NCBI RefSeq assembly: GCF_012863495.1
Contig: NZ_JAAVJL010000001.1
Coordinates: 2,724,001 to 2,788,000, forward strand
DNA from: Pseudanabaena yagii GIHE-NHR1
GTDB taxonomy: Bacteria; Cyanobacteriota; Cyanobacteriia; Pseudanabaenales; Pseudanabaenaceae
DNA length: 64,000 nucleotides
Direction: 5' to 3'
How positions within the stretch are numbered: the first letter of the stretch is position 1; each line of letters opens with the position of its first letter. A program made the translations under genes and the position numbers. The notes under the pieces are model-generated. The model was not told the DNA's origin and searched no databases. It saw only the letters and a list, made by a program, of their open reading frames with translations. Below are positions 1-64,000 of the stretch, piece after piece.

Positions 1-2
1 CG

Positions 3-155
3 ATCAAACAAAAAATCGAAGCCCTACAAAAGGAAAATCGTCAATTGCATATCGAGCTACAAAGCCTCAGTTTCCGTCTATCGGGGCGTACTACCCGTCG
101 CTCTACGTCACAGCAACGTCTAGAGCTACCGAGAGTTGTACCTGCATTGGGCTAA
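3..155 (+). CDS. 3' end of a coiled-coil protein (partial)
   Basis: An open frame enters from the left edge and stops at a TAA ending at 155, giving the last 50 residues of a protein. The visible part begins with a charged heptad-like stretch (KIEALQKENRQLHIELQSL) that should form a coiled coil, followed by a basic, Ser/Thr/Arg-rich tail ending LPRVVPALG. No catalytic motif is visible and I do not recognise the family. The frame has no stop up to the window edge and is followed by two intergenic palindromes, which suits a gene end. The beginning of the gene lies outside the window. Confidence 0.5.
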   Translation: MKQKIEALQKENRQLHIELQSLSFRLSGRTTRRSTSQQRLELPRVVPALG

Positions 156-184
156 CTTGCAGCGCTTTGTGCTCAAAACCGAAT

Positions 185-237
185 CAAGAAAAAATTTTAA
201 AAGTGTGGCTGAGCCACACTTTTAAAATTTTTTCTTG
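185..237. repeat. Perfect 26-bp inverted repeat
   Basis: Arms 185-210 and 212-237 are exact reverse complements around one base. The stem is AT-rich at its base (AAAAAATTTTAAAA) with AGTGTGGCT at the tip. It lies just after the first partial gene and could terminate its transcript. Unlike most hairpins in this window it lacks the GC-NNN-GC apex. The rest of 156-660 holds the next palindrome and otherwise no gene I can support. Confidence 0.85.
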
Positions 238-285
238 GGTTCAGTAAATTAAGGTTTTTTTCCTCACCCTCAGCAGAGAAATAAA

Positions 286-348
286 AAAATCCCAGCCACC
301 AAAAGAGGTCAGTGCTTCGCACTGACCTCTTTTGGTGGCTGGGATTTT
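286..348. repeat. Perfect 30-bp hairpin, TTC apex
   Basis: Arms 286-315 and 319-348 are exact reverse complements closed by the triloop TTC, with the tip AGTGC-TTC-GCACT. It belongs to the intergenic hairpin family with a GC-NNN-GC apex seen throughout the window. The A-run and T-run at its base would suit a bidirectional terminator, but it sits about 310 bp upstream of the next plus-strand gene. Confidence 0.85.
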
Positions 349-660
349 GTACGGTAAAAAATCAAAATCACTTATGGGTGATATCAAGATGTCCTATGCA
401 AATGAACTGAAAATCTGAGGACTAGCGGCTAAAAGGTCACTAATAAAGGATATGTGCAGAAGTGAGCATAATTGCTGCTGACGACAAAGGACAACAAAAC
501 AATTGATAAGCGATGTGGCAAAAGATTAATAAGATTAACTTTTTCTGTAGAATTAACTTGCAAGGTTATAACTTTAAAAGTTTTTTGGCGATCGCGAAAA
601 AATTAAGCGTAATTAAAAGTAAGCAAGAGTTTTTAAGAATAAATTTGAGGAAAGCAAAGT

Positions 661-1239
661 ATGAGCACAACTAACGAAGGAAAAGCTGAAAGCACTAAGC
701 CAGAAAGCCCCAAAACTGAAGACAAGTCTCCTCGCGCTCCAAAAGCTAAGTCAGACAGTGAAACTACTGCAAAAACAGGTACTGTAGATATTTCAGCCTT
801 GGCAGTTAAAGAAGAGTCTAAGCCTGTGGTTTCATCAATCGAACAAAAGGGATCATTAATCGTGACGGAAACTCTTAAGCATTATGGCGATCGCCCCATT
901 GTTGATGGCGGCTTTCGTGCCTTTGAATATTTTAATAGCTCTGGCGAACGCCCCATCGAAGCTAGCAAGCTCGTGGTTAGCAGCACCTATACCACGATGG
1001 GTGGTGTGCGCCCCATCACCAATAGTGGTGTTCATGTAACTAGTACATTTATGTCCTCTGGCGAACGTCCTATCGTTGAAGATGGCTTTGTAATTGTTGA
1101 GAAATTTTATATTGCTGGCGAACGTCCTGTTGGTTCCGCAGGTTTGGTTGTGAGTGACACCTATTCCCAAATGGGTGGTACTAGACCTGTGGCTTCTAAT
1201 GCGATCGACAATGCAGGATTGATGGGATACATCGACTAA
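661..1239 (+). CDS. GERPI-repeat protein, unknown function
   Basis: 192 aa. Residues 1-60 are a low-complexity Lys/Ser/Glu/Pro-rich tail, probably disordered. From about residue 64 there are six degenerate units of about 22 residues, each carrying a Gly-(Glu/Asp/Val/Thr)-Arg-Pro-(Ile/Val) core: GDRPI, GERPI, GVRPI, GERPI, GERPV, GTRPV. Each core is followed by an alternating hydrophobic stretch such as GFRAFEYF or LVVSSTYTTM, suggesting a beta-strand repeat. No signal peptide or membrane segment is visible. AGGAAAGC precedes the ATG. A strong intrinsic terminator follows at 1251-1287, so it is likely monocistronic. I do not recognise a characterised family. Confidence 0.8.
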   Translation: MSTTNEGKAESTKPESPKTEDKSPRAPKAKSDSETTAKTGTVDISALAVKEESKPVVSSIEQKGSLIVTETLKHYGDRPIVDGGFRAFEYFNSSGERPIEASKLVVSSTYTTMGGVRPITNSGVHVTSTFMSSGERPIVEDGFVIVEKFYIAGERPVGSAGLVVSDTYSQMGGTRPVASNAIDNAGLMGYID

Positions 1240-1250
1240 TTGTTGAAACA

Positions 1251-1287
1251 CTTAAAAAGCAGCACTCAATAGGTGCTGCTTTTTAAG
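1251..1287 (+). terminator. Intrinsic terminator after repeat-protein gene
   Basis: A 15-bp perfect stem (CTTAAAAAGCAGCAC, 1251-1265, with its complement at 1273-1287) encloses a 7-nt loop, and the 3' arm carries a T-run. It starts 12 bp after the stop codon at 1239. Confidence 0.85.
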
Positions 1288-1321
1288 TATTGATTTCATT
1301 TTCGTGATTTTTTAAAGTCTG

Positions 1322-2011
1322 ATGGATACAACACTGACCACGTTAAGAGATAAGTTATTTTCAGGTAAAGAGTCGAGTCAATTACCTGCGATCGCTGAAT
1401 TAGCAAATTCTGGAGAAGATGGTTTGCTAATACTAGATGAGTTTATTCAATCCCGTAAAGCGGCTAATACTGAGGTGACATGGATCGATGGCAAAATCCA
1501 TCAAACCCTCTTGAAAAGTGATTTGCCCAAAGCGATCGAATTAGCGCAAACTCATTATCCTCAAGGTGTGGTAGCTCTACATTCAGAAAAAGGGATTGAT
1601 TATCAACCAATTCAAAATTTATTAGCGCAGCAGGACTTTGAAGAAGCTGATCGCTTAACTAGCAAGAAACTATGTGAGGCAGCAGGTGAAGCAGCCTTAG
1701 AACGCGGTTGGCTATATTTTACTGAGGCTCAATTAATTCCTATTAGTGACTTGCGGACAATTAATCAACTTTGGCTAGTATATTCCGAAGGTAAGTTTGG
1801 CTTTTCAGTCCAGCGCAAGATCTGGCTAGGGCTTGGTAAGGGATGGGAAAAGTTTTGGTTGAAAATTGGCTGGAAAAAAGATGGCTCCTTTACCCGCTAT
1901 CCCAATGAGTTTATTTGGAGTCTTGATGCCCCAAGAGGACATTTGCCGCTTTCTAATCAATTGCGCGGCAATAAAACGATGCAGGCAATTTTTTCGCATC
2001 CTGCATGGTAA
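1322..2011 (+). CDS. gun4: GUN4 family Mg-chelatase regulator
   Basis: 229 aa, close to the usual cyanobacterial Gun4 length. GUN4 binds protoporphyrin IX and Mg-protoporphyrin IX and stimulates magnesium chelatase at the first committed step of chlorophyll synthesis. Residues 1-80 are the helical N-terminal bundle. The GUN4 core starts near residue 93 with DYQPIQNLL and EADRLT, followed by the hallmark stretches FGFSVQRKIW, KIGWKKDG, RYPNEFIWSLDAP and GHLPLSNQLRG that line the porphyrin pocket. The gene is convergent with the CHAT protein gene. A hairpin beginning at 2005 includes its last codons. Confidence 0.93.
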   Translation: MDTTLTTLRDKLFSGKESSQLPAIAELANSGEDGLLILDEFIQSRKAANTEVTWIDGKIHQTLLKSDLPKAIELAQTHYPQGVVALHSEKGIDYQPIQNLLAQQDFEEADRLTSKKLCEAAGEAALERGWLYFTEAQLIPISDLRTINQLWLVYSEGKFGFSVQRKIWLGLGKGWEKFWLKIGWKKDGSFTRYPNEFIWSLDAPRGHLPLSNQLRGNKTMQAIFSHPAW

Positions 2012-2057
2012 TTAGATGAGTTGCGGCGCTTCGCGCCGCAACTCATCTAATTACCAT
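2005..2057. terminator. Hairpin joining gun4 and CHAT gene ends
   Basis: Arms 2005-2029 and 2033-2057 are 25-bp perfect complements with a TTC triloop and a GGCGC-TTC-GCGCC tip. Both convergent genes stop inside it: the gun4 TAA at 2009-2011 and the CHAT gene TAG read from 2047-2049. Each gene therefore ends with the same bases, ATGGTAATTAG, on its own strand. It probably acts as a bidirectional terminator. Confidence 0.85.
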
Positions 2058-4950
2058 TGCCAATCAGAATGAAGGCAGCCCAGAAATAAGGATGTTGAAA
2101 TTCAGGTTGCTTTGATTGCAGTAGGCTGAGCTGGGCTTCACGCAAAGAATTAATGATGTTAGTGCCCTTGTGTAACTGCGTATAAAAACTACCCATCAGT
2201 GATTGTGTCCCCTGATCGCTCACCGTCCAAAGCGAGGCGATCGCTGCCCTTGCACCTGTACGTTGAATTTGGTAGCCAAAACCAAGAATCTCTTCGCCAC
2301 TGCCGACCACACCACCGAGGGCAGTCTGACAAGCGCTAAGAACTACTAATTGCGTATTCGGTAACTTCCATTCACGTAACTCCCGTAAATTAAGGCGATC
2401 GCCATTGCCCATCAGCACAAAGGAGTCTTCAGGTGTCCCACTCACAAAAGCGGCATGGGTTGCTAAATGGATAATGTTGTATTCTCCAAATTGGGCAACG
2501 GTGGCATTGCGATTGAAAAAGGTATCGAATAATTTGGTTGTATTAGGGAAAGTCTCCGCAATTTTGTTAATTTCTTTGCCTGCGAAGGGTAATCCTGTAA
2601 ATGAGAACTGCTCACTACCAATCGAGAATTTGAAATCACCCTGAGTAAAGGCAGCTGCGATCGCTTTTAGTGGGAGTTTAACAGTAGTTTGCAAGTCTAA
2701 AAATCCAGAGGCAGTCAAGTAATTAAAGCGATATTTCTCAATGAGCCATTGCTTCCCATCATAGAGTGCTGCAAGGGGAATATAACGCATTTGTCCATCT
2801 GGAGCATAGAGAAGTAGCTCAATATTAGCTGCTTTGAGATCAGCCTCAATTGGTTTAATTAGATATTTATAAAGTTGGGCTGAGGATTCCTTAACATCAC
2901 TAGAACTAGAGTCTTGCAAGTCAGACCGAAAGCTTTGCAACAACTTAGTAAAGTCTTGTTGTTGAATGCTAATGGAACGGAGAATTGGCGCAGATTTGGC
3001 AGGGAGAAGCACTAAGAACAGTCGGTCTTCAAATAGTAGTGGATAGAACATTGCTGCTCGATCACCAAATTTCTGCACATTTGCTAATAGAGATTTTGAA
3101 CTAGCTAGATTTGCTTCCTGTTGAGATGAAATCTGTTGGATTTGAGTAGCTAAGGGTGAGCCATTGATCAATGATTTGAGATCACTATTGATTACTGCTT
3201 GCTCAGGAGCAAAAAGTGTAATTCCCGACGAAGTGCGCTCATTTCCTTTCACATCACGTAGATAGTCTTGCAGCTCTTGCACTTTTAAGAGATCGAGGAT
3301 TTGAATTGCCTCATTAATACGCCCCTGCTGTAGGAGGAGTTTGGCAAGATTGCGATAAGTATAGGAAACACTTTGTTTGTAAGCAGAACGGTCTTCACGA
3401 GGCAGCATTCTGATCGATTGACGAATCGATTCGCGTACATTTACTGATTGCTTGAGAAAAGCGATCGCACTATCGATTTGTTTCTGTTGTGCTAATAAAT
3501 CACCAATATTCGCGAGTATCACTGATTCTGTACTAGGATCGCGCACTTCTCTGGCAATATTTAAAGCTTTTTGATAAGCATTGATGGCTTCCAGTTGCTT
3601 ACTATTGTTGGCATAGGCACGACCAAGATTACTCAAGGCAACACCAATGCCTGCGCGATCGCCAACCTTCTCGTATTGACTGAGAGCCTGCTGATGAAAT
3701 GAAATTGCCTGTTCTGTCTGTCCTAACCGAGTGTAGGTACTACCAATATTGTCTAGGGTGATGCCAATTCCTAAATCATTACCAATATCTTGATAGATGT
3801 TTCTTGCCTTTTGAAAGAAAGCGATCGCCTCTTTATATTTGCCACTGTTGCTATAGAGTTGTGCCAGATTATTGAGATTATTTGCCTGTCCTGCTTTGAC
3901 GGTTACATCATTGTTAGCAGTGTCACCCACAGTAGCTCGCACCGACAGCCCACGACTAGTGAGAGTTGGATTGCTATTGTCCTCACCAAGAACATCATGG
4001 AGTAGTTCAATTTCTGTTTTTTTTAATCCCGCTACATCATTTGTTGTGAGTTTAAAGTAGATCTTGGTTGCTTGATCGGCAAAATCTAAGGCACGACGCT
4101 TTTGTCCCAAACTAAAATATAGAGCGCTTAAATTATTGAGAATCGCCGCCTCATCGCCACGATAACAACAGAGTGTGCGAACTAGGGCGAGAGCCTGCTC
4201 ATAGGACTCTAAAGCCTGCTGGTATTGGGTTTGGTTAGCATAGATTACGCCAATATTATTTAAGGTTTGTACCCTGCCGATGATATCGTTGCGCTCAATG
4301 GCAATCGGTAGCATTTGCTGATAACTTGCCAATGCACGATCGTATTGGGCAGATTTAAAATAAATCGAAGCCATGCGTGCTAGTGTCACGCTCTCACTGG
4401 TTTGTAAGGATTCGCGATCGCCTTTTTTCGCTTTTAAGCGATCGCGAAAAATATCAAGCGCATGTTGATAGATGGGTAAGGCTTGGTCATATTGGCGTTG
4501 CTTGTCATGGACATCGGCAATATATTGCAAGGTGTAGCCAATATCCACAGGATCGCCGTCGGGAGACTTTGCAATTTCCTTGGCAATTTTCAAGGCTTGC
4601 TGGAAATAGGGCATCGCCTTGTCATACTGACCCGTCGTTAAATAGACATCTCCTAAAACGTTTAACGTGTCACGCTCTCCCCCTGTGGCATTCCATTTGC
4701 GAAATAGTTCTAGTGCTTTTTGCAGATCCGCGATCGCTCCTTGTGGGTCGGCTTTTTGTAAGCGATCATATCCCGATTGTTTGAGGTAAACCGCCTCCGT
4801 AATTTGCTGTTTTCGCAGTTCATCAGAACTATTAGAGCTTTGGGCGATCGCCTTTAACCCAAGTAATTCTAATTTTGGTGTTACTGCAATAGGCATACCC
4901 ACAGCCGTTAGCAATATTCCTAAAACCGCAAAATTACGAACTAAGCGCAT
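2047..4950 (-). CDS. Secreted TPR-CHAT domain protein
   Basis: 967 aa from the ATG at 4950. That start is chosen over the longer frame to 4995 because GGAGGT lies 5 bp upstream and the product then opens with a signal peptide (MRLVRNFAVLGILLTAVG). The middle holds about ten tetratricopeptide repeats, recognisable as YDKAMPYFQQALKIAKE-type helices. The C-terminal third is a CHAT domain, a caspase-like protease fold, with the expected His (HLATHAAF, about residue 829) and Cys (LSACQTALGG, about 872) dyad. Such proteins are common in filamentous cyanobacteria; the substrate is unknown. It is convergent with gun4, and the TIGR03643 gene lies upstream on the same strand. Confidence 0.9.
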   Translation of the reverse strand: MRLVRNFAVLGILLTAVGMPIAVTPKLELLGLKAIAQSSNSSDELRKQQITEAVYLKQSGYDRLQKADPQGAIADLQKALELFRKWNATGGERDTLNVLGDVYLTTGQYDKAMPYFQQALKIAKEIAKSPDGDPVDIGYTLQYIADVHDKQRQYDQALPIYQHALDIFRDRLKAKKGDRESLQTSESVTLARMASIYFKSAQYDRALASYQQMLPIAIERNDIIGRVQTLNNIGVIYANQTQYQQALESYEQALALVRTLCCYRGDEAAILNNLSALYFSLGQKRRALDFADQATKIYFKLTTNDVAGLKKTEIELLHDVLGEDNSNPTLTSRGLSVRATVGDTANNDVTVKAGQANNLNNLAQLYSNSGKYKEAIAFFQKARNIYQDIGNDLGIGITLDNIGSTYTRLGQTEQAISFHQQALSQYEKVGDRAGIGVALSNLGRAYANNSKQLEAINAYQKALNIAREVRDPSTESVILANIGDLLAQQKQIDSAIAFLKQSVNVRESIRQSIRMLPREDRSAYKQSVSYTYRNLAKLLLQQGRINEAIQILDLLKVQELQDYLRDVKGNERTSSGITLFAPEQAVINSDLKSLINGSPLATQIQQISSQQEANLASSKSLLANVQKFGDRAAMFYPLLFEDRLFLVLLPAKSAPILRSISIQQQDFTKLLQSFRSDLQDSSSSDVKESSAQLYKYLIKPIEADLKAANIELLLYAPDGQMRYIPLAALYDGKQWLIEKYRFNYLTASGFLDLQTTVKLPLKAIAAAFTQGDFKFSIGSEQFSFTGLPFAGKEINKIAETFPNTTKLFDTFFNRNATVAQFGEYNIIHLATHAAFVSGTPEDSFVLMGNGDRLNLRELREWKLPNTQLVVLSACQTALGGVVGSGEEILGFGYQIQRTGARAAIASLWTVSDQGTQSLMGSFYTQLHKGTNIINSLREAQLSLLQSKQPEFQHPYFWAAFILIGNGN

Positions 4951-5003
4951 AGTTACCTCCCTAGAGATGCTAAAAATAATTCTGCCCAAGGGCAAAAGAT
5001 TAG

Positions 5004-5276
5004 TTAGCGAGACTTGAATTTATCTTGTTGACTACAGCGAAATCTTTGCGCCTCAGAGGTCTTTGCGTGTTTAGTTTTGCGACCGCTTACCCTTTCTCGC
5101 CACATCAGAAATGATGAGCGTTTCATTGACTTACGCATGATTTTAATCACTTCAGCCTCAGAAATGCCAAATTGGTCGTAAATCGTATCAAAGCTGGTGC
5201 GGTCTTCCCATGCCATTTCTACAATGCGATCAAGATCAGCCGCAGTGATGGCTTCTTTGTTCTGCTGTTTATCCAT
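5004..5276 (-). CDS. TIGR03643 family small protein
   Basis: 90 aa from the ATG at 5276. The frame stays open to 5456, but the upstream part translates the palindrome and would overlap lepB, so the internal Met (MDKQQNKEAI) is the better start. The core reads MAWEDRTSFDTIYDQFG, EAEVIKIMRK and RVSGRKTKHA, which matches my memory of the conserved TIGR03643 family of helical, basic proteins of unknown function. The EAEVIKIMRKSMK segment resembles a helix-turn-helix. It lies downstream of lepB on the same strand, separated by a hairpin. Confidence 0.8.
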   Translation of the reverse strand: MDKQQNKEAITAADLDRIVEMAWEDRTSFDTIYDQFGISEAEVIKIMRKSMKRSSFLMWRERVSGRKTKHAKTSEAQRFRCSQQDKFKSR

Positions 5277-5368
5277 ACATCTATCTAAAGTTTTTGCCAA
5301 AAACACTCTGCATGCAAGCTGCATCGATTGCGATGCAGTAAGTAGTTGAGCATAATTAAAACCCAAAG

Positions 5369-5411
5369 CCAAAAACTGTGGCGGGCGTGCAGCGTGTGCC
5401 ACAGTTTTTGG
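5369..5411. repeat. Imperfect palindrome after lepB
   Basis: A 14-bp perfect stem (5369-5382 with 5398-5411, CCAAAAACTGTGGC) encloses a 15-nt GC-rich loop. It lies between the lepB stop and the TIGR03643 start on the same strand, so it could attenuate read-through or separate the two transcripts. Confidence 0.7.
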
Positions 5412-5452
5412 GATTTTATATTTAATTGCGCTTAGATACTTACAGATTATTC

Positions 5453-6058
5453 TCATTTATCGATATTACCAAAATGATCAATCGGCCAGAAGCGAAAAGC
5501 TGCCTTACCAATGATGTTTTGCTGCGGTACAAAACCCCAAATATGCCCATCACAACTATTATTGCGATTATCACCTAGGGCAAAGTAGGCATGAGCAGGG
5601 ACGGTTATTGGTGGCAACTCATATTCAGGAGCTTTCGCTAAATATGGCTCCGATAAAGGCTGACCATTGATATAGGTAGTGCCATCCTTGATCTCGACAC
5701 GATCGCCAGGTAAACCAATCACGCGCTTAATCAATGAGCTTTTTTGCTTCTCAGCAGATAGACCACAACCTTTTACGACTGCCTCATTTGGCTCAAATAC
5801 GATGATGTCATAGCGTTTTGGCGTTTGAAAACGATAACTGAGTTTGTCCACCATTACGCGATCGTAATTTTGCAAAGTTGGCTCCATCGAACCCGATGGC
5901 GGCAAGTAGTAGGCTTGCGCGATCGTGACCCGAAATCCAAATGCTAAGGCAACCGTTAAGCCTAAGGTTTGAGCAGTTTCCTTCCAAAAGCTAGATGCCT
6001 TTGATTTTTTACCTTGATTAGGCTTCTTGGATTTATGTGGTTGTGATGGTTTGGTCAT
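5453..6058 (-). CDS. lepB: Signal peptidase I
   Basis: 201 aa. This membrane-anchored serine protease removes signal peptides from exported proteins. A Lys/Pro-rich cytoplasmic tail (1-26) precedes one membrane helix (about 30-48). The catalytic Ser57 sits in PSGSMEPTL and the general base Lys111 in LIKRVIGLPGD. The later conserved box LGDNRNNSCDGHIWG is also present. The length is normal for the cyanobacterial single-helix type. The gene is followed on the same strand by a hairpin and the TIGR03643 gene. Confidence 0.95.
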   Translation of the reverse strand: MTKPSQPHKSKKPNQGKKSKASSFWKETAQTLGLTVALAFGFRVTIAQAYYLPPSGSMEPTLQNYDRVMVDKLSYRFQTPKRYDIIVFEPNEAVVKGCGLSAEKQKSSLIKRVIGLPGDRVEIKDGTTYINGQPLSEPYLAKAPEYELPPITVPAHAYFALGDNRNNSCDGHIWGFVPQQNIIGKAAFRFWPIDHFGNIDK

Positions 6059-6103
6059 AGAAATTTATTGATTCTTGAGCTTATCGCTAGTTAAGACATT
6101 AAA

Positions 6104-6150
6104 AAACTAGAGAGAGTTGCAGTGCAAAGCACCGCAACTCTCTCTAGTTT
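6104..6150. repeat. Hairpin with AAA apex upstream of lepB
   Basis: Arms 6104-6125 and 6129-6150 pair at 21 of 22 positions (A6121 opposes C6133), with the tip GTGC-AAA-GCAC. It lies between two minus-strand genes, 17 bp beyond the stop of the upstream coiled-coil/DUF2325-like gene, and fits a terminator for that gene. Confidence 0.8.
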
Positions 6151-6167
6151 ATAAAGAACCTAATTTT

Positions 6168-7199
6168 TTATCCTTGTTTCCAATGGCGTGCTAACTGTTT
6201 TGCCTTTAGTCCCGATTCGATTACTTCTAATAGTCTTGTCATACCCGTTGTATTCACAATTTCATAGGTCTTATTTGCTCGACGACAAGCCTCGATCGCT
6301 CTTTCCGTGAGAGAGTGGCTTGCGTAACCCGTCACGATAATAATTAAATCTCCACCTGCAATTTGACTCTCACCCTGCGCGGCAAGCTGTAACCCATCCT
6401 GCTCGGTGTACCACATTAAATTAATTGCCGAATCGCGCAATCGATTTTTTACAGCCGTTTGTAAGCGATCGTGTCCTCCAAAGACTAAAACCTTGCCACT
6501 GAGGTCGGTATATAAAGCAGGGCGTTTCTCAGTCTTACGGTGTCTCGCACTAGGTTGCACATCAGGAGCGCGATCCACACGGGAGCGATTTTCAAGAGCC
6601 TTATTGTAAATAAAGGTAAGTGTCTGTTCATGGCTACCTCGCAAACGGGCGACTGGACCTTCTTCACTGTGGGAATTTATTTGATTGATCAGGGCTTCTA
6701 CTACTTCTTCAAGTGCACCGATCGCTTTTAAGTCATTGGCATATCCCCTCACTGCGATCGAAGCATCCGTAGCGCTAAAGAAATCATGTTGTTCTTCGAT
6801 CATCTCTAAGAGATCGGCCTTTAATTCACGTCGCCATTGAGCCGTTTGTTCCGTTATTCGCTCGTCTAGTAGTCTTTCTTCACTCAAGATCAACTGGCGA
6901 TCAGCGAGTTGAGCTGCTAGGGTAGGCGCTTCTGCAATTTCTTGTCGAATATCCGCCGCTTTTTTTTCTAGTCTTAGTTTTGTCTCACTGTCTGGGTTTC
7001 CACCTTCACGGTTGTATTCCTCTAGCATCTGCTCAACTTTTGCCAACAATGGTTTCAACCGTCCTTCAATTTGAGCTACTGCTTCTTGAATTTGGCGCTC
7101 GCGTTGTTGTTGCAGTCGATTTTGTTCTAACTCCACCTTTGCCATTGTTAGCAAATCGCTAACCGAAGCTTCCAGCTCATCTAATTCAGAAATATGCAT
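6168..7199 (-). CDS. Coiled-coil protein with DUF2325-like C-terminus
   Basis: 343 aa. Residues 1-150 are almost entirely charged helix (MAKVELEQNRLQQQRERQIQEA...), a long coiled coil. After a basic linker, residues 230-340 form an alpha/beta domain starting KVLVFGGHDRLQTAVKNRL with a later GGDLIIIVTGYASHSL and ANKTYEIVNTTGMTRLLEVI. That pattern resembles DUF2325, a small Rossmann-like domain of unknown function. No membrane segment or catalytic motif is visible. It is divergent from deoC. The family assignment comes from motif memory only. Confidence 0.65.
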   Translation of the reverse strand: MHISELDELEASVSDLLTMAKVELEQNRLQQQRERQIQEAVAQIEGRLKPLLAKVEQMLEEYNREGGNPDSETKLRLEKKAADIRQEIAEAPTLAAQLADRQLILSEERLLDERITEQTAQWRRELKADLLEMIEEQHDFFSATDASIAVRGYANDLKAIGALEEVVEALINQINSHSEEGPVARLRGSHEQTLTFIYNKALENRSRVDRAPDVQPSARHRKTEKRPALYTDLSGKVLVFGGHDRLQTAVKNRLRDSAINLMWYTEQDGLQLAAQGESQIAGGDLIIIVTGYASHSLTERAIEACRRANKTYEIVNTTGMTRLLEVIESGLKAKQLARHWKQG

Positions 7200-7331
7200 A
7201 TTTGCTTAATATTTATTAGTATTTGCTTAGATTTAATATATCGAGAATAAGTCGAGAGAAATGACTCTGAATAAGTAATTATAAGAAGTTATCGCCACTA
7301 AACTCCAATGTAACCTCTTGCTCGCCTAAGT

Positions 7332-8000
7332 GTGTATAGTTTTATGCTGCCAAAAGATATTGATCTCTCTTCATATATTGATTACGCCCTTTTAGATCCC
7401 GCCGCTAGCGATGAGCAGGTAGACTATGCTTGTGAACAAGCTGATCGCTTTAGTTTTGCTAGCCTCTGTGTATACCCTTGTAATGTCAAGCGTGCAACGG
7501 AGCGGTTACTTAAAAGCAAAGTAGAGATTTGTACAGTTATTGGTTTTCCCAGTGGGGCAACCACATCAAATGTAAAGCTTTATGAAGCTATGGAGGCTGT
7601 AGAGAATGGGGCGACGGAACTGGACGTGGTGATCAATTTCGGTTGGCTCAAAACTGGACAGACTAATTTGTTGCATCAAGATATTGCTCAAATCTGCGAA
7701 GAATCAGGTAAACCCGTTAAAGCTATCTTGGAATTAAGTTTGCTCACTCCCGATGAGCAAGAACTCGCTGCTGAAGTCTGTATGGATGCAGGGGTTGCCT
7801 TCCTGAAAACGGGTACAGGCTGGGCTGGAGGCGCAACTGTGGAAATGGTGAAATTCCTCAAGGAGATCTCACGGGGCAAGGTTGGGGTTAAGGCTTCTGG
7901 GGGCATTCGTACTAGAGAACAAGCGATCGCCTTACTCAATGCTGGCGCTAACCGTTTAGGTACATCCCATGGCACAGCGATCGCCCGCGAAAAAAATTGA
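7332..8000 (+). CDS. deoC: Deoxyribose-phosphate aldolase
   Basis: 222 aa TIM-barrel aldolase that splits 2-deoxy-D-ribose 5-phosphate into glyceraldehyde 3-phosphate and acetaldehyde in deoxynucleoside salvage. The Schiff-base Lys159 is in FLKTGTGW, the second active lysine, Lys187, in GVKASGG, and the catalytic Asp98 in ELDVVIN. The phosphate-binding end GTSHG is intact. An alternative start is the Met at residue 5 (7344). It is divergent from the coiled-coil gene and no other nucleoside-salvage gene is adjacent. A perfect hairpin follows. Confidence 0.93.
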
Positions 8001-8011
8001 TTCTATAGCAA

Positions 8012-8066
8012 AAAAAACAAAACACAAGTGGCAGCGCTTCGCGCTGCCACTTGTGTTTTGTTTTTT
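8012..8066. terminator. Perfect 26-bp hairpin after deoC
   Basis: Arms 8012-8037 and 8041-8066 are exact complements with TTC at the apex (GGCAGCGC-TTC-GCGCTGCC) and a T-rich 3' base, so it should work as a deoC terminator. An outer inverted pair, TATAGCAAAAAAA near 8005 and TTTTTTTTGCTACA near 8088, gives it a nested, miniature-element appearance. Confidence 0.85.
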
Positions 8067-8213
8067 AATTTGTCCTGTCTATCTATTTTTTTTGCTACAG
8101 AGAGTCAAGTAATCTATCCCATCTTTTTATACGAATCCTAAAAGATTTAGGTGTAATTTTAATTTGTAAATCGGGAAGCATACAATAAAGTTGTCAACAT
8201 CAAAATTGAAGCT

Positions 8214-8723
8214 GTGCTACCGACTCTTGATGTTAAATGTGCATATTCGATGTGTCTGGGAGCAGTAATTACCCTGACAGGCGTTAACCTATGGCAAAGA
8301 TTAGCTCCATCACCAAATCGTGAGCTTCCCGAAAATCCCGAAATATCCAAAATCATTATTCCCCCGCTACCGACAACCTTTGCTCGCCCAAACCTCAACG
8401 ATGGCGAAAATATAGGCAGTCTCCGAGTTGGCAACCGTACCGATCGCTCTGTCCGAATTGTTTTGCTTTCACGAATTACTTCTCAAAATGAGTGGCATGC
8501 GATCGAACCTCTCAATTGGGACTTTGCCCCAAATGAGGGTGGTAAAGAAGGCTTATTGTTATCTCTGCCCAATTACAAAGTGCTGATTGGTAAAGGTGAT
8601 GTAATTTTTGCCTTTGCTACAGATGGTTCCCGCACTTACTGGGGACCAAATATTGTTGGTGAAACCGATGCTCCATTTTGGGATAGTCAAAACAAAGAAT
8701 GGAGTATGGTCTTACAACCATAA
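8214..8723 (+). CDS. Conserved hypothetical protein, N-terminal anchor
   Basis: 169 aa from a GTG at 8214; an in-frame ATG at 8250 is a possible alternative and neither has a strong ribosome-binding site. Residues 8-28 are hydrophobic (CLGAVITLTGVNLW), a single anchor or signal. The rest looks like a small beta-rich domain with SLRVGNRTDRSVRIVLL, LNWDFAPNEGG and APFWDSQNKEWSMVL. I do not know a function. It is convergent with the gene at 8765-9862, and the two stop codons lie in opposite arms of one hairpin. Confidence 0.7.
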   Translation: MLPTLDVKCAYSMCLGAVITLTGVNLWQRLAPSPNRELPENPEISKIIIPPLPTTFARPNLNDGENIGSLRVGNRTDRSVRIVLLSRITSQNEWHAIEPLNWDFAPNEGGKEGLLLSLPNYKVLIGKGDVIFAFATDGSRTYWGPNIVGETDAPFWDSQNKEWSMVLQP

Positions 8724-8768
8724 GTAAAAAAGAACCTCTCACTTAGTGAGAGGTTCTTTTTTACTTAT
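8720..8768. terminator. Bidirectional terminator shared by two stops
   Basis: Arms 8720-8742 and 8746-8768 are 23-bp perfect complements around TTA. A-rich and T-rich flanks serve both directions. The plus-strand stop TAA (8721-8723) and the minus-strand stop (read from 8765-8767) occupy mirror-image positions in the stem. Confidence 0.9.
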
Positions 8769-9862
8769 TCATTAAGATCTTTGCGCTTAATTAAAGGCTT
8801 GGGGACTGGGGGACGATCCTCAGAAAATCTAGGACGTGGTGGATAACCACCGAAGCTGTCACCATCGCCACTAATTGATGGCTTGTAGGGGCGATCGCTA
8901 TAGGGGCGATCGTATCTCCTTGGCGCAAATTTGCCGCCGCCACCGGGACGACCCTTTGATTGGGGACGACGCTTACCTTTGTAAGGTACGATGCCAATAA
9001 ATTCGCCATCAATAATTGTGAGAACATCACCTTGACGCTGAACATTGACACTCCAAAATTGTCCTACAGCATCAGTGGGTAACAATCCTGTTAAACGGAC
9101 TTTAAATTTACTGTACTCTTTGGTTACCTTATCCTTTTGCTTGTCAAATTTTTGCTCAGTACGCCGTACTTTTACAATTACAGAGTTATCTTCAATAGAC
9201 TGGCTCGATATCTCACCACGTACAGAGAAATAACCATCTTGGACATTAGGTTCGATAGGTACATCGGATCTACCAAGCTCTACAGGAGCCCAAACACCAG
9301 ATATTTGTACATGCAACTTTCCAGCTTTATCATTGGTTCTTGGATACACTACCCATAGATAATCGCGATCGCCTTGCAAGCGTTTTTTGACAATCGAAAT
9401 AATTTTCCCAAGTAATACAGCATCAACTTGAGAACCGTCAGTTGTCAGGATATGCCCCTTAGCAAAATTGTCAGGATTGGCAACATAACGCCCATAAATT
9501 ACCCCAATCGCTCTGTATTGGAACGGCTCTGTAGCGGCGGGAATAGGTTGTAAACAAACTTTGTTCTCTGAAGCAGTATCATCCTGACCATAGATATCTG
9601 CCTGAGTGTCCTTGGAACGACTAGTTGGCAGCTTTACCTTCGTCGCAGGAGTGACCTTCGCAATGGTTTTCGCTGGTTGCTCGCTACTTGACTGTACTAA
9701 CTTCTGATCTTCAGGCTGATTAGTCTCTGGAGACTTAGGAGCAATAACTTTAAGAACTTCTAACTTAGGCAAATCTTTAATCGGAGGTTTGGGTGTAACA
9801 GATCTTGGCACAAGCTTACTATTTGCGTCATCGGACTGACTGGGCTTATTGATTTTACTCAT
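8765..9862 (-). CDS. Conserved hypothetical with Gly/Arg-rich tail
   Basis: 365 aa; GGAGG precedes the ATG at 9862. Residues 1-110 are low-complexity Pro/Lys/Ser. Residues 110-290 are an ordered core with FQYRAIGVIYGRYV, KGHILTTDGSQVDAVLLGKI, DYLWVVYPRTND and VKVRRTEQKF, the last followed by a lysine-rich helix. The final 70 residues are Gly/Arg/Tyr/Pro-rich (RPGGGGKFAPRRYDRPYSDRPY), like RNA-binding or condensate-forming tails. I do not recognise a named family. RNA binding is only an inference from the tail. Confidence 0.75.
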   Translation of the reverse strand: MSKINKPSQSDDANSKLVPRSVTPKPPIKDLPKLEVLKVIAPKSPETNQPEDQKLVQSSSEQPAKTIAKVTPATKVKLPTSRSKDTQADIYGQDDTASENKVCLQPIPAATEPFQYRAIGVIYGRYVANPDNFAKGHILTTDGSQVDAVLLGKIISIVKKRLQGDRDYLWVVYPRTNDKAGKLHVQISGVWAPVELGRSDVPIEPNVQDGYFSVRGEISSQSIEDNSVIVKVRRTEQKFDKQKDKVTKEYSKFKVRLTGLLPTDAVGQFWSVNVQRQGDVLTIIDGEFIGIVPYKGKRRPQSKGRPGGGGKFAPRRYDRPYSDRPYKPSISGDGDSFGGYPPRPRFSEDRPPVPKPLIKRKDLNE

Positions 9863-10702
9863 GTGAACCTCCAGAAAACTAAGGTGTCTAATGCGGACTA
9901 GACCTTACTGGGCAACTATTAGAAAAATATTGCAATTAACTTAAAGAATATCCTACATAAATTTGGATGGGATAACCCCCAATTGATGGATATATCAGGT
10001 TAAGTCTGAAATTGACTTAATATTTTTTAAAATCTACCTAAAATAAATTCCGCAAAAAAATGAAGTATTAGGTAGTCTAATGTAACCCCTTTAAACTGAA
10101 TTTGTGACTTTAGCGCAATATAATTACGATTGTCCCAAAACAATCTTAGCTAAGATACAGACTTACATATATTAGCTAATCTAAGCATACACTGTTCTAC
10201 GGCAGACCTGTTAAAGACTATATAGAAATTCCTATCAGTCTCCATCAATTATTTAGTCAGTCGAAATTTTAAGTTTCCTACGATACATTAACTACCAAAA
10301 AAATTCACGTTTATAGACATATAGCAAAATCCAAAATATGAATGGTTGTGCTTCGCACAACCATTCATTGTTGTTTTCATCTTATACATTGGGGCGATCG
10401 CCTGCGGTAATGTCAAAAAACTTGAATCTCACTTTCTTGAAAAATTAAAAAGGTAAGGATAGGCAAAGTTTCGCTCTGCCTATCCTTACCCAAAATGCTA
10501 TGGCAAATAGAAATGGGTTGCATCTTCCTACTTTTTCATTCTTTTTTCTGTCGATGGTATTAAGGATTTACAAAGGATTTGCGATCCCCGCTAAATCAGC
10601 CCTTACGATACTTTTGTCCTCAAGTTCAGGAAAATTTACCTGAGACTTATCGACTAGAGGTAGATCGTATCTACCGATATTTCAATGGATGGAGAGGATT
10701 TT
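9863..10702. other. Divergent intergenic region with two hairpins
   Basis: About 840 bp of AT-rich DNA separates the minus-strand gene ending its 5' side at 9862 from gnd. I see no supported gene or tRNA. It contains two palindromes: 10338-10368 (14-bp arms, TTC apex) and 10452-10490 (14-bp arms, 11-nt centre). TATAGCAAAATCC at 10320 and AAAATGCTAT at 10493 form weak outer inverted ends around both. The hairpins cannot terminate either flanking gene because both genes run outward. Confidence 0.7.
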
Positions 10703-12127
10703 ATGACATCTGACAAGCAAAATTTTGGACTGATTGGTTTGGCGGTGATGGGTGAAAACCTTGCTCTAAACATTGAGCGCAATGGTTTTTCGATGAGTGT
10801 TTATAACCGCAGCCGCGATAAAACCGACAAGTTTCTTGCCACTCGTGCGGCTGGGAAAAATTTCAAAGGCACATTTACGATCGCTGATTTTGTTGCATCG
10901 TTAGAGCGTCCCCGCAAAATGTTGATCATGGTGAAGGCAGGCGCACCTGTGGATGCCGTAATCCAAGAACTAATTCCATTTCTAGATGAAGGCGACATCA
11001 TCATTGATGGTGGTAACTCGCTCTACAACGACACCGATCGCCGCACGGTGGAGCTAGAGAAGATTAATTTGAAATTCATCGGTATGGGTGTGAGTGGTGG
11101 TGAAGAAGGCGCACTCAATGGACCGAGCATGATGCCCGGTGGACAAAAATCTGCCTACGCCGAGATCGAGCCAATTGTGACGAAAATCGCAGCTCAAGTT
11201 GATGATGGTGCTTGTGTGACTTACATCGGTAAGGGTAGCGCAGGGCATTATGTGAAGATGGTGCATAACGGCATTGAGTATGGCGATATGCAGTTAATTG
11301 CTGAAGCCTATGATTTGCTCAGTAATGGGTTAGGACTATCTGCTAGTGAGTTACATGAAACCTTTACCGCATGGCGTAGTTCCGAACTCGATTCTTATTT
11401 GATTGATATTACGGCGGATATTTTCACTAAGGCGGATGATTTAACTGGGGATGCACTCGTCAATAAAATTCTCGATGCAGCAGGTCAAAAGGGAACAGGC
11501 AAATGGACAGTGCAAAGTGCTTTTGATTTAGGTGTACCGATCCCCACAATGATCGCGGCGGTGACAGCACGGGTAATTTCTTCTTATAAGGAAGAGCGGG
11601 TGGCTGCCTCGAAGGTACTGATCAGCTCGACCTCTGGTAAATACCAAGGCGATCGCCAAGAGTTTATTGATGCTGTGCGGGATGCGCTGTACTGTTCTAA
11701 AATTTGTTCCTATGCTCAAGGCATGGCGCTTTTGAGTGCAGCATCTCGTGACTTTGGTTATGACTTAAATCTGGGTGAAATTGCCCGTATCTGGAAAGGC
11801 GGTTGCATCATTCGTGCGGCTTTCCTTGACAAGATTAAGCTAGCTTTTCAGCGCAATCCTCAATTGCCTAACCTGTTAGTCGATCCCGATTTCAAACAAA
11901 CCATCCTCACCAAAGAGGTAGCATGGCGCAAAGTGGTTGTGGCGGCGGCTCAGTTGGGTATTCCGATTCCCGCATTTAGTGCGTCTCTCGATTATTTTGA
12001 TAGCTACCGTCGCGATCGCCTACCTCAAAACTTGACACAGGCACAACGCGATTACTTTGGCGCACATACCTACGAGCGCACCGACAAGCCCAGAGGTGAG
12101 TTTTTTCACACCGAATGGATGAAGTAA
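10703..12127 (+). CDS. gnd: 6-phosphogluconate dehydrogenase, decarboxylating
   Basis: 474 aa from the ATG at 10703, preferred over the ATG at 10685 because GGAGAGG sits between the two at the right distance and the product then begins just before the dinucleotide fold. It oxidises 6-phosphogluconate to ribulose 5-phosphate, CO2 and NADPH. The NADP site is [12 protein letters not shown]. The substrate and catalytic region shows [17 protein letters not shown] and [19 protein letters not shown], and the helical C-terminal domain is complete. Neither zwf nor opcA is adjacent. In cyanobacteria this pathway supplies NADPH in the dark. Confidence 0.96.
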
Positions 12128-12140
12128 AATTTACTTGAAT

Positions 12141-12171
12141 ATAAAAAAGGGCGCAAAGCGCCCTTTTTTAT
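12141..12171. terminator. Hairpin terminator after gnd
   Basis: Perfect 14-bp arms (12141-12154, 12158-12171) close on AAA (GGGCGC-AAA-GCGCCC) with A6 and T6 flanks. The minus-strand stop of the HAD gene (12168-12170) is inside the right arm, so the structure can serve both convergent genes. Confidence 0.88.
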
Positions 12172-12635
12172 GCTCTAAATGCACTTAGGTACTGGGTAAG
12201 AATTTTAGCTGAATTATCGTCAAACCCAATATAAGGATCAGTTACAACAACTGGTGTGTTTGGTGCGTAATGTTCAGGAATATCGTCAACTGCTACCCAA
12301 CTGGAGCCTTCTGCTTGATTTTGTCTCAGATATTCCAAAACCTCCTGATGACGGAGAAACTGGAAATTGTGGATAATCGTAGTTTCTAAGAGAGGAGTTG
12401 CACCAACTATCCGCGCTGTAATATCTGACGAAAAAAGTGGTGGGATTACTTCAAAGGGAAAAATTTCTCGCCACGAAGAGCTTATGACCACTCTTGCTTC
12501 AGTAAATTTCCGTAGAACATTTTCAAATTTCTCAAGACATTCAGGATCAAATTTCATGTAATCCTCTTGTGGAACTGGCTTGTCAAATTTTTTCTCAGGG
12601 ACAAGTACCCCATCAATATCTAAGAAAATCCACAT
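12168..12635 (-). CDS. HAD-like phosphatase domain protein
   Basis: 155 aa. Motif I is at the very N-terminus (MWIFLDIDGVLVPE, with the nucleophile-type DxD), motif II is the Ser in VVISSSW, and a motif IV-like acidic pair is in WVAVDDIP. This is a compact HAD fold with no obvious large cap, resembling small HAD proteins that are often annotated only at superfamily level. The substrate is not predictable. It begins a stretch to about 14,880 in which I find no HIP1 octamer. Confidence 0.8.
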   Translation of the reverse strand: MWIFLDIDGVLVPEKKFDKPVPQEDYMKFDPECLEKFENVLRKFTEARVVISSSWREIFPFEVIPPLFSSDITARIVGATPLLETTIIHNFQFLRHQEVLEYLRQNQAEGSSWVAVDDIPEHYAPNTPVVVTDPYIGFDDNSAKILTQYLSAFRA

Positions 12636-12893
12636 TGATATTTGATAATAGTTGTATCAATATTCATCATATTGGTATTATCAGAATAAGTTAAGAAGCT
12701 AAAAATTTTGATCGCTCATACTCAGATCCCTAATACTCTCCTCAGACAAATCATCTTAATTGATAGTCATGTAAGTGATAGTTTTTCGGTGATTGCTGAG
12801 AGTACTGTTCATTAAACATGTCTTCATTAACACTAGCGTCGATACAGGTGGATTGCAGAGTATATAAGCTATGAGTATTGTTGGAAACCTGCG

Positions 12894-13397
12894 ATGATCA
12901 ATATCAAATCAAGGCAAGAGCTATTAAGTCGAGCTTACGTTCAAGCAGTAGCATCAGTCGCAGGATTTGATACTTACTCATTTGGTGTAGACAGTGACAG
13001 TGTAGACATTGGCATCGCAAGCAAAGCCTCAAGTGGTACATATAAATCCCCCAGATTAGAGCTACAACTCAAAGCTCCTTTTAAACGCAATTTTGTTGGG
13101 ACAAATGTTTTAAGCTACTCAATTAGCAAGAAAAACTATGACGACTTGAGGGCTAACGTTTATGTCCCCAGATTGCTAGTAGTTCTTATGGTTGCAGATG
13201 ATGAGTCTGAGTGGTTACATCAATCAGAAGAACAGCTTATCCTTAGACATTGCGCTTTTTGGGCTTCACTTTATGGTTTGCCAGATTTACCAATAGGTCA
13301 AGATGATAAAAGTATAAGATTTTCTAGGGGGAACGTCTTTAATGTAGAGTCGCTAAGAGCTTTAATGGCAATGATTGCGGATGGAGGCACTCCATGA
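12894..13397 (+). CDS. DUF4365 protein, PD-(D/E)xK-like
   Basis: 167 aa. The sequence matches the DUF4365 pattern: an N-terminal helix (RQELLSRAYVQAVASVAGF), GVDSDSVDIGI with candidate metal-binding Asp33 and Asp38, then LELQLKA carrying a QxK pair at 58-60, and the later YDDLRANVYVPRLLVVLMV. A D...QxK arrangement is typical of PD-(D/E)xK nuclease folds of the Mrr/Holliday-resolvase type, so nuclease activity is plausible but not shown. The stop overlaps the start of the next gene (ATGA at 13394), indicating translational coupling. The region lacks HIP1 and looks more AT-rich than its surroundings, consistent with transfer. Confidence 0.75.
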   Translation: MINIKSRQELLSRAYVQAVASVAGFDTYSFGVDSDSVDIGIASKASSGTYKSPRLELQLKAPFKRNFVGTNVLSYSISKKNYDDLRANVYVPRLLVVLMVADDESEWLHQSEEQLILRHCAFWASLYGLPDLPIGQDDKSIRFSRGNVFNVESLRALMAMIADGGTP

Positions 13398-14536
13398 AAG
13401 TGAGCATTAGAGATTCTGAGGTCTTAAAAAGAATAAACCCTCTAGACGTGTCAACCTATTTAGCGTCTAAATCTTGGCAACTTGTTAATGAAATCCCTGA
13501 CAGAGCCAGTATATGGACTTACACCGATAGGACTAATAACAATGAATTTGAAATACTTCTACCATTAAATCCACAATTTGAAGACTTTTCAACTCGCATC
13601 AGTGAGATCATTTCCACACTTGAAATTGTTGAATCTCAAACACAGACAACTATCCTAGAAAACTTACAAAATGTTTTCTCAAACATAATTAATTTACGTC
13701 TAACCGATAGAGACTTTTATAATGGTACTATCCCTATAAACAAAGGTGTTGAACTGCATCAAAACGCAAAAAATATGATGCTTTCTGCTGCGTGTGCTTC
13801 TGTTGAATCAAAAGCTTTTTTCGAGAAAAATAAACCTTCTCAAGCAACAGAATATTTAAAAAAAGTAAGGCTTGGGCAACCCAAAATTGGCAGCTATATA
13901 TTAACTATAATATCACCCCTCCCCAAGCCTAGAATATCAACAATACAAGACCCTGAAGAAAATCATATTTCGTTAGATTTCTCTAATAGAGTTGTTACAA
14001 AGCTTCGTGATTCTCTTGAGTTTGTGAAGACTTATATAGAATATGTAATCGAAGAAAGACAGCTTGTTCAAGTTTCTGATGAAATCATAAACAATGGAAT
14101 AACTGCCAACCTCTGCGAAGCATTGACAGGTATAAACTATAACGGCAATAATCAAGGACTAGAAATAAATTTCAATTGGTCTCCAGTTGTTAACACCTCA
14201 TCATCGCAAATTCCAATAAAATTTGAGCCTCCAGTCTTAGAGCTTGTTAAATCTCTAGGAAAACAGCTAAGAACGTACTTACGCCCAGACTACGAACTAA
14301 CTGGCGATGTCGTTAAACTAGAAAGAAAAATCACTGACGAAATAGGCAAGGTAACAATTGAGACGACAATTGATGATATTAAAAGAAAAGTGCAAGTTTC
14401 TCTTAATGATGTTTGGTATCTCCACGCAGCTAGAGCCAATGCCAATAAGCACTTTGTTACTTGTCGTGGGCAACTACGCAGAGATGGACAGTCCTACATC
14501 CTAGACCATGTAACCAGCTTCTCGGTTAGAGATTAA
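13394..14536 (+). CDS. Unrecognised partner of the DUF4365 protein
   Basis: 380 aa, coupled by a 4-bp overlap to the DUF4365 gene. The N-terminus (INPLDVSTYLASKSWQLV, then ASIWTY and EILLPLNPQFEDFSTRISEI) has the look of a conserved domain that I cannot name. A central helical part contains AKNMMLSAACASVESKAFF. The C-terminus, from about residue 300, is beta-rich (VVKLERKITDEIGKVTIETT, KVQVSLNDVWYLHAARANAN, TCRGQLRRDG). There is no P-loop, no membrane segment and no clear catalytic motif. Constant pairing with a nuclease-like protein would suggest a sensor or specificity subunit; that is inference. The coding sequence contains no HIP1 site. Confidence 0.7.
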   Translation: MKVSIRDSEVLKRINPLDVSTYLASKSWQLVNEIPDRASIWTYTDRTNNNEFEILLPLNPQFEDFSTRISEIISTLEIVESQTQTTILENLQNVFSNIINLRLTDRDFYNGTIPINKGVELHQNAKNMMLSAACASVESKAFFEKNKPSQATEYLKKVRLGQPKIGSYILTIISPLPKPRISTIQDPEENHISLDFSNRVVTKLRDSLEFVKTYIEYVIEERQLVQVSDEIINNGITANLCEALTGINYNGNNQGLEINFNWSPVVNTSSSQIPIKFEPPVLELVKSLGKQLRTYLRPDYELTGDVVKLERKITDEIGKVTIETTIDDIKRKVQVSLNDVWYLHAARANANKHFVTCRGQLRRDGQSYILDHVTSFSVRD

Positions 14537-14562
14537 ATTACCCAAAAGCAGAGATTACCCCA

Positions 14563-14865
14563 ATGGCTGAAAGATGGACAGATGAAAGGTTAGATCGATT
14601 TGCCGACAAAGTAGATCGGATCGCTGACAAGATAGACCAGCAAGGCGAACAAATAGGCAGACTCATAGAGGCTTTGTACCTTGAATTGCCAAACATCAAA
14701 GCTGAGATAAACAGTGTTAGGGAAGAAGCCAGAGAGCAACGTGAAACCCTCCATGCTGAATTGATAGAAATCAAGGAAATTACTAGACAGCAAGCCATTG
14801 TTGCTCAGACTCAAGCCGAAAGCATCAGACTGATGATTGAAATGTTAAATCGGAAACAGGCTTAG
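14563..14865 (+). CDS. Small coiled-coil protein
   Basis: 100 aa, almost wholly heptad-patterned helix: RLDRFADKVDRIADKIDQQ, then EINSVREEAREQRETLHAEL and QTQAESIRLMIEMLNRKQA. There is no membrane segment or catalytic motif. Proteins of this kind are common in cyanobacteria beside other genes and have no known role. It starts 27 bp after the DUF4365 partner gene on the same strand and might be co-transcribed with it. An attachment to the neighbouring module is possible but unproven. Confidence 0.65.
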   Translation: MAERWTDERLDRFADKVDRIADKIDQQGEQIGRLIEALYLELPNIKAEINSVREEAREQRETLHAELIEIKEITRQQAIVAQTQAESIRLMIEMLNRKQA

Positions 14866-14912
14866 TAGTATCAAAACAATGGCGATCGCTACTATCTTTT
14901 TACCTACAAATC

Positions 14913-16058
14913 ATGATTAATGCGCCAACGGACAAAATATTAGCGATCGGCTTGATGAGTGGCACATCGGTGGATGGGATTGATGCTGCGCTTGTAGAAA
15001 TTTGCGATCGCCAAGGTATCCTCAGCACTAACCTAATCGCAGGGCATACCTATGAATATGAAGCAGATTTAAGAAAAGAAATCCTTGCTGTTTGTGCAGG
15101 TGAGCCGCGATCGCTACAGCAAATATGTGAACTCGATGATCGCATTGCTGAGAGTTTTGCTAAAGCAGCTTTAGCGATTACGGAGAAAAGCGATCGCCAG
15201 CCAAATTTAATTGGATCTCACGGTCAAACCGTATTTCATCGTCCACCCGCAGGTCAAAAGATGGGATATACGGTGCAACTGGGGCGAGGTGCAGTCATTG
15301 CAGAATTGACAGGAATTAAGACGGTCAGTGATTTTCGGGTTGCGGATATTGAAGTGGGAGGGCAAGGTGCGCCGCTAGTGCCGATGGTAGATGCTTTGTT
15401 GTTATCGCACCCTACTAAATATCGGGCTTGTCAAAATATTGGCGGGATTAGCAATGTCACCTATTTGCCACCCAATGCAGGAGCAATTCCAGAGCAAATA
15501 TTTGGTTTTGATAATGGGGCGGGAAATGTCCTGATGGATATGGCAACTCAAAAATTATTTGGTCAACCTTTTGATCGAGATGGGGCGATCGCACGACAAG
15601 GTAAAGCTAATTTAGAGCTAATCAATCAATGGCTAGAGCAAGAATTTTTTCTCATTCCTCCGCCAAAATCAACGGGGCGCGAGTTATTCAGTCCAGATTA
15701 TTTAAAAGCGCGTTTAGAGGAATGCCAAGATTTAAGTAATTACGATATTCTCGCCACGTTGACGGAATTTACGGCTAGGGCGATCTCCAAAAGCTATCGT
15801 GATTTTCTGCCTGTATTGCCTGAAGAGGTTTTAGTCGGCGGTGGTGGTGGTCGCAATGGTTACTTGATGGAGCGCTTACAGGATTTGCTCAAACCTGCGA
15901 TCGTGAAACGTACTGATGACTTTGGTTTGAGTGGCGATAGTAAAGAGGCGATCGCCTTTGCGGTCTTAGGATATTTACGAATTAAAGAGCGCTATGGCAA
16001 TTTACCCAGTGTCACAGGAGCCAAGCGATCGGTATTACTAGGCAGAATCTTTGCATAA
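14913..16058 (+). CDS. anmK: Anhydro-N-acetylmuramic acid kinase
   Basis: 381 aa. It phosphorylates and hydrolyses 1,6-anhydroMurNAc to MurNAc 6-phosphate in peptidoglycan recycling. The ATP-binding P-loop-like GLMSGTSVDGIDAAL lies near the N-terminus. The actin-like fold is supported by GSHGQTVFHRP, DFRVADIEVGGQGAPLVP, NIGGISNVTYLP, DNGAGNVLMD and the C-terminal LVGGGGGRNGYLM. Full length for the family. The last three codons lie inside a hairpin arm that is copied, inverted, beyond rpsB's stop. Confidence 0.95.
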   Translation: MINAPTDKILAIGLMSGTSVDGIDAALVEICDRQGILSTNLIAGHTYEYEADLRKEILAVCAGEPRSLQQICELDDRIAESFAKAALAITEKSDRQPNLIGSHGQTVFHRPPAGQKMGYTVQLGRGAVIAELTGIKTVSDFRVADIEVGGQGAPLVPMVDALLLSHPTKYRACQNIGGISNVTYLPPNAGAIPEQIFGFDNGAGNVLMDMATQKLFGQPFDRDGAIARQGKANLELINQWLEQEFFLIPPPKSTGRELFSPDYLKARLEECQDLSNYDILATLTEFTARAISKSYRDFLPVLPEEVLVGGGGGRNGYLMERLQDLLKPAIVKRTDDFGLSGDSKEAIAFAVLGYLRIKERYGNLPSVTGAKRSVLLGRIFA

Positions 16059-16098
16059 AAAAGGGGGCGCTTAGCGCCCCCTTTTTTATGCAAAGATT
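16046..16098. terminator. Hairpin containing the anmK gene end
   Basis: Arms 16046-16070 and 16074-16098 are 25-bp perfect complements around TTA (GGGGGCGC-TTA-GCGCCCCC). The left arm includes the final anmK codons ATC-TTT-GCA-TAA. The right arm repeats those bases in inverted form immediately after the rpsB stop (16098-16100). A6 and T6 tracts make it a plausible bidirectional terminator. Confidence 0.9.
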
Positions 16099-16877
16099 TA
16101 TGCTTCTGCTTCTTCTTCGTCGCCAGTGATGATTTCATCATCAGCATAGGCTTCTACTTCTTCAGCAGAGATTTCATATTCGATGTCTTCAATATCGCCA
16201 TGACGACCTTCGTAGATCGCATCGGCAAGTTTACCGACAATCAACTTGATCGAGCGAATTGCGTCATCATTGGCAGGAATACCGATGTCAACGCTATCGG
16301 GATCGCAGTTGGTGTCAAGTAAAGACACGATGGGAATACGCAGCTTTTGACATTCTTGAACCGCGTTGTATTCGCGCTTGTGGTCAACGATGATCACGAT
16401 GTCGGGTGGCTTACGCATCAACTTGATACCACCGAGATACTTGCGGAGCTTTTCCATTTCGCGACGGAGGGTAGATGCTTCCTTTTTAGGTAGGCGATCT
16501 AATGCACCACTTTCATCGCGACGTTCGAGATCCTTGAGACGATCGACACGGGTTTTGATCGTTGTCCAGTTGGTGAGCATTCCACCCAACCAGCGTTGGT
16601 TGATGTAGTAGCTACCACAACGAGCAGCTTCTTGAGCAATCAGACCAGCAGCTTGACGCTTGGTTCCGACAAATAATACTTTCTTGCCTTGTTCGGAAGC
16701 TTGACGCAAATAAGCATAGGCTTCTTCGAGGTACTGTGCGGTTTGCACAAGGTCAATGATGTGAACGCCATTACGCTCAGTGAAGATGTAAGGCTCCATC
16801 TTGGGGTTCCAGCGACGGGTTTGATGCCCGAAGTGAACTCCCGACTCTAGCAATTGGGCTAGGGTTACGACTCCCAT
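16098..16877 (-). CDS. rpsB: 30S ribosomal protein S2
   Basis: 259 aa. It opens with [19 protein letters not shown], then [12 protein letters not shown] and [12 protein letters not shown], which are hallmark S2 segments. The acidic C-terminal extension ([21 protein letters not shown] region) is longer than in E. coli and is seen in cyanobacteria. GGAG precedes the ATG. Usually tsf follows rpsB; here the next gene downstream is anmK in the opposite direction, so tsf must lie elsewhere. A terminator-like hairpin is in its leader. Confidence 0.96.
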
Positions 16878-16968
16878 TTAAGTTTTCTCCTTGTGTTCGG
16901 GTTTATCCTTGCGCCTGAGATGGAATTTGATGATTTAAAAAATTTTGACTTTGCAAAATTTTAAAAAC

Positions 16969-17002
16969 AAAAAACACCCGAAACCTCAAGCGTGTGTTTT
17001 TT
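16969..17002 (-). promoter_or_regulatory. Terminator-like hairpin in rpsB leader
   Basis: Read on the minus strand, AAAAAACAC (17002-16994) pairs with GTGTTTTTT (16977-16969) and is followed by G then five T. It lies about 90 bp upstream of the rpsB start codon and downstream of any promoter near 17,050. It could attenuate rpsB transcription, perhaps autogenously, or be a leftover terminator. Function is inferred from position only. Confidence 0.4.
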
Positions 17003-17174
17003 AACAGCTTGTCTAGGATAACGCATATGCGTCTCAATAGCAAAAAGCGATCGCTAATTCTGGGGTAGCAGTACATATTGATGAGTAAGGTCAAGACTGC
17101 GCGATCGCCTCTTGGTATTGATATATAGTGGTAAATATGGCGATCGCCGAATCAAAGGGAAATTAAGGATAACT

Positions 17175-17873
17175 ATGTCAGGACATATCCTACTTGTGGA
17201 TGATGAACCAGGTCTCAGAGAAGCTGTGCAAGCCTATCTCGAAGACAGTGGTTTTGCGGTGCAGGTTGCTAACAACGCAAGGGATGCGTGGCAACTGCTA
17301 GAGCAAACTACACCAGATTTGGTAATTTCGGACATCATGATGCCGCAGGTAAGTGGGTATGAGTTTCTGAAGCAAATGCGTGAGGATGTTAGATTTCTAA
17401 ACCTACCCGTCGTATTTTTGACCGCTAAGGGCATGACCAAGGATCGCATCGAAGGCTATAACGCTGGTTGTGATGCTTACCTATCGAAACCCTTTGACCC
17501 TGATGAGCTAGTGGCGATCGCTGAGAATTTAATTGCCCGTCGTGCTATGCAAGCTGTCACCGCCAATAGCAACACCTCGGAAATCACAGATCTTGCTGGA
17601 CAACTGGCGGAAATCAAGGCTCTTCTCAAACAAAAGCCTGCTATTAATGTCACGCCGCCACCAATTAAAATTGAATTTACGCCACGAGAACAAAGCGTAT
17701 TAGAACTTGTGGTTGAAGGCTTAATGAATAAAGAAATTGCTAAACGTCTTGGTACGACTATTCGCAATGTTGAGAAATATGTCAGCCGTTTATTTAGCAA
17801 AACAGGTACAAGCAGCCGCACTGAATTAGTCCGCTATGCTCTGCAACATGGTTTGATTGACTCCTATTCATAG
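17175..17873 (+). CDS. rre1: Response regulator with LuxR-type DNA-binding domain
   Basis: 232 aa from the ATG at 17175 (MSGHILLVDDEPG), preceded by AAGGATAACT; the frame opens earlier at 17112 but that part is not receiver-like. The receiver domain covers 1-120 with the acidic pocket D9/D10, the phospho-acceptor Asp53 in VISDIMMP and the conserved Lys in LSKPFDP. A GerE/LuxR helix-turn-helix follows (about 165-225: FTPREQSVLELVVEGLMNKEIAKRL). The overall layout matches cyanobacterial Rre1, the relative of plastid Ycf29, a stress-responsive regulator. The gene name rests on remembered similarity. Confidence 0.8.
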   Translation: MSGHILLVDDEPGLREAVQAYLEDSGFAVQVANNARDAWQLLEQTTPDLVISDIMMPQVSGYEFLKQMREDVRFLNLPVVFLTAKGMTKDRIEGYNAGCDAYLSKPFDPDELVAIAENLIARRAMQAVTANSNTSEITDLAGQLAEIKALLKQKPAINVTPPPIKIEFTPREQSVLELVVEGLMNKEIAKRLGTTIRNVEKYVSRLFSKTGTSSRTELVRYALQHGLIDSYS

Positions 17874-17893
17874 TTCGCAGCTTGCTGATTAAT

Positions 17894-18943
17894 TCACAAT
17901 CTATCGGCGACTACCACTCGGTTTCGCCCCATTTGTTTGGCTTTATAGAGGGCATTATCAGCTTGGGAAAGCATATTTTCAAAATTGTTTAGACTGTCGT
18001 TATAGTTAGCAATGCCAATACTGATAGTCATCGTGAAGTAGGTATGATCTTCAGTTTGGATTTGTTCGCTCTCTATTGTTTGTCTCAGCCTTTCTGCGAG
18101 ATTGATTGCACCATCAAGCGGTGTATCGGGCAAAATTATCACAAATTCTTCACCACCCAATCGTCCTATCAAATCCATTTCGCGCACTAATTGACTGCAT
18201 ATACTCGTCAACTTGCAGATAGCGCGATCGCCTGTGCTATGTCCATAGGTATCATTAATATTCTTGAAGAGATCGATATCAATCATCAGCAGAGATAACT
18301 GCAAATTGTATCTTTGGGCGCGAACAAATGCTTTCGCACCTTCTTCGAGGATATGGCGGCGATTGCTGATACCTGTCAAGGCATCGGTAATTGATTGGTG
18401 GTGGTATTGTTCTTCTCGGATGCGAGCTAATTCGTACAGCTTGACATTTTCCAGTACCAATGACTCGAATGCATTCTCCTGACTATCTTCCTTCTCGACG
18501 ATATCGTACTGCGACTGAGCTACCTTATTCTCCATATCAAAGGATTTGCTATATAGACGCATTGTTTTATGGTGTTTGTCCGCAAGGTAGTACAAGCATA
18601 AATTTAATGGACAGGATAAAAAAGGATTGTCGGCAACGTCGAATAGTTCTTTATAGGCAGCAATGCCATATAGATTTCTCCAAATGTAGTTTTTGCCAAT
18701 ATCCGCAGATTCAATCTCCAAGCATTCTGCAAAGCCATTTTTGACGAAAAGATTGGTGAGAGTTTCTAAGTCATCAAGGGTTCCTTGCTCTTTAAATTCA
18801 AACCCATGATTATTGAGATAACTAATAATTTCCTCACCAACATCCTTGAGAATATACCCCTGTGCAAATACATTATATTTTGCTAAAACTTTGCCAAACG
18901 CTACTAGGAGAGCTTCGTAGAGTGTGCTATTGAAATCTTTCAT
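17894..18943 (-). CDS. Diguanylate cyclase (GGDEF)
   Basis: 349 aa from the ATG at 18943, with GAGGTG just upstream; a longer TTG-started frame is less likely. The C-terminal GGDEF domain (about 180-345) has an intact active site, GGEEF near residue 262, and a canonical inhibitory RxxD site (REMD) five residues before it, so product inhibition by c-di-GMP is expected. DALTGISNRRHI starts the domain. The N-terminal 150 residues (ILKDVGEEIISYLNNHGFEF, ADIGKNYIWRNLYGI) form a soluble sensory domain that I cannot name. It is convergent with rre1. Confidence 0.88.
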   Translation of the reverse strand: MKDFNSTLYEALLVAFGKVLAKYNVFAQGYILKDVGEEIISYLNNHGFEFKEQGTLDDLETLTNLFVKNGFAECLEIESADIGKNYIWRNLYGIAAYKELFDVADNPFLSCPLNLCLYYLADKHHKTMRLYSKSFDMENKVAQSQYDIVEKEDSQENAFESLVLENVKLYELARIREEQYHHQSITDALTGISNRRHILEEGAKAFVRAQRYNLQLSLLMIDIDLFKNINDTYGHSTGDRAICKLTSICSQLVREMDLIGRLGGEEFVIILPDTPLDGAINLAERLRQTIESEQIQTEDHTYFTMTISIGIANYNDSLNNFENMLSQADNALYKAKQMGRNRVVVADRL

Positions 18944-19140
18944 AAAACACCTCAATTTATTAATGGAAAAAAGTATTAATGGGAAAAAAGTCTGTCTAAC
19001 CTATTTACTTTTAAGTAAGTGTTTGTCTACTAACATTTTTGTGGAAATTAATAATCTAAAATGAATTGCTCTTAAACAGTGAACTCTAGTATGAAAAGTG
19101 CCTAGTGCTTTTTATATGAAAAATCCTAAACAATTTTTAT

Positions 19141-21255
19141 ATGCAATGGTTTAAATTCAACTGGTTAAGTATCAAATCAAAACTGATTGTCATGCTGCTG
19201 ACGGTTAGCAGTAGCTCGATTGTGGTGACAGCTTACCTTGGCTATCAAAGCGGTAAGTCTAATCTAACCGATCGCGCTTTTAATCAGTTAACCAGTGTGC
19301 GAGCTTCTAAGGCTTATCAAATTGAGTCCTATTTCAACACAATTCGTAATCATATTCAGACGCTCAGCAATGATATTTCGGTGGGGACGGCAATTATTGA
19401 ATTTACCAATGCCTATCGCCAGCTTGAGAGTGTTACTTTGCCAGCTGATAATTCGCAAAAAATTACTGCCTATTATCAAAATGAATTTCTGCCTAAATTA
19501 GCGAAAACTGGGCAGGGTTTGCCAGTTCTTAATTCTTTTTTGCCCGAATCAACTGCTAGTAATTATCTGCAATATCACTACATCGCGACAAATCCTAATC
19601 CCATTGGCAAAAAACATTTACTAGATAAAGCCAATGATGGCAGCGAATATAGCCGCATTCATGAGCGTTATCATCCCATCTTCCGCAATATTATTGAGAA
19701 GTTTGGCTACTATGATATGTTCCTGATCGATCCACAGGGAACCGTCGTTTATACAGTTTATAAAGAGACCGATTTTACGACTAACTACACCACTGGAGCC
19801 TATAACGATAGTAATTTGGCGCGGCTAGTAGCCGCAGTGCGCCGTGCCAAACAAAAGGACTATGCCAGCATCATCGATTTTGAATCCTATGCCCCTTCCT
19901 ATGGTGCGCCTGCTGCCTTTATCGCTGCACCAATCTTTAATCAGTCTAAGTTTGTGGGTGTTCTGGCAATTCAAGTACCAGTGGACGAGATTAATAATGT
20001 GATGACAGGAAATCGCAAATGGGAAAGTGATGGACTCGGTAAAAGTGGTGAGACTTATTTGGTGGGTCAAGATTATTTAATGCGATCGGTGTCGCGCTTT
20101 TTAGTAGAAACTCCTGAAGAATATTTGCAGACTCTCGCGACATTGGGAGTTAATAAGGAAACATTAAATAGAATTCGTCAATATAAAACCTCGATTTTAG
20201 AACAGAAAGTACGCACACAGGCGGCGGAAGAAGCGATTACAGGCAAACAGGGAATTAAAACTATCCGTGATTATCGTGATATTCCTGTCTTAAGTTCCTA
20301 TGCGCCTTTACAAATAGAAGGATTAAACTGGGCGATTCTTTCAGAAATTGATTTAGCGGAGGCCTATGCACCCATCTATGATTTTGAGCGCCAGTTACTC
20401 ATTTCGGCAACTTTGTTAATGCTATTAGTGATTCTCTTGGCGATGGCGATGGCTTCGGTATTTGTGAAGCCGATTAATCAATTAATTGAGAGTGCGCGTA
20501 AAGTTGCCTCTGGTCAATTAGATGCGATCGCTACTTTAGAAACCCAAGATGAATTTGGCGAATTGGCGCAGTCCTTTAATGCAATGGTGCTGAGTCTGCG
20601 TGATCAAACCAATTTAGTCGAGGAGAAAAATCGTGAGAACGAGCAGTTATTGCTGAGTATTTTCCCTGCGGCGATCGCTAAACGTCTCAAGCAAGGTGAA
20701 AAGAATATTGCTGAAAGTGTTTCTAATGTGACGGTACTGTTTTCTGATTTAACAGGCTTTTCTAAATTATCGGATTCCCTCACGGCTTACGAAATAGTTA
20801 GCATCCTCAATGATATTGTCTCCATTTTTGATGAAACTGCTGAGCGCTATGGCATGGAAAAAATCAAAACCATTGGTGATAGCTATATGGCAGTCTGTGG
20901 TTTGTCAGTTCCCTATCTCGACCATGATAAAAGAGCGATCGACTTTGGTTTAGAAATGCAGGCGATTGTGCGGCGGTTCAGTCAAGAGCGCAACTTCCAA
21001 TTAAATATCAGTTTAGGGATCCATTCAGGGGATATCGTAGCGGGAATTGTTGGACGCAATAAATTTATTTACGATGTCTGGGGTGACACGATTAATATTG
21101 CCAGTGCCTTAAAATCATCCTGTCCTGAAGGTGCAATCTTAGTTTCCAATGAAATCTACAATCGTTTGAGCGATCTCTATGAGTTTGTTCCCATCGCTGC
21201 CAAAGTCGAAAATGGCAAGAGTATTTTGAAAGCATGGCAACTTAAACCCAAATAG
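19141..21255 (+). CDS. Membrane class III nucleotide cyclase, Arg-lacking
   Basis: 704 aa. TM1 (about 14-34) and TM2 (about 418-442) bracket a large periplasmic sensor of the dCache type (YDMFLIDPQGTVVYTVYKETD). A HAMP segment follows (PINQLIESARKVASGQLDA), then a class III cyclase domain (about 525-700). Both metal-binding Asp are present (LFSDLTGFSKL and TIGDSYM), and the purine-selecting Lys (KIKTIGD) and Asp (YDVWGD) predict ATP as substrate. However, the expected NxASR is NIASALK: the transition-state Arg is replaced by Ala. It lies 57 bp upstream of a channel with a cyclic-nucleotide-binding domain. Confidence 0.88.
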   Translation: MQWFKFNWLSIKSKLIVMLLTVSSSSIVVTAYLGYQSGKSNLTDRAFNQLTSVRASKAYQIESYFNTIRNHIQTLSNDISVGTAIIEFTNAYRQLESVTLPADNSQKITAYYQNEFLPKLAKTGQGLPVLNSFLPESTASNYLQYHYIATNPNPIGKKHLLDKANDGSEYSRIHERYHPIFRNIIEKFGYYDMFLIDPQGTVVYTVYKETDFTTNYTTGAYNDSNLARLVAAVRRAKQKDYASIIDFESYAPSYGAPAAFIAAPIFNQSKFVGVLAIQVPVDEINNVMTGNRKWESDGLGKSGETYLVGQDYLMRSVSRFLVETPEEYLQTLATLGVNKETLNRIRQYKTSILEQKVRTQAAEEAITGKQGIKTIRDYRDIPVLSSYAPLQIEGLNWAILSEIDLAEAYAPIYDFERQLLISATLLMLLVILLAMAMASVFVKPINQLIESARKVASGQLDAIATLETQDEFGELAQSFNAMVLSLRDQTNLVEEKNRENEQLLLSIFPAAIAKRLKQGEKNIAESVSNVTVLFSDLTGFSKLSDSLTAYEIVSILNDIVSIFDETAERYGMEKIKTIGDSYMAVCGLSVPYLDHDKRAIDFGLEMQAIVRRFSQERNFQLNISLGIHSGDIVAGIVGRNKFIYDVWGDTINIASALKSSCPEGAILVSNEIYNRLSDLYEFVPIAAKVENGKSILKAWQLKPK

Positions 21256-21312
21256 AGAGATAGAAGTCAAGCTTCTCAATCTCTATTGTTTGACACTTTG
21301 TGAAATTGCCCT

Positions 21313-22758
21313 ATGCTTCAAACTAGTTCCAATCATTTATTTATTTGGGCGATCGCCTTAATCGTCGGACTGGCTCTATCCGTGATAATCCTTGGTGAAG
21401 TGATCTATCGCCTCCAACATCGCCGCCGCCCCCTTGCCGCCACATTGCAAGTAGTGCGGAATTTAGTTTTGCCGATGTTTGCCTTCATGTTGTTTGTGCA
21501 GTATGTGCTACAACGTCCTGCCAGTGATGACATCGTCAAGAGCGTGCAAACTCTCTTTTGGATTTGTGTACTCCATGCGGCGCTCTCGTTACTGAATGCT
21601 GTCATTTTTGAGCAAGCCAAAGCCGACACTTGGCGGGCGCGAGTTCCCAAATTATTAATCGATTTATTTCGCCTATTTTTAGTACTGCTCGGTACAGCGA
21701 TCGTCCTTGCTACAGTGTGGAATGCGGACTTAGCGGGATTAGTGACGGCTCTGGGCGTGAGTTCGATTGTCATTGGTTTAGCGCTTCAGGATACTCTCGG
21801 TAGCGTCATGTCAGGGATTGCCCTCTTGTTTGAGCGACCTTTTTCCGTAGGTGATTGGCTAAAGGTTGGTGAAATTCAAGGCCAGGTTATTGATATCAAT
21901 TGGCGAGCCGTGCGCTTGATTACCTTCGAGCGCGAGATGGTGATTATTCCTCACAAGTTGATGGGCAATGAAATCATTCGTAATTACAGCCGTCCGCTAG
22001 CTCTCCATGCTGAACGCATTCGTGTGGGCTTCTCTTACAAAGATCCTCCTAATCTGGCTAAGCATGTTCTCCACAATACGGCGCTAGAAACTCAAGGCAT
22101 TCTCAAAAATCCCGATCCCCAGATTTTTACGGTTTCTTATGATGATTCGGCAATTACCTATGAGGTGAAATTTTTTATTGCGGATTATGGCGAATTAGAG
22201 GAAATACGCGATCGCTTTATGAGTCGTCTCTGGTACGCTGCTCAACGCAATAGCTTGACGATTCCCTTCCCCATCAGGACTCTCTATCATTTTCATGGTC
22301 CCACCTCTGAGGCAAAAGGAACCTCGAAAAAGTTTACCGAAAGTCTGCAATCTCTCCCCGCCTTTGTGCCATTGGATAAGTCTACGCACCCCAATACATC
22401 GACTTCAGGAATTGCCTTGCAGCATTTCGGCGCGGGAGAAACGGTGATTAAGCAAGGTGCTGAAAACAACTCTCTCTACATCGTGGTTGCAGGCAGTGCG
22501 ATGATGATGGTGCGGGATACCACTGGCAATAGTCACGAAATGCTGATGGTCAAAAATGGTGAGTTCTTTGGTGAGATGACGCTATTTTCGGGCGAGACAA
22601 GTCCGATTTCGGTAACTGCGGTTGAGGATTTGGAAGTGATGATGATTTCGGCGGAAGCAGTCAATCAAATGATCGATCGCCAGCCCAACTTTGCCCGTGA
22701 AATCAGCCAAATCCTAGAAACCCGTCGCCGTGTGGTAAATACAATTCAGAATATTTAA
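21313..22758 (+). CDS. MscS-type channel with cNMP-binding domain (bCNG)
   Basis: 481 aa. The N-terminal part has several membrane helices, with the pore-lining MscS helix and beta domain obvious in LGVSSIVIGLALQDTLGSVMSG... and FERPFSVGDWLKVGEIQGQV. Residues 365-475 form a cyclic-nucleotide-binding domain (FGAGETVIKQGAENNSLYIVVAGSA; GEFFGEMTLFSG). This is the bacterial cyclic-nucleotide-gated MscS arrangement. The phosphate-binding cassette normally ends in PRxATV; here it reads SGETSPISVTA with no Arg, so classical cNMP binding is doubtful. The adjacent cyclase is its probable partner. Confidence 0.88.
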   Translation: MLQTSSNHLFIWAIALIVGLALSVIILGEVIYRLQHRRRPLAATLQVVRNLVLPMFAFMLFVQYVLQRPASDDIVKSVQTLFWICVLHAALSLLNAVIFEQAKADTWRARVPKLLIDLFRLFLVLLGTAIVLATVWNADLAGLVTALGVSSIVIGLALQDTLGSVMSGIALLFERPFSVGDWLKVGEIQGQVIDINWRAVRLITFEREMVIIPHKLMGNEIIRNYSRPLALHAERIRVGFSYKDPPNLAKHVLHNTALETQGILKNPDPQIFTVSYDDSAITYEVKFFIADYGELEEIRDRFMSRLWYAAQRNSLTIPFPIRTLYHFHGPTSEAKGTSKKFTESLQSLPAFVPLDKSTHPNTSTSGIALQHFGAGETVIKQGAENNSLYIVVAGSAMMMVRDTTGNSHEMLMVKNGEFFGEMTLFSGETSPISVTAVEDLEVMMISAEAVNQMIDRQPNFAREISQILETRRRVVNTIQNI

Positions 22759-22844
22759 CAGAAGTGAACTACCAAACTCTTGGCTTAATGGTTGAGATGT
22801 TTGCAATAATCACACTGATTGCCTATTCACCAAAATCAATCAGT

Positions 22845-22880
22845 GATCGCTTATCAGCACATCATCAACAGTGCGATCGC
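22845..22880 (+). repeat. Island direct repeat, copy 1
   Basis: A 36-bp copy of the island repeat (GATCGCYTATCAGCA... ending GTGCGATCGC), slightly longer than the other copies at 23490, 23861 and 24792. It is followed directly by a remnant of the vapC 3' end. Confidence 0.75.
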
Positions 22881-22937
22881 TTTAAAGGATGTGGAATCCT
22901 GCTTGGGCAAAATGTTGCTCGAAGGTGAGAACTTCAT
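22870..22937 (-). pseudogene. Remnant of a vapC 3' end
   Basis: About 66 bp here match 23883-23948, the 3' end of the intact PIN toxin gene, with roughly six differences. Read on the minus strand it encodes the toxin's last residues (VLTF-QHFAQAG-type ending) and stop, in the same relation to the direct repeat as in the intact copy. No upstream part of a toxin is visible, because the sequence passes into the DUF29 leader. It appears to be what is left of a second toxin-antitoxin locus. Confidence 0.7.
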
Positions 22938-22992
22938 TGCTGATTATGTTACGCTCAAAATTAATTGCGAATAAAACTTTGAGGAAAAGCTG

Positions 22993-23487
22993 ATGACACA
23001 GGCTTACTTAGAGACACAGGATATTAACGAAACCGAAAATAATTCCCTTGATTCACTTACTAATCTCTATGAAAGTGATTTTAATCTCTGGGTTGAGGCA
23101 ACAGCTCAGCTATTGCGTGAGGGCAGATTAGCAGATCTAGATGTGGTGAATTTACTCGAAGAAGTGCAATCGATGGGAAATAGTGACAAACATGCTTTGA
23201 GTAGTGATTTAGTTGTGGTTTTACTACATTTGCTGAAATGGCAATATCAGCCGAATAAACGCACAAGAAGTTGGGAAAAAAGTATCGCTGAGCATCGTCG
23301 TCGCATAGATGAACGCTTTGAAGCTAGTCCTAGTTTGAAAAGATATTATTTGCAAATATTTGATAAATGCTATCGAAATGCAAGGAAACAAGCCAAAATT
23401 GAAACGAGACTGCCTTTAGCGCATTTTCCTGAGATTTGTCCCTTTACTTCTGAGCAAGTGCTTGATGAAGATTTTTTGCCTGAATAG
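22993..23487 (+). CDS. DUF29 domain protein
   Basis: 164 aa. The whole protein fits DUF29: NLYESDFNLWVEATAQLLRE, DLDVVNLLEEVQSMG, LLHLLKWQYQP and SWEKSIAEHRRRI, ending with CPFTSEQVLDEDFLPE. DUF29 proteins are abundant in cyanobacteria, often in several copies near mobile or toxin-antitoxin loci; no biochemical function is established. It is bracketed by island repeat copies 1 and 2. TTGAGGAAAAGCTG before the ATG gives a fair ribosome-binding site. Confidence 0.85.
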   Translation: MTQAYLETQDINETENNSLDSLTNLYESDFNLWVEATAQLLREGRLADLDVVNLLEEVQSMGNSDKHALSSDLVVVLLHLLKWQYQPNKRTRSWEKSIAEHRRRIDERFEASPSLKRYYLQIFDKCYRNARKQAKIETRLPLAHFPEICPFTSEQVLDEDFLPE

Positions 23488-23489
23488 GC

Positions 23490-23522
23490 GATCGCCTATC
23501 AGCATATCTACATTGCGATCGC
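23490..23522 (+). repeat. Island direct repeat, copy 2
   Basis: A 33-bp copy (core CCTATCAGCATATCTAC) ending in the HIP1 octamer GCGATCGC. It begins 3 bp after the DUF29 stop codon and 33 bp before the next gene. Confidence 0.8.
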
Positions 23523-23554
23523 AGGTAAAATAAAAAAGTAGTTGCTCTAAATTT

Positions 23555-23812
23555 ATGGCTATGTCGTTAACTGAGTTATTACCTGCGCTTCAAATGTTAA
23601 CGCCCTACGATAAGGTGAAGGCTATTCAGTTTTTGGCGACTGAATTATCAAAGGAAGAAACTTTTCCTGATGATGATTTAGAATCGCAATCTTGGTTAGA
23701 AGCTGAGTTTGTAAACAATTTATCTGAATATGATTGGGGTGAAAGAGGAATTCCAAATGTCAAACCTGTGGAGTATTTATCTGGCATCGGTTTAGTTGTG
23801 AAAGAAGGATAG
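23555..23812 (+). CDS. Small acidic hypothetical protein
   Basis: 85 aa, or 83 if the second ATG (23561) is used. It is acidic, with a helical N-terminus (LTELLPALQMLTPYDKVKAIQFLATEL) and a tail containing DDLESQSWLEAEFV and YDWGERGIPNVKPVEYL. The size and helical leader resemble cyanobacterial antitoxin-like proteins, but no toxin gene accompanies it on this strand. It stands alone between island repeats 2 and 3. Function unknown. Confidence 0.6.
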   Translation: MAMSLTELLPALQMLTPYDKVKAIQFLATELSKEETFPDDDLESQSWLEAEFVNNLSEYDWGERGIPNVKPVEYLSGIGLVVKEG

Positions 23813-23860
23813 CATTTTATGGCTAATCAATCTCTCAAATTTTAGGATTAAAGTAATGCT

Positions 23861-23893
23861 GATCGCCTATCACCACATCTACAGTTTGATCGC
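23861..23893 (+). repeat. Island direct repeat, copy 3
   Basis: A 33-bp copy (GATCGCCTATCACCACATCT... ending TTGATCGC). It ends two bases before the stop codon of the vapC-like gene, exactly as copy 1 abuts the vapC remnant. Confidence 0.75.
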
Positions 23894-23894
23894 T

Positions 23895-24302
23895 CTAAAG
23901 GATCTGGAATCCTGCTTGGGCAAAATGTTGATCGAAGGTGAGAACTTTTTGAATTTGACGATCTTTCATGACGATAAATGAGATGCAATCTACTAAGCCC
24001 CATTCTTTGTCTGGACGGGTTTTGTATAGCTCAAAGGCACGGTCAAAGATTTCTGATGTGAGGCGGATAACTTCTACATCTTCTGAATTGAGAAATTGTT
24101 CGATTACTTCTATTGCTTCGGTTTTGTATCTACGCGCTAGGGAGTTGGCGATTTCGAGAAGGACTGCATCGGTGATAGCTAGGGTCTGATCGATGTAGCG
24201 ATCGCTTAAATCTAGGGCTTGTGTGTGATATTGATCGCGTTCGTTGATGAGGGCAATGATGAATGAAGTGTCAATGAATATTGTCAAGGTTCTTCTCTCC
24301 AT
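23895..24302 (-). CDS. PIN-domain toxin (VapC-like)
   Basis: 135 aa. PIN ribonucleases of this class cut RNA when released from an antitoxin. The conserved acidic residues are visible: Asp in IFIDTSF, Glu in VLLEIANSL, Asp in GLVDCISF and Asp in LTFDQHFAQAGF. The frame starts with ATG at 24302, overlapping the upstream antitoxin gene by 32 bp. An alternative TTG at 24287 has GGAGAGAAG just before it and would shorten the product by five residues. It is the last gene of a three-gene minus-strand operon. Confidence 0.88.
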   Translation of the reverse strand: MERRTLTIFIDTSFIIALINERDQYHTQALDLSDRYIDQTLAITDAVLLEIANSLARRYKTEAIEVIEQFLNSEDVEVIRLTSEIFDRAFELYKTRPDKEWGLVDCISFIVMKDRQIQKVLTFDQHFAQAGFQIL

Positions 24303-24498
24303 TCATGTACTGGTCAATATTAGCGGCAAAGTCAACTGGTGCTTGAATTTTGATGCGTTTGAGTTTGTTTAAGATGCCTGTTTTAGGTTTGGTTGCGGAT
24401 TTGGCGTTTGCAAGTTGCTTAACGAATTGGTATAGCTCATCAAGGTTGTCTTCTTCGATTTTGTTGATTTCAGCGTAGATTAGTTCTTTAAGAGTCAT
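24271..24498 (-). CDS. Antitoxin-like protein, DUF2281-type
   Basis: 75 aa. A helical N-terminus (LKELIYAEINKIEEDNLDELYQFVKQLA) resembles DUF2281 antitoxins. The C-terminal tail DFAANIDQYMNGEK closely matches the tail of the next antitoxin gene upstream. The gene overlaps both neighbours, by 11 bp upstream and 32 bp downstream with the PIN toxin, so coupled translation is expected. It is the probable direct antidote because it sits immediately before the toxin. Confidence 0.75.
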   Translation of the reverse strand: MTLKELIYAEINKIEEDNLDELYQFVKQLANAKSATKPKTGILNKLKRIKIQAPVDFAANIDQYMNGEKNLDNIH

Positions 24499-24751
24499 GG
24501 TGATTTGCCCTCAACTGAATTACTTGCTTAAGGTCTTCTCCATACAAGTACTGGTCTAGATTTTCCGACCAGTCTGGTTGACCTTGCAATTTTAAAGATT
24601 TAGCAGTTTGTAAGAATGATTTTTGGGTAGGCTTGTTATCAGGTAATAAGCTTTCAACAATAATTCTTACTCTCGTACCTGATTTGATGTTTAAGGGGAC
24701 TTCAGGGACAAGGGCTTCACCATCGAACAGAGCATCTAAGGTTTGAATCAT
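24488..24751 (-). CDS. Antitoxin-like protein, AF2212/DUF104-type
   Basis: 87 aa from the ATG at 24751 (MIQTLDALFDGEALVPE); the frame extends ten residues further, but the family begins here. The N-terminal half is a small beta domain (DALFDGEALVPE, SGTRVRIIVES) like the AF2212 or DUF104 antitoxins. The tail DWSENLDQYLYGE is nearly the same as that of the next gene although the N-terminal halves differ. First gene of the operon; its stop overlaps the next start by 11 bp. Confidence 0.75.
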   Translation of the reverse strand: MIQTLDALFDGEALVPEVPLNIKSGTRVRIIVESLLPDNKPTQKSFLQTAKSLKLQGQPDWSENLDQYLYGEDLKQVIQLRANHHDS

Positions 24752-24791
24752 GGCTTTTTGCTTATGCTGCTTTGTTATCATTATATCGCTC

Positions 24792-24824
24792 GATCGCCTA
24801 TCAGCATATCTACAATGCGATCGC
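24792..24824 (+). repeat. Island direct repeat, copy 4
   Basis: A 33-bp copy (core CCTATCAGCATATCTAC, ending GCGATCGC) lying between the stop of the TPR gene (24830) and the start of the antitoxin operon. Confidence 0.8.
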
Positions 24825-24829
24825 TACCT

Positions 24830-26545
24830 CTACTCTTTCCACAATTTAGTTTTTATCCAATTAAACCATCCTCTTATCCCTTGAGAATCACGATTGATTT
24901 CTGCAATCTTTTGATTGGCATAATCGACCATTGGCTGACAATTAATCTCTTGTGCTAATTTTGCTGCAAGAGTAAGAGAAGATATCGCTTTATCTTTTTG
25001 TCCTAGTTTGAGTTGAATTTTGGAAGTAAAATAATTTAAATTTCGAGCTTGGCTGTATTTAGTTCCAATTTCAATATACAGATTTAAAGCAGCTTGGCTA
25101 CTTGCCAAACCAATTACAGGATCTTCTTCTAAAACTGCGATCGCTTGTAAAGTGTTCGCCTCACCCAAACGAGCGCCAATCTCGCGGTAAATTGCCATCG
25201 CCGCTTCATACCTCTCTAACGCTTCGGTGCTTCGTTTGAGAAATTGCAAAACATTGCCGATCGCTTGTAAAGCGTTCGCCTCACCCACTCGCTCACCAAT
25301 CTCGCGGTAAATTGCCATCGCCGCTTCATACCTCTCTAACGCTTCGGTGCTTCGTTTGAGAAATTGCAAAACATTGCCGATCGCTTGTAAAGCGTTCGCC
25401 TCACCCACTCGCTCACCAATCTCGCGGTAAATTGCCATCGCCGCTTCATACCTCTCTAACGCTTCCGTGCGACGGGAGAGAAATTGCAAAACATTGCCGA
25501 TCGCTTTTAATGTGTTCGCCTCTCCCAAACGAGCGCCAATCTCGCGGTAAATTGCCATCGCCGCTTCATACCTCTCTAACGCTTCGGTGCTTCGTTTGAG
25601 AAATTGCAAAACATCGCCGATCGCTTTTAATGTGTTCGCCTCTCCCAAACGAGCGCCAATCTCGCGGTAAATTGCCATCGCCGCTTCATACCTCTCTAAC
25701 GCTTCCGTGCGACGGGAGAGAAATTGCAAAACATCGCCGATCGCTTTTAATGTGTTCGCCTCTCCCAAACGAGCGCCAATCTCGCGGTAAAAGGCAAGCG
25801 CCGCTTCATACCTCTCTAACGCTTCCGTGCGACGGGAGAGAAATTGCAAAACATCGCCGATCTCTTGTAAAGCGTTCGCCTCACCCACTCGCTCACCAAT
25901 CTCGCGGTAAAAGGTAAGCGCCGCTTCATACCTCTCTAACGCTTCCTTAGCTTGATAAAATCGAAATTTAATTTTGCCATCCCAAAAAATTATTGTAGCT
26001 TTAACGGCGACAGTGACTCGATTTGCAGTAATATGCTGTTGCAAATTCAAGATTAACGATTCTACTTCTGCTTTTCGATAGCTATTACTCCATAGCTGAG
26101 CCAAATTGAATAATTCACTTCTTCCATTTGCAGGTTCAGCAATAACTAAATGATAAATTCTTTCTATTTGGATCTCTGGTTTATTACCCTGTCCAAAATA
26201 AGATGCGGCTTTTCTAGATAGTTCTCGAAATTGTTCAGGATTATCTTGCCACAAGCGATCTAATAACTGATTGCGCGTCAACTCATGCACATTATGCCCC
26301 CGTTCTGGAAATACTTCCACACATGAGAGATCTTGCAACTGTCGATAAATCTCATCAGCGCGATCTACCAACTCAGGACACAAAGCCGCCAAAATCGCCG
26401 CATCAAACCAATGGGGAATCGCCACCGCCCACAAAGCACTTGCCACATCCTCTGGCAAAGACTCCAATAAATTCTCCGTCACAATCCAACTGCGTTCCTC
26501 ATCCGTCTGCGCCACCATTAACTTTTGCAAGAGGTCACTATTCAT
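24830..26545 (-). CDS. Winged-helix/TPR subunit of a split STAND system
   Basis: 571 aa. Residues 1-150 look like the winged-helix region that normally follows a STAND NTPase domain (LPEDVASALWAVAIPHWFD, then HELTRNQLLDRLW). Next comes a linker and, at about 200-475, seven tandem 40-residue TPR units of the form ALERYEAAMAIYREIG; the tail has further TPR-like helices. The TPRs are a probable sensing or partner-binding surface. The start overlaps the NTPase gene's stop by 8 bp (ATGAATAG). So a protein usually encoded as one chain is made here as two. Ligand unknown. Confidence 0.82.
   Translation of the reverse strand: MNSDLLQKLMVAQTDEERSWIVTENLLESLPEDVASALWAVAIPHWFDAAILAALCPELVDRADEIYRQLQDLSCVEVFPERGHNVHELTRNQLLDRLWQDNPEQFRELSRKAASYFGQGNKPEIQIERIYHLVIAEPANGRSELFNLAQLWSNSYRKAEVESLILNLQQHITANRVTVAVKATIIFWDGKIKFRFYQAKEALERYEAALTFYREIGERVGEANALQEIGDVLQFLSRRTEALERYEAALAFYREIGARLGEANTLKAIGDVLQFLSRRTEALERYEAAMAIYREIGARLGEANTLKAIGDVLQFLKRSTEALERYEAAMAIYREIGARLGEANTLKAIGNVLQFLSRRTEALERYEAAMAIYREIGERVGEANALQAIGNVLQFLKRSTEALERYEAAMAIYREIGERVGEANALQAIGNVLQFLKRSTEALERYEAAMAIYREIGARLGEANTLQAIAVLEEDPVIGLASSQAALNLYIEIGTKYSQARNLNYFTSKIQLKLGQKDKAISSLTLAAKLAQEINCQPMVDYANQKIAEINRDSQGIRGWFNWIKTKLWKE
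25141..25945 (-). repeat. 120-bp tandem repeat array inside the TPR gene
   Basis: Seven near-identical 120-bp units at exact spacing (the block CCGCTTCATACCTCTCTAAC recurs at 25200, 25320, 25440 and so on to 25920). Differences are confined to short segments that switch between two versions: CAAACGAGCGCC or CACTCGCTCACC, and GGTGCTTCGTTTGAG or CGTGCGACGGGAGAG. The arrangement is in frame throughout. Confidence 0.92.
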
Positions 26546-27332
26546 TCTCTCTACCTCTTGCTAGACTTTCTAACGCTTGTAAAATCTGTGATGGTTGCCC
26601 ATTGAGATACCTTACAAATAGCTCAATTGATTCTTTCGCAAAGTCCCAATTCCGAGATTTAGAAAAAGAGTACCAAGCCTCCGCATCATCAATTTTATAT
26701 AAAGGATGCGTAGCAGCTAGAGATCCCCATTCAATTGTTGGCTTTGGTACAGACTGCCCCGCAATTACTACTCTTATATCCTCGACCTTAGCCACCTTAG
26801 CCAAAAAATCACCCCCAATCCAATTCGCTACAGATGGAGAAGCCGAATTAAACGTATCAAAAATCATCACAATTGGCTTTTGAATCGCTTTTAGATCTCG
26901 GAAAAATGCTACCTGCAATTTACTTAACCGCATATTGCGAGTTTCTTCAGTCTCAGCATTCAAAATTACCTGAATATGATTTGCTGTACCCTGAATCTGA
27001 TTTCCAGAAACCTCAATTTGATTTCCAGAAGCCCCAATGCCAGCACGCAGAAACCCTGTAATCTCTGCATTGAAATTCTTGAAATATTCTTCGCCAAAAT
27101 CATCCTGTATCCGCCAGAAAATATGAGAAATTCCAGTTTGAGCAGATTTTAGATCTATTGCGACCAAAACCGCTGCCTTAGCGTGTGCAGGGCAAAGTGA
27201 TGCAAACTCAGCCAATAGACTCGTTTTGCCCATTCCCGAAGCTGCCTCTATCAAAAGAATACGCTGAGGAACTTGTCCCAACAACATTTTCTTAAAAAAT
27301 TCAACTTCCTTCGTTCGATTCGCTAGCCTCAT
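26538..27332 (-). CDS. STAND-type NTPase subunit
   Basis: 264 aa. A Walker A P-loop (LLIEAASGMGKTSLL, about 25-39) and a Walker B-like strand (PIVMIFDTFNS, about 154-164) mark a STAND/AAA-like NTPase; the chain ends with FVRYLNGQPSQILQALESL, where the helical part of such proteins usually runs on. Between the motifs is an insertion, SGNQIEVSGNQIQGTANHI, a beta-repeat like that of the upstream membrane protein. Its start overlaps the upstream gene (ATGA, 27329-27332) and its stop overlaps the TPR gene, so three proteins are translationally coupled. Confidence 0.82.
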   Translation of the reverse strand: MRLANRTKEVEFFKKMLLGQVPQRILLIEAASGMGKTSLLAEFASLCPAHAKAAVLVAIDLKSAQTGISHIFWRIQDDFGEEYFKNFNAEITGFLRAGIGASGNQIEVSGNQIQGTANHIQVILNAETEETRNMRLSKLQVAFFRDLKAIQKPIVMIFDTFNSASPSVANWIGGDFLAKVAKVEDIRVVIAGQSVPKPTIEWGSLAATHPLYKIDDAEAWYSFSKSRNWDFAKESIELFVRYLNGQPSQILQALESLARGRENE

Positions 27333-27673
27333 GATTTATCCTCATGCTCAGAACGAAGTGATGTATTTTCATCAAACACCTCTATAGTGTTATTTTTTCC
27401 GCTTACTCGGTTATTGTCAACTGATGTATTTTCTTTAGGAGCTTTTATTTTGTGACCATCTCCAGTTATAACATTCCCACTAACTGATGTGCGTGATGGC
27501 GCTCTTTTAAGTTTCGACTCCTCAAACTTTGCTTCACCCTCAAATTCAGTATTGCCATGTTTTACTTTTGCGATACCACTAAACCGCCCAATTCGACCAG
27601 AACCAAGCATGAACAAGAAAACTATCACGACAAGAGCTACAGCAATCACGATAACAATCCATACAGTTTCCAT
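27329..27673 (-). CDS. Membrane protein with GNxI repeats, STAND operon
   Basis: 114 aa from the ATG at 27673, with GAGGTG upstream; a GTG two codons earlier is less likely. One membrane helix (about 4-24, WIVIVIAVALVVIVFLFM) is followed by a soluble tail in which short units such as SGNVITGDGHKI, VDNNRV and SGKNNTIEV suggest a small beta-helix. The same GNxI pattern occurs in the NTPase encoded next. It leads the operon and may be the membrane anchor or effector of the NTPase/TPR pair. No known domain name. Confidence 0.75.
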   Translation of the reverse strand: METVWIVIVIAVALVVIVFLFMLGSGRIGRFSGIAKVKHGNTEFEGEAKFEESKLKRAPSRTSVSGNVITGDGHKIKAPKENTSVDNNRVSGKNNTIEVFDENTSLRSEHEDKS

Positions 27674-27794
27674 GCCCACACCTCAAACTTTAACCTGATT
27701 TTCTCATGATTATAACTAAAAGTGATCGCAATTTTTTTGGAGAGATTAGCGATCTCGATAAAATGCTTAAATTATCCAATTTGCTTACTTTTGT

Positions 27795-28034
27795 TTATGC
27801 CTTCTCATAAGCAGCAATAAAATCATCCCGCGCAATTCCCGATTGCGTACAGATACTTCTAAGCGTAGAACCCTTGATCAGTTTATGATTCGGCATAGTT
27901 AAAGGAGTAGATGTTCCATCAGCATTTTGTCTGACCATCGAGATATGCTCCTTCTCCCGTACTATCGAAAATCCGAAACTCTCAAGCACCTTAATTACCT
28001 TTAATTTAGGAGCATCAACAGGAAACTTAGCCAT
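27795..28034 (-). CDS. hicA: HicA family toxin
   Basis: 79 aa. HicA toxins are small double-stranded-RNA-binding-fold ribonucleases. The pattern is PKLKVIKVLESFGFSIVREK followed by the conserved His strand EHISMVR and the TPLTMPNHKLIKGSTLRSI segment. The catalytic His is retained, although the usual G-S-H-H reads K-E-H-I. The ATG shares one base with the hicB stop (TAATG), so the pair is coupled. Slightly unusual order: hicB first, then hicA. Confidence 0.85.
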   Translation of the reverse strand: MAKFPVDAPKLKVIKVLESFGFSIVREKEHISMVRQNADGTSTPLTMPNHKLIKGSTLRSICTQSGIARDDFIAAYEKA

Positions 28035-28252
28035 TAAACACTCGCCTCAGCCACAAAAGCCTCAAGCACCGAAGACTCAGACTCTAAAACCGATCGCCCA
28101 AAGGTTTCGATATGAAATAAGATCGCCGATCGCACATCATTGAGAGCCTCTTCATAGGAATCTCCCTCACCAACCACAACCCCTTGAATACCTAGAGGAT
28201 AAGCCACATAACCCTCTGGATGCTTTTCCACCACAATTTTAATGTGTTTCAT
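28034..28252 (-). CDS. hicB: HicB family antitoxin
   Basis: 72 aa from the Met at 28252 (MKHIKIVVEKHPEGYVAYPLG); the open frame goes to 28321, but the extra residues are not HicB-like. The partial RNase H fold is visible: VAYPLGIQGVVVGEGDSYEEALNDVRSA. After it comes a short helical tail; no separate DNA-binding domain is apparent, so it is of the short HicB type. It stands directly upstream of hicA. Confidence 0.82.
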   Translation of the reverse strand: MKHIKIVVEKHPEGYVAYPLGIQGVVVGEGDSYEEALNDVRSAILFHIETFGRSVLESESSVLEAFVAEASV

Positions 28253-28440
28253 GATTATATTGATGTAATTAGAGATATCCATGATACTAGCCTTTTTATT
28301 TTCTGGGCAAGCACTCACCAAGCAGCACCTTCATAATCATGTGCCAAGTAATACTTTAAGAGAGTCACCTGCTTCAATTTAATTTTCATATAATTAAGCT
28401 TGATAGCGATCGCCAAAATCATCAAACTAAAGACTAAGGA

Positions 28441-28704
28441 TTACACACTCTCCCATGAGTCCCCATGAATCTCTCTCATACAGATCTGCACACCACCTTC
28501 CAAATCCAAAAGCGCATCATCCATCGAAGCATATTCATCCTCACCTTCCCAAAATATTCCACCCGACTCAAAAGCACGCACAAACCCACTGGAATAACCA
28601 TCATCTCTCCAGCCAATTTCGATTATTCCATTCTCTCTATTCACCCAACGAGAGATATTGGGATATCTATCTTCAAAAGATTTAGGTAAAGATTTCTTAG
28701 GCAT
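28441..28704 (-). CDS. Small conserved hypothetical protein
   Basis: 87 aa. The pattern SFEDRYPNISRWV, then IEIGWRDDGYSSGFVRAF and GGIFWEGEDEYASMDDALLDLE is one I associate with a common family of small cyanobacterial proteins of unknown function. It is acidic, soluble and without catalytic motifs. It closes the accessory island on the minus strand and is divergent from the kinase gene at 28822. Confidence 0.7.
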   Translation of the reverse strand: MPKKSLPKSFEDRYPNISRWVNRENGIIEIGWRDDGYSSGFVRAFESGGIFWEGEDEYASMDDALLDLEGGVQICMREIHGDSWESV

Positions 28705-28821
28705 AGACGAATAGTAGTGTTACGGCTGAAATTATAGGCAAATTATAGGCTTAAAAAGCGATCGCATGATGTCTGAGAGAAGTAAAGCGATATAATAACA
28801 TTGGCTTAGCTTTACACGAAA

Positions 28822-30396
28822 ATGATCGACATTTTTACTGTCATTTTAATCGCCCTTGGCGGCTTCGTCATGTTTCTTTCGATCAAAGAGACGCAACGGA
28901 TTCTAGACTTACTCAAAGACAGTAAATATCAGAAGCTTTGGTATATTCTCCGAGCATTGATGATTTTCTTTCTCTTAGGATATTTAGGAGTAATTGTCCT
29001 ATTTCCCCTCAGAGTCCAGTGGTTAATCCTAGTTCTGACAGGAGTTATCTTCTTCTTTGGCGCTTTATTTGTTTACATGGTCGTCAAAATAGGCTTTCTG
29101 ACGATTCGGGACTTATTGAAAACTAATATTTTAAGATTACAATTACAACAAGAAAAGGAAACAGCCGAAGAGATTGCGCGAATTAAGTCTGAATTTTTAG
29201 CCACCATGAGCCATGAGATTCGCACCCCGATGAATGGTGTGATTGGTATGACAAATCTCTTGCTTGGGACTTATCTTGACTTAGAGCAGAGGGAATATGT
29301 GGAAACCATCAATGCCAGTGGCGAATCCCTATTGATGATTATTAACGATATTTTGGACTTCTCAAAAATTGAAGCAGGTAAAGTTAACTTAGAAGTACAA
29401 CCTTTTGAACTGAGAGAATGTCTGGACAGAGTTTTTAGTTTATTTATCCCTAAATCCAATGAGAAAGGATTAAAACTATATTACTTAATTGATGCTAATG
29501 TTTCCCAATTTATCGAAGGCGATATTAATCGTTTACAGCAAATTCTGATTAACTTGGTAGGTAATTCGATTAAGTTTACGTCAGTGGGTGAAGTCGTTGT
29601 CAGCGTTACCAAGTATAACGAAGATCAACTCCTTTTCGCAATTAAAGATACAGGTATTGGCATTCCTGCTAATAAATTAGATAAATTATTTAAGCCCTTC
29701 TCTCAAGTGGATTCCTCAACCACACGCAAATTTGGTGGTACTGGCTTAGGGTTAGCGATTTCTCAAAAACTTACTAGATTAATGGGAGGTGATATCTGGG
29801 TTGAGAGTAATTTAGGGAAAGGGACAAACTTCCTATTTACGATCGCCTATCAACCCGCAGATCAGAAGTTGTTGCATACAGATAGCCATATACCAGTCAT
29901 TGAGAAACTCGATCATCTATTAGAGTTAGGCTTAACCCATTCTAACGACAATCACACATCTAAAACTCTTACTAGTAATGTCCCAAAATTAGCAGACAGA
30001 CTACCTTTCAGGATTTTACTAGCTGAAGACAATCCCGTAAATCAGAAACTAGCAAATCGTCTTTTTGAAAAGATGGGCTATGACATTGATGTTGCAACTA
30101 ATGGTATAGAAGTTCTCGAAGCGCTCAATGAAAAGACCTACGATCTCATTTTTATGGATGTGCAAATGCCTGAAATGGACGGCTTAGAGGCAACCAGACA
30201 AATTCGTGCTAAGGAGAAATTTGCTCAAGTTCCCAAATCCATTCAAATTATCGCGATGACTGCTAATGCTATGCAAGGCGATCGCGAAAAATGTCTAGAA
30301 GCAGGTATGAATGATTACGTGACCAAGCCTTTTAAAATCGAGCAAATTCAAACCGCGATCGAGAAATGTGGTCAAAATTTCTCAAACACGCTCTAA
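28822..30396 (+). CDS. Membrane hybrid histidine kinase/response regulator
   Basis: 524 aa. There are about three membrane helices at residues 5-95 and no large extracellular loop, so it probably senses within or near the membrane. HisKA with the phospho-His in [12 protein letters not shown] (about 130), HATPase ([12 protein letters not shown]) and a C-terminal receiver with EDN, LIFMDVQMP (phospho-Asp about 450) and the Lys of VTKPF follow. No HPt domain is attached, so a separate phosphotransfer protein or intramolecular transfer is expected. Confidence 0.92.
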   Translation: MIDIFTVILIALGGFVMFLSIKETQRILDLLKDSKYQKLWYILRALMIFFLLGYLGVIVLFPLRVQWLILVLTGVIFFFGALFVYMVVKIGFLTIRDLLKTNILRLQLQQEKETAEEIARIKSEFLATMSHEIRTPMNGVIGMTNLLLGTYLDLEQREYVETINASGESLLMIINDILDFSKIEAGKVNLEVQPFELRECLDRVFSLFIPKSNEKGLKLYYLIDANVSQFIEGDINRLQQILINLVGNSIKFTSVGEVVVSVTKYNEDQLLFAIKDTGIGIPANKLDKLFKPFSQVDSSTTRKFGGTGLGLAISQKLTRLMGGDIWVESNLGKGTNFLFTIAYQPADQKLLHTDSHIPVIEKLDHLLELGLTHSNDNHTSKTLTSNVPKLADRLPFRILLAEDNPVNQKLANRLFEKMGYDIDVATNGIEVLEALNEKTYDLIFMDVQMPEMDGLEATRQIRAKEKFAQVPKSIQIIAMTANAMQGDREKCLEAGMNDYVTKPFKIEQIQTAIEKCGQNFSNTL

Positions 30397-30416
30397 CACG
30401 CTTTGCACTTTACTCT

Positions 30417-31265
30417 CTACTGGGAAACTAAAGCAAAACTATTGGCAAACTGCTCGAAAGCTTTAGCCGTTGGACTATTGGGATCACTTTTCGCAATAGG
30501 TTGATAGTAGCGAACGGTATACAGGAATTTGTCAGCTTCGAGGGTTAAGACTTGCACTTTCCAATTGTTTGAGGCGATCGCAGTGGTAAATTCCTTTTTC
30601 GAGCCAGACTTTGCCCCCTTAACTTTTGCATCAAAGGGAATCGTGACTACATCTTTCGCATTTTCAGAACCGTCAGAAGCGATCGCTTTAGCGTCACTCG
30701 GTTGCCTTGCCACAATCGTATAAACCTGCTGGCTTTGTTGTAGCTTTTGGATGATTTTCTCTAGGTTATTGTCCTTAGCCAGATCAACTTCTTTGCTAGG
30801 CGTAAATATGACCGTACTCGCGCCCGATGGCTCTAAACCAAGATCAATTGCTTTCCAGTCGGCGGGATAACGCAAGGTGTAACCCGCACCATTGTATTTA
30901 CCTGTGGTTTCAGGTTTAGCATCCTCAGAGCGACAAATCTCGATTTTGCTAGCATCTTGATTAGTTTGCAGGATATAGCGAGTATCCTCAGCAACCAAGG
31001 CAATTTCAAATCCCTCTTGAGTCGGCGCAACCGTTTGGCACAAATCAGTAACATTTGCAGGTTGTGGTTTTGCTGACTCCGATGCGATTGCCACATTCGC
31101 CGACAGCTTAAGCTGCGATCGCAAATAACTAATCGCCTTCTCCGTCGCAGGATTAGCCGTTGGTGTAGAGGTGGGGCTAGGCGATGCATTAGGTGAATTT
31201 TGCTGACAACTAACAACAATCAATGCGATCGCAGCAATTCCGATATAAATTTGAAACTTTGGCAT
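30417..31265 (-). CDS. Lipoprotein with PsbP-like C-terminus
   Basis: 282 aa. A lipobox (ALIVVSC, Cys about 20) follows a hydrophobic signal, then a Ser/Thr/Pro linker (SPSPTSTPTA). The C-terminal 160 residues contain GYTLRYPADWKAID, STVIFTPSKEVDL and FLYTVRYYQP... KAFEQFANSF, resembling PsbP-domain proteins attached to the thylakoid or periplasmic membrane. The PsbP assignment is tentative. It is convergent with the upstream kinase and divergent from the MAPEG gene. Confidence 0.75.
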   Translation of the reverse strand: MPKFQIYIGIAAIALIVVSCQQNSPNASPSPTSTPTANPATEKAISYLRSQLKLSANVAIASESAKPQPANVTDLCQTVAPTQEGFEIALVAEDTRYILQTNQDASKIEICRSEDAKPETTGKYNGAGYTLRYPADWKAIDLGLEPSGASTVIFTPSKEVDLAKDNNLEKIIQKLQQSQQVYTIVARQPSDAKAIASDGSENAKDVVTIPFDAKVKGAKSGSKKEFTTAIASNNWKVQVLTLEADKFLYTVRYYQPIAKSDPNSPTAKAFEQFANSFALVSQ

Positions 31266-31303
31266 AACATAAAACGAGATCTAGCACCCATCATAATGCT
31301 TAG

Positions 31304-31334
31304 AGGGAGAAGGGTCGCTTTGCGCCCTTTCTCC
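31304..31334. repeat. Imperfect hairpin between divergent genes
   Basis: GGAGAAGGGTCGC-TTT-GCGCCCTTTCTCC pairs with small irregularities. It has the TTT apex of the family and lies in a promoter region between outward-facing genes, so it cannot be a terminator for either. Confidence 0.6.
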
Positions 31335-31362
31335 TAGCAATAAATTAACAACTAATCACCAA

Positions 31363-31770
31363 ATGGATATCAAAACATTCGTATTTCCCGCGATCGCTAC
31401 TATCGGCGCATTGCTCGTTTATTTTGGCTTAGGCATTGGTGTTGGCGTTGCCCGTGTTAAATACAAAATTTCACCACCACAAACCACAGGTAACGAAGAC
31501 TTTGAGCGGGTTTATCGCGCTCACCAAAATACCCTTGAGCAGATTGTGATCTTTTTACCATCCCTATGGCTATTTAGTATTTATGTAAATCCCAACTGGG
31601 GCGCAATTTTAGGTGTTGCTTGGATTGTGGGGCGAATTCTCTATGCTTGGGGCTATTACGTTGAAGCCAGTAAACGCGCCCCCGGAAATGCGATCGCCTC
31701 TTTAGCTACTCTTGCTTTGATCTTTGGCACACTTTTTAATCTGGTACGCGGATTACTTTTTGCCAATTGA
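31363..31770 (+). CDS. MAPEG family membrane protein
   Basis: 135 aa with four predicted membrane helices. The MAPEG signature ERVYRAHQNTLEQIVIFLPSLWL is present, followed by GRILYAWGYYVEA. MAPEG proteins are trimeric, membrane-bound enzymes of glutathione and eicosanoid-like metabolism; in bacteria they usually act as microsomal-type glutathione transferases. The specific substrate is not predictable. Confidence 0.9.
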   Translation: MDIKTFVFPAIATIGALLVYFGLGIGVGVARVKYKISPPQTTGNEDFERVYRAHQNTLEQIVIFLPSLWLFSIYVNPNWGAILGVAWIVGRILYAWGYYVEASKRAPGNAIASLATLALIFGTLFNLVRGLLFAN

Positions 31771-31897
31771 TCCTTGCCATACCCTCAAATAAAAGCCTTA
31801 ACGAGAAACCTCTTCAACTTGATGGATAGAAGTCTAGAGAACGAAAATGTCATAATCGACTGTGTATTAATACTCAGCGAAATTTGTAATACCAATT

Positions 31898-32419
31898 ATG
31901 TCTAAACTTGTCGCGATCGCCGCGAGCTTATATTTTGTTACTCTTGCTTATTTCGGATTTGTTCCTGCGGCTTCGGCAAATTCCCTTACCCATACCCTAA
32001 ATTCTGCGATCGCAACACCTATGGCACTTTTTTCCTTTTCTGGCACACGCCCCACTAATCTCGGCGTGACTAATGGCAAGCTTCTTGATTGCCCTAATTC
32101 CCCTAACTGTGTATCGAGCCAAAGTACCGATGCCGAACATAAAATCGCGCCCTTGACCTACACAGGCGATCCAGCCAAAGCTTTGGCTGATCTCAAGGCA
32201 GTGATCGAGAGCCTGCCCCGCACCAAAATCATTACCGCCGAAGGTAATTATATTTATGCGGAGTTTACGAGCAAGCTCATGGGCTATGTCGATGACGTGG
32301 AGTTTTACTTAAATGCAGACAAGGGCATCATTGAGGTGCGCTCCGCCTCACGTCTTGGTCAATCGGATCTAGGCGTAAATCGCGATCGCATTGAAACCAT
32401 TCGCACCAAATTTGCGTAA
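31898..32419 (+). CDS. DUF1499 protein with signal peptide
   Basis: 173 aa. A signal peptide (about 1-28, ending near ASANS) precedes a DUF1499 domain: LLDCPNSPNCVSSQSTDAEHKI, LADLKAVIESLPRTKII, YIYAEFTSKLMGYVDDVEFYL and RSASRLGQSDLGVNRDRIE. The two Cys near CPNSPNC may be functional or structural. Such proteins are widespread in cyanobacteria, with no established activity. Confidence 0.88.
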   Translation: MSKLVAIAASLYFVTLAYFGFVPAASANSLTHTLNSAIATPMALFSFSGTRPTNLGVTNGKLLDCPNSPNCVSSQSTDAEHKIAPLTYTGDPAKALADLKAVIESLPRTKIITAEGNYIYAEFTSKLMGYVDDVEFYLNADKGIIEVRSASRLGQSDLGVNRDRIETIRTKFA

Positions 32420-32429
32420 TAAATCCCAC

Positions 32430-32468
32430 ATTTGTGAGGGGCTGCGCTTCGCGCAGCCCCTCACAAAT
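32430..32468. terminator. Perfect 18-bp hairpin after DUF1499 gene
   Basis: Arms 32430-32447 and 32451-32468 are exact complements around TTC (GGGGCTGCGC-TTC-GCGCAGCCCC). It starts 10 bp after the stop codon, which suits a terminator, but no long T-run follows. Confidence 0.8.
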
Positions 32469-32584
32469 AGAGTAATTTTGTGTGCTGTTTATTTTTTGTT
32501 ATCGCGCAAATAACTGATACATATCATTCAATCGATACCATTGAGATTTATGATTGTGATTGGTAAAAAATCTAGAGAAAGTTT

Positions 32585-32911
32585 ATGGGAATGGCAGTTG
32601 GTTTGGTCGAGGTGTTAGGGCATCCACCCGCACTCTCCGTTGCTGACACAATGGTTAAAGCTGCGAAAGTCACTTTTGTGGGCTACGAAAAAGTTAGTGG
32701 CGCTCGCCTCACCATCATCATTCGCGGTCCCGTGGGCGATGTCAAAAGAGCTGTTGAAGCAGGTGTAGAGGCAGCTAAAAAAATTGAAGTTTTAAGTTCT
32801 AAGGACAAAGCATTATTCCTTTCCGCAACCGTAATTCCTCGTCCCCACGAAAATCTCGAAGCAATTACGAAGACGATGCAGTTTAGTTCTGCTATGGAGC
32901 AGTTCCGTTAA
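32585..32911 (+). CDS. ccmK: Carboxysome shell protein CcmK-type
   Basis: 108 aa single BMC domain that assembles into hexamers tiling the carboxysome shell. Visible hallmarks are AVGLVEVLGHPPALSVADTMVKAAKV, VGYEKVSGARLTIIIRGPVGDV and the C-terminal VIPRPHENLE. The KIEVLSSKDKALFLSATV stretch is longer than in CcmK1/CcmK2, so it is one of the satellite paralogs (CcmK3-6 types); which one cannot be decided by eye. No other ccm gene is near, so it is an orphan shell gene. Confidence 0.88.
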   Translation: MGMAVGLVEVLGHPPALSVADTMVKAAKVTFVGYEKVSGARLTIIIRGPVGDVKRAVEAGVEAAKKIEVLSSKDKALFLSATVIPRPHENLEAITKTMQFSSAMEQFR

Positions 32912-32957
32912 TCAAGGAAAAAGTTAACAGCCAAAAGGGAAAAATAAGATCCTAATA

Positions 32958-33395
32958 ATGAAAATTTTGGTTCTGCATGGGCCAAACCTCAATATGTTGG
33001 GCTTACGGGAGCCAGAGGTATATGGCAGCACCACATTAGCGCAAATTAACGATCGCCTAACTCAGGACGCGACAGAGTTAGGCGCAGAATTATCATTTTT
33101 GCAATCCAACCATGAGGGTGTTCTGATTGACACAATTCATACCGCTTTTCAAGTGCAACAGGGGATTTTGATTAATCCGGGGGGCTTGACCCATACCAGT
33201 GTGGCGCTCAGAGATGCGATCGCCTCGGTGAATATACCTACCGTAGAAGTGCATTTAAGTAATATTCATAAACGCGAAGAATTTCGTCACCATTCGTTTA
33301 TTGCTCCTATTGCGATCGGGCAGATTAGCGGCTTTGGTGCAGAGAGCTATCGCTTAGGACTTAGGGCACTAGTTACGCATATATCAAAGTTATGA
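32958..33395 (+). CDS. aroQ: 3-dehydroquinate dehydratase, type II
   Basis: 145 aa. It converts 3-dehydroquinate to 3-dehydroshikimate in the shikimate pathway. The type II signature is complete: [19 protein letters not shown] with the catalytic Tyr, [27 protein letters not shown] and the His of [18 protein letters not shown]. Its stop overlaps the start of the next gene by 4 bp (ATGA), so the two are translationally coupled. Confidence 0.96.
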
Positions 33396-34741
33396 CAGAA
33401 CCTTCGCATTATTGGATTGTTAATACTCGCATTCCCAATTGTTTCATTGATAGTACGATTCGGACTCAAGCTGTAGATCTATCACTCACTCCAACTTTAC
33501 AACGCGATCGTCTATTCCCTTGTCATCTAGAAATCAAGAATGGTTTAGTTGCTTCCATCGTCCCTAATTCTCCTGATTCAATCACTTCCCAAATTCCTAC
33601 CGAAAGCCTACCAATTGTTGATGCAAAGCAAGGACTGATGGTTCCCTGTTTTGCGGATTTGCATACCCATCTTGATAAAGGGCATATTTGGGAACGTAGT
33701 CCTAATCTAGATGGTACATTTCAAGGTGCACTCAAGGGTATTTATCGCGATTGCACGGAGAATCTCAACTGGAAACATGAAGATCTCTATCGCCGCATGG
33801 AATTTGGGCTGAAGTGCAGCTATGCCCACGGAACTAAAGCCATTCGTACCCACTTAGATTGTCCACCCCATCAGTTTGAAACAACATTTCAAGTGTTTAG
33901 AGAATTACGGGATAAATGGAAAGACAAAATCACGCTCCAAGCCGTATCCCTAGTAACCCTTTCCTATTTTGAAACTAAGGAAGGAGAAATATTTGCCGAT
34001 GCTGTTGCCGAAATTGGCGGCTTGCTCGGTGGTATTGCTCATATGATTCCAGAGTTAGATCGATATTTGTCAAGAATTATCACCCTAGCGAAGGAACGCG
34101 ATCTCTGTCTAGACTTCCATACTGATGAGAACAACGATCCCGCATCTCAAACCCTACGACTAGTTGCCGAGGCGATTCTTAAACATGACTTTAGTTCACA
34201 AGTTGTCTGCGGTCATTGCTGTAGTCTAGCGGTACAGGATGAGGAAACGGCTAACCAAACGATCGCTCTAGTGAATCAGGCTAATGTTGGTGTAGTCAGT
34301 TTGCCAATGTGTAATATGTATTTGCAGGATCGAGTTGCAGAACGCACGCCGCGCTGGCGTGGTGTGACCCTTGTGCGCGAACTTGATGCCGCGGGTGTTA
34401 AGGTGGCGCTCTCTAGTGATAACTGTCGCGATCCTTTCTATGGTTTTGGCGATCATGACCTATTAGAAGTTTTCACGATGGGCGCTAAAATCGAGCATCT
34501 AGATACTCCCTACGATAATTGGATTGAGTCGGTGACTTCCCGACCCGCAACCTTGATGGGGTTAGCGGATGTGGGTAAAATTGGAGTTGGTCAAGCCGCC
34601 GATTTAGTGCTATTTAAGGCGCGGAGCTATAGTGAATTGCTATCTCGCAATCAACGCGATCGCACTGTATTTAGAAATGGCATCGCGATCGATACCACCC
34701 TCCCTGATTACGCAGAACTTGACGATTTAATCTTTCATTAA
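33392..34741 (+). CDS. Cytosine deaminase-like amidohydrolase
   Basis: 449 aa metal-dependent amidohydrolase of the cytosine deaminase type. Metal ligands and active-site boxes are visible: [14 protein letters not shown], a second His in [19 protein letters not shown], and the Asp of [11 protein letters not shown]. The fold begins after a variable N-terminus of about 70 residues. Substrate could be cytosine, creatinine or a related compound; exact specificity is not certain. It is coupled to aroQ by a 4-bp overlap, an arrangement without an obvious metabolic link. Confidence 0.85.
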
Positions 34742-34776
34742 AGAACTTTAATAAAACGCGAGTTCGGGATCATTTA

Positions 34777-34829
34777 AAACTGGCTTTTAGAGATGGTTTG
34801 CGTAGCAAACCATCTCTAAAAGCCAGTTT
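34777..34829. repeat. Perfect 25-bp hairpin, GTA apex
   Basis: Arms 34777-34801 and 34805-34829 are exact complements around GTA (GGTTTGC-GTA-GCAAACC). GGGAT (34766) and ATCCC (34831) continue the pairing outside. It stands 36 bp after the deaminase stop and immediately beside a second hairpin. Confidence 0.85.
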
Positions 34830-34835
34830 AATCCC

Positions 34836-34886
34836 AACAGAAGTAATAAAGTGAAGCGCTCTGCGCTTCACTTTATTACTTCTGTT
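34836..34886. terminator. Hairpin containing the kinase gene end
   Basis: Arms 34836-34859 and 34863-34886 are 24-bp perfect complements around TCT (GAAGCGC-TCT-GCGCTTC). The right arm contains the last codons of the minus-strand kinase (CAA-CAG-AAG-TAA); the left arm is an inverted copy of them. Together with the hairpin at 34777 it separates two convergent genes. Confidence 0.88.
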
Positions 34887-37800
34887 GGTTTATCGATTGG
34901 AATGCTTTAGCCACGAGATTATATTCATTTTCAATCCTCAGTACGAGGTCTTCAATTTTAGCAATATCTACATTAGTATTGTGATGGAGTATATCTCTAC
35001 ATAGGTATTGTAGCTCCTTACAGAATCCACAAAGATAGGTAGCACCAAACATCCCACTACCGCCCTTGAGAGAATGATTTTCTGCTTCTAGGGTAATGAT
35101 ATCGCTATTCTTGATCGAAGCTTTCATCTTCGCAATTGACAATCTAGAATGTTCTAAATATTCATGGATTAGCTGAGATAAGCCTTGTTCCCCAATCATC
35201 ATTTTTATATTAGCAACTATATCCATATTGATGGGATTATGGTCTGATTCCTTTGGTACTTTTTGGAGAGCCGCCACTAACTCTTCAATTTGTAATGGCT
35301 TCGTTAGATAGTCATCCATACCTACTGACAACGCCAAATCCCTCGATTCCGTAAAGGCATTCGCCGAGAGTCCAATGATCCAAGGACGTTGATTGGGCAA
35401 TTGCCGAATATTTTGAGTTGTCGTCAGCCCATCCATCACTGGCATTTGGATATCCATAAATAGCAGATCATAGGATTGATTTTGGAGCGACTGCACCGCT
35501 TCTAGTCCATTGCTCACTGAGTCAGCTTGATATCCTAATTTTTCTAGCATTAATAGGAGAATCTGCTGATTGATCGGATTATCTTCCACCAAGAGAATGC
35601 GGAAAGGATATTTTGTCGCAAAGCTTTCGTCTATGCTGGCATAAATAGCAATATTGCGATCGCGGCTTGCGATCTGAGGAGGATGACTCGTAAATAAGTC
35701 GAGACAAGCCTGATAGAGCTTAGAAGCTGAGATTGGTTTCGTAATAATCGAGGCAAAATCAGTGGTCATTGACTCTAATACTGCATTGGCAGGAGTTAAG
35801 AGAATTAAAGACAATTTAGGAAAAATGTCTTGAATATTTTTGGCAAGCTCTAAAGCATCAATCTCTCCTAATTGTCTATCGATGATTACGACATCAAAGT
35901 TATCGCTAGATAAGCATTGCAACGCTTCATTAGCCGAATATACTGCTTGCAGACAAATTCCCCAAGGTTGTGTATACAAAGCGATCGCCTGTTGAGATGT
36001 TGAGTTGGTATTAATACTGAGAATGCGTTTATCCTTGAATTCCTGTGGTATTTCGGGAGCGATCGCAGTTGAGTCTGAGTTATCCTCCATAGCCAAAATT
36101 GAGAAGCGGAAACAGGAACCTTCCCCAAGATTGCTTTCGACGGTGATGTGACCACCCATCAGTTCACATAGCTGCTTACAAATAGCTAATCCTAAACCCG
36201 TACCACCATATTTGCGATTAATCGAGCTATCCGCTTGTCTAAATGCTTGAAAAAGTTTAGCGATCGCATCAGGAGCAATGCCAATGCCCGTATCACGTAC
36301 AGTAAAAATTAGCTCATACTTTTTAGCATCTTGATCAACTAAGCGAGACTCTACAGTAACCACGATCTCGCCATGTTCTGTAAATTTAATCGCATTACTA
36401 ACGAGATTGACTAAGATCTGGCGCAAACGATGATAGTCTCCACAAATCCGTCGTGGCACATCCAGATTAACCATAGCTAGAAGTTCGATTTCTTTCTCCG
36501 CTATGCGTGATGTCATTAAATTGAGAACTTCCTCAACACATTTTTGTAAATTAAAGGGATGTTCTTCTAATTCAAATTTTCCTGACTCAATCCGTGAAAA
36601 ATCTAAAATATTATTAATTACCGAGAGCAACACTTCACCCCCTTGGCAAATAGTGAAGACATATTGCTGTTGTTGTGGAGATAGGGGAGTATTTAGTAAT
36701 AGTTCAGTCATGCCAATTACAGCATTCATTGGTGTCCGCAGTTCATGACTCATGACAGCCAAAAATTCACTCTTTGCTTGATTAGCGGCTTCGGCAATAC
36801 GTGCTGCGGCTAGTTTTGCCTCAGTTTGCTTGCGCTCAGTCACGTCTTCGACATTTGCAATAAACTGAATAGGCTTGCCATGATCATCTCTGATTAGACT
36901 AACTCTACTTATGGCATCTATGATGTGACCATTTTTATGAATATATTTCTTTTCAAGACATACATTAGTTACTTCATTATTTATTAAGCTACTTAGTGCG
37001 CTTAAAGTTATTTCAATAGAGTCAGGATGTGTAATATCAATTGTTCTCATATTGAGCAACTCATCAGCAGAATAATCATATATTTTGCAGAACGATTGAT
37101 TGACATTTAAGAATCTGCCTTCTAAGTCAAATGTAGCAATACCAACGGGCGCATTTTCAATGGTTAATCGCAACACAGCTTTATTATGACGGAGGATTGC
37201 TTCAGAAGCTTTGCGATCGCTAATATCTTGAGCAATACCATACAGCCTAACAACTTCTCCATGTTCACCATATTCAGCATGACCAATGCCTTCGATATAA
37301 CGATAGGAATCATCAGTTTGAGCCAATCTCAATTCTAGATGGTATGACTCACCTTGATGAATTGCTCTTTTCACTGCTTGATTCAGTTTTTGCTGGTCTT
37401 CTGGTACAAAGGAGGATAGGTGCTCTTCATAAGTGGGAGTACCTATCCTCGGATCTCGTCTAAAAACATGAAATAACTCTTCTGACCAAGTGATTTCATT
37501 AGATACAATATCCCATTCCCAATTACCAAGCTTAGCAACTCTCTGAGACTCAGCAAGCATCGCCTCATTCTTTCGTAAAGCCTTTTCAATAGCCTTGATT
37601 TCACTAATATCTCTGCCTTCAGGAATTAATAAAACAACCTGCCCAGATTCATCTTTGAGCGGACGCAATGAAAAGTCAATGGTAGCAGTTTGTTTCCTAG
37701 CGCCATAGATATCCATCTCATAGCGCACAAATTCCCCTTGAGCCGCTTGCTTTACCGCTTGTCTTATTCGTTGTTGTGTAGTTTCCGAAATAGATAGCCA

Positions 37801-39036
37801 ATAGGTTTCCCAAATTGGTTTACCAATGACATCTTCACGAGTCACGCCACCAAAGTCTAGAGCCGTTTGATTTGCTTCTAATAAAATCCCATCTGTTGAT
37901 AGTAAACCGATAAATTGGAAGGTATTGTCAAAAATGCCTTTAAATCGCAGTTCGCTTTCTTTGCGATCGCTAATATCAAAAGCCGAACCACGAAGCACCT
38001 TAGTTTTGCCATCCGTTGCTAGACCAACAGTGGCATTATCTCGCACCCAGATGATTTTACCTTCACGATTAATAAACCGATATTCACAACAAAAAGGTTC
38101 ATTCTTTTCTATACTTTTGAGAACCTCTTGCTGAACGCGATCGCGATCATCGGGATGCACATATTCTGTCCAAGTATTAAAAAAGCCTGCATTCCATTCA
38201 GAAGCAGGTATACCCAACAGATCTTTCAATTGGGGGCTGATATAGGCAAATTCGGGAGTATTGGCGATCGGTGAGACATAGGACACACTGGGGATTTGCT
38301 CCACCAAAGAGCGATATTGCTGAGTCCATCGATATAAAACAGCATAGGCTTGATCTGCTTCTTCGATCTGTGCCAATAATGTATTGTCACGATTTGCCCT
38401 TTGCAACAGGATTTCGATCTGCATCGCTACTTGTTGCAACATCAACACATCATCTTGATCCCATGTACTTTGAAAGTCAGGATTGCCAGAGGCTGTACAT
38501 TGATGCACAGTCAAAAATCCCCATAATGGGCGATCGCAATCTAGCTCTGGCAAAACAATTGGCACTAGCAAATAGGCTTTACCAGCAAATACTTCAGCCA
38601 AGTTCAGTTCACATCTAGTAATCCCCGCTGTGTAATGATCAATAATTGTTCCCGTTACCTCTTCTCCCCAATGATGCTCCGAATATAAAATATTTTCGAT
38701 CTGAATTTGTGAACAAGGTTCGCAATAAGTTGCTTTTGCCTCAGCAATGAATTCCCCCGCAAGCCCTGTGCCACAACTAACATTTCCCGCTCTATCAAGT
38801 TTATAGATAGAAACATGGACTGCTTGAAGGAATCGCAGTAATTTGTTAGTAATAGTTCCAAAAACTGATAGCAAATCGTCAGCCTGACGTATCGTTTGCA
38901 GAATGTCTGAATATAAAAACATTCTTTGTCTTGATTTTTCCATTCGTAAATTCAAATGATCTGGTTCGATATGCTTTTGCTGAGAACTACCTAACAAATC
39001 ATCATCATTCAATTGTGACGGTGTCTTTTTATTCAT
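34876..39036 (-). CDS. GAF/multi-PAS hybrid kinase with two receivers and HPt
   Basis: 1386 aa, soluble. In order: a GAF domain (about 40-215), four PAS domains (about 230-350, 360-480, 490-615, 620-745), HisKA with phospho-His in [12 protein letters not shown] (about 763), HATPase ([12 protein letters not shown], about 947), a first receiver-like domain (about 1005-1115) that keeps an Asp (VIIDRQLG) but has lost its N-terminal acidic pair (SINTNS), a second complete receiver (VEDN..., LFMDIQMP, phospho-Asp about 1193) and an HPt domain (ENHSLKGGSGMFG, His about 1322). It is a complete phosphorelay in one chain. The signal is unknown. Confidence 0.92.
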   Translation of the reverse strand: MNKKTPSQLNDDDLLGSSQQKHIEPDHLNLRMEKSRQRMFLYSDILQTIRQADDLLSVFGTITNKLLRFLQAVHVSIYKLDRAGNVSCGTGLAGEFIAEAKATYCEPCSQIQIENILYSEHHWGEEVTGTIIDHYTAGITRCELNLAEVFAGKAYLLVPIVLPELDCDRPLWGFLTVHQCTASGNPDFQSTWDQDDVLMLQQVAMQIEILLQRANRDNTLLAQIEEADQAYAVLYRWTQQYRSLVEQIPSVSYVSPIANTPEFAYISPQLKDLLGIPASEWNAGFFNTWTEYVHPDDRDRVQQEVLKSIEKNEPFCCEYRFINREGKIIWVRDNATVGLATDGKTKVLRGSAFDISDRKESELRFKGIFDNTFQFIGLLSTDGILLEANQTALDFGGVTREDVIGKPIWETYWLSISETTQQRIRQAVKQAAQGEFVRYEMDIYGARKQTATIDFSLRPLKDESGQVVLLIPEGRDISEIKAIEKALRKNEAMLAESQRVAKLGNWEWDIVSNEITWSEELFHVFRRDPRIGTPTYEEHLSSFVPEDQQKLNQAVKRAIHQGESYHLELRLAQTDDSYRYIEGIGHAEYGEHGEVVRLYGIAQDISDRKASEAILRHNKAVLRLTIENAPVGIATFDLEGRFLNVNQSFCKIYDYSADELLNMRTIDITHPDSIEITLSALSSLINNEVTNVCLEKKYIHKNGHIIDAISRVSLIRDDHGKPIQFIANVEDVTERKQTEAKLAAARIAEAANQAKSEFLAVMSHELRTPMNAVIGMTELLLNTPLSPQQQQYVFTICQGGEVLLSVINNILDFSRIESGKFELEEHPFNLQKCVEEVLNLMTSRIAEKEIELLAMVNLDVPRRICGDYHRLRQILVNLVSNAIKFTEHGEIVVTVESRLVDQDAKKYELIFTVRDTGIGIAPDAIAKLFQAFRQADSSINRKYGGTGLGLAICKQLCELMGGHITVESNLGEGSCFRFSILAMEDNSDSTAIAPEIPQEFKDKRILSINTNSTSQQAIALYTQPWGICLQAVYSANEALQCLSSDNFDVVIIDRQLGEIDALELAKNIQDIFPKLSLILLTPANAVLESMTTDFASIITKPISASKLYQACLDLFTSHPPQIASRDRNIAIYASIDESFATKYPFRILLVEDNPINQQILLLMLEKLGYQADSVSNGLEAVQSLQNQSYDLLFMDIQMPVMDGLTTTQNIRQLPNQRPWIIGLSANAFTESRDLALSVGMDDYLTKPLQIEELVAALQKVPKESDHNPINMDIVANIKMMIGEQGLSQLIHEYLEHSRLSIAKMKASIKNSDIITLEAENHSLKGGSGMFGATYLCGFCKELQYLCRDILHHNTNVDIAKIEDLVLRIENEYNLVAKAFQSINQQK

Positions 39037-39101
39037 ATTGAAATGGTTTGAAATTGCAAATTTAGCAATGCGAATGAATATGAAGGGTAGTAAAAACAGC
39101 T

Positions 39102-39200
39102 ATAGCAGTTTTCAAGCAAACGAGGTACACAGGTTTGTTTCCCCGCCGAAGGCGGGGAAACAAACCTGTACTTCACTAGACTGGTAAACGCTATATAGCA
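39102..39200. repeat. MITE-like palindromic element
   Basis: About 100 bp with imperfect inverted ends (TATAGCAGTTTTC at the left, AAACGCTATATAGC at the right) around a perfect 19-bp stem (39129-39147, 39151-39169; apex GCC-GAA-GGC). The left end, TATAGCAGTTTTCAAGCAA, recurs almost unchanged near 52,950, and the stem sequence AGGTTTGTTTCCC recurs at 57,380. It lies between divergent genes. Confidence 0.75.
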
Positions 39201-39410
39201 ATTTGCGAACTAGGTGGTGTTTGCTAAAGATGGTGGGATTTCAAGGCAAGGAGAAGCATCATTAAGCAGATTTTATCCTCACCTGCTTTTCATTGCGAGC
39301 TATTTTTATCTATTTATCACAAAGCTCAAGATGATTGCACAAGATAGACAACCTTGCCAAAAACCAAAAAACTTAGTTAAAGATCGAATTTTTAGATAAA
39401 TCTAACATAT

Positions 39411-39534
39411 TTGCTAAGGGACTTGTGATTAATTAAAGTACCTATGGCTTCGACTTCGCTCAGCCAACTTTGGCTGAGCGAAGTCGAAGCCATACAAACT
39501 CGGTGATACCTTTTTTCTCATCAAGTCCCTAAGT
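39411..39534. repeat. Nested inverted-repeat element
   Basis: Outer ends CTAAGGGACTTG and CAAGTCCCTAAG (one mismatch) enclose a perfect 25-bp hairpin (39443-39467, 39470-39494; ATGGCTTCGACTTCGCTCAG). There is no gene inside. The whole 39037-39873 interval holds no supported gene, only this, the elements beside it and AT-rich DNA. Confidence 0.7.
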
Positions 39535-39600
39535 CAGAAAAATTAATCAAAAACAAAGCCCCACTTGATAGTTATTATAGGCGATTAGCTTGGATTTCTC

Positions 39601-39640
39601 TAAGGATAAGATTTTTGCGATCGCAAAAATCTTATCCTTA
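39601..39640. repeat. 40-bp perfect palindrome centred on HIP1
   Basis: TAAGGATAAGATTTTTGCGA is followed directly by its exact reverse complement; the dyad centre is GCGATCGC, the HIP1 octamer, with no loop. A shorter imperfect pair (AAGTGGTTTTCA/TGAAAACCGCTT) follows. Confidence 0.85.
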
Positions 39641-39704
39641 AAGTGGTTTTCACTTGTTTGTAGGCAAAATGAAAACCGCTTTAACTTACTGGGACTGATT
39701 TTTT

Positions 39705-39736
39705 GTTTTCAAATGAGTATTTACTCATTTGAAAAC
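39705..39736. repeat. 15-bp perfect inverted repeat
   Basis: GTTTTCAAATGAGTA and its exact complement flank TT. It lies about 140 bp upstream of tldD in the region of stacked palindromes and could form a hairpin or an operator-like dyad. Confidence 0.7.
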
Positions 39737-39873
39737 TTCTACAGACTAGAAAAAGTAAACCATTTTCAAATTTAAATGAATTAATTCTCAATTTGGCGGG
39801 ATTCACCTAATCAATTTTCTGAACGTTTTGCTACACTTGCAGAAGAGAAGCAAACAGTATCGAGCATCCATCC

Positions 39874-41343
39874 ATGAGAAGCAACCTACTACTGACCAAA
39901 GAACTGCCAAGTTTACAATATTCGCCCGTTGGCGATCGCTTTGACGAAACTTGGGAAGCCCCCCTCTCGATCCTCTTGGGACTTGGGCGAGCAGCAGGCG
40001 CAGACTTTGTCGAATTTTTCCTAGAGCGCAACAATTACATTAGCTGTCTTGCTGAAGATGACACAATTACCAGCATTTCGCCAAGACTATCTACAGGGGC
40101 AGGGATTCGCGCTTTTAAAGGCAAAGCCGATTGTTACGTCAGTACCAACGATCTCACTTTTTTGGGATTAAAGTCAGCTCTAGAACGTGCTCTTTCGATC
40201 CTCGGTTTAAAGCTTCCTTCTCAAAATTCAATTATTCCCTCCATTCAACTAGAACTCTTCCGTGACTATGCCTCCAAAAAAGGTAAAGAAACATGGATTA
40301 GTCAATGTAGCCCTATGCGGGAAATGGGTGACATTCTCCTTGGAGCCAATCAACTCCTCGCCAAAAAAGGTAAACATATCCAATCAAGGCGATCGGGCTA
40401 CTTCCGCGATTGGCAAGAAGTCCTAGTTGCAGCGAGCGATGGTACATTTGCTAGAGATATTCGTCTTACACAATCAGTTGGCTCTAACCTGCTCTGTGCG
40501 GATGGCGCAAATCGCTCCTCAATTAACAAACGTGTTGGTGGTACAAGCGATCCTAGCTATCTCCGCAATTGGAACTATGAACCAGTCGTTGATGAAATCG
40601 TCGAAGCGGCTGGCAAAATGCTTTATGCTGATTATGTCGAGTCTGGTTCCTACCCGCTCATCATGGCAAATCAGTTTGGCGGCGTAATCTTCCATGAGGC
40701 CTGTGGACACCTCCTCGAGACTACAGGTATCGAAGCCAAAACTACACCCTTTGCAGAAATGAAAGGTCAGAAAATTGCCCATGAAAATCTAACCGCATGG
40801 GATGAAGGCAGATCCACAGAAGCCTTCGGTACAATTGATATGGATGATGAGGGAATGCCCACCCAGCGGACGCTATTGATTGAAAATGGAATTCTCAAAA
40901 ACTTTATTAGCGATCGCGCAGGGGAATTACGCACAGGACATCCCCGTACAGGTAGCGGTCGCCGCCAAAGCTATGCCTATGCTGCGGCAAGTCGGATGCG
41001 AAATACCTACATTGATGCTGGGGACTTCTCCCTTGACGATCTATTCGCTTCAGTGGACAAGGGAATCTATTGCAAAAAGATGGGTGGTGGTAGCGTCTTA
41101 CCCACAGGACAATTTAACTTTGCTGTAGATGAAGCCTATTTAATCGAACATGGCAAAATCACCAAACCCCTTAAAGGTGCAACCCTCATCGGCGATGCTA
41201 AAGAAATCATGCAGGAAATCTCCATGAGTTCAAGCGACCTAGAGCTAGCCGCAGGTTTTTGTGGCTCTGTTAGTGGCAGTGTTTATGTCACCGTCGGTCA
41301 ACCCCATATTAAAGTTGACGCAATTACGGTTGGTGGTCGCTAA
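39874..41343 (+). CDS. tldD: TldD-type metalloprotease
   Basis: 489 aa. TldD and its partner PmbA/TldE degrade or process peptides. The zinc motif HEACGH (about 274-279, HExxxH) is intact, with the conserved [24 protein letters not shown] region and the C-terminal [21 protein letters not shown]. The N-terminal domain ([20 protein letters not shown]) is complete. PmbA is not adjacent. The length fits TldD rather than PmbA. Confidence 0.93.
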
Positions 41344-41352
41344 AACTAGATT

Positions 41353-41389
41353 GTTTTTGAAGCCTAAGCTTAGCAAAGGTTTCAAAAAC
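41353..41389 (+). terminator. Hairpin after tldD
   Basis: GTTTTTGAAGCC (41353-41364) pairs with GGTTTCAAAAAC (41378-41389), one G-T pair included, around a 13-nt loop, 10 bp after the tldD stop. There is no strong T-run, so termination is likely but not certain. Confidence 0.55.
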
Positions 41390-41522
41390 TTGTTTCATAG
41401 CGATATTAAGTTGTTTTTTAGTGTTGTCTAAGGTATGCTCATTGGCTAGTTATACACAGTGCTCAGCCTGTAGCATAAGAAACGACTGTATTGATGAGGC
41501 TTTCTAGTAAGGTGATCGGGTC

Positions 41523-44000
41523 GTGCAATCAAATGTAATCGATGTTCTTCAATCAAAGGTACTTGTTGTTGACGATGATCCAGACATTCGCAATGAGTTA
41601 GCGTCCGCATTGGTGGATCGCGGCTATATCGCGAAAACTGCTGGTGACGGCAGTGAAGCTTTGCTATGCGTAAAATTGCATTCTCCCGATCTCATCTTAT
41701 TAGATGTATCCATGCCACAGATGAGCGGCTATGAAGTCTGCCGCATCCTCAAGGCAAATACTGAGACAGAAGACATCCCCATCATTTTTATTAGTGCCAA
41801 TGAAGGCATTCAAGACAAACTGGAGGCTTTTGCTAGTGGTGGCGCTGACTATATTACGAAACCTCCACAACTGGCAGAAGTATTTGCTCGTGTGCATTTG
41901 CATTTATCCCTAAGACATTTACAAATGCACCTTGCTCAAAAGAATCATGAACTATCCCATGCAGTCTTTGAGCGGGTGGGAATGTTGAAGGAGTTGCAAC
42001 GCACGAACCTGCTACTCCATGCCCAAAAAGAAGCTTCCATTGATGGTATTTTTGCCGTTGATGAACAGGGAAGAATTGCAAGTTTTAATCGTCGCTTTTG
42101 TGAAATGTGGGATATTCCCCATAGCATTTTAGTTGGGGACAACATTAGCGAAGATGAAAGTTATGACCCGCCATTAGGAACTTTTTTAATCAAATCCTAC
42201 CTACCCGATGTCTTAGTCAACTTGTTAGAAACCACCTATGACGATCCCGATGTAATTAGACGAGGAGAAATCATTTATGGCGATCGCATTTTTGATTACT
42301 ACACTAGTCCCGTAAGTTCTGACCAGAATAAGTTTTTTGGTTTAGTTTGGTGCTTTAGGGATATTACTGCCAAAAAACAAGCTGATTCACGCCAATTTCA
42401 GTTAATGGAGGATCTCCGTAAGGCAAAGGAAGAAGCGGAAGAGGCAGTTCGCACCAAAGCCGCATTCTTGGCAATGATGAGCCATGAAATCCGTACCCCC
42501 ATCAATGGCGTGATCGGCATGACTCAATTACTAGCTGGAACTGACTTGAATCCTGAACAAAATAAGTTTGTCCGCACCATTCAAGTTAGTGGCGAAATGC
42601 TGCTATCTGTAGTCAATGATATTTTAGATTTCTCCAAAATTGAGTCAGGTAAACTGGAACTAGACAATGCCCCTTTAGATGTCCGCGCTGTAGTTAGGGA
42701 TATCTATGATGTGCAATTAGTTAAGGCAAAAGAAAAGAAGCTCAAATTTGAAGTCAGTATGCAGTCTAACGTACCACCATATATCATTGGTGACGTAACA
42801 AGGATCAGACAAATTTTAGCGAATCTAGTTTCTAATGCCCTTAAGTTTACCGACACAGGCGCAGTCAGGATTAGTGTCAGATTAGCATCTGATCAGTCTC
42901 CCATCGCTGATCGTCCATTTCAACTCCTGTTTTCTGTGAGTGATACAGGCATCGGCATCAGTGAAGATCAAATGCAGAGGTTATTCCAGCCCTTTTCCCA
43001 AGCAACTGCTGCGACCTCTCGTAAATATGGTGGTACTGGCTTAGGGCTAGTTATCTGTAAGAGCTTAGTAGAAGTCATGGGTGGCAACATCCAAGTCGAA
43101 AGCAAGATGGATCAGGGTTCTACTTTCTCATTTACAGTGACAACCCAAATTGCGAAGGAAGCCCCAACCTATACTTTGCAGGATGCCATGAACAAGCCTG
43201 TGAGTCCTGCGGGACGACTAGGCGATCGCCTGCCTTTAAAAATTTTGATTGCTGAAGATAACTTGATTAACCAAGAGTTAGCAATGGCAATGCTGATTAA
43301 GATGGGCTACCATCCTGATGTGGTGGATAATGGCTTAGCCGTACTCGAAGCCGTACAGGTCAATAATTACGATCTACTCTTATTAGATGTGCAGATGCCT
43401 GAAATGAATGGGCTAGAAACAGCAACCTATCTAGTCAATCATTGGGATGAGTTACATGCAGGCTATGAGCGACCAACGATTATTGCCATGACCGCAAGCG
43501 CCATGCAGGGCGATCGCGAAATGTGTTTACGGGCAGGAATGGATGATTACATCAGTAAACCGATTATGATGGAATCCCTCCAGCGTACGATCGAGAAATG
43601 GGCGATCGGTGGTCAATTTAATGAAGACGACAATTTAAGTATTGTTGAAAGTAAGCATATTGCCTCGGTGATCGATCATGCTGCGATCAAGAATTTGGAG
43701 CAAATTAATCCTAATTTGATTGGTCGAATGATCCATTTATTTACAACGGAAGAAGCTCCTGTACTTTTACAAAATCTCCGACAGGCGATCGCGAATAATG
43801 ATCTTAAGGAAGTCAGCTATACCGCACATACACTAAAGGGCAGTAGCAATATTTTAGGTGCGAAAGCACTAGGTAGACTATGTCTCGACATGGAACTCAA
43901 AGGTAAGCGTGGCAACAATACAGGATTACCAGAACTATTAGCTGAAATTGAACGGGAATATCAAGCTGCTTGCCAAGAACTTTCTGAATTAGAAAGCTAG
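41523..44000 (+). CDS. Soluble hybrid kinase, receiver-PAS-HK-receiver-HPt
   Basis: 825 aa from a GTG preceded by AAGGTGA. In order: receiver (about 10-130, DDDPD and [13 protein letters not shown]), a PAS-like domain (about 165-285, [21 protein letters not shown]), HisKA ([12 protein letters not shown], phospho-His about 322), HATPase ([13 protein letters not shown]), receiver ([19 protein letters not shown]) and HPt ([13 protein letters not shown]). No membrane segments. The N-terminal receiver means its activity is probably set by an upstream kinase, so this could be the second stage of a relay. No partner is adjacent. Confidence 0.92.
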
Positions 44001-44128
44001 AATGGGAAAGCCCAGTTTTGTAATTCTAACTTTCACGGTTTTAGAACTCCTAAAGAAGTGATGACCTGCTACATGAAGTACATCATCACTCTAAAATCAT
44101 TACCTCTCTATCGCTACCACAATTTTTT

Positions 44129-44749
44129 ATGCTGTCTATCCAAAATCTTTGTTACCATCCACCTGCCACCCCCGAAGCAATTCTCAAAAATATATCGTTT
44201 GAATTGCAGGATCGACAACTTGGTGTCATGGTTGGACCGAGTGGTTCAGGGAAAAGTACATTATTGGAGATTTTGGCAGGATTTGTGGAATGGACTAGTG
44301 GCGGTATTTATTGGAAATCCCAAGAACTCACTCCCGACCACCTACAGCAAATATGTGGGTTAGTGTTCCAGTTTCCAGAGCGACATTTTTGTGGCAGTAC
44401 GATTTTAGAAGAATTACGACTCGGACATATTGATCTTGATGGCGATCGCATTCAGGGCGCTTTGAATGCAGTTGGACTCAGCCATCTCAACCCTAGTACA
44501 TCACCACAATCTCTGAGTGGGGGACAACAGCGGCGATTAGCCTTAGCAGTACAGTTAATTCGCCAACCGAGTTTGTTATTGCTGGATGAGCCAACCGCAG
44601 GCTTAGATTGGTCAATGCGAAAACAAATCTTAGGGATCTTGGAAGATCTGAAAAAAAATTGGACAATTCTTGTAGTCACCCATGAACCTGAAGAACTGGT
44701 TTCTATGGCAGATCAGACTTGGGCGATCGCCCACGGACAAATAGCTTAA
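44129..44749 (+). CDS. ABC transporter ATP-binding protein
   Basis: 206 aa, a stand-alone nucleotide-binding domain. Walker A is GPSGSGKSTLL, the Q-loop is VFQFPERHFCG, the signature is LSGGQQRRLALA, Walker B is LLLLDEPTAGLD and the H-loop is VVTHEPEE. The form QFPE and the sequence order resemble the cobalt/ECF-type CbiO group and its plastid relatives. No permease gene is nearby, so the transported substrate is unknown. Confidence 0.9.
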   Translation: MLSIQNLCYHPPATPEAILKNISFELQDRQLGVMVGPSGSGKSTLLEILAGFVEWTSGGIYWKSQELTPDHLQQICGLVFQFPERHFCGSTILEELRLGHIDLDGDRIQGALNAVGLSHLNPSTSPQSLSGGQQRRLALAVQLIRQPSLLLLDEPTAGLDWSMRKQILGILEDLKKNWTILVVTHEPEELVSMADQTWAIAHGQIA

Positions 44750-44884
44750 TTTTTATTGAATGTTCTTGAAATCCTTTGATAGCAATATTTCTGAGCAAAA
44801 CCCTAATGTTTTGCTGCATTGTAGAGCGCTAAACGATTGACGTTTGCTATACACTATTGGCAGATAGTAACTAGATAATTCACT

Positions 44885-45349
44885 ATGACCTTCACAACAG
44901 AATCGCCAATATCTCCTGTAGAAGCAGAATCTAGTTTTGCACCCACACCTAACCACATTGTGCAAACCATCCAAACTGTCATTGCTACTATGGATGCTGA
45001 TAACTCAGCTCTTGAGAACCAGACAGAGGATACGTGGAAATTCCAATATGGCACTGTAGAAGTAGTTGTCAATATTACTGGAACTGAACCAAGTGATACA
45101 TTTACCGTCTTTTCGACCGTATTAAACGCACCATTCAAAGATGAAGCAAAGTTAAATCGCTGGCTGCTAGAAAAGAATGCTACGGATACCTTTGAAGCAA
45201 GATATGCCATTCAAAATGATAAGGTATTGGTCTTGGCTTCACGCGCTGTCGAAGATCTCTCACCTGCGGAGATTTCACGCATCATCACCATTGTGGCAGC
45301 GATCGCTGATGATAACGACGAATTTCTGAAAGAAAACTTTAGTGCTTAA
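44885..45349 (+). CDS. YbjN domain-containing protein
   Basis: 154 aa. The domain (about 25-150) has the secretion-chaperone-like alpha/beta layout: an N-terminal helix (HIVQTIQTVIATMDAD), alternating strands (WKFQYGTVEVVVNITG, FTVFSTVLNAPF), ARYAIQNDKVLVLASRAV and the terminal helix ISRIITIVAAIADDND. Such proteins are frequent in cyanobacteria, without a clear function. The family call is by pattern. Two hairpins follow. Confidence 0.75.
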   Translation: MTFTTESPISPVEAESSFAPTPNHIVQTIQTVIATMDADNSALENQTEDTWKFQYGTVEVVVNITGTEPSDTFTVFSTVLNAPFKDEAKLNRWLLEKNATDTFEARYAIQNDKVLVLASRAVEDLSPAEISRIITIVAAIADDNDEFLKENFSA

Positions 45350-45355
45350 AAGCGA

Positions 45356-45390
45356 AAATGAGTGGCGGTGCGAAGCGCCGCCACTCATTT
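45356..45390. repeat. Hairpin with GAA apex
   Basis: AAATGAGTGGCGG (45356-45368) pairs exactly with 45378-45390; the inner part TGC-GAA-GCG adds one wobble pair and two GC pairs. It begins 7 bp after the YbjN gene stop and could terminate it. Confidence 0.8.
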
Positions 45391-45425
45391 ATTGATATAC
45401 AGCAGTTCATGATGCAAGGAACCAT

Positions 45426-45474
45426 AAGAAAACCTTGTAGAGTGTCGCTTTGCAACACTCTACAAGGTTTTCTT
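45426..45474. repeat. 20-bp hairpin inside a MITE-like frame
   Basis: AAGAAAACCTTGTAGAGTGT (45426-45445) pairs exactly with 45455-45474 around CGC-TTT-GCA. Outside it are TATACAGCAGTTC (about 45398) and AAAGTGCTGTAAA (about 45490). The right end GTGCTGTAA also closes the element near 53,510, suggesting related ends with different stems. Confidence 0.75.
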
Positions 45475-45539
45475 AGATTTGGTTGGTTAGAAAGTGCTGT
45501 AAATCGTAGAGCCTAAGGTAATTGCTAGCAGCTAAAGAT

Positions 45540-46238
45540 ATGGACAAACCGTGGCAGATCATCCCCTATTCCGAGACATCGGGGGATCTGCATATGGCTC
45601 TAGATAATGATTTACTCGATCGCCATAGTAATAATCCTCGATCTCCATCAATTTTAAGATTTTACCGATGGACACCAGCCGCGATTTCGCTTGGTTTCCA
45701 TCAAAAGCAATATCCCGATCTCTGGCATGAGATCGCTCAAAAATATCAGCTCGATATTGTCCGTCGTCCCAGTGGAGGTAGAGCAGTTGTCCATAAGGGT
45801 GATCTGACCTATGCGGTAATTACAAATATTGAATTAGAAGGCAAACAGCGATCTCATCGTGAAATTTACGAATATATCTGTGAATTTCTAATTCAAGGTT
45901 TTGCCCAATTGGGGATTTCGCTTACCTACGGACAGTCAGGACGTGGATATATCCACAACCCCAGTTGTTTTTCCACAGCCACTAATGCAGATTTAATCAT
46001 TCCCGATGGCAGGAAACTGATTGGTAGTGCTCAGGTTTATCGCCGCAATTCCGTCTTACAGCATGGCTCCATTGCGATCGCCCCTGATCACCAATTACTA
46101 ACAGAGTTATTTCAAACTAAAGTTCCAATAGTAGGCTGTGAAGAACTCTTACAAAGCCAGCATGAAAATTTAAGTGCAGAATTAATCAGGATATTAACGA
46201 CGGCGGCGCGGCAACACTTTCAGGCGGAGTTCTTGTAA
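45540..46238 (+). CDS. Lipoate/octanoate transfer protein, LipM-like
   Basis: 232 aa from the ATG at 45540; the frame opens six codons earlier with TTG. It belongs to the BPL/LplA/LipB fold: [16 protein letters not shown], the lipoyl-binding box [19 protein letters not shown] and [20 protein letters not shown] with the conserved Lys. A Cys in [13 protein letters not shown] fits the nucleophile region of LipM octanoyltransferases, so it may transfer octanoyl groups from ACP to lipoyl domains. Lipoate ligase is the alternative. Its last 45 bp overlap the convergent pseudouridine synthase gene. Confidence 0.82.
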
Positions 46239-46817
46239 CTCATAATCAGTTAAGCTGCGCCATTCTCCCACATTGAGATTGTCTAAACGCAAATGCGCGA
46301 TCGCTACACGTACCAGTCGCAACGTCGGGAATCCCACAGCAGCAGTCATCTTTCGCACCTGACGATTTTTCCCTTCCGTTAGAGTTAACTCAATCCATGC
46401 TGTAGGAATGCTTGCTCGAAAGCGAATTGGGGGATTACGTGGTGGTAATTCTGGCTCAGAGTCTAATAATTTTGCGATCGCAGGTTTAGTCCGATAACCT
46501 TGGATTAGTACACCATCCCGCAATTGCTGCAACGCCTCTTCCGTGGGGATTCTTTCCACTTGTACCCAATAAGTTCTTGTATGTTCAAATTGCGGGTCGA
46601 TTAAGCGATGCTTTAACTGTCCATCATTGGTTAAGAGCATCAATCCTTCACTATCAAAATCCAATCGCCCAACGGAATAAACCTCAGGGATATCAATATA
46701 TTCTTTTAAGGTAGGACGTGGTGATGCACTGTCATCAGTAAACTGGCAGAGCACACCATAGGGCTTATAGAAAAGAATATATTTAGAAAGATATTGGCGA
46801 TCGCGCATAAGTTTCAT
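46194..46817 (-). CDS. rluE: RluE/RsuA-type rRNA pseudouridine synthase
   Basis: 207 aa. It isomerises a uridine of rRNA; the catalytic Asp is in [19 protein letters not shown]. The rest of the fold includes [14 protein letters not shown], the [12 protein letters not shown] segment and [20 protein letters not shown]. There is no S4 domain, which supports RluE rather than RsuA/RluB. Start by ATG at 46817 overlapping the kinase stop (ATGA), so the gene is coupled to the kinase upstream; a second ATG lies at 46808. Its 3' end overlaps the lipoyl-transfer gene by 45 bp. Confidence 0.88.
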
Positions 46818-48541
46818 GCATTTAAACGCTGCTGAATAGAAATAAGAAGTTGCTTGATCTTAATGGGTTTAACTAGATAATCACTGACTCCTGCTGCCAA
46901 ATAGCGATCGCGATCGACCACATCTCTCGAATCTGACATAGCAATAATGGGAATATCTTTAGTAATAGACTCTATCTGAATTTGGTTAATACCATCCAAA
47001 GCAGAAATTCCCGAAAGTTGGACATCAATAACTATCAAATCGGTTGGGAATAAATGAACATGCTCGATCGCTTGTTGCCAAGACTTTGCCCATATTAGAC
47101 GGTAGCTCCTAGCTTCTAAATAGCTAAAAAAGCTATGCATGATTGCATTATTTTCACCCACTAACAAGACTACAGGCAAGCGAGGAGATGATGTTGCATG
47201 AATTTGACGCTCTATGGTTTTGTGTTCTCTTAATTTCTGAAGATCGACAGTATTTGTGTAAGTAGGACATTGTGTACAAGCAGTTATAGGTAAATCGATA
47301 GTAAAACAACTTCCCTTATGTATTTCACTTGCTACACTTACATTACCGCCATGTAGTTCTACTACCTGCTTCACAAATGCCAAACCTAATCCAGTACCTT
47401 CATATTTACGGTTGAAATTACTATCTATTTGGACAAAGGGCTGAAATAACTTTTGGATATTCTCTGGAGAAATACCAATCCCAGTATCTATTATGGCAAT
47501 TCTCACAAATCCATCTCGAAGCGATTTTTGATCTGACAAATCTGAAGTGAATTGAGTGATTTCTATGGTAATGCTGCCTCCTGATGGTGTAAATTTAATT
47601 GCATTGTGAAGTAAATGTACTAGAACCTGCTTAATCCGAACTTCATCCAAATGTATATCAGGTAGATGAGAAGGAAACATAGATATAATCTGGAGACGTT
47701 TTTGTAATATCTTGAGATTAACTAAGTTAAGACTTGATTCGCAAACTTTTCTAATTGAAGTGCTTTGGCAATTTAATTTGAGTTCTCCAGATTCAATCTT
47801 GGAGATATCCAGAATATTATTAATTAACTCTAGTAAATGATAGCCACTCTTATCAATGGTATCTAAGGCTTGCATTTGTTGCTTATTAATTGTACCTAAA
47901 GCTCCATTCTTTAACCCTTCTGCCATGCCTAAAATAGAATTTAGAGGTGTACGAAATTCATGACTCATATTGGCTAAAAATGAATCCTTAAGTCTTGTGA
48001 CTTGAGTTAATTGAAGGTTAACTAGGGTTAATTTTTCATTTTGTTGACGTATTTGCTCATCGGCTTGTTGGAGATCAATTAACTTCTGTTCAAGCTGTGC
48101 AGCTATATTTTGTTGTTTAATTACCTCCTGCTCTAAGTTTCTTGATAGTTCTCTAACTTGCAGATGTGTTTTAATTCGCCTGACCAACTCTCTTTCATTA
48201 AATGGCTTCGTAATGTAGTCTATTGCTCCCAACTCAAAGCCTCTGATTTTACTATCTACATCCGTTGATGCAGTCATAAAAATCACAGGTATTTGACTAG
48301 TTCGATCATCATTCTTGATCCTGCTACATACTTGAAAGCCGTCTAGTTTAGGCATATACACATCTAACAGGATTAGATCTGGGATTTCACGAGATAGCAA
48401 TGTTAGAGCACGCTCTCCATTATTCGCGATCGCTATGTCATATCCTTCATCTCTAAGAATTTCTGTAATAACATTGAGATTTGTTTGTTCATCATCAACT
48501 ACCAGAACTAAAGCTTTTTCACTAGGTGACTGAGATAACAT
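46814..48541 (-). CDS. Receiver-HK-receiver hybrid kinase
   Basis: 575 aa, soluble; GGGAG precedes the ATG. An N-terminal receiver ([19 protein letters not shown], phospho-Asp about 59) is joined by a coiled coil (about 130-185) to HisKA ([12 protein letters not shown], His about 200) and HATPase ([12 protein letters not shown]). The C-terminal receiver keeps the Asp ([10 protein letters not shown]) and Lys (LVKPI) but its acidic pocket is GEN rather than D/E-D, so it may be impaired. It lies 61 bp downstream of the IS-split kinase on the same strand and was probably in its operon. Confidence 0.9.
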
Positions 48542-48602
48542 TTGTCTTGCTCCCGCCTAATATTAATTTTGTTTTCAACCTTTTATTGGCTTGAGATTAA
48601 AC

Positions 48603-50560
48603 TTAACTAATTTCAAGATATTTAAGAATCGTACTCTCAATTAATTCACCTTCAAATTCCATTGCCATTTGGGTTAATTTTTGGATAAAAGGTTGATAGC
48701 GATCGCTCTTTTGGCTAATTAGTTCTAGATGTTGCGTAAACTTAAGAAACATTCCTTTTTGGGATAATCCTAAGAGAATACGCAAATCCTCAGATGGAGG
48801 TGCAATTATCTCTAGATCACTGGTTTGATTCTCTGTAAAGTTAGGTAGTTTTGTTACTTCTTCATATTTCCATGTCAGTTGTAAATATTTAGAGATTAAC
48901 TGTAATAAATCATCAACGTTGATAGGCTTTGCCAAGAAAGCATTGCCACCCATTTCTTCAGTTTTTTGTTGCTCCGTATCCGATACTGATGCTGAGGATA
49001 CAATCACGACTAAATCCTTAATTGCCATGTCATTACGGATTTTTCTCAAAAGCTCAAAGCCATCCATAACTGGCATAATGATATCTGTAATGATCAGATC
49101 GTAAGACTTTTGCCTAATTTGAGTTAAAGCCTCTTGCCCATTCCCCGCTTCATCAACTTCAAACCCTATAGCTGTTAATAAATTAGCAAGTACCGAACGA
49201 TTTTCCCAACGATCATCTACGACTAGTAAATGTCGAGGTTCACCTTCATATCCCACTATTTGACTACCATTCTCAGCTAATACTTTCTGCTCAAAACTAC
49301 TAGTGGTTTCACAAACTATATCAAAGCTAAAAGTACTGCCTCGTCCTAATTCGCTACTAACTTCAATGCGACTTCCCATTAAACCTATAATTCTTTGACT
49401 GATTGCCAAACCTAAGCCTGTTCCTTCCACTTGGCGTTTCTTGTTGCCAACCTGTTCAAAAGCATCAAAGATTTTTTCTTTATAACGATTATCAATGCCA
49501 ATTCCCGTATCTTCTACTTGAAAACGCAGCAATACTTGTGTAGATATTGCAAATTGCTCAGAGCTTGAGGATATTTGATTTGAAATATTTTGAGAGCTTA
49601 AGTTTTGGATACTAAGCGTGACATTTCCTTGATCGGTAAATTTAATGGCATTACCGATTAAATTAATTAAAACTTGTCGTAGCCGCTTATCATCAACAAA
49701 AATGCCCTCTGGTAGATCTTTATCCAAGTTAACAATAAGTTGAATCCCTTTTTTCTCGGCTCGTAATCGACAGATCTCTACTACACCTTGCAGAAAGGAT
49801 TGCAGATGAATTGCCTGCGAAGTGATTTCCAACTTGCGCGCTTCTATTTTGGATAAATCTAAAATGTCATTAATAAGGGTTAATAGGTGAGAACCACATT
49901 GATGAATAATATCAATCCCTTGACGTTCTTTTGTTGTGATTGCCTTCGAGCGACTGAGAATTTGAGTATAGCCCAAGATCCCATTGAGGGGTGTGCGTAG
50001 CTCATGGCTCATACTTGCCAAGAATTCACTTTTGGCTTGATTGGCAGCATCGGCAAGTTCTTTAGCCTGACTTAATTCAATGGTTCTATCTGCAACTCTT
50101 TGCTCTAGTACCTCAAAGGATTCTTTGAGTTGTAATGACATCTGGTTAAAGGAATTAGCCAAAACCTCCGCTTCTAAAACTCCATGAGTATTTACTTCCT
50201 GTTCTAAGTCACCTTCAGCGATCGCTTTAGCGGCGGTCGTTAGTTTTTTCATCGGTGCAACAATCAAACGCGAACTAAAGACCCCAATGCCAATAGTAGC
50301 CAATAAAGTGAGCAGACAAAGCAATATGGTAAAAGTAGTATTTTTATTGATTGTCTCCATAAAATCATCTTCAGGTACGACGAGGACAATGATCCAGTCA
50401 ATACCACGCTGATCTTTGATGGGGAATACTTCCACAAACTGTCTTTTGCCATCCAGATCAAAATCTAGTTGTTGTCTCGCTGAAATCCCTCTAACTCCTT
50501 GAGAGGATTTAGTTAAATGTTTAATTGTAGATTGAAGTAGATAATCTGGGCTTTGAGAAG
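48603..50560 (-). pseudogene. 3' part of IS-split hybrid kinase
   Basis: This encodes the rest of the sensor domain, TM2 ([19 protein letters not shown]), HAMP ([19 protein letters not shown]), HisKA ([16 protein letters not shown]), HATPase ([12 protein letters not shown]) and receiver ([23 protein letters not shown]) plus a helical tail without a phospho-His. With the 5' part at 51988-52846 it gives one continuous 938-codon frame once the IS and one duplicate of the 9-bp target are removed (859 + 1958 = 2817 nt). A start codon inside the IS end (50582) could let a truncated, single-TM kinase be made. Confidence 0.9.
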
Positions 50561-50569
50561 CTTGGATTT

Positions 50570-51987
50570 CAGCAATTCTCATTATGAACGAAGGCTAGTC
50601 AAACCGTTGATATAGGGATATTGTAAATAACATGATGATTGATTTAGGGGAAGAGCTTTGAAAGCACAAGGCTCATTCGACAGAATTGTAGAAATTTTCC
50701 GACAACAACTAGAATCATTGCCAGACAAGCGGACAGGCAAAAATAGTCGCTATGGCATGGAAGATGCAGCCATGAGTGCATTCAGTGTATTTTTCACTCA
50801 AAGTCCATCATTCTTGTCTTACCAGCGGACAATGGAGCAGACAAAAGGGCGAAGCAACGCCCAAAGTTTATTTGGGGTGCATAAAATACCAACGGATAAC
50901 CATATCCGAGACTTGCTAGACCCAGTGCAACCTAAAGAAATGTTTCCAGTGTTCGAGACAATCTTGGAGACGATAGAGCAAAAGGGGAAACTGCAAGGAT
51001 TTCGAGGATTCGCCAACAATCTATTAATGGCGCTAGATGGGACAGAGTACTTTAGTTCAAAACAAATACACTGTCACCATTGTTCGAGTAGGAAAATGAA
51101 ATCAGGAGAAATTCATTATTTTCATAGCGTAGTTACGCCAGTTATCGTCAGTCCACATCAATCGCAAGTGATTCCCCTAGTACCAGAATTTATTGTGCCG
51201 CAGGATGGAAATGACAAGCAAGACTGTGAGAATACAGCCGCCAAAAGATGGTTGTTACAACATGGCAGTAAGTACAGTGCATTCAAGGTAACTGTTTTGG
51301 GTGATGACCTTTATTCTCGCCAACCCCTCTGCCAAATGCTATTAGAGCAACAGTTCAACTTCATCTTAGTCTGCCGCCCCGAATCTCACCCCACTATCTA
51401 TGAGCATATAGAAGGGATTGCTTTGCCAACGGTGGTTGTCAATAAGTGGACAGGGAAAGTTCAAGAGACCTATACCTACCAATATGTCAATGGGCTACCT
51501 ATCAAAGATGGTGACGATGCTTTGCTGGTTAACTGGTGTGAACTAACTGTGACTAGACCTGATGGCAAGGTAGTTTACAAAAACTCTTTTGCCACCAATC
51601 ACCTGATTACTGAGCAAACAGTGGTGGAAATCGTGCTGGCTGGTCGTACTCGTTGGAAAGTGGAAAATGAGAATAACAATACTCTCAAAACTAAGGGCTA
51701 CAACCTAGAACACAACTTTGGACATGGCAAGGAGCATCTTGCTTCATTCCTAGCCACCCTCAATATTTTGTCCCTACTATTTCACACGTTATTGGAATTG
51801 GTCGATGACAAGTACCAGTTATTGCGCTCTCATTTGCCAACCCGCAAAACCTTTTTTAACGATTTACGCGCCTTGACTCGATATCTTGTTTTTGATAGTT
51901 GGGATCATCTTTTGACTTTTATGATTCAAGGTTTGGAGTTAGATCTCCCTCCCAACAGTAGTTAATTTTTCATAATGAGAATTGCTG
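50570..51987 (+). mobile_element. Insertion sequence, 1,418 bp
   Basis: Perfect 19-bp terminal inverted repeats (CAGCAATTCTCATTATGAA at 50570-50588 and its complement at 51969-51987) bound a single transposase gene. The target CTTGGATTT is duplicated on both sides (50561-50569, 51988-51996), which shows a recent, complete transposition into the kinase gene. No HIP1 octamer lies inside. Exact ends are inferred by requiring both inverted repeats and the duplication to agree. Confidence 0.95.
50658..51965 (+). CDS. DDE transposase
   Basis: 435 aa from a TTG with AGGGGAAGAG upstream; it fills nearly the whole IS. Likely acidic catalytic residues are in LMALDGTEYF, VTVLGDDLYSR and WKVENENNNTLKTKGYNLEH, the last resembling the YREK-like segment of IS4-related enzymes. 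The CHHCSSRKMKSGEIHYFH segment may bind a metal. The element is 1.4 kb with 9-bp duplications; I would place it with IS4-like or ISNCY transposases without certainty. The frame is intact, so the element may still be active. Confidence 0.9.
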   Translation: MKAQGSFDRIVEIFRQQLESLPDKRTGKNSRYGMEDAAMSAFSVFFTQSPSFLSYQRTMEQTKGRSNAQSLFGVHKIPTDNHIRDLLDPVQPKEMFPVFETILETIEQKGKLQGFRGFANNLLMALDGTEYFSSKQIHCHHCSSRKMKSGEIHYFHSVVTPVIVSPHQSQVIPLVPEFIVPQDGNDKQDCENTAAKRWLLQHGSKYSAFKVTVLGDDLYSRQPLCQMLLEQQFNFILVCRPESHPTIYEHIEGIALPTVVVNKWTGKVQETYTYQYVNGLPIKDGDDALLVNWCELTVTRPDGKVVYKNSFATNHLITEQTVVEIVLAGRTRWKVENENNNTLKTKGYNLEHNFGHGKEHLASFLATLNILSLLFHTLLELVDDKYQLLRSHLPTRKTFFNDLRALTRYLVFDSWDHLLTFMIQGLELDLPPNSS

Positions 51988-52846
51988 CTTGGATTTTAAT
52001 TGCCTTATTGCCTTTAATAATGAATGGTTGTGAGATCTTAGAACTGGCAAGTAAATCTTCTGTTTCACGTTCAATCGCAAATACTTCACTATTTCGAGTA
52101 ATCTGGAGATCTTTATCTTTGATGACACGAGTCAGATTTTCTAGATCCAAGGTTACACTTATGACCGCCAGCAAGTCCTGTTGATTAGCATTTCGATATA
52201 ATGCTTGGCTCAAACTCAACCCCAATGCAGGTTTTTGAGAGCGTGCTAGGGAAAAGATCTGAGTCCAACTAGCTTTTGTATTGTTGATTGCCTGTTTATA
52301 CCAAGGGCGATCGCGAGGATCAAATTTTTCTTTGGCAATTAAGTCTGTACGCTGCCCTTGAGGATTAAGTTTATAGACAAACCGATTTGGTATGGTCGTT
52401 TGATCGCGAATCTTAACTATGTTCTGACCATCTTCTAATTTTTGATATAGGATAAAATCTCCATTGGGCTTTCCAACCTGCCAGAGTCCACTTGGTGCAA
52501 TATTTACCAAATTTAATAGGTATTTATCTAAACTAGACAAATCATCAAAATACCCCTCCTCATTAGCGAGATCAGCAACTACAAGATCGAAAAGAGAATA
52601 CAACTGTTCAAAATAGTGGTTAAATTGGTTCTCAATATTATTACTTGCCTCAGTCCGTAGTTGAGAGGCAACATTATTTACTGCTTCTCTTCCATTTCGT
52701 AATGATAGCCAAGCAGTTAACCCCACTGCCACAAATGTTTGCAGAACAAAGGGTATCACGATCAGCGATCGTAAAGGGATAGAAAGAAATCCTGTGCGAC
52801 TAGATTGATTGAGTTTATTCTTAGATTTAAGATTGTGATCATTCAT
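51988..52846 (-). pseudogene. 5' part of IS-split hybrid kinase
   Basis: From the ATG at 52846 (GGAGGG upstream) this gives a membrane helix (about 28-48, LIVIPFVLQTFVAVGLTAWL) and a large extracytoplasmic sensor of dCache type (FDLVVADLANEEGYF, RDRPWYKQAINN, LGLSLSQALY). Reading continues into the IS and stops at 51962 after a few foreign residues. Without its second helix and kinase this fragment cannot signal alone. Confidence 0.9.
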
Positions 52847-53979
52847 AAATTCCCTCCTGCAACTATATTTTTAAATTAATGCGTTGAGGCATCCTTAACG
52901 TAAAAGCTTTTCCATCCCCGTCTCCACCATCTACGTTGAATTTTTCTATATAGCGGTTTTCAAGCAACCGAGTTATAGAAGTTATTTTTCATTTTAAAAG
53001 CGGAGAAAGCAACCCATCACTAGATTGGAAAATGACATAGTGAAATGTTTTGAAAGTGTTACAAATTAATAATTTCAAGTATTTCTCTAGAATTTCTTAC
53101 AGCACAAAGCGCTATAAGAAAGTTAAGCTTAGTTTGCTTGTCATCAATTATAGAGCCGAGACTTTGGGCATCATCCAACTCAACTAACATCTTGCTTTAC
53201 CTCAGCTAGATTAGGTTTAAATTGTTTACATTGTTTAGGTAGTTATTATGATTTCATTCCCCCGCTTATCCATTTATTGTAATGCTATTAGTGCTAATTT
53301 GTTTGTAAAATATAAGCCTTTCTTTTTATAAAAATTTGGCGATCAAACTCCTCTTTGCAAGAGGAATTTATGAAGAAGATTGTAGAGATATAGCAATCCT
53401 AAATAGTTTGTGGAAGCGTAAACATTCGGGTTAAGCTTCCACAAACCCAAATATCTACAAATGATTTAGGTCTGCCTATATATCTTAATAAAGAGAAAAG
53501 TGCTGTAACATTTTTTGAATCTAGTAGGATGCGGGCTAGCTAGACGAAAAAGGTTATTAATTCCCTTTTTACCCTAGTAGATTGGGAAACACTATATTTT
53601 TGGTTTTCACTTTCCCGATACAAATATTCAGCCAAAAGATTTATGGGGGGCATTCCATCTATGTATCAGCCTTGAGGTTAGAAAATAGTGATTTTGTGAT
53701 AGTTGCTTCTGACCATGCTTTCTACGTTAGCGATCGCTTACTATGCCCAGTAGTTTTCTTCTGCCTCTAGTCTTGTAATCCTTCATGACAATCCTCTCAA
53801 ACTCAAAACGCATAGGATTGTCTAAAAGTATTTGGTACATTGATTTTGGTTCTTTCAACCTAAACCTGATAAAAAAAGGTAGACTTTTGATGCATAGATC
53901 GAGAAAGAATGTAATATCGTATGGCAAATTCTGGATTGTTAAAGCAATAGCTAGACTATGGCGATTTAGGTAGATCGAA
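52847..53979. other. Gene-poor interval with repeats
   Basis: About 1.1 kb. It contains a copy of the TATAGCRGTTTTCAAGCAA repeat (about 52950-53035, ending CACTAGATTGG as in the copy at 39,170), a possible small gene (53059-53190) and an element at about 53388-53512 with a 12-bp hairpin (GTTTGTGGAAGC, 53406-53417 with 53435-53446) and the right end AAAGTGCTGTAA. I see nothing else supported. Confidence 0.6.
53059..53190 (-). CDS. Possible 43-aa protein upstream of kinase
   Basis: An ATG at 53190 preceded by GAGG opens a 43-codon frame with protein-like composition: MLVELDDAQSLGSIIDDKQ, then TKLNFLIALCAVRNSREILE and a hydrophobic end. It lies 212 bp upstream of the IS-split kinase on the same strand. 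It may be a small gene or the remains of one. There is no other support. Confidence 0.35.
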   Translation of the reverse strand: MLVELDDAQSLGSIIDDKQTKLNFLIALCAVRNSREILEIINL

Positions 53980-54738
53980 ATGAAAGACGACCAAGAATAT
54001 AAATCAATTGGCTGTTGGGAATGTACAAAAGGGGCAGGGTTGGGGTTTGACTTCACAATGGCATTTCAACCAATCGTTGATACTACATCCAAAAAAGTTT
54101 TTGCTCAAGAAGCTCTAGTAAGAGGCACAAACGAAGAACCTGCTGGAGAAATTTTAGGGTGTATTAATGATGAAAATCGCTACCGTTTTGATCAGGCTTG
54201 CCGTGTCAAAGCGGTGCAATTGGGTGCGGCTCTAAATATTGATTCCTTTATTAGTATTAATTTTTTACCCAATGCAGTTTATCGACCCGAATTATGTATT
54301 CGCACAACGATTGAGGCAGCCGAAACCTTTGGATTTCCTGTAAAACAGATTATCTTTGAATTTACTGAAGGTGAAAAAATAACCGATCATGTTCATCTGC
54401 GTGAAATTATTCAATATTATCGGGATACAGGCTTTTTAACAGCGATCGATGATTTTGGTGCAGGCTATTCTGGACTTAACTTATTAGCTGATTTTCAAAC
54501 TGATCTCGTCAAGTTAGATATGGGATTAATTAGAGATATTTCCCATAATAAGAACCGCCAAGCAATTGTAAAGGGAATCGTTCAAGTATGTAATGAACTA
54601 GCCATTAAGGTTATTGCTGAAGGTGTAGAAACCTATGAAGAGTTAACGATTTTACAATCTTTTGGGATAGAACTATTTCAAGGTTATTATTTTGCTAAAC
54701 CTAAATTTAAGGGCTTGGCTGTTATCCATAATTTATAA
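53980..54738 (+). CDS. EAL domain c-di-GMP phosphodiesterase
   Basis: 252 aa, essentially one EAL domain after a short leader (CWECTKGAGLG). Catalytic and metal-binding residues are in place: Glu in QEALVRG, Asn in SINFLPN, Glu in FEFTEGE, the double Asp in AIDDFGAGYSG, Lys in LVKLD and Glu in AEGVETYEE. It should hydrolyse c-di-GMP to pGpG and counteract GGDEF proteins such as the one at 17,894. No sensory domain is attached. Confidence 0.9.
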   Translation: MKDDQEYKSIGCWECTKGAGLGFDFTMAFQPIVDTTSKKVFAQEALVRGTNEEPAGEILGCINDENRYRFDQACRVKAVQLGAALNIDSFISINFLPNAVYRPELCIRTTIEAAETFGFPVKQIIFEFTEGEKITDHVHLREIIQYYRDTGFLTAIDDFGAGYSGLNLLADFQTDLVKLDMGLIRDISHNKNRQAIVKGIVQVCNELAIKVIAEGVETYEELTILQSFGIELFQGYYFAKPKFKGLAVIHNL

Positions 54739-55005
54739 ATGAATTTATGAATTATTTGCAATTTATTTTTGGGTTATAAATGTAGATTAAAAGCCTGTTA
54801 CATTGCTTAGCTCAAGTTAATAATTATTTAAAAATCGCCTTAAAATCGGTTTAAATATAGTTTAAATACACTTTTTAACAGAACTTGACATTCAGGCAAC
54901 GTTTCGATGCCCATATATCACCCTATTTATAGATGACGATCCCCCCTTGTCAACCTAGTGTGAGATATCCATAGATTAAAAACTAGTAGAATTCAAGTAT
55001 TAAGC

Positions 55006-55188
55006 ATGATTCATCAATTAGCAGTTCGCTTAGGTGTGTCGTGTGTGCTGCTCGCAACTTTGCCTCTCGCTACCGACGAAGTCGTCAAGTATGTGCAAGC
55101 CCCACATATCTTTTCAGGGATTGGTGCGATCGCCTCATGTATTGGAGCCTGCGTTCCAGTTTTAACCCTATTCCGCAATTCTGACTAA
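55006..55188 (+). CDS. Small membrane protein, hypothetical
   Basis: 60 aa with two hydrophobic stretches (LGVSCVLLATLPLATDEV and IFSGIGAIASCIGACVPVLTL) and a polar end. The composition and the short spacing to a plausible upstream AT-rich promoter support a real small gene, but there is no strong ribosome-binding site and no family I recognise. It is convergent with ycf35. Confidence 0.45.
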   Translation: MIHQLAVRLGVSCVLLATLPLATDEVVKYVQAPHIFSGIGAIASCIGACVPVLTLFRNSD

Positions 55189-55219
55189 ATTTTAGAAAGC
55201 ACCACGAAGTATTGCTTGA

Positions 55220-55594
55220 TTATGCCCAACGTCCAATCACAATCCTGATCGTGCCATCTTCTAATATCTCTTGCTGCTCGATCGCAAACCCCTGTTGAGT
55301 TGCACTTTGTAAAACTGTTTTAGTCGCATATTGCTGATTTAGTTCTCCTAAAAACTCCTCCACATTCATTGCGACACCCCACATATCAGCAATTAATTCA
55401 TAGCGATCGCCAACCTTGCGAAAGCCCAGATCATAGGCATTGGGCATGGGGATCACATATTCAGCATTAGTGGTATTCCCTAGATATCCTCGTACTAAAG
55501 TATTTTGTTTGACGGGATAGCCAAGCTCTTCTAAGGCTTGTTTCAGCAAGTCCCCATTTTTGATTTCGACGGCGATCGTAGTAAAGTGGGACAT
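55220..55594 (-). CDS. ycf35: Ycf35 (DUF1257) protein
   Basis: 124 aa, with the conserved N-terminus MSHFTTIAVEIKNGDLL and strands EYVIPMPNAYDLGFRK and YELIADMWGVAM. The family is present in cyanobacteria and some plastid genomes and has no known activity. It lies 35 bp downstream of ycf46 on the same strand and is very probably co-transcribed with it. Confidence 0.92.
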   Translation of the reverse strand: MSHFTTIAVEIKNGDLLKQALEELGYPVKQNTLVRGYLGNTTNAEYVIPMPNAYDLGFRKVGDRYELIADMWGVAMNVEEFLGELNQQYATKTVLQSATQQGFAIEQQEILEDGTIRIVIGRWA

Positions 55595-55629
55595 AAAATC
55601 TCAAGGAAAAAGAGCGCTTTACGCTCCCT

Positions 55630-57246
55630 TTATTCTAGGTTAATTGCAAATTTTCTTAATTCTTGTAGCAATTCCTCATCATTAGAGGCAGTACGTGCCC
55701 CCGACTCCGCCGCCCATTGCTTGAGAGACTCGATTTGCTGAGAAGCGATCGCTGCTAATGGCACTGTTTCCTCAATCGCACTAATAATATCTTCAGTGGT
55801 GAAATCTTCGCGGTTGCCACTGCTACCACGACCAAAAGCACGATGAATACCATCAATAATTACCTGCTCAATCTCTGCTCCACTAAAGTTTTTGGTATGG
55901 CGAGCTAAAAGCATCAGATCAAAATCGCGTAACCGACTGGGGCGCAATTTTTGTAAATGCACTTTAAAAATTTCTTGACGTTCCGATTCAGTCGGTAAAT
56001 TCAAAAAGAAAATTTCATCAAACCGCCCCTTGCGTAAAAGTTCAGCGGGCAAAATTCGCACATTATTGGCAGTAGCGACAATAAATACAGGTGCAGTTTT
56101 TTCCTGCATCCATGTAATTAGTGAGCCAAATACTCGCCGACTTGCCCCAGAGTCACCATCAATTGCCACATTGGCATTACCAAAGGCTTTGTCGATCTCG
56201 TCAATCCACAATACACAGGGTGCTGTTGCCTCGGCAAGTTGAATCATCTGTCGCATTCGGCTTTCACTTTCACCGACATAACTCCCAAATAATCGCCCTA
56301 TATCTAACCGCAGCAGAGGTAAACGCCATTCGTTAGCGATCGTTTTCGCCGATAGCGACTTACCAGTGCCTTGAATACCGACTAGCAAAACACCCTTAGG
56401 TGTAGGAATACCATAACGCTTAGCCTCTTCAGTAAAGGCATCGCGACGAATCCGCACCCATTGCTTGAGATTGTCTAATCCCCCTACATTTTTGAGGGAC
56501 TCATTCACCGTAAAAAATTCTAAAATGCCCGTCTGTCTGATTGCTTGTTGCTTTTCTGCAAGTACCGCATCAATATCTGAGTCATTAACTTCTTCCTTTT
56601 CGGCGATCGCCTTAGCTAAAACCCTTTGAATACGAGTTCGGCTCAGCCCCTGACAAGCCTTAACCAATTGCTCCCAAGCTAAGTTAGACAAATTCAGTTT
56701 ATTAGAGGAAATTTTTTGTTGAATTAAATATTCGATCTCAGCGATCGCAGGTAAAGGAAAGTCGATCGCTGTGACTTCTTCCGTTAATTCAGCAGGGATT
56801 TCTAAAGTATGGCTAGTCAGGGCAATTGTGCGGCGATCTCGCTTCAAATCCCTTGCCAGATTCTTTAACTCACGAATCATGGGGATATGGCGCTCACTAT
56901 GTGGATATTTAAGGATCGGATGCAAATCCCGCAATACATATAAAACGTTATCCCCATCTTTAGTTGCTTTATCGCGCTGAGCAATCCTTGACAAAGCTGC
57001 CATCACCGATCCCTTATCAGCATTATTGTCACTCCACCCTCTCGCAATATCCCAAAACAAAATGCGACGACTGGGGCTAGATTGTAAAGCCACCTCCGTT
57101 AAAATCTCTTCGACTGGCTCTTCTTCGGCAGTCACTATATATATAAGTGGATATTTTGCCCGAAGTAATAGATCAAACTGCTCTATCAGAGCCTTATATA
57201 CTCTGCTTTTGTTAGGAGATAGGGGATCTGGCAAATGTGGCGACAT
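55630..57246 (-). CDS. ycf46: Ycf46 AAA ATPase
   Basis: 538 aa. The N-terminal 230 residues form a degenerate AAA-like module (YPLIYIVTAEEEPVEEILTE). The C-terminal AAA domain has Walker A (GIQGTGKSLSAK), Walker B (CVLWIDEIDKAF), sensor 1 (VATANN) and arginine fingers (RKGRFDEIFFL). Ycf46 proteins occur in cyanobacteria and red-algal plastids and have been linked to inorganic carbon use and photosynthesis. The substrate is not known. ycf35 follows. Confidence 0.93.
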   Translation of the reverse strand: MSPHLPDPLSPNKSRVYKALIEQFDLLLRAKYPLIYIVTAEEEPVEEILTEVALQSSPSRRILFWDIARGWSDNNADKGSVMAALSRIAQRDKATKDGDNVLYVLRDLHPILKYPHSERHIPMIRELKNLARDLKRDRRTIALTSHTLEIPAELTEEVTAIDFPLPAIAEIEYLIQQKISSNKLNLSNLAWEQLVKACQGLSRTRIQRVLAKAIAEKEEVNDSDIDAVLAEKQQAIRQTGILEFFTVNESLKNVGGLDNLKQWVRIRRDAFTEEAKRYGIPTPKGVLLVGIQGTGKSLSAKTIANEWRLPLLRLDIGRLFGSYVGESESRMRQMIQLAEATAPCVLWIDEIDKAFGNANVAIDGDSGASRRVFGSLITWMQEKTAPVFIVATANNVRILPAELLRKGRFDEIFFLNLPTESERQEIFKVHLQKLRPSRLRDFDLMLLARHTKNFSGAEIEQVIIDGIHRAFGRGSSGNREDFTTEDIISAIEETVPLAAIASQQIESLKQWAAESGARTASNDEELLQELRKFAINLE

Positions 57247-57301
57247 AATCGCAAGTATATAACAATCGCAACTTCACAATTCGTGATACATGCCAAAACC
57301 C

Positions 57302-57344
57302 AAAATAATAAGTGGTGGCGCTTTGCGCCACCACTTATTATTTT
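57302..57344. repeat. Perfect 20-bp hairpin, TTT apex
   Basis: AAAATAATAAGTGGTGGCGC pairs exactly with 57325-57344 around TTT. It lies between two minus-strand genes, downstream of tal, so it can serve as part of the tal terminator. Confidence 0.85.
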
Positions 57345-57379
57345 CTCAACCTTGAATTGACAAGATTTTTCGTTAACTG

Positions 57380-57417
57380 AGGTTTGTTTCCCCAACCCTT
57401 GACTGGGAAACAAACCT
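57380..57417. repeat. Hairpin sharing its stem with 39129
   Basis: AGGTTTGTTTCCC pairs with GGGAAACAAACCT around 12 nt. The same stem bases occur in the element at 39102, and AGACTGG follows in both, so these are diverged copies of one repeat. Confidence 0.75.
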
Positions 57418-57441
57418 TTATAACGCCCCAGACTGGGAACC

Positions 57442-58458
57442 CTATACTGCGGCAAGTAATGGTTCTTCGAGTTTGGTTAATCTTTCGGTTAACAATTCTT
57501 CGAGTGTGACCAGTGCTTTGGAGAAGCCTTTAATCCCTTCATCAAGTTTCTCAGATGCCATGCGATCGCTAGCGTGCATAGCATCAAATGTCGCCTTGTC
57601 CATGGGGATCTTGGCAATCTCAGATTGAGCAGCGATCGTGGGATCAAGCTTACGGACTAGATTTCCCTCTGTATGCTGCAACTCATCTAGCAAAGCAGGA
57701 GAAATGGTGAGGAGATCACAACCTGCTAACTCCACTATCTCGCCCATATTGCGGAAACTTGCACCCATAATTTCCGTTTTATAGCCAAACTTTTTGTAGT
57801 AGTTATAAATTCGCGACACTGACAATACCCCTGGGTCTTCGTGAGCGGGGTAACTATCGCGACCCGTATCTTTTTTGTACCAATCGAGGATGCGCCCCAC
57901 AAAGGGAGAAATTAATTTCACTCCTGCTTCAGCACAGGCGATCGCTTGGTGCAATCCAAATAGCAAGGTCAAATTACAATGAATACCTTCTTTTTCCAAC
58001 TCCTCAGCCGCCTTAATCCCTTCCCAAGTGGCAGCAATTTTGATTAAGACCCGCTCACGGGAAATTCCATGGGCTTCATACTGAGAAATCAAATAATGCG
58101 CCTTAGCTATAGTTGCTTCAGTGTTATAGGAAAGTCGTGCATCTACCTCAGTCGAAACACGTCCGGGAATAATTTGCAAAATTCTCATGCCAAAGGCGAT
58201 CGCTAAGCGATCGAAAGCCAAAGAAACTACCTGAGCAGGTAGGGCATTTTTCCCTAGGTCTTTTCTTGCCTCTAAGAGCGTTTCATCAACAATTTCCTGA
58301 TACTGAGGCATTTGGGCAGCAGCCGTAATCAAAGATGGATTAGTAGTTGCATCTTGGGGCTTCACCATTTCGATCGCATGGATATCACCCGTATCTGCAA
58401 CAACGACAGTCATTTCACGCAACTGATCGAGAAAGTTTTTGGGTAAATCATTAGGCAT
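57442..58458 (-). CDS. tal: Transaldolase
   Basis: 338 aa from the ATG at 58458, 6 bp after GGAGG; the earlier ATG at 58470 contains that site. The enzyme exchanges three-carbon units between sugar phosphates in the non-oxidative pentose phosphate pathway. The Schiff-base Lys is in [13 protein letters not shown] (about 141), with [28 protein letters not shown] and [13 protein letters not shown] as further hallmarks. The type is the long TalB class. With gnd in the same window it links to NADPH and pentose supply. Confidence 0.95.
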
Positions 58459-58748
58459 AAAATCCTCCATATCACCAGTTATTACTGGCTACCTCTGTAC
58501 GCCTATCTTAGCTTCAACAATTTTGGAGCTTCACCAACCTTTAGAGTAATTACAAGATCATTCTCAATAAAGGCATCAATCGCACATATTATTCTTATAA
58601 ACAAAGTTTTATTAAGAAGTTTATAGAATGGGTTTACTTAATAATCAATAGTTAGTCATCTCAATTTATTGCGGGATAAAGGATTGCGGTAGCTAGAGAC
58701 ATTCTAAACAATTGTTACAAACTCTCTGGAGCGACACAACCCTAAACC

Positions 58749-58754
58749 TATAAT
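58749..58754 (+). promoter_or_regulatory. Probable psaAB -10 element
   Basis: A consensus TATAAT about 128 bp upstream of psaA with no good -35 match would place a start near 58761 and leave a leader of about 120 nt. A single GTTACAAA (58714-58721), like one half of an HLR1 site for RpaB, is 28 bp further up; a second half-site is not convincing. The remainder of 58471-58881 shows no gene. Confidence 0.5.
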
Positions 58755-58881
58755 TACCTCATCGTGGCACAGCGACTCTTGTACAGCAGTACTTATCTCA
58801 TTCATAGATTCAGCACTATGAGAGAGCTTGCCTAATCGTTTAATCTACTTTGTCTTAACAGTCTGAGAGAGGAAAATTTAC

Positions 58882-61134
58882 ATGACAATGACTCCTCAAA
58901 AGCCAGACACAGAGGTAAAGGTATCGGTTGATCGTGACGTAGTCCCAACTTCCTTTGAGAAGTGGGGACAACCTGGTCACTTTGATCGCACCCTTAAGAA
59001 GGGACCAAAGACAACAACATGGATTTGGGATCTTCATGCCAATGTGCATGACTTTGACAGTTTCACAACCGAAGAAGATACTGCCCGTAAGATCTTCTCC
59101 GCTCATTTTGGGCATCTAGGTATTGTCTTCATTTGGCTCAGTGGTATGTACTACCATGGAGCCAAATTCTCTAACTACACCGCTTGGTTGTCTGATCCTG
59201 TCAGCATCAAGCCCAGTGCCCAAGTGGTCTGGAACGTTTTCGGTCAAGATATCTTGAACGGAGATGTTGGTGGTGGTTTCCAAGGTATTCAAATCACTTC
59301 TGGTTTGTTCCACCTCTGGAGAGCATCTGGTATCACCACGGAGTATCAACTCCTCTGCACCGCAATTGGCGGTTTGGTGATGGCAGGTTTGATGTTCTTC
59401 GCTGGTTGGTTCCACTACCACAAGTCAGCTCCTAAACTTGAGTGGTTTAAGAATGCTGAATCGATGATGAACCACCACTTGGCTGGTTTGCTCGGTTTAG
59501 GTTCTCTCGCTTGGGCTGGACATCAGATCCACGTTTCGATTCCTGTCAACTATTACCTTGACAAGGGCGTAGCTGCTAGTCAGATTCCTGCACCCCATGA
59601 GTTCATTCTTAATCCTTCCTTGATGTCGGATATTTTCCCTAGCTTTGCTCAAGGCGTAACTCCTTTCTTCACTTTGAACTGGGGCGCTTATGCAGACTTC
59701 TTGACTTTCAAGGGTGGTTTAAATCCTCAAACTGGTTCTTTGTGGTTGACTGACCAAGCTCACCATCACCTTGCGATCGCTACACTTTTCATCATCGCTG
59801 GACATATGTACCGCACCAACTGGGGTATCGGTCACAGTATGAAGGAAATCCTCGAAGCTCACAAGGGACCTCTAACTGGTGAAGGTCACAAGGGATTGTA
59901 TGAAATCTTCACAACCTCTTGGCATGCTCAACTTTCTTGGAACTTAGCTTTGATGGGTTCTTTGAGCATCATCGTTGCACAACACATGTATGCGATGCCT
60001 GCTTACCCCTACATTGCCACTGACTATGCTACTCAAATCTCTCTATTCACACATCACATGTGGATTGGTGGATTCTTGATCTGTGGTGGTGCAGCTCACG
60101 CTGGTATTTTCATGGTTCGCGATTACGATCCTGCTAAGAATGTAAATAACTTGCTTGATCGCGTAATCCGTCACCGCGACGCTATTATTTCCCATCTCAA
60201 CTGGGTATGTATTTTCCTTGGTTTCCACAGCTTCGGTCTTTACATCCACAACGATACCATGCGTGCATTGGGTCGTCCTCAAGATATGTTCTCTGACACA
60301 GCAATTCAGTTGAAGCCCGTCTTCGCTAACTGGATTCAAGGCTTCCATGCTGCTGCTGCTGGTGTAACTGCTCCTTACGCAACTTCTAGTGTTAGCCCCA
60401 TTTTTGGTGGTGACACTGTAGTTGTTGGTGGCAAGGTTGCTGCCGCTCACATGGCTCTTGGTACTGCTGACTTCTTGGTACACCATATCCATGCGTTTAC
60501 CATCCACGTCACCGTATTGATCCTCCTTAAGGGTGTTCTTTACGCTCGTAACTCTCGCTTGATTCCAGACAAGGCAGAACTAGGTTTCCGTTTCCCTTGC
60601 GACGGTCCTGGTCGTGGCGGCACATGCCAAGTTTCGGCATGGGATCACGTATTCCTCGGCTTGTTCTGGATGTACAACTGTATTTCCGTTGTTATCTTCC
60701 ATTTCTCTTGGAAAATGCAGTCTGATATCTTCGGTACTGTCGATGCAAGTGGCACTGTCACCAACATGGCAGGCGGCAACTTTGCACAAAGCGCATTGAC
60801 CATCAATGGTTGGTTGCGTGACTTCTTGTGGGCACAAGCTTCCAATGTAATTCAATCCTACGGTTCGGCATTGTCGGCTTATGGCTTGATCTTCTTGGGT
60901 GCTCACTTCATCTGGGCATTCAGCCTCATGTTCCTGTTCAGTGGTCGTGGCTACTGGCAAGAACTCATCGAGTCAATCGTATGGGCACATAACAAGCTCA
61001 ACGTAGCTCCTGCTATCTCTCCTCGCGCTTTGAGCATTACTCAAGGTCGTGCAGTAGGCTTGGCTCACTACCTCTTAGGTGGAATTGCCACAACTTGGGC
61101 ATTCTTCCTAGCCCGTTACGGTGCACTTGGGTAA
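58882..61134 (+). CDS. psaA: Photosystem I P700 apoprotein A1
   Basis: 750 aa, eleven membrane helices. With PsaB it carries P700, the antenna chlorophylls, A0, A1 and the FX cluster. The FX ligands Cys573 and Cys582 are in the [12 protein letters not shown] loop. Chlorophyll-binding His residues recur ([39 protein letters not shown]). GAGAGAGGA precedes the ATG. psaB follows after 36 bp, so the pair forms the usual operon. Codon choice is that of a highly expressed gene. Confidence 0.98.
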
Positions 61135-61170
61135 ACTGGCTTAAATTTAAACGGAGAAATTGAAGTAAAA

Positions 61171-63399
61171 ATGGCAACGAAATTTCCTAAGTTTAGCCAG
61201 GCTCTCGCACAGGATCCTTCAACCCGTCGGATCTGGTATGCGATCGCCACAGCGAACGACTTTGAAAGTCATGATGGTGTCACCGAAGAAAGTCTTTATC
61301 AAAAGATCTTTGCTTCTCACTTCGGACACTTGGCAATCATCTTCCTGTGGACATCTGGCAACCTGTTTCACGTAGCGTGGCAGGGTAACTTCGAGCAATG
61401 GATTAAAAATCCTCTCACCACTCGTCCTATCGCCCATGCGATTTGGGACCCTCACTTTGGTAAGGCAGCAGTTGAAGCGTTTACACAAACCGATGCTGCT
61501 GGTCCTGTAAATATTGCTCTCTCTGGCGTTTATCAGTGGTGGTACACCATTGGTATGCGTAGCAACCAAGAGCTATTTGGCGGCGCAATCTGGATGTTGA
61601 TTTTTGCTTCTCTCCTGCTATTTGCAGGTTGGTTGCACCTACAACCCAGCTTCCGTCCTAGCCTTTCTTGGTTCAAGAATGCTGAATCCCGTCTCAACCA
61701 CCACTTGGCTGGTTTGTTCGGTGTTAGCTCTTTGGCTTGGACTGGTCACTTGGTTCACGTAGCTATTCCTGAAGCCCGTGGCGTTCATGTTGGTTGGGAA
61801 AACTTCTTGAGCGTACCTCCTCATCCAGCAGGTCTTGCACCTTTCTTCACTGGTAACTGGGGTGTATATGCTCAGAATCCTGATACCGCAGGTCATGTCT
61901 TCGGAACAGCTCAAGGTGCAGGTACAGCAATCTTGACCTTCTTGGGTGGCTTCCATCCTCAAACAGAAGCTCTTTGGTTGACTGATATTGCCCATCACCA
62001 CTTGGCGATCGCAGTACTATTCATCGTTGCTGGTCACATGTACCGCACCAACTTTGGTATCGGTCACAGCATGAAGACCATCATGGAAGCCCATAATCCT
62101 CCTAAAGGCACTCCTTTTGGTGGCATGATCGGCGAAGGTCACAAGGGTATCTATGACACTTACAACAACTCGCTTCACTTCCAACTTGGTTGGCACTTGG
62201 CTTGCTTAGGTGTTGTAACTTCCTTGGTTGCTCAGCACATGTACTCGATGCCTTCCTATGCGTTCATCGCTAAGGACTTCACCACTCAAGCTGCTCTATA
62301 TACTCATCACCAATATATTGCTGGTTTCTTGATGGTTGGCGCGTTTGCTCACGGTGCGATCTTCTTCGTTCGTGACTACGATCCTGAAGCTAACAAGAAC
62401 AACGTGCTTGCACGTATGCTTGAGCATAAAGAAGCAATCATCTCTCACTTAAGCTGGGTATCTCTCTTCTTAGGTTTCCACACCCTCGGCATCTACGTTC
62501 ACAACGACGTAATGCAAGCTTTCGGTACTCCTGAAAAGCAAATCTTGATCGAGCCTGTATTCGCACAATGGATTCAAGCCGCTCATGGTAAAGCTCTCTA
62601 TGGATTTGATGTTCTTCTTTCTAACGCAAACAGCATCGCTTCTACTGCTTACCCCAATAGTGGTAACGTTTGGTTGCCTGGTTGGTTGGCTGGTATCAAT
62701 GCTGGTGACAACTCCTTGTTCCTCACAATTGGACCTGGCGACTTCTTGGTTCACCATGCGATCGCTCTAGGTCTACACACCACCACCTTGATCTTGGTTA
62801 AGGGCGCGTTGGATGCTCGTGGATCTAAGCTCATGCCAGACAAGAAAGACTTCGGCTACAGCTTCCCTTGCGACGGCCCTGGTCGTGGCGGTACTTGCGA
62901 TATATCTGCATGGGATTCCTTCTACCTCGCTATGTTCTGGATGTTGAACACCATCGGTTGGACAACCTTCTACTGGCACTGGAAACACCTCGGTGTATGG
63001 CAAGGTAACGTTGCTCAGTTCAACGAATCCTCTGTCACCATCATGGGCTGGCTCCGTGACTACCTATGGCTCAACTCTGCTCAGTTGATCAATGGCTATA
63101 ACCCCTATGGCATGAACAATATCTCTGTTTGGGCTTGGATGTTCCTCTTCGGACACCTAGTTTGGGCAACTGGATTCATGTTCTTGATCTCTTGGCGTGG
63201 TTACTGGCAAGAATTGATCGAAACCCTAGTATGGGCACACCAACGCACACCTCTTGCAAGTTTGGTTCAGTGGAAAGACAAGCCTGTTGCTCTATCCATC
63301 GTTCAAGCTCGTTTGGTTGGCTTGGCTCACTTTACAGTCGGCTACATTGTTACTTATGCAGCCTTCCTGATTGCCTCTACCACAACAGCTTTCGGTTAA
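61171..63399 (+). CDS. psaB: Photosystem I P700 apoprotein A2
   Basis: 742 aa, the second core subunit and electron-transfer branch. FX ligands Cys567 and Cys576 lie in [15 protein letters not shown]. Start [20 protein letters not shown] is family-typical, with GGAG upstream. The opening stretches [21 protein letters not shown] and the C-terminal [21 protein letters not shown] are complete. A terminator follows at 63419. Confidence 0.98.
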
Positions 63400-63418
63400 T
63401 CTAGCTTGCTAGTTAATT

Positions 63419-63454
63419 AAAAAAATCCCTCACAGCAATGTGGGGGATTTTTTT
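63419..63454 (+). terminator. psaAB intrinsic terminator
   Basis: AAAAAATCCCTCACA pairs (one T-G) with TGTGGGGGATTTTTT around GCAA, ending in T7, 20 bp after the psaB stop. Confidence 0.9.
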
Positions 63455-63472
63455 GTAAAAGTGTCACATCTC

Positions 63473-63527
63473 AAAACCCAAATAAGTGAAGGCGGCACTT
63501 CATGCCGCCTTCACTTATTTGGGTTTT
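63473..63527. repeat. Perfect 25-bp hairpin after psaB
   Basis: Arms 63473-63497 and 63503-63527 are exact complements around CTTCA (GGCGGCA-CTTCA-TGCCGCC). It lies 18 bp beyond the psaB terminator, a second, independent hairpin of the dispersed family. Confidence 0.85.
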
Positions 63528-63727
63528 ATGTTTACGTTGCTACAAGAGTGGCAAATATAGAGATATCACGTCGTTGATTTTGCCAAAATCACCAGTATCC
63601 TCGTCAAAATGATATTTTAAGAGTATTCAAGCGCTTGATATCGAACAATCTTTACTTCATTTTTACTAAGAACGAACCTGAATATAAACCTAAATCACAA
63701 GCAATTAAATTAATTGAAAATACGAAT

Positions 63728-64000
63728 ATGACTAATCTGCCTGAGTCCGTTAACAATTCTCAGCCACAGGAAGAAATCTCTACAACTGAATCTGCAATTA
63801 CTGTAACTACTGACAAGACAAAAAAAGGTAATTGGTTGAACGGGGCATTTGGTGCAGTTGCAGGAGCCGCAGGAGCAGTTAGTAATGTAGCTAATACGGT
63901 TGGAAGCACGGTTACTGGGGCGGCAAGTGTAGTAGGTGGTAATGTTGCGAGTGCTGCGGGAAATGTTGGCGGTGCGATCGTTAGTGCAGGTAGTGCAGTT
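63728..64000 (+). CDS. Ala/Gly/Val-rich repeat protein (partial)
   Basis: An ATG at 63728 opens a frame that runs off the right edge after 91 codons. Residues 1-34 are polar (MTNLPESVNNSQPQEEISTT), then from WLNGAFGAVAGAAG the sequence becomes a series of roughly 11-residue units rich in Ala, Gly, Val, Ser and Thr (AVSNVANTVGS, TVTGAASVVGG, NVASAAGNVGG). Such units can form amphipathic helices that lie on membranes, but the function is unknown. The start has no strong ribosome-binding site. Confidence 0.6.
   Translation, partial: MTNLPESVNNSQPQEEISTTESAITVTTDKTKKGNWLNGAFGAVAGAAGAVSNVANTVGSTVTGAASVVGGNVASAAGNVGGAIVSAGSAV

Follow-up and report, generated by a model that had tools for sequence, protein, structure and literature searches.

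What are the two overlapping genes at 12894–14536, and do they serve defence? The positions are those of the window, by which we mean the whole 64,000-nucleotide stretch of Pseudanabaena yagii GIHE-NHR1 that was analysed (NZ_JAAVJL010000001.1, positions 2,724,001 to 2,788,000). Gene A (12894–13397) encodes 167 amino acids and gene B (13394–14536) encodes 380. The open reading frame list has A, B and a coiled-coil gene of 100 amino acids (14563–14865) consecutively, all on the plus strand. A preliminary description took A and B for a new and recently acquired nuclease module, coupled over 4 bp and a good defence candidate. The coupling is seen directly in the sequence as an ATGA at 13394–13397 on the plus strand, in which the stop codon of A overlaps the start codon of B.

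Little in the immediate surroundings answers the question. By eye, no methyltransferase gene was recognised among the open reading frames at 11000–17500, and no further defence gene beside A–B among those of the window. The promoter and terminator scans did no better than on shuffled sequences. The evidence comes instead from the two proteins, from their pairing elsewhere and from the places where the pair is found.

Gene A matches the Pfam family PF14280 (DUF4365) over residues 10–160 with an E-value of 3.3e-16 and 60 bits, against a curated cut-off of 24.3. The residues singled out at the outset, D33, D38, Q58 and K60, are invariant across 16 A homologues. In a 65-row alignment, from which L051, L060, L072, L077, L082, L085, L109 and L119 were left out, D33 and K60 are kept in 64 rows each, and D38 and Q58 in all 65. 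The conservation whose lack would have told against the preliminary description is thus found. Two published DUF4365 nucleases give a reference, TmuRE with the active residues Q62/K64 according to PMC10810196 and NbaSPARDA with D41/Q60/K62 according to PMC12205087. D38, Q58 and K60 of A correspond to these by sequence pattern rather than by structural alignment. A sequence search of A against solved structures found nothing. By family, A is a DUF4365 (DREN-type) PD-(D/E)xK nuclease, its activity being predicted.

For gene B no Pfam family, those of Argonaute included, scores above its cut-off, and a sequence search against solved structures gave nothing credible. The full-length AlphaFold2 model, built on an 83-row alignment that leaves out L082, L109, L125 and L126, has a pLDDT of 92.2. 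Its leading structural matches fall on residues 295–380 (14276–14533, plus strand), with SilF at Z 10.3 (74 residues, 2.1 Å), PriB at Z 8.8, SSB at Z 8.7 and RPA at Z 8.6. No Foldseek match of the model reached E 0.001. As modelled, the C-terminus of B is an OB-fold. Such folds bind RNA, sugars and proteins too; this one probably touches nucleic acid.

Residues 1–294, modelled separately at a pLDDT of 91.8, gave weak matches only in the fold search, at best E 0.15 by Foldseek and Z 6.1 by VIA-align. The model divides them into an N-terminal alpha/beta domain (residues 1–95; 13394–13678, plus strand) and a middle part (residues 96–294; 13679–14275, plus strand), each with no clear fold match. 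The middle part carries G235, N239 and C241, which are invariant in the 83 rows of long-form B. In many cyanobacteria B measures some 180 amino acids: the OB-fold follows the N-terminal domain directly, and the roughly 200 residues in between are missing. These short forms are still preceded by A with the same overlap, so the middle part is a removable cassette, and the N-terminal domain is present in both forms.

Smaller variants also occur. At L203, L207, L212 and L214 the B frame after A has just 70–101 amino acids, little beyond the N-terminal domain, and may be a minimal form or decay. An OB-like domain as in B is fused to DUF2442 elsewhere (L043:1294-1803, L044:1031-1291, L041). In L044 a DUF4160 gene stands directly before the fusion, where the domain seems to work in a different small pair of genes.

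Is the pairing of A and B fixed? Searching the genomes of GTDB species with a profile of B relatives gave 171 places, and the best 80 of the 171, from many phyla, were kept; the pattern of this genome scan was drawn from the middle domain of B, so the sample consists of long forms outside the cyanobacteria. Three of the 80 loci have the contig start too near B to judge. Among the 77 testable ones from these best 80, an intact A lies directly upstream of B in 67, a damaged or partial A in 8 and none detectable in 2 (L099, L123). In sum, 75 of 77 have A or a damaged A upstream, and the rare co-occurrence that would have refuted the preliminary description is not seen. The overlap is 4 bp in 59 of the 67 intact cases and 1 bp in 3.

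The reverse direction gives the same picture. DUF4365 matches occur in 41 of 292 cyanobacterial genomes, and 30 such loci were fetched. In sixteen of them the DUF4365 gene is a near relative of this A, and each of the 16 has B, or at least its N-terminal part, adjacent; the remaining 14 encode different DUF4365 proteins and have no B. In 58 related genomes A is found in 11 and B in 12, both standing side by side in 10. Weak A and B matches lie on separate contigs in G418, and what matched in G390 is another gene (L041, of DUF2442 type by its likeness to L043). The pairing of A and B is fixed in both directions.

Some exceptions deserve mention on their own. In two viral contigs (L125, L126) B stands behind a different gene. 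A is damaged or frameshifted with B left open in 8 of the 77 testable loci (L092, L102, L103, L108, L117 and others), perhaps through assembly error or through selection against A. A DNA-level search of E. coli with one Pseudomonas homologue returned no match.

The unit ends with B. The coiled-coil gene does follow B by 26 bp, as had been noted approximately, but it lies outside the unit, since relatives without the pair have it at this site too. As a third component it was rejected because 11 fetched loci that have no A–B there carry it immediately before anmK (L134, L135, L138, L140, L141, L143, L145, L148, L149, L150, L153). L159 has a partial match to it, in L160 it is found close to fragments of anmK and gnd, and its protein has weak Pfam matches only. 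The family has a match in 20 of the 26 genus genomes, with several copies in some, repeatedly just upstream of anmK. The HAD_SAK_2 gene on the other side (12168–12635, minus strand; identified by Pfam and in the relatives' loci) was rejected likewise, as it belongs to the backbone between gnd and anmK where A–B is absent (L136, L139, L144, L146).

When did the pair arrive? Positions 11501–12687 align with 306–1492 of L136, from the relative G346, at 97.1%, and 14926–15300 with its 1505–1879 at 94.4%. The 2,238 bp in between (12688–14925), with A, B and the coiled-coil gene, are replaced there by 12 bp, which may reflect gain or loss. Four of the 26 genus members (L136, L139, L144, L146), all close relatives, lack the segment and have gnd, HAD and anmK side by side. 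Another relative, G402, has A, B, the coiled-coil gene and anmK in the same order. The DNA identity to it is 77% for A–B with the coiled-coil gene, 86% for gnd and 79% for anmK. The A–B unit thus looks about as old at the site as its neighbour, which tells against its having entered this lineage very recently.

Recent acquisition had been proposed from a stretch free of the HIP1 octamer. The octamer is indeed absent from 12020 to 14881, but the gap is ordinary and no sign of acquisition. Two longer gaps, of 3,261 and 3,071 bp, lie in the same window, and when its 95 HIP1 sites are placed at random, 75% of 5,000 trials contain one or more gaps of such length. Moreover, the gap also spans the HAD gene, a gene that relatives without A–B also have, flanked by gnd and anmK. 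The argument from HIP1 fails, and the acquisition need not be recent.

The boundary of HAD and anmK is a variable site in the genus, with cargo that differs by species (12688–14925 here; L138, L140, L143, L161, L162). At several of these loci a copy of the anmK 5′ end of about 33 codons is left upstream.

Nor is the module new. The PADLOC models PDC-M02A and PDC-M02B are matched by A (best 7.7e-52) and B (PDLC04303, best 4.9e-154), respectively, as adjacent genes in the right order. With such strong matches of both proteins, the pair belongs to the catalogued candidate PDC-M02. A 2026 paper (PMC12988326) describes the PDCs as putative candidates that came out of a guilt-by-embedding study, most of them awaiting validation. 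In the literature searched, no paper names PDC-M02 and no anti-phage experiment was found. By model matches, then, the pair is a widespread and catalogued putative defence candidate.

The genomic context of the homologues supports a defensive role. The scan of immediate neighbours covered 146 of 149, those at L062:2903-9271, L090:5114-9103 and L116:5571-9371 being left out for their length. Five of the 146 are HsdS (Methylase_S) and four have an HsdR N-terminal domain. A type I restriction-modification gene adjoins the pair in 7 of the 80 loci (L048, L058, L070, L073, L081, L082, L124), and in L081 and L124 HsdS precedes the pair and HsdR follows it. These loci are scattered over several separate clades of the B tree. 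The approximately 940 more distant neighbours hold about six further HsdS or HsdR frames in loci of the same kind (by cluster membership, partly confirmed by Pfam), and the type I count is compared internally with these distant neighbours rather than with matched random genes. L112 was rejected as a type I locus, its neighbour being DNA polymerase I. Since most other immediate neighbours are ordinary genes, the link to defence rests on a minority of the loci.

A few of the loci are peculiar in themselves. At L058 a 99-amino-acid copy of the HsdR N-terminus (2856–3155) lies upstream of A and the full hsdR downstream of B, as if an insertion had duplicated the start of hsdR. At L070 a DUF1016/YhcG nuclease gene (11320–12414) stands between B and hsdR as a second embedded gene in the type I operon. 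At L123 (8333–11137) B has no A and is preceded by genes for a C5 cytosine methyltransferase and a Vsr nuclease.

Mobile elements provide the second setting. A first viral scan with B alone as query found nothing, while 14 viral contigs carry both genes. In 6 of the 14 (L225, L230, L234, L127, L132, L233) a CI-type repressor, assigned by PHROGs, lies directly upstream on the same strand, and in L226 and L232 a repressor is upstream likewise as judged by eye. The pair lies between a DNA methyltransferase/ParB gene and the terminase in L129 and among virion genes in L227 and L229. Relatives occur in 31 plasmid records. The expectation of defence surroundings is thus borne out by the type I operons and the prophage repressor loci and not by the neighbourhood at large, which is mostly ordinary.

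We lean towards the reading that A–B is a two-protein immune unit, in which B senses infection and A is the nuclease. The pairing, the conserved residues, the PADLOC matches, the OB-fold of B, the restriction-modification and prophage contexts, the occurrence on plasmids, and the presence and absence of the pair between close relatives at one site argue for it. Against it stand the minority of loci that have such contexts, the lack of a recognised defence gene beside the pair here, the wide binding range of OB-folds, and the few B genes that have no A or follow a different gene. The overlapping stop and start codons would yield matched amounts of A and B. A, which we assume docks on the N-terminal domain of B, would be held quiet in a complex with B until an infection signal reaches B. 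The sensing would fall to the OB-fold and, in the long forms, to the middle cassette as well. The signal may be phage or plasmid DNA in single-stranded or some other abnormal form, or alternatively a restriction enzyme encoded next door being put out of action. Released A would then cut phage DNA, host DNA or both, so that the infection or the infected cell is stopped. The analysis itself shows the family, the conserved motif, the fixed pairing, the fold of the C-terminus of B and the defence-type contexts; complex formation, ligand, trigger, cutting and outcome are what we infer.

The two recurring slots each hint at a trigger. The type I operons and the repressor loci suggest that some copies of A–B respond to disturbed restriction or disturbed lysogeny. 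A bolder and distinctly tentative proposal, which we hold to be improbable as a whole, is that of a distinct class of two-gene immune nucleases. Its core would be DUF4365, the N-terminal domain of B and the OB-fold, with the middle sensor cassette optional. It would serve as a guard in type I operons, in the place of PrrC, and as lysogen defence in the place of rexAB, firing when host or prophage control is disturbed.

The pair could instead be a toxin–antitoxin system, with A a toxic nuclease, B its neutraliser and the pair kept because its loss kills, so that phage defence is secondary or absent. The short overlapping operon and its occurrence on plasmids and prophages are in keeping with this, and A is damaged with B open in 8 of the 77 testable loci, as if a lone A were a liability. 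However, B was what the loci were collected by, which biases this excess of broken A, and part of the breaks may stem from misassembly. B also exceeds A in size and complexity, having invariant residues of its own and an OB-fold, and it is more typically defence cargo that sits inside type I operons and behind a prophage repressor. We regard this explanation as unlikely.

Restriction that depends on DNA ends or modification is more doubtful still. Here B would read a feature of foreign DNA, such as modified bases or single-stranded ends, and A would cut it with the host spared. The PD-(D/E)xK fold family and an OB-fold of the SSB/PriB/RPA type suit such an enzyme, as do the insertions among type I genes and the C5 methyltransferase and Vsr beside B in L123. 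Yet L123 has no A altogether, no methyltransferase is a fixed partner, and type I genes adjoin just 7 of the 80 loci. A role outside defence, as a module of DNA repair or mobile-element maintenance, is very unlikely: an OB-fold with a nuclease fits repair too and the vicinity of many copies holds no defence gene, but the presence is patchy (A in 11 of 58 related genomes), the prophage position is linked to the repressor, and two B lineages within one genus are divergent.

The immune unit of B as sensor and A as nuclease thus stays our preferred reading, and it can be set against known systems. From PDC-M02 we found no difference. To this known candidate family the present analysis adds the OB-fold, the middle cassette and the genomic contexts, which make the picture testable: the catalytic-type residues can be mutated, the OB-fold can be probed for nucleic acid, and the middle domain is one that some relatives naturally do without.

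RexAB and BstA, described in PMC8585504 as prophage defence genes in the slot directly downstream of cI, resemble the prophage A–B by position behind a repressor. Their protein families differ from A–B, however, and position alone does not show function. PrrC is a latent nuclease whose gene is embedded in the EcoprrI type IC restriction-modification operon (PMC3874165). It is like A–B by its position in the type I operons of some genomes, but its protein family differs from those of A–B, and no link of A–B to type I restriction-modification is seen in this window.

Closest in the nuclease itself is SPARDA, the short prokaryotic Argonaute with DUF4365/DREN-APAZ, which has the nuclease family and the D...QxK pattern in common with A. 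In SPARDA, the DUF4365 domain is fused to APAZ, whereas A is a free DUF4365 domain of 167 amino acids and has no APAZ. The adjacent gene there is a short Argonaute (MID-PIWI). B, for which Pfam gives nothing above cut-off, ends in the modelled OB-fold and has no clear fold match in the rest. A–B would add a second mode of control for the DUF4365 nucleases, one without Argonaute.
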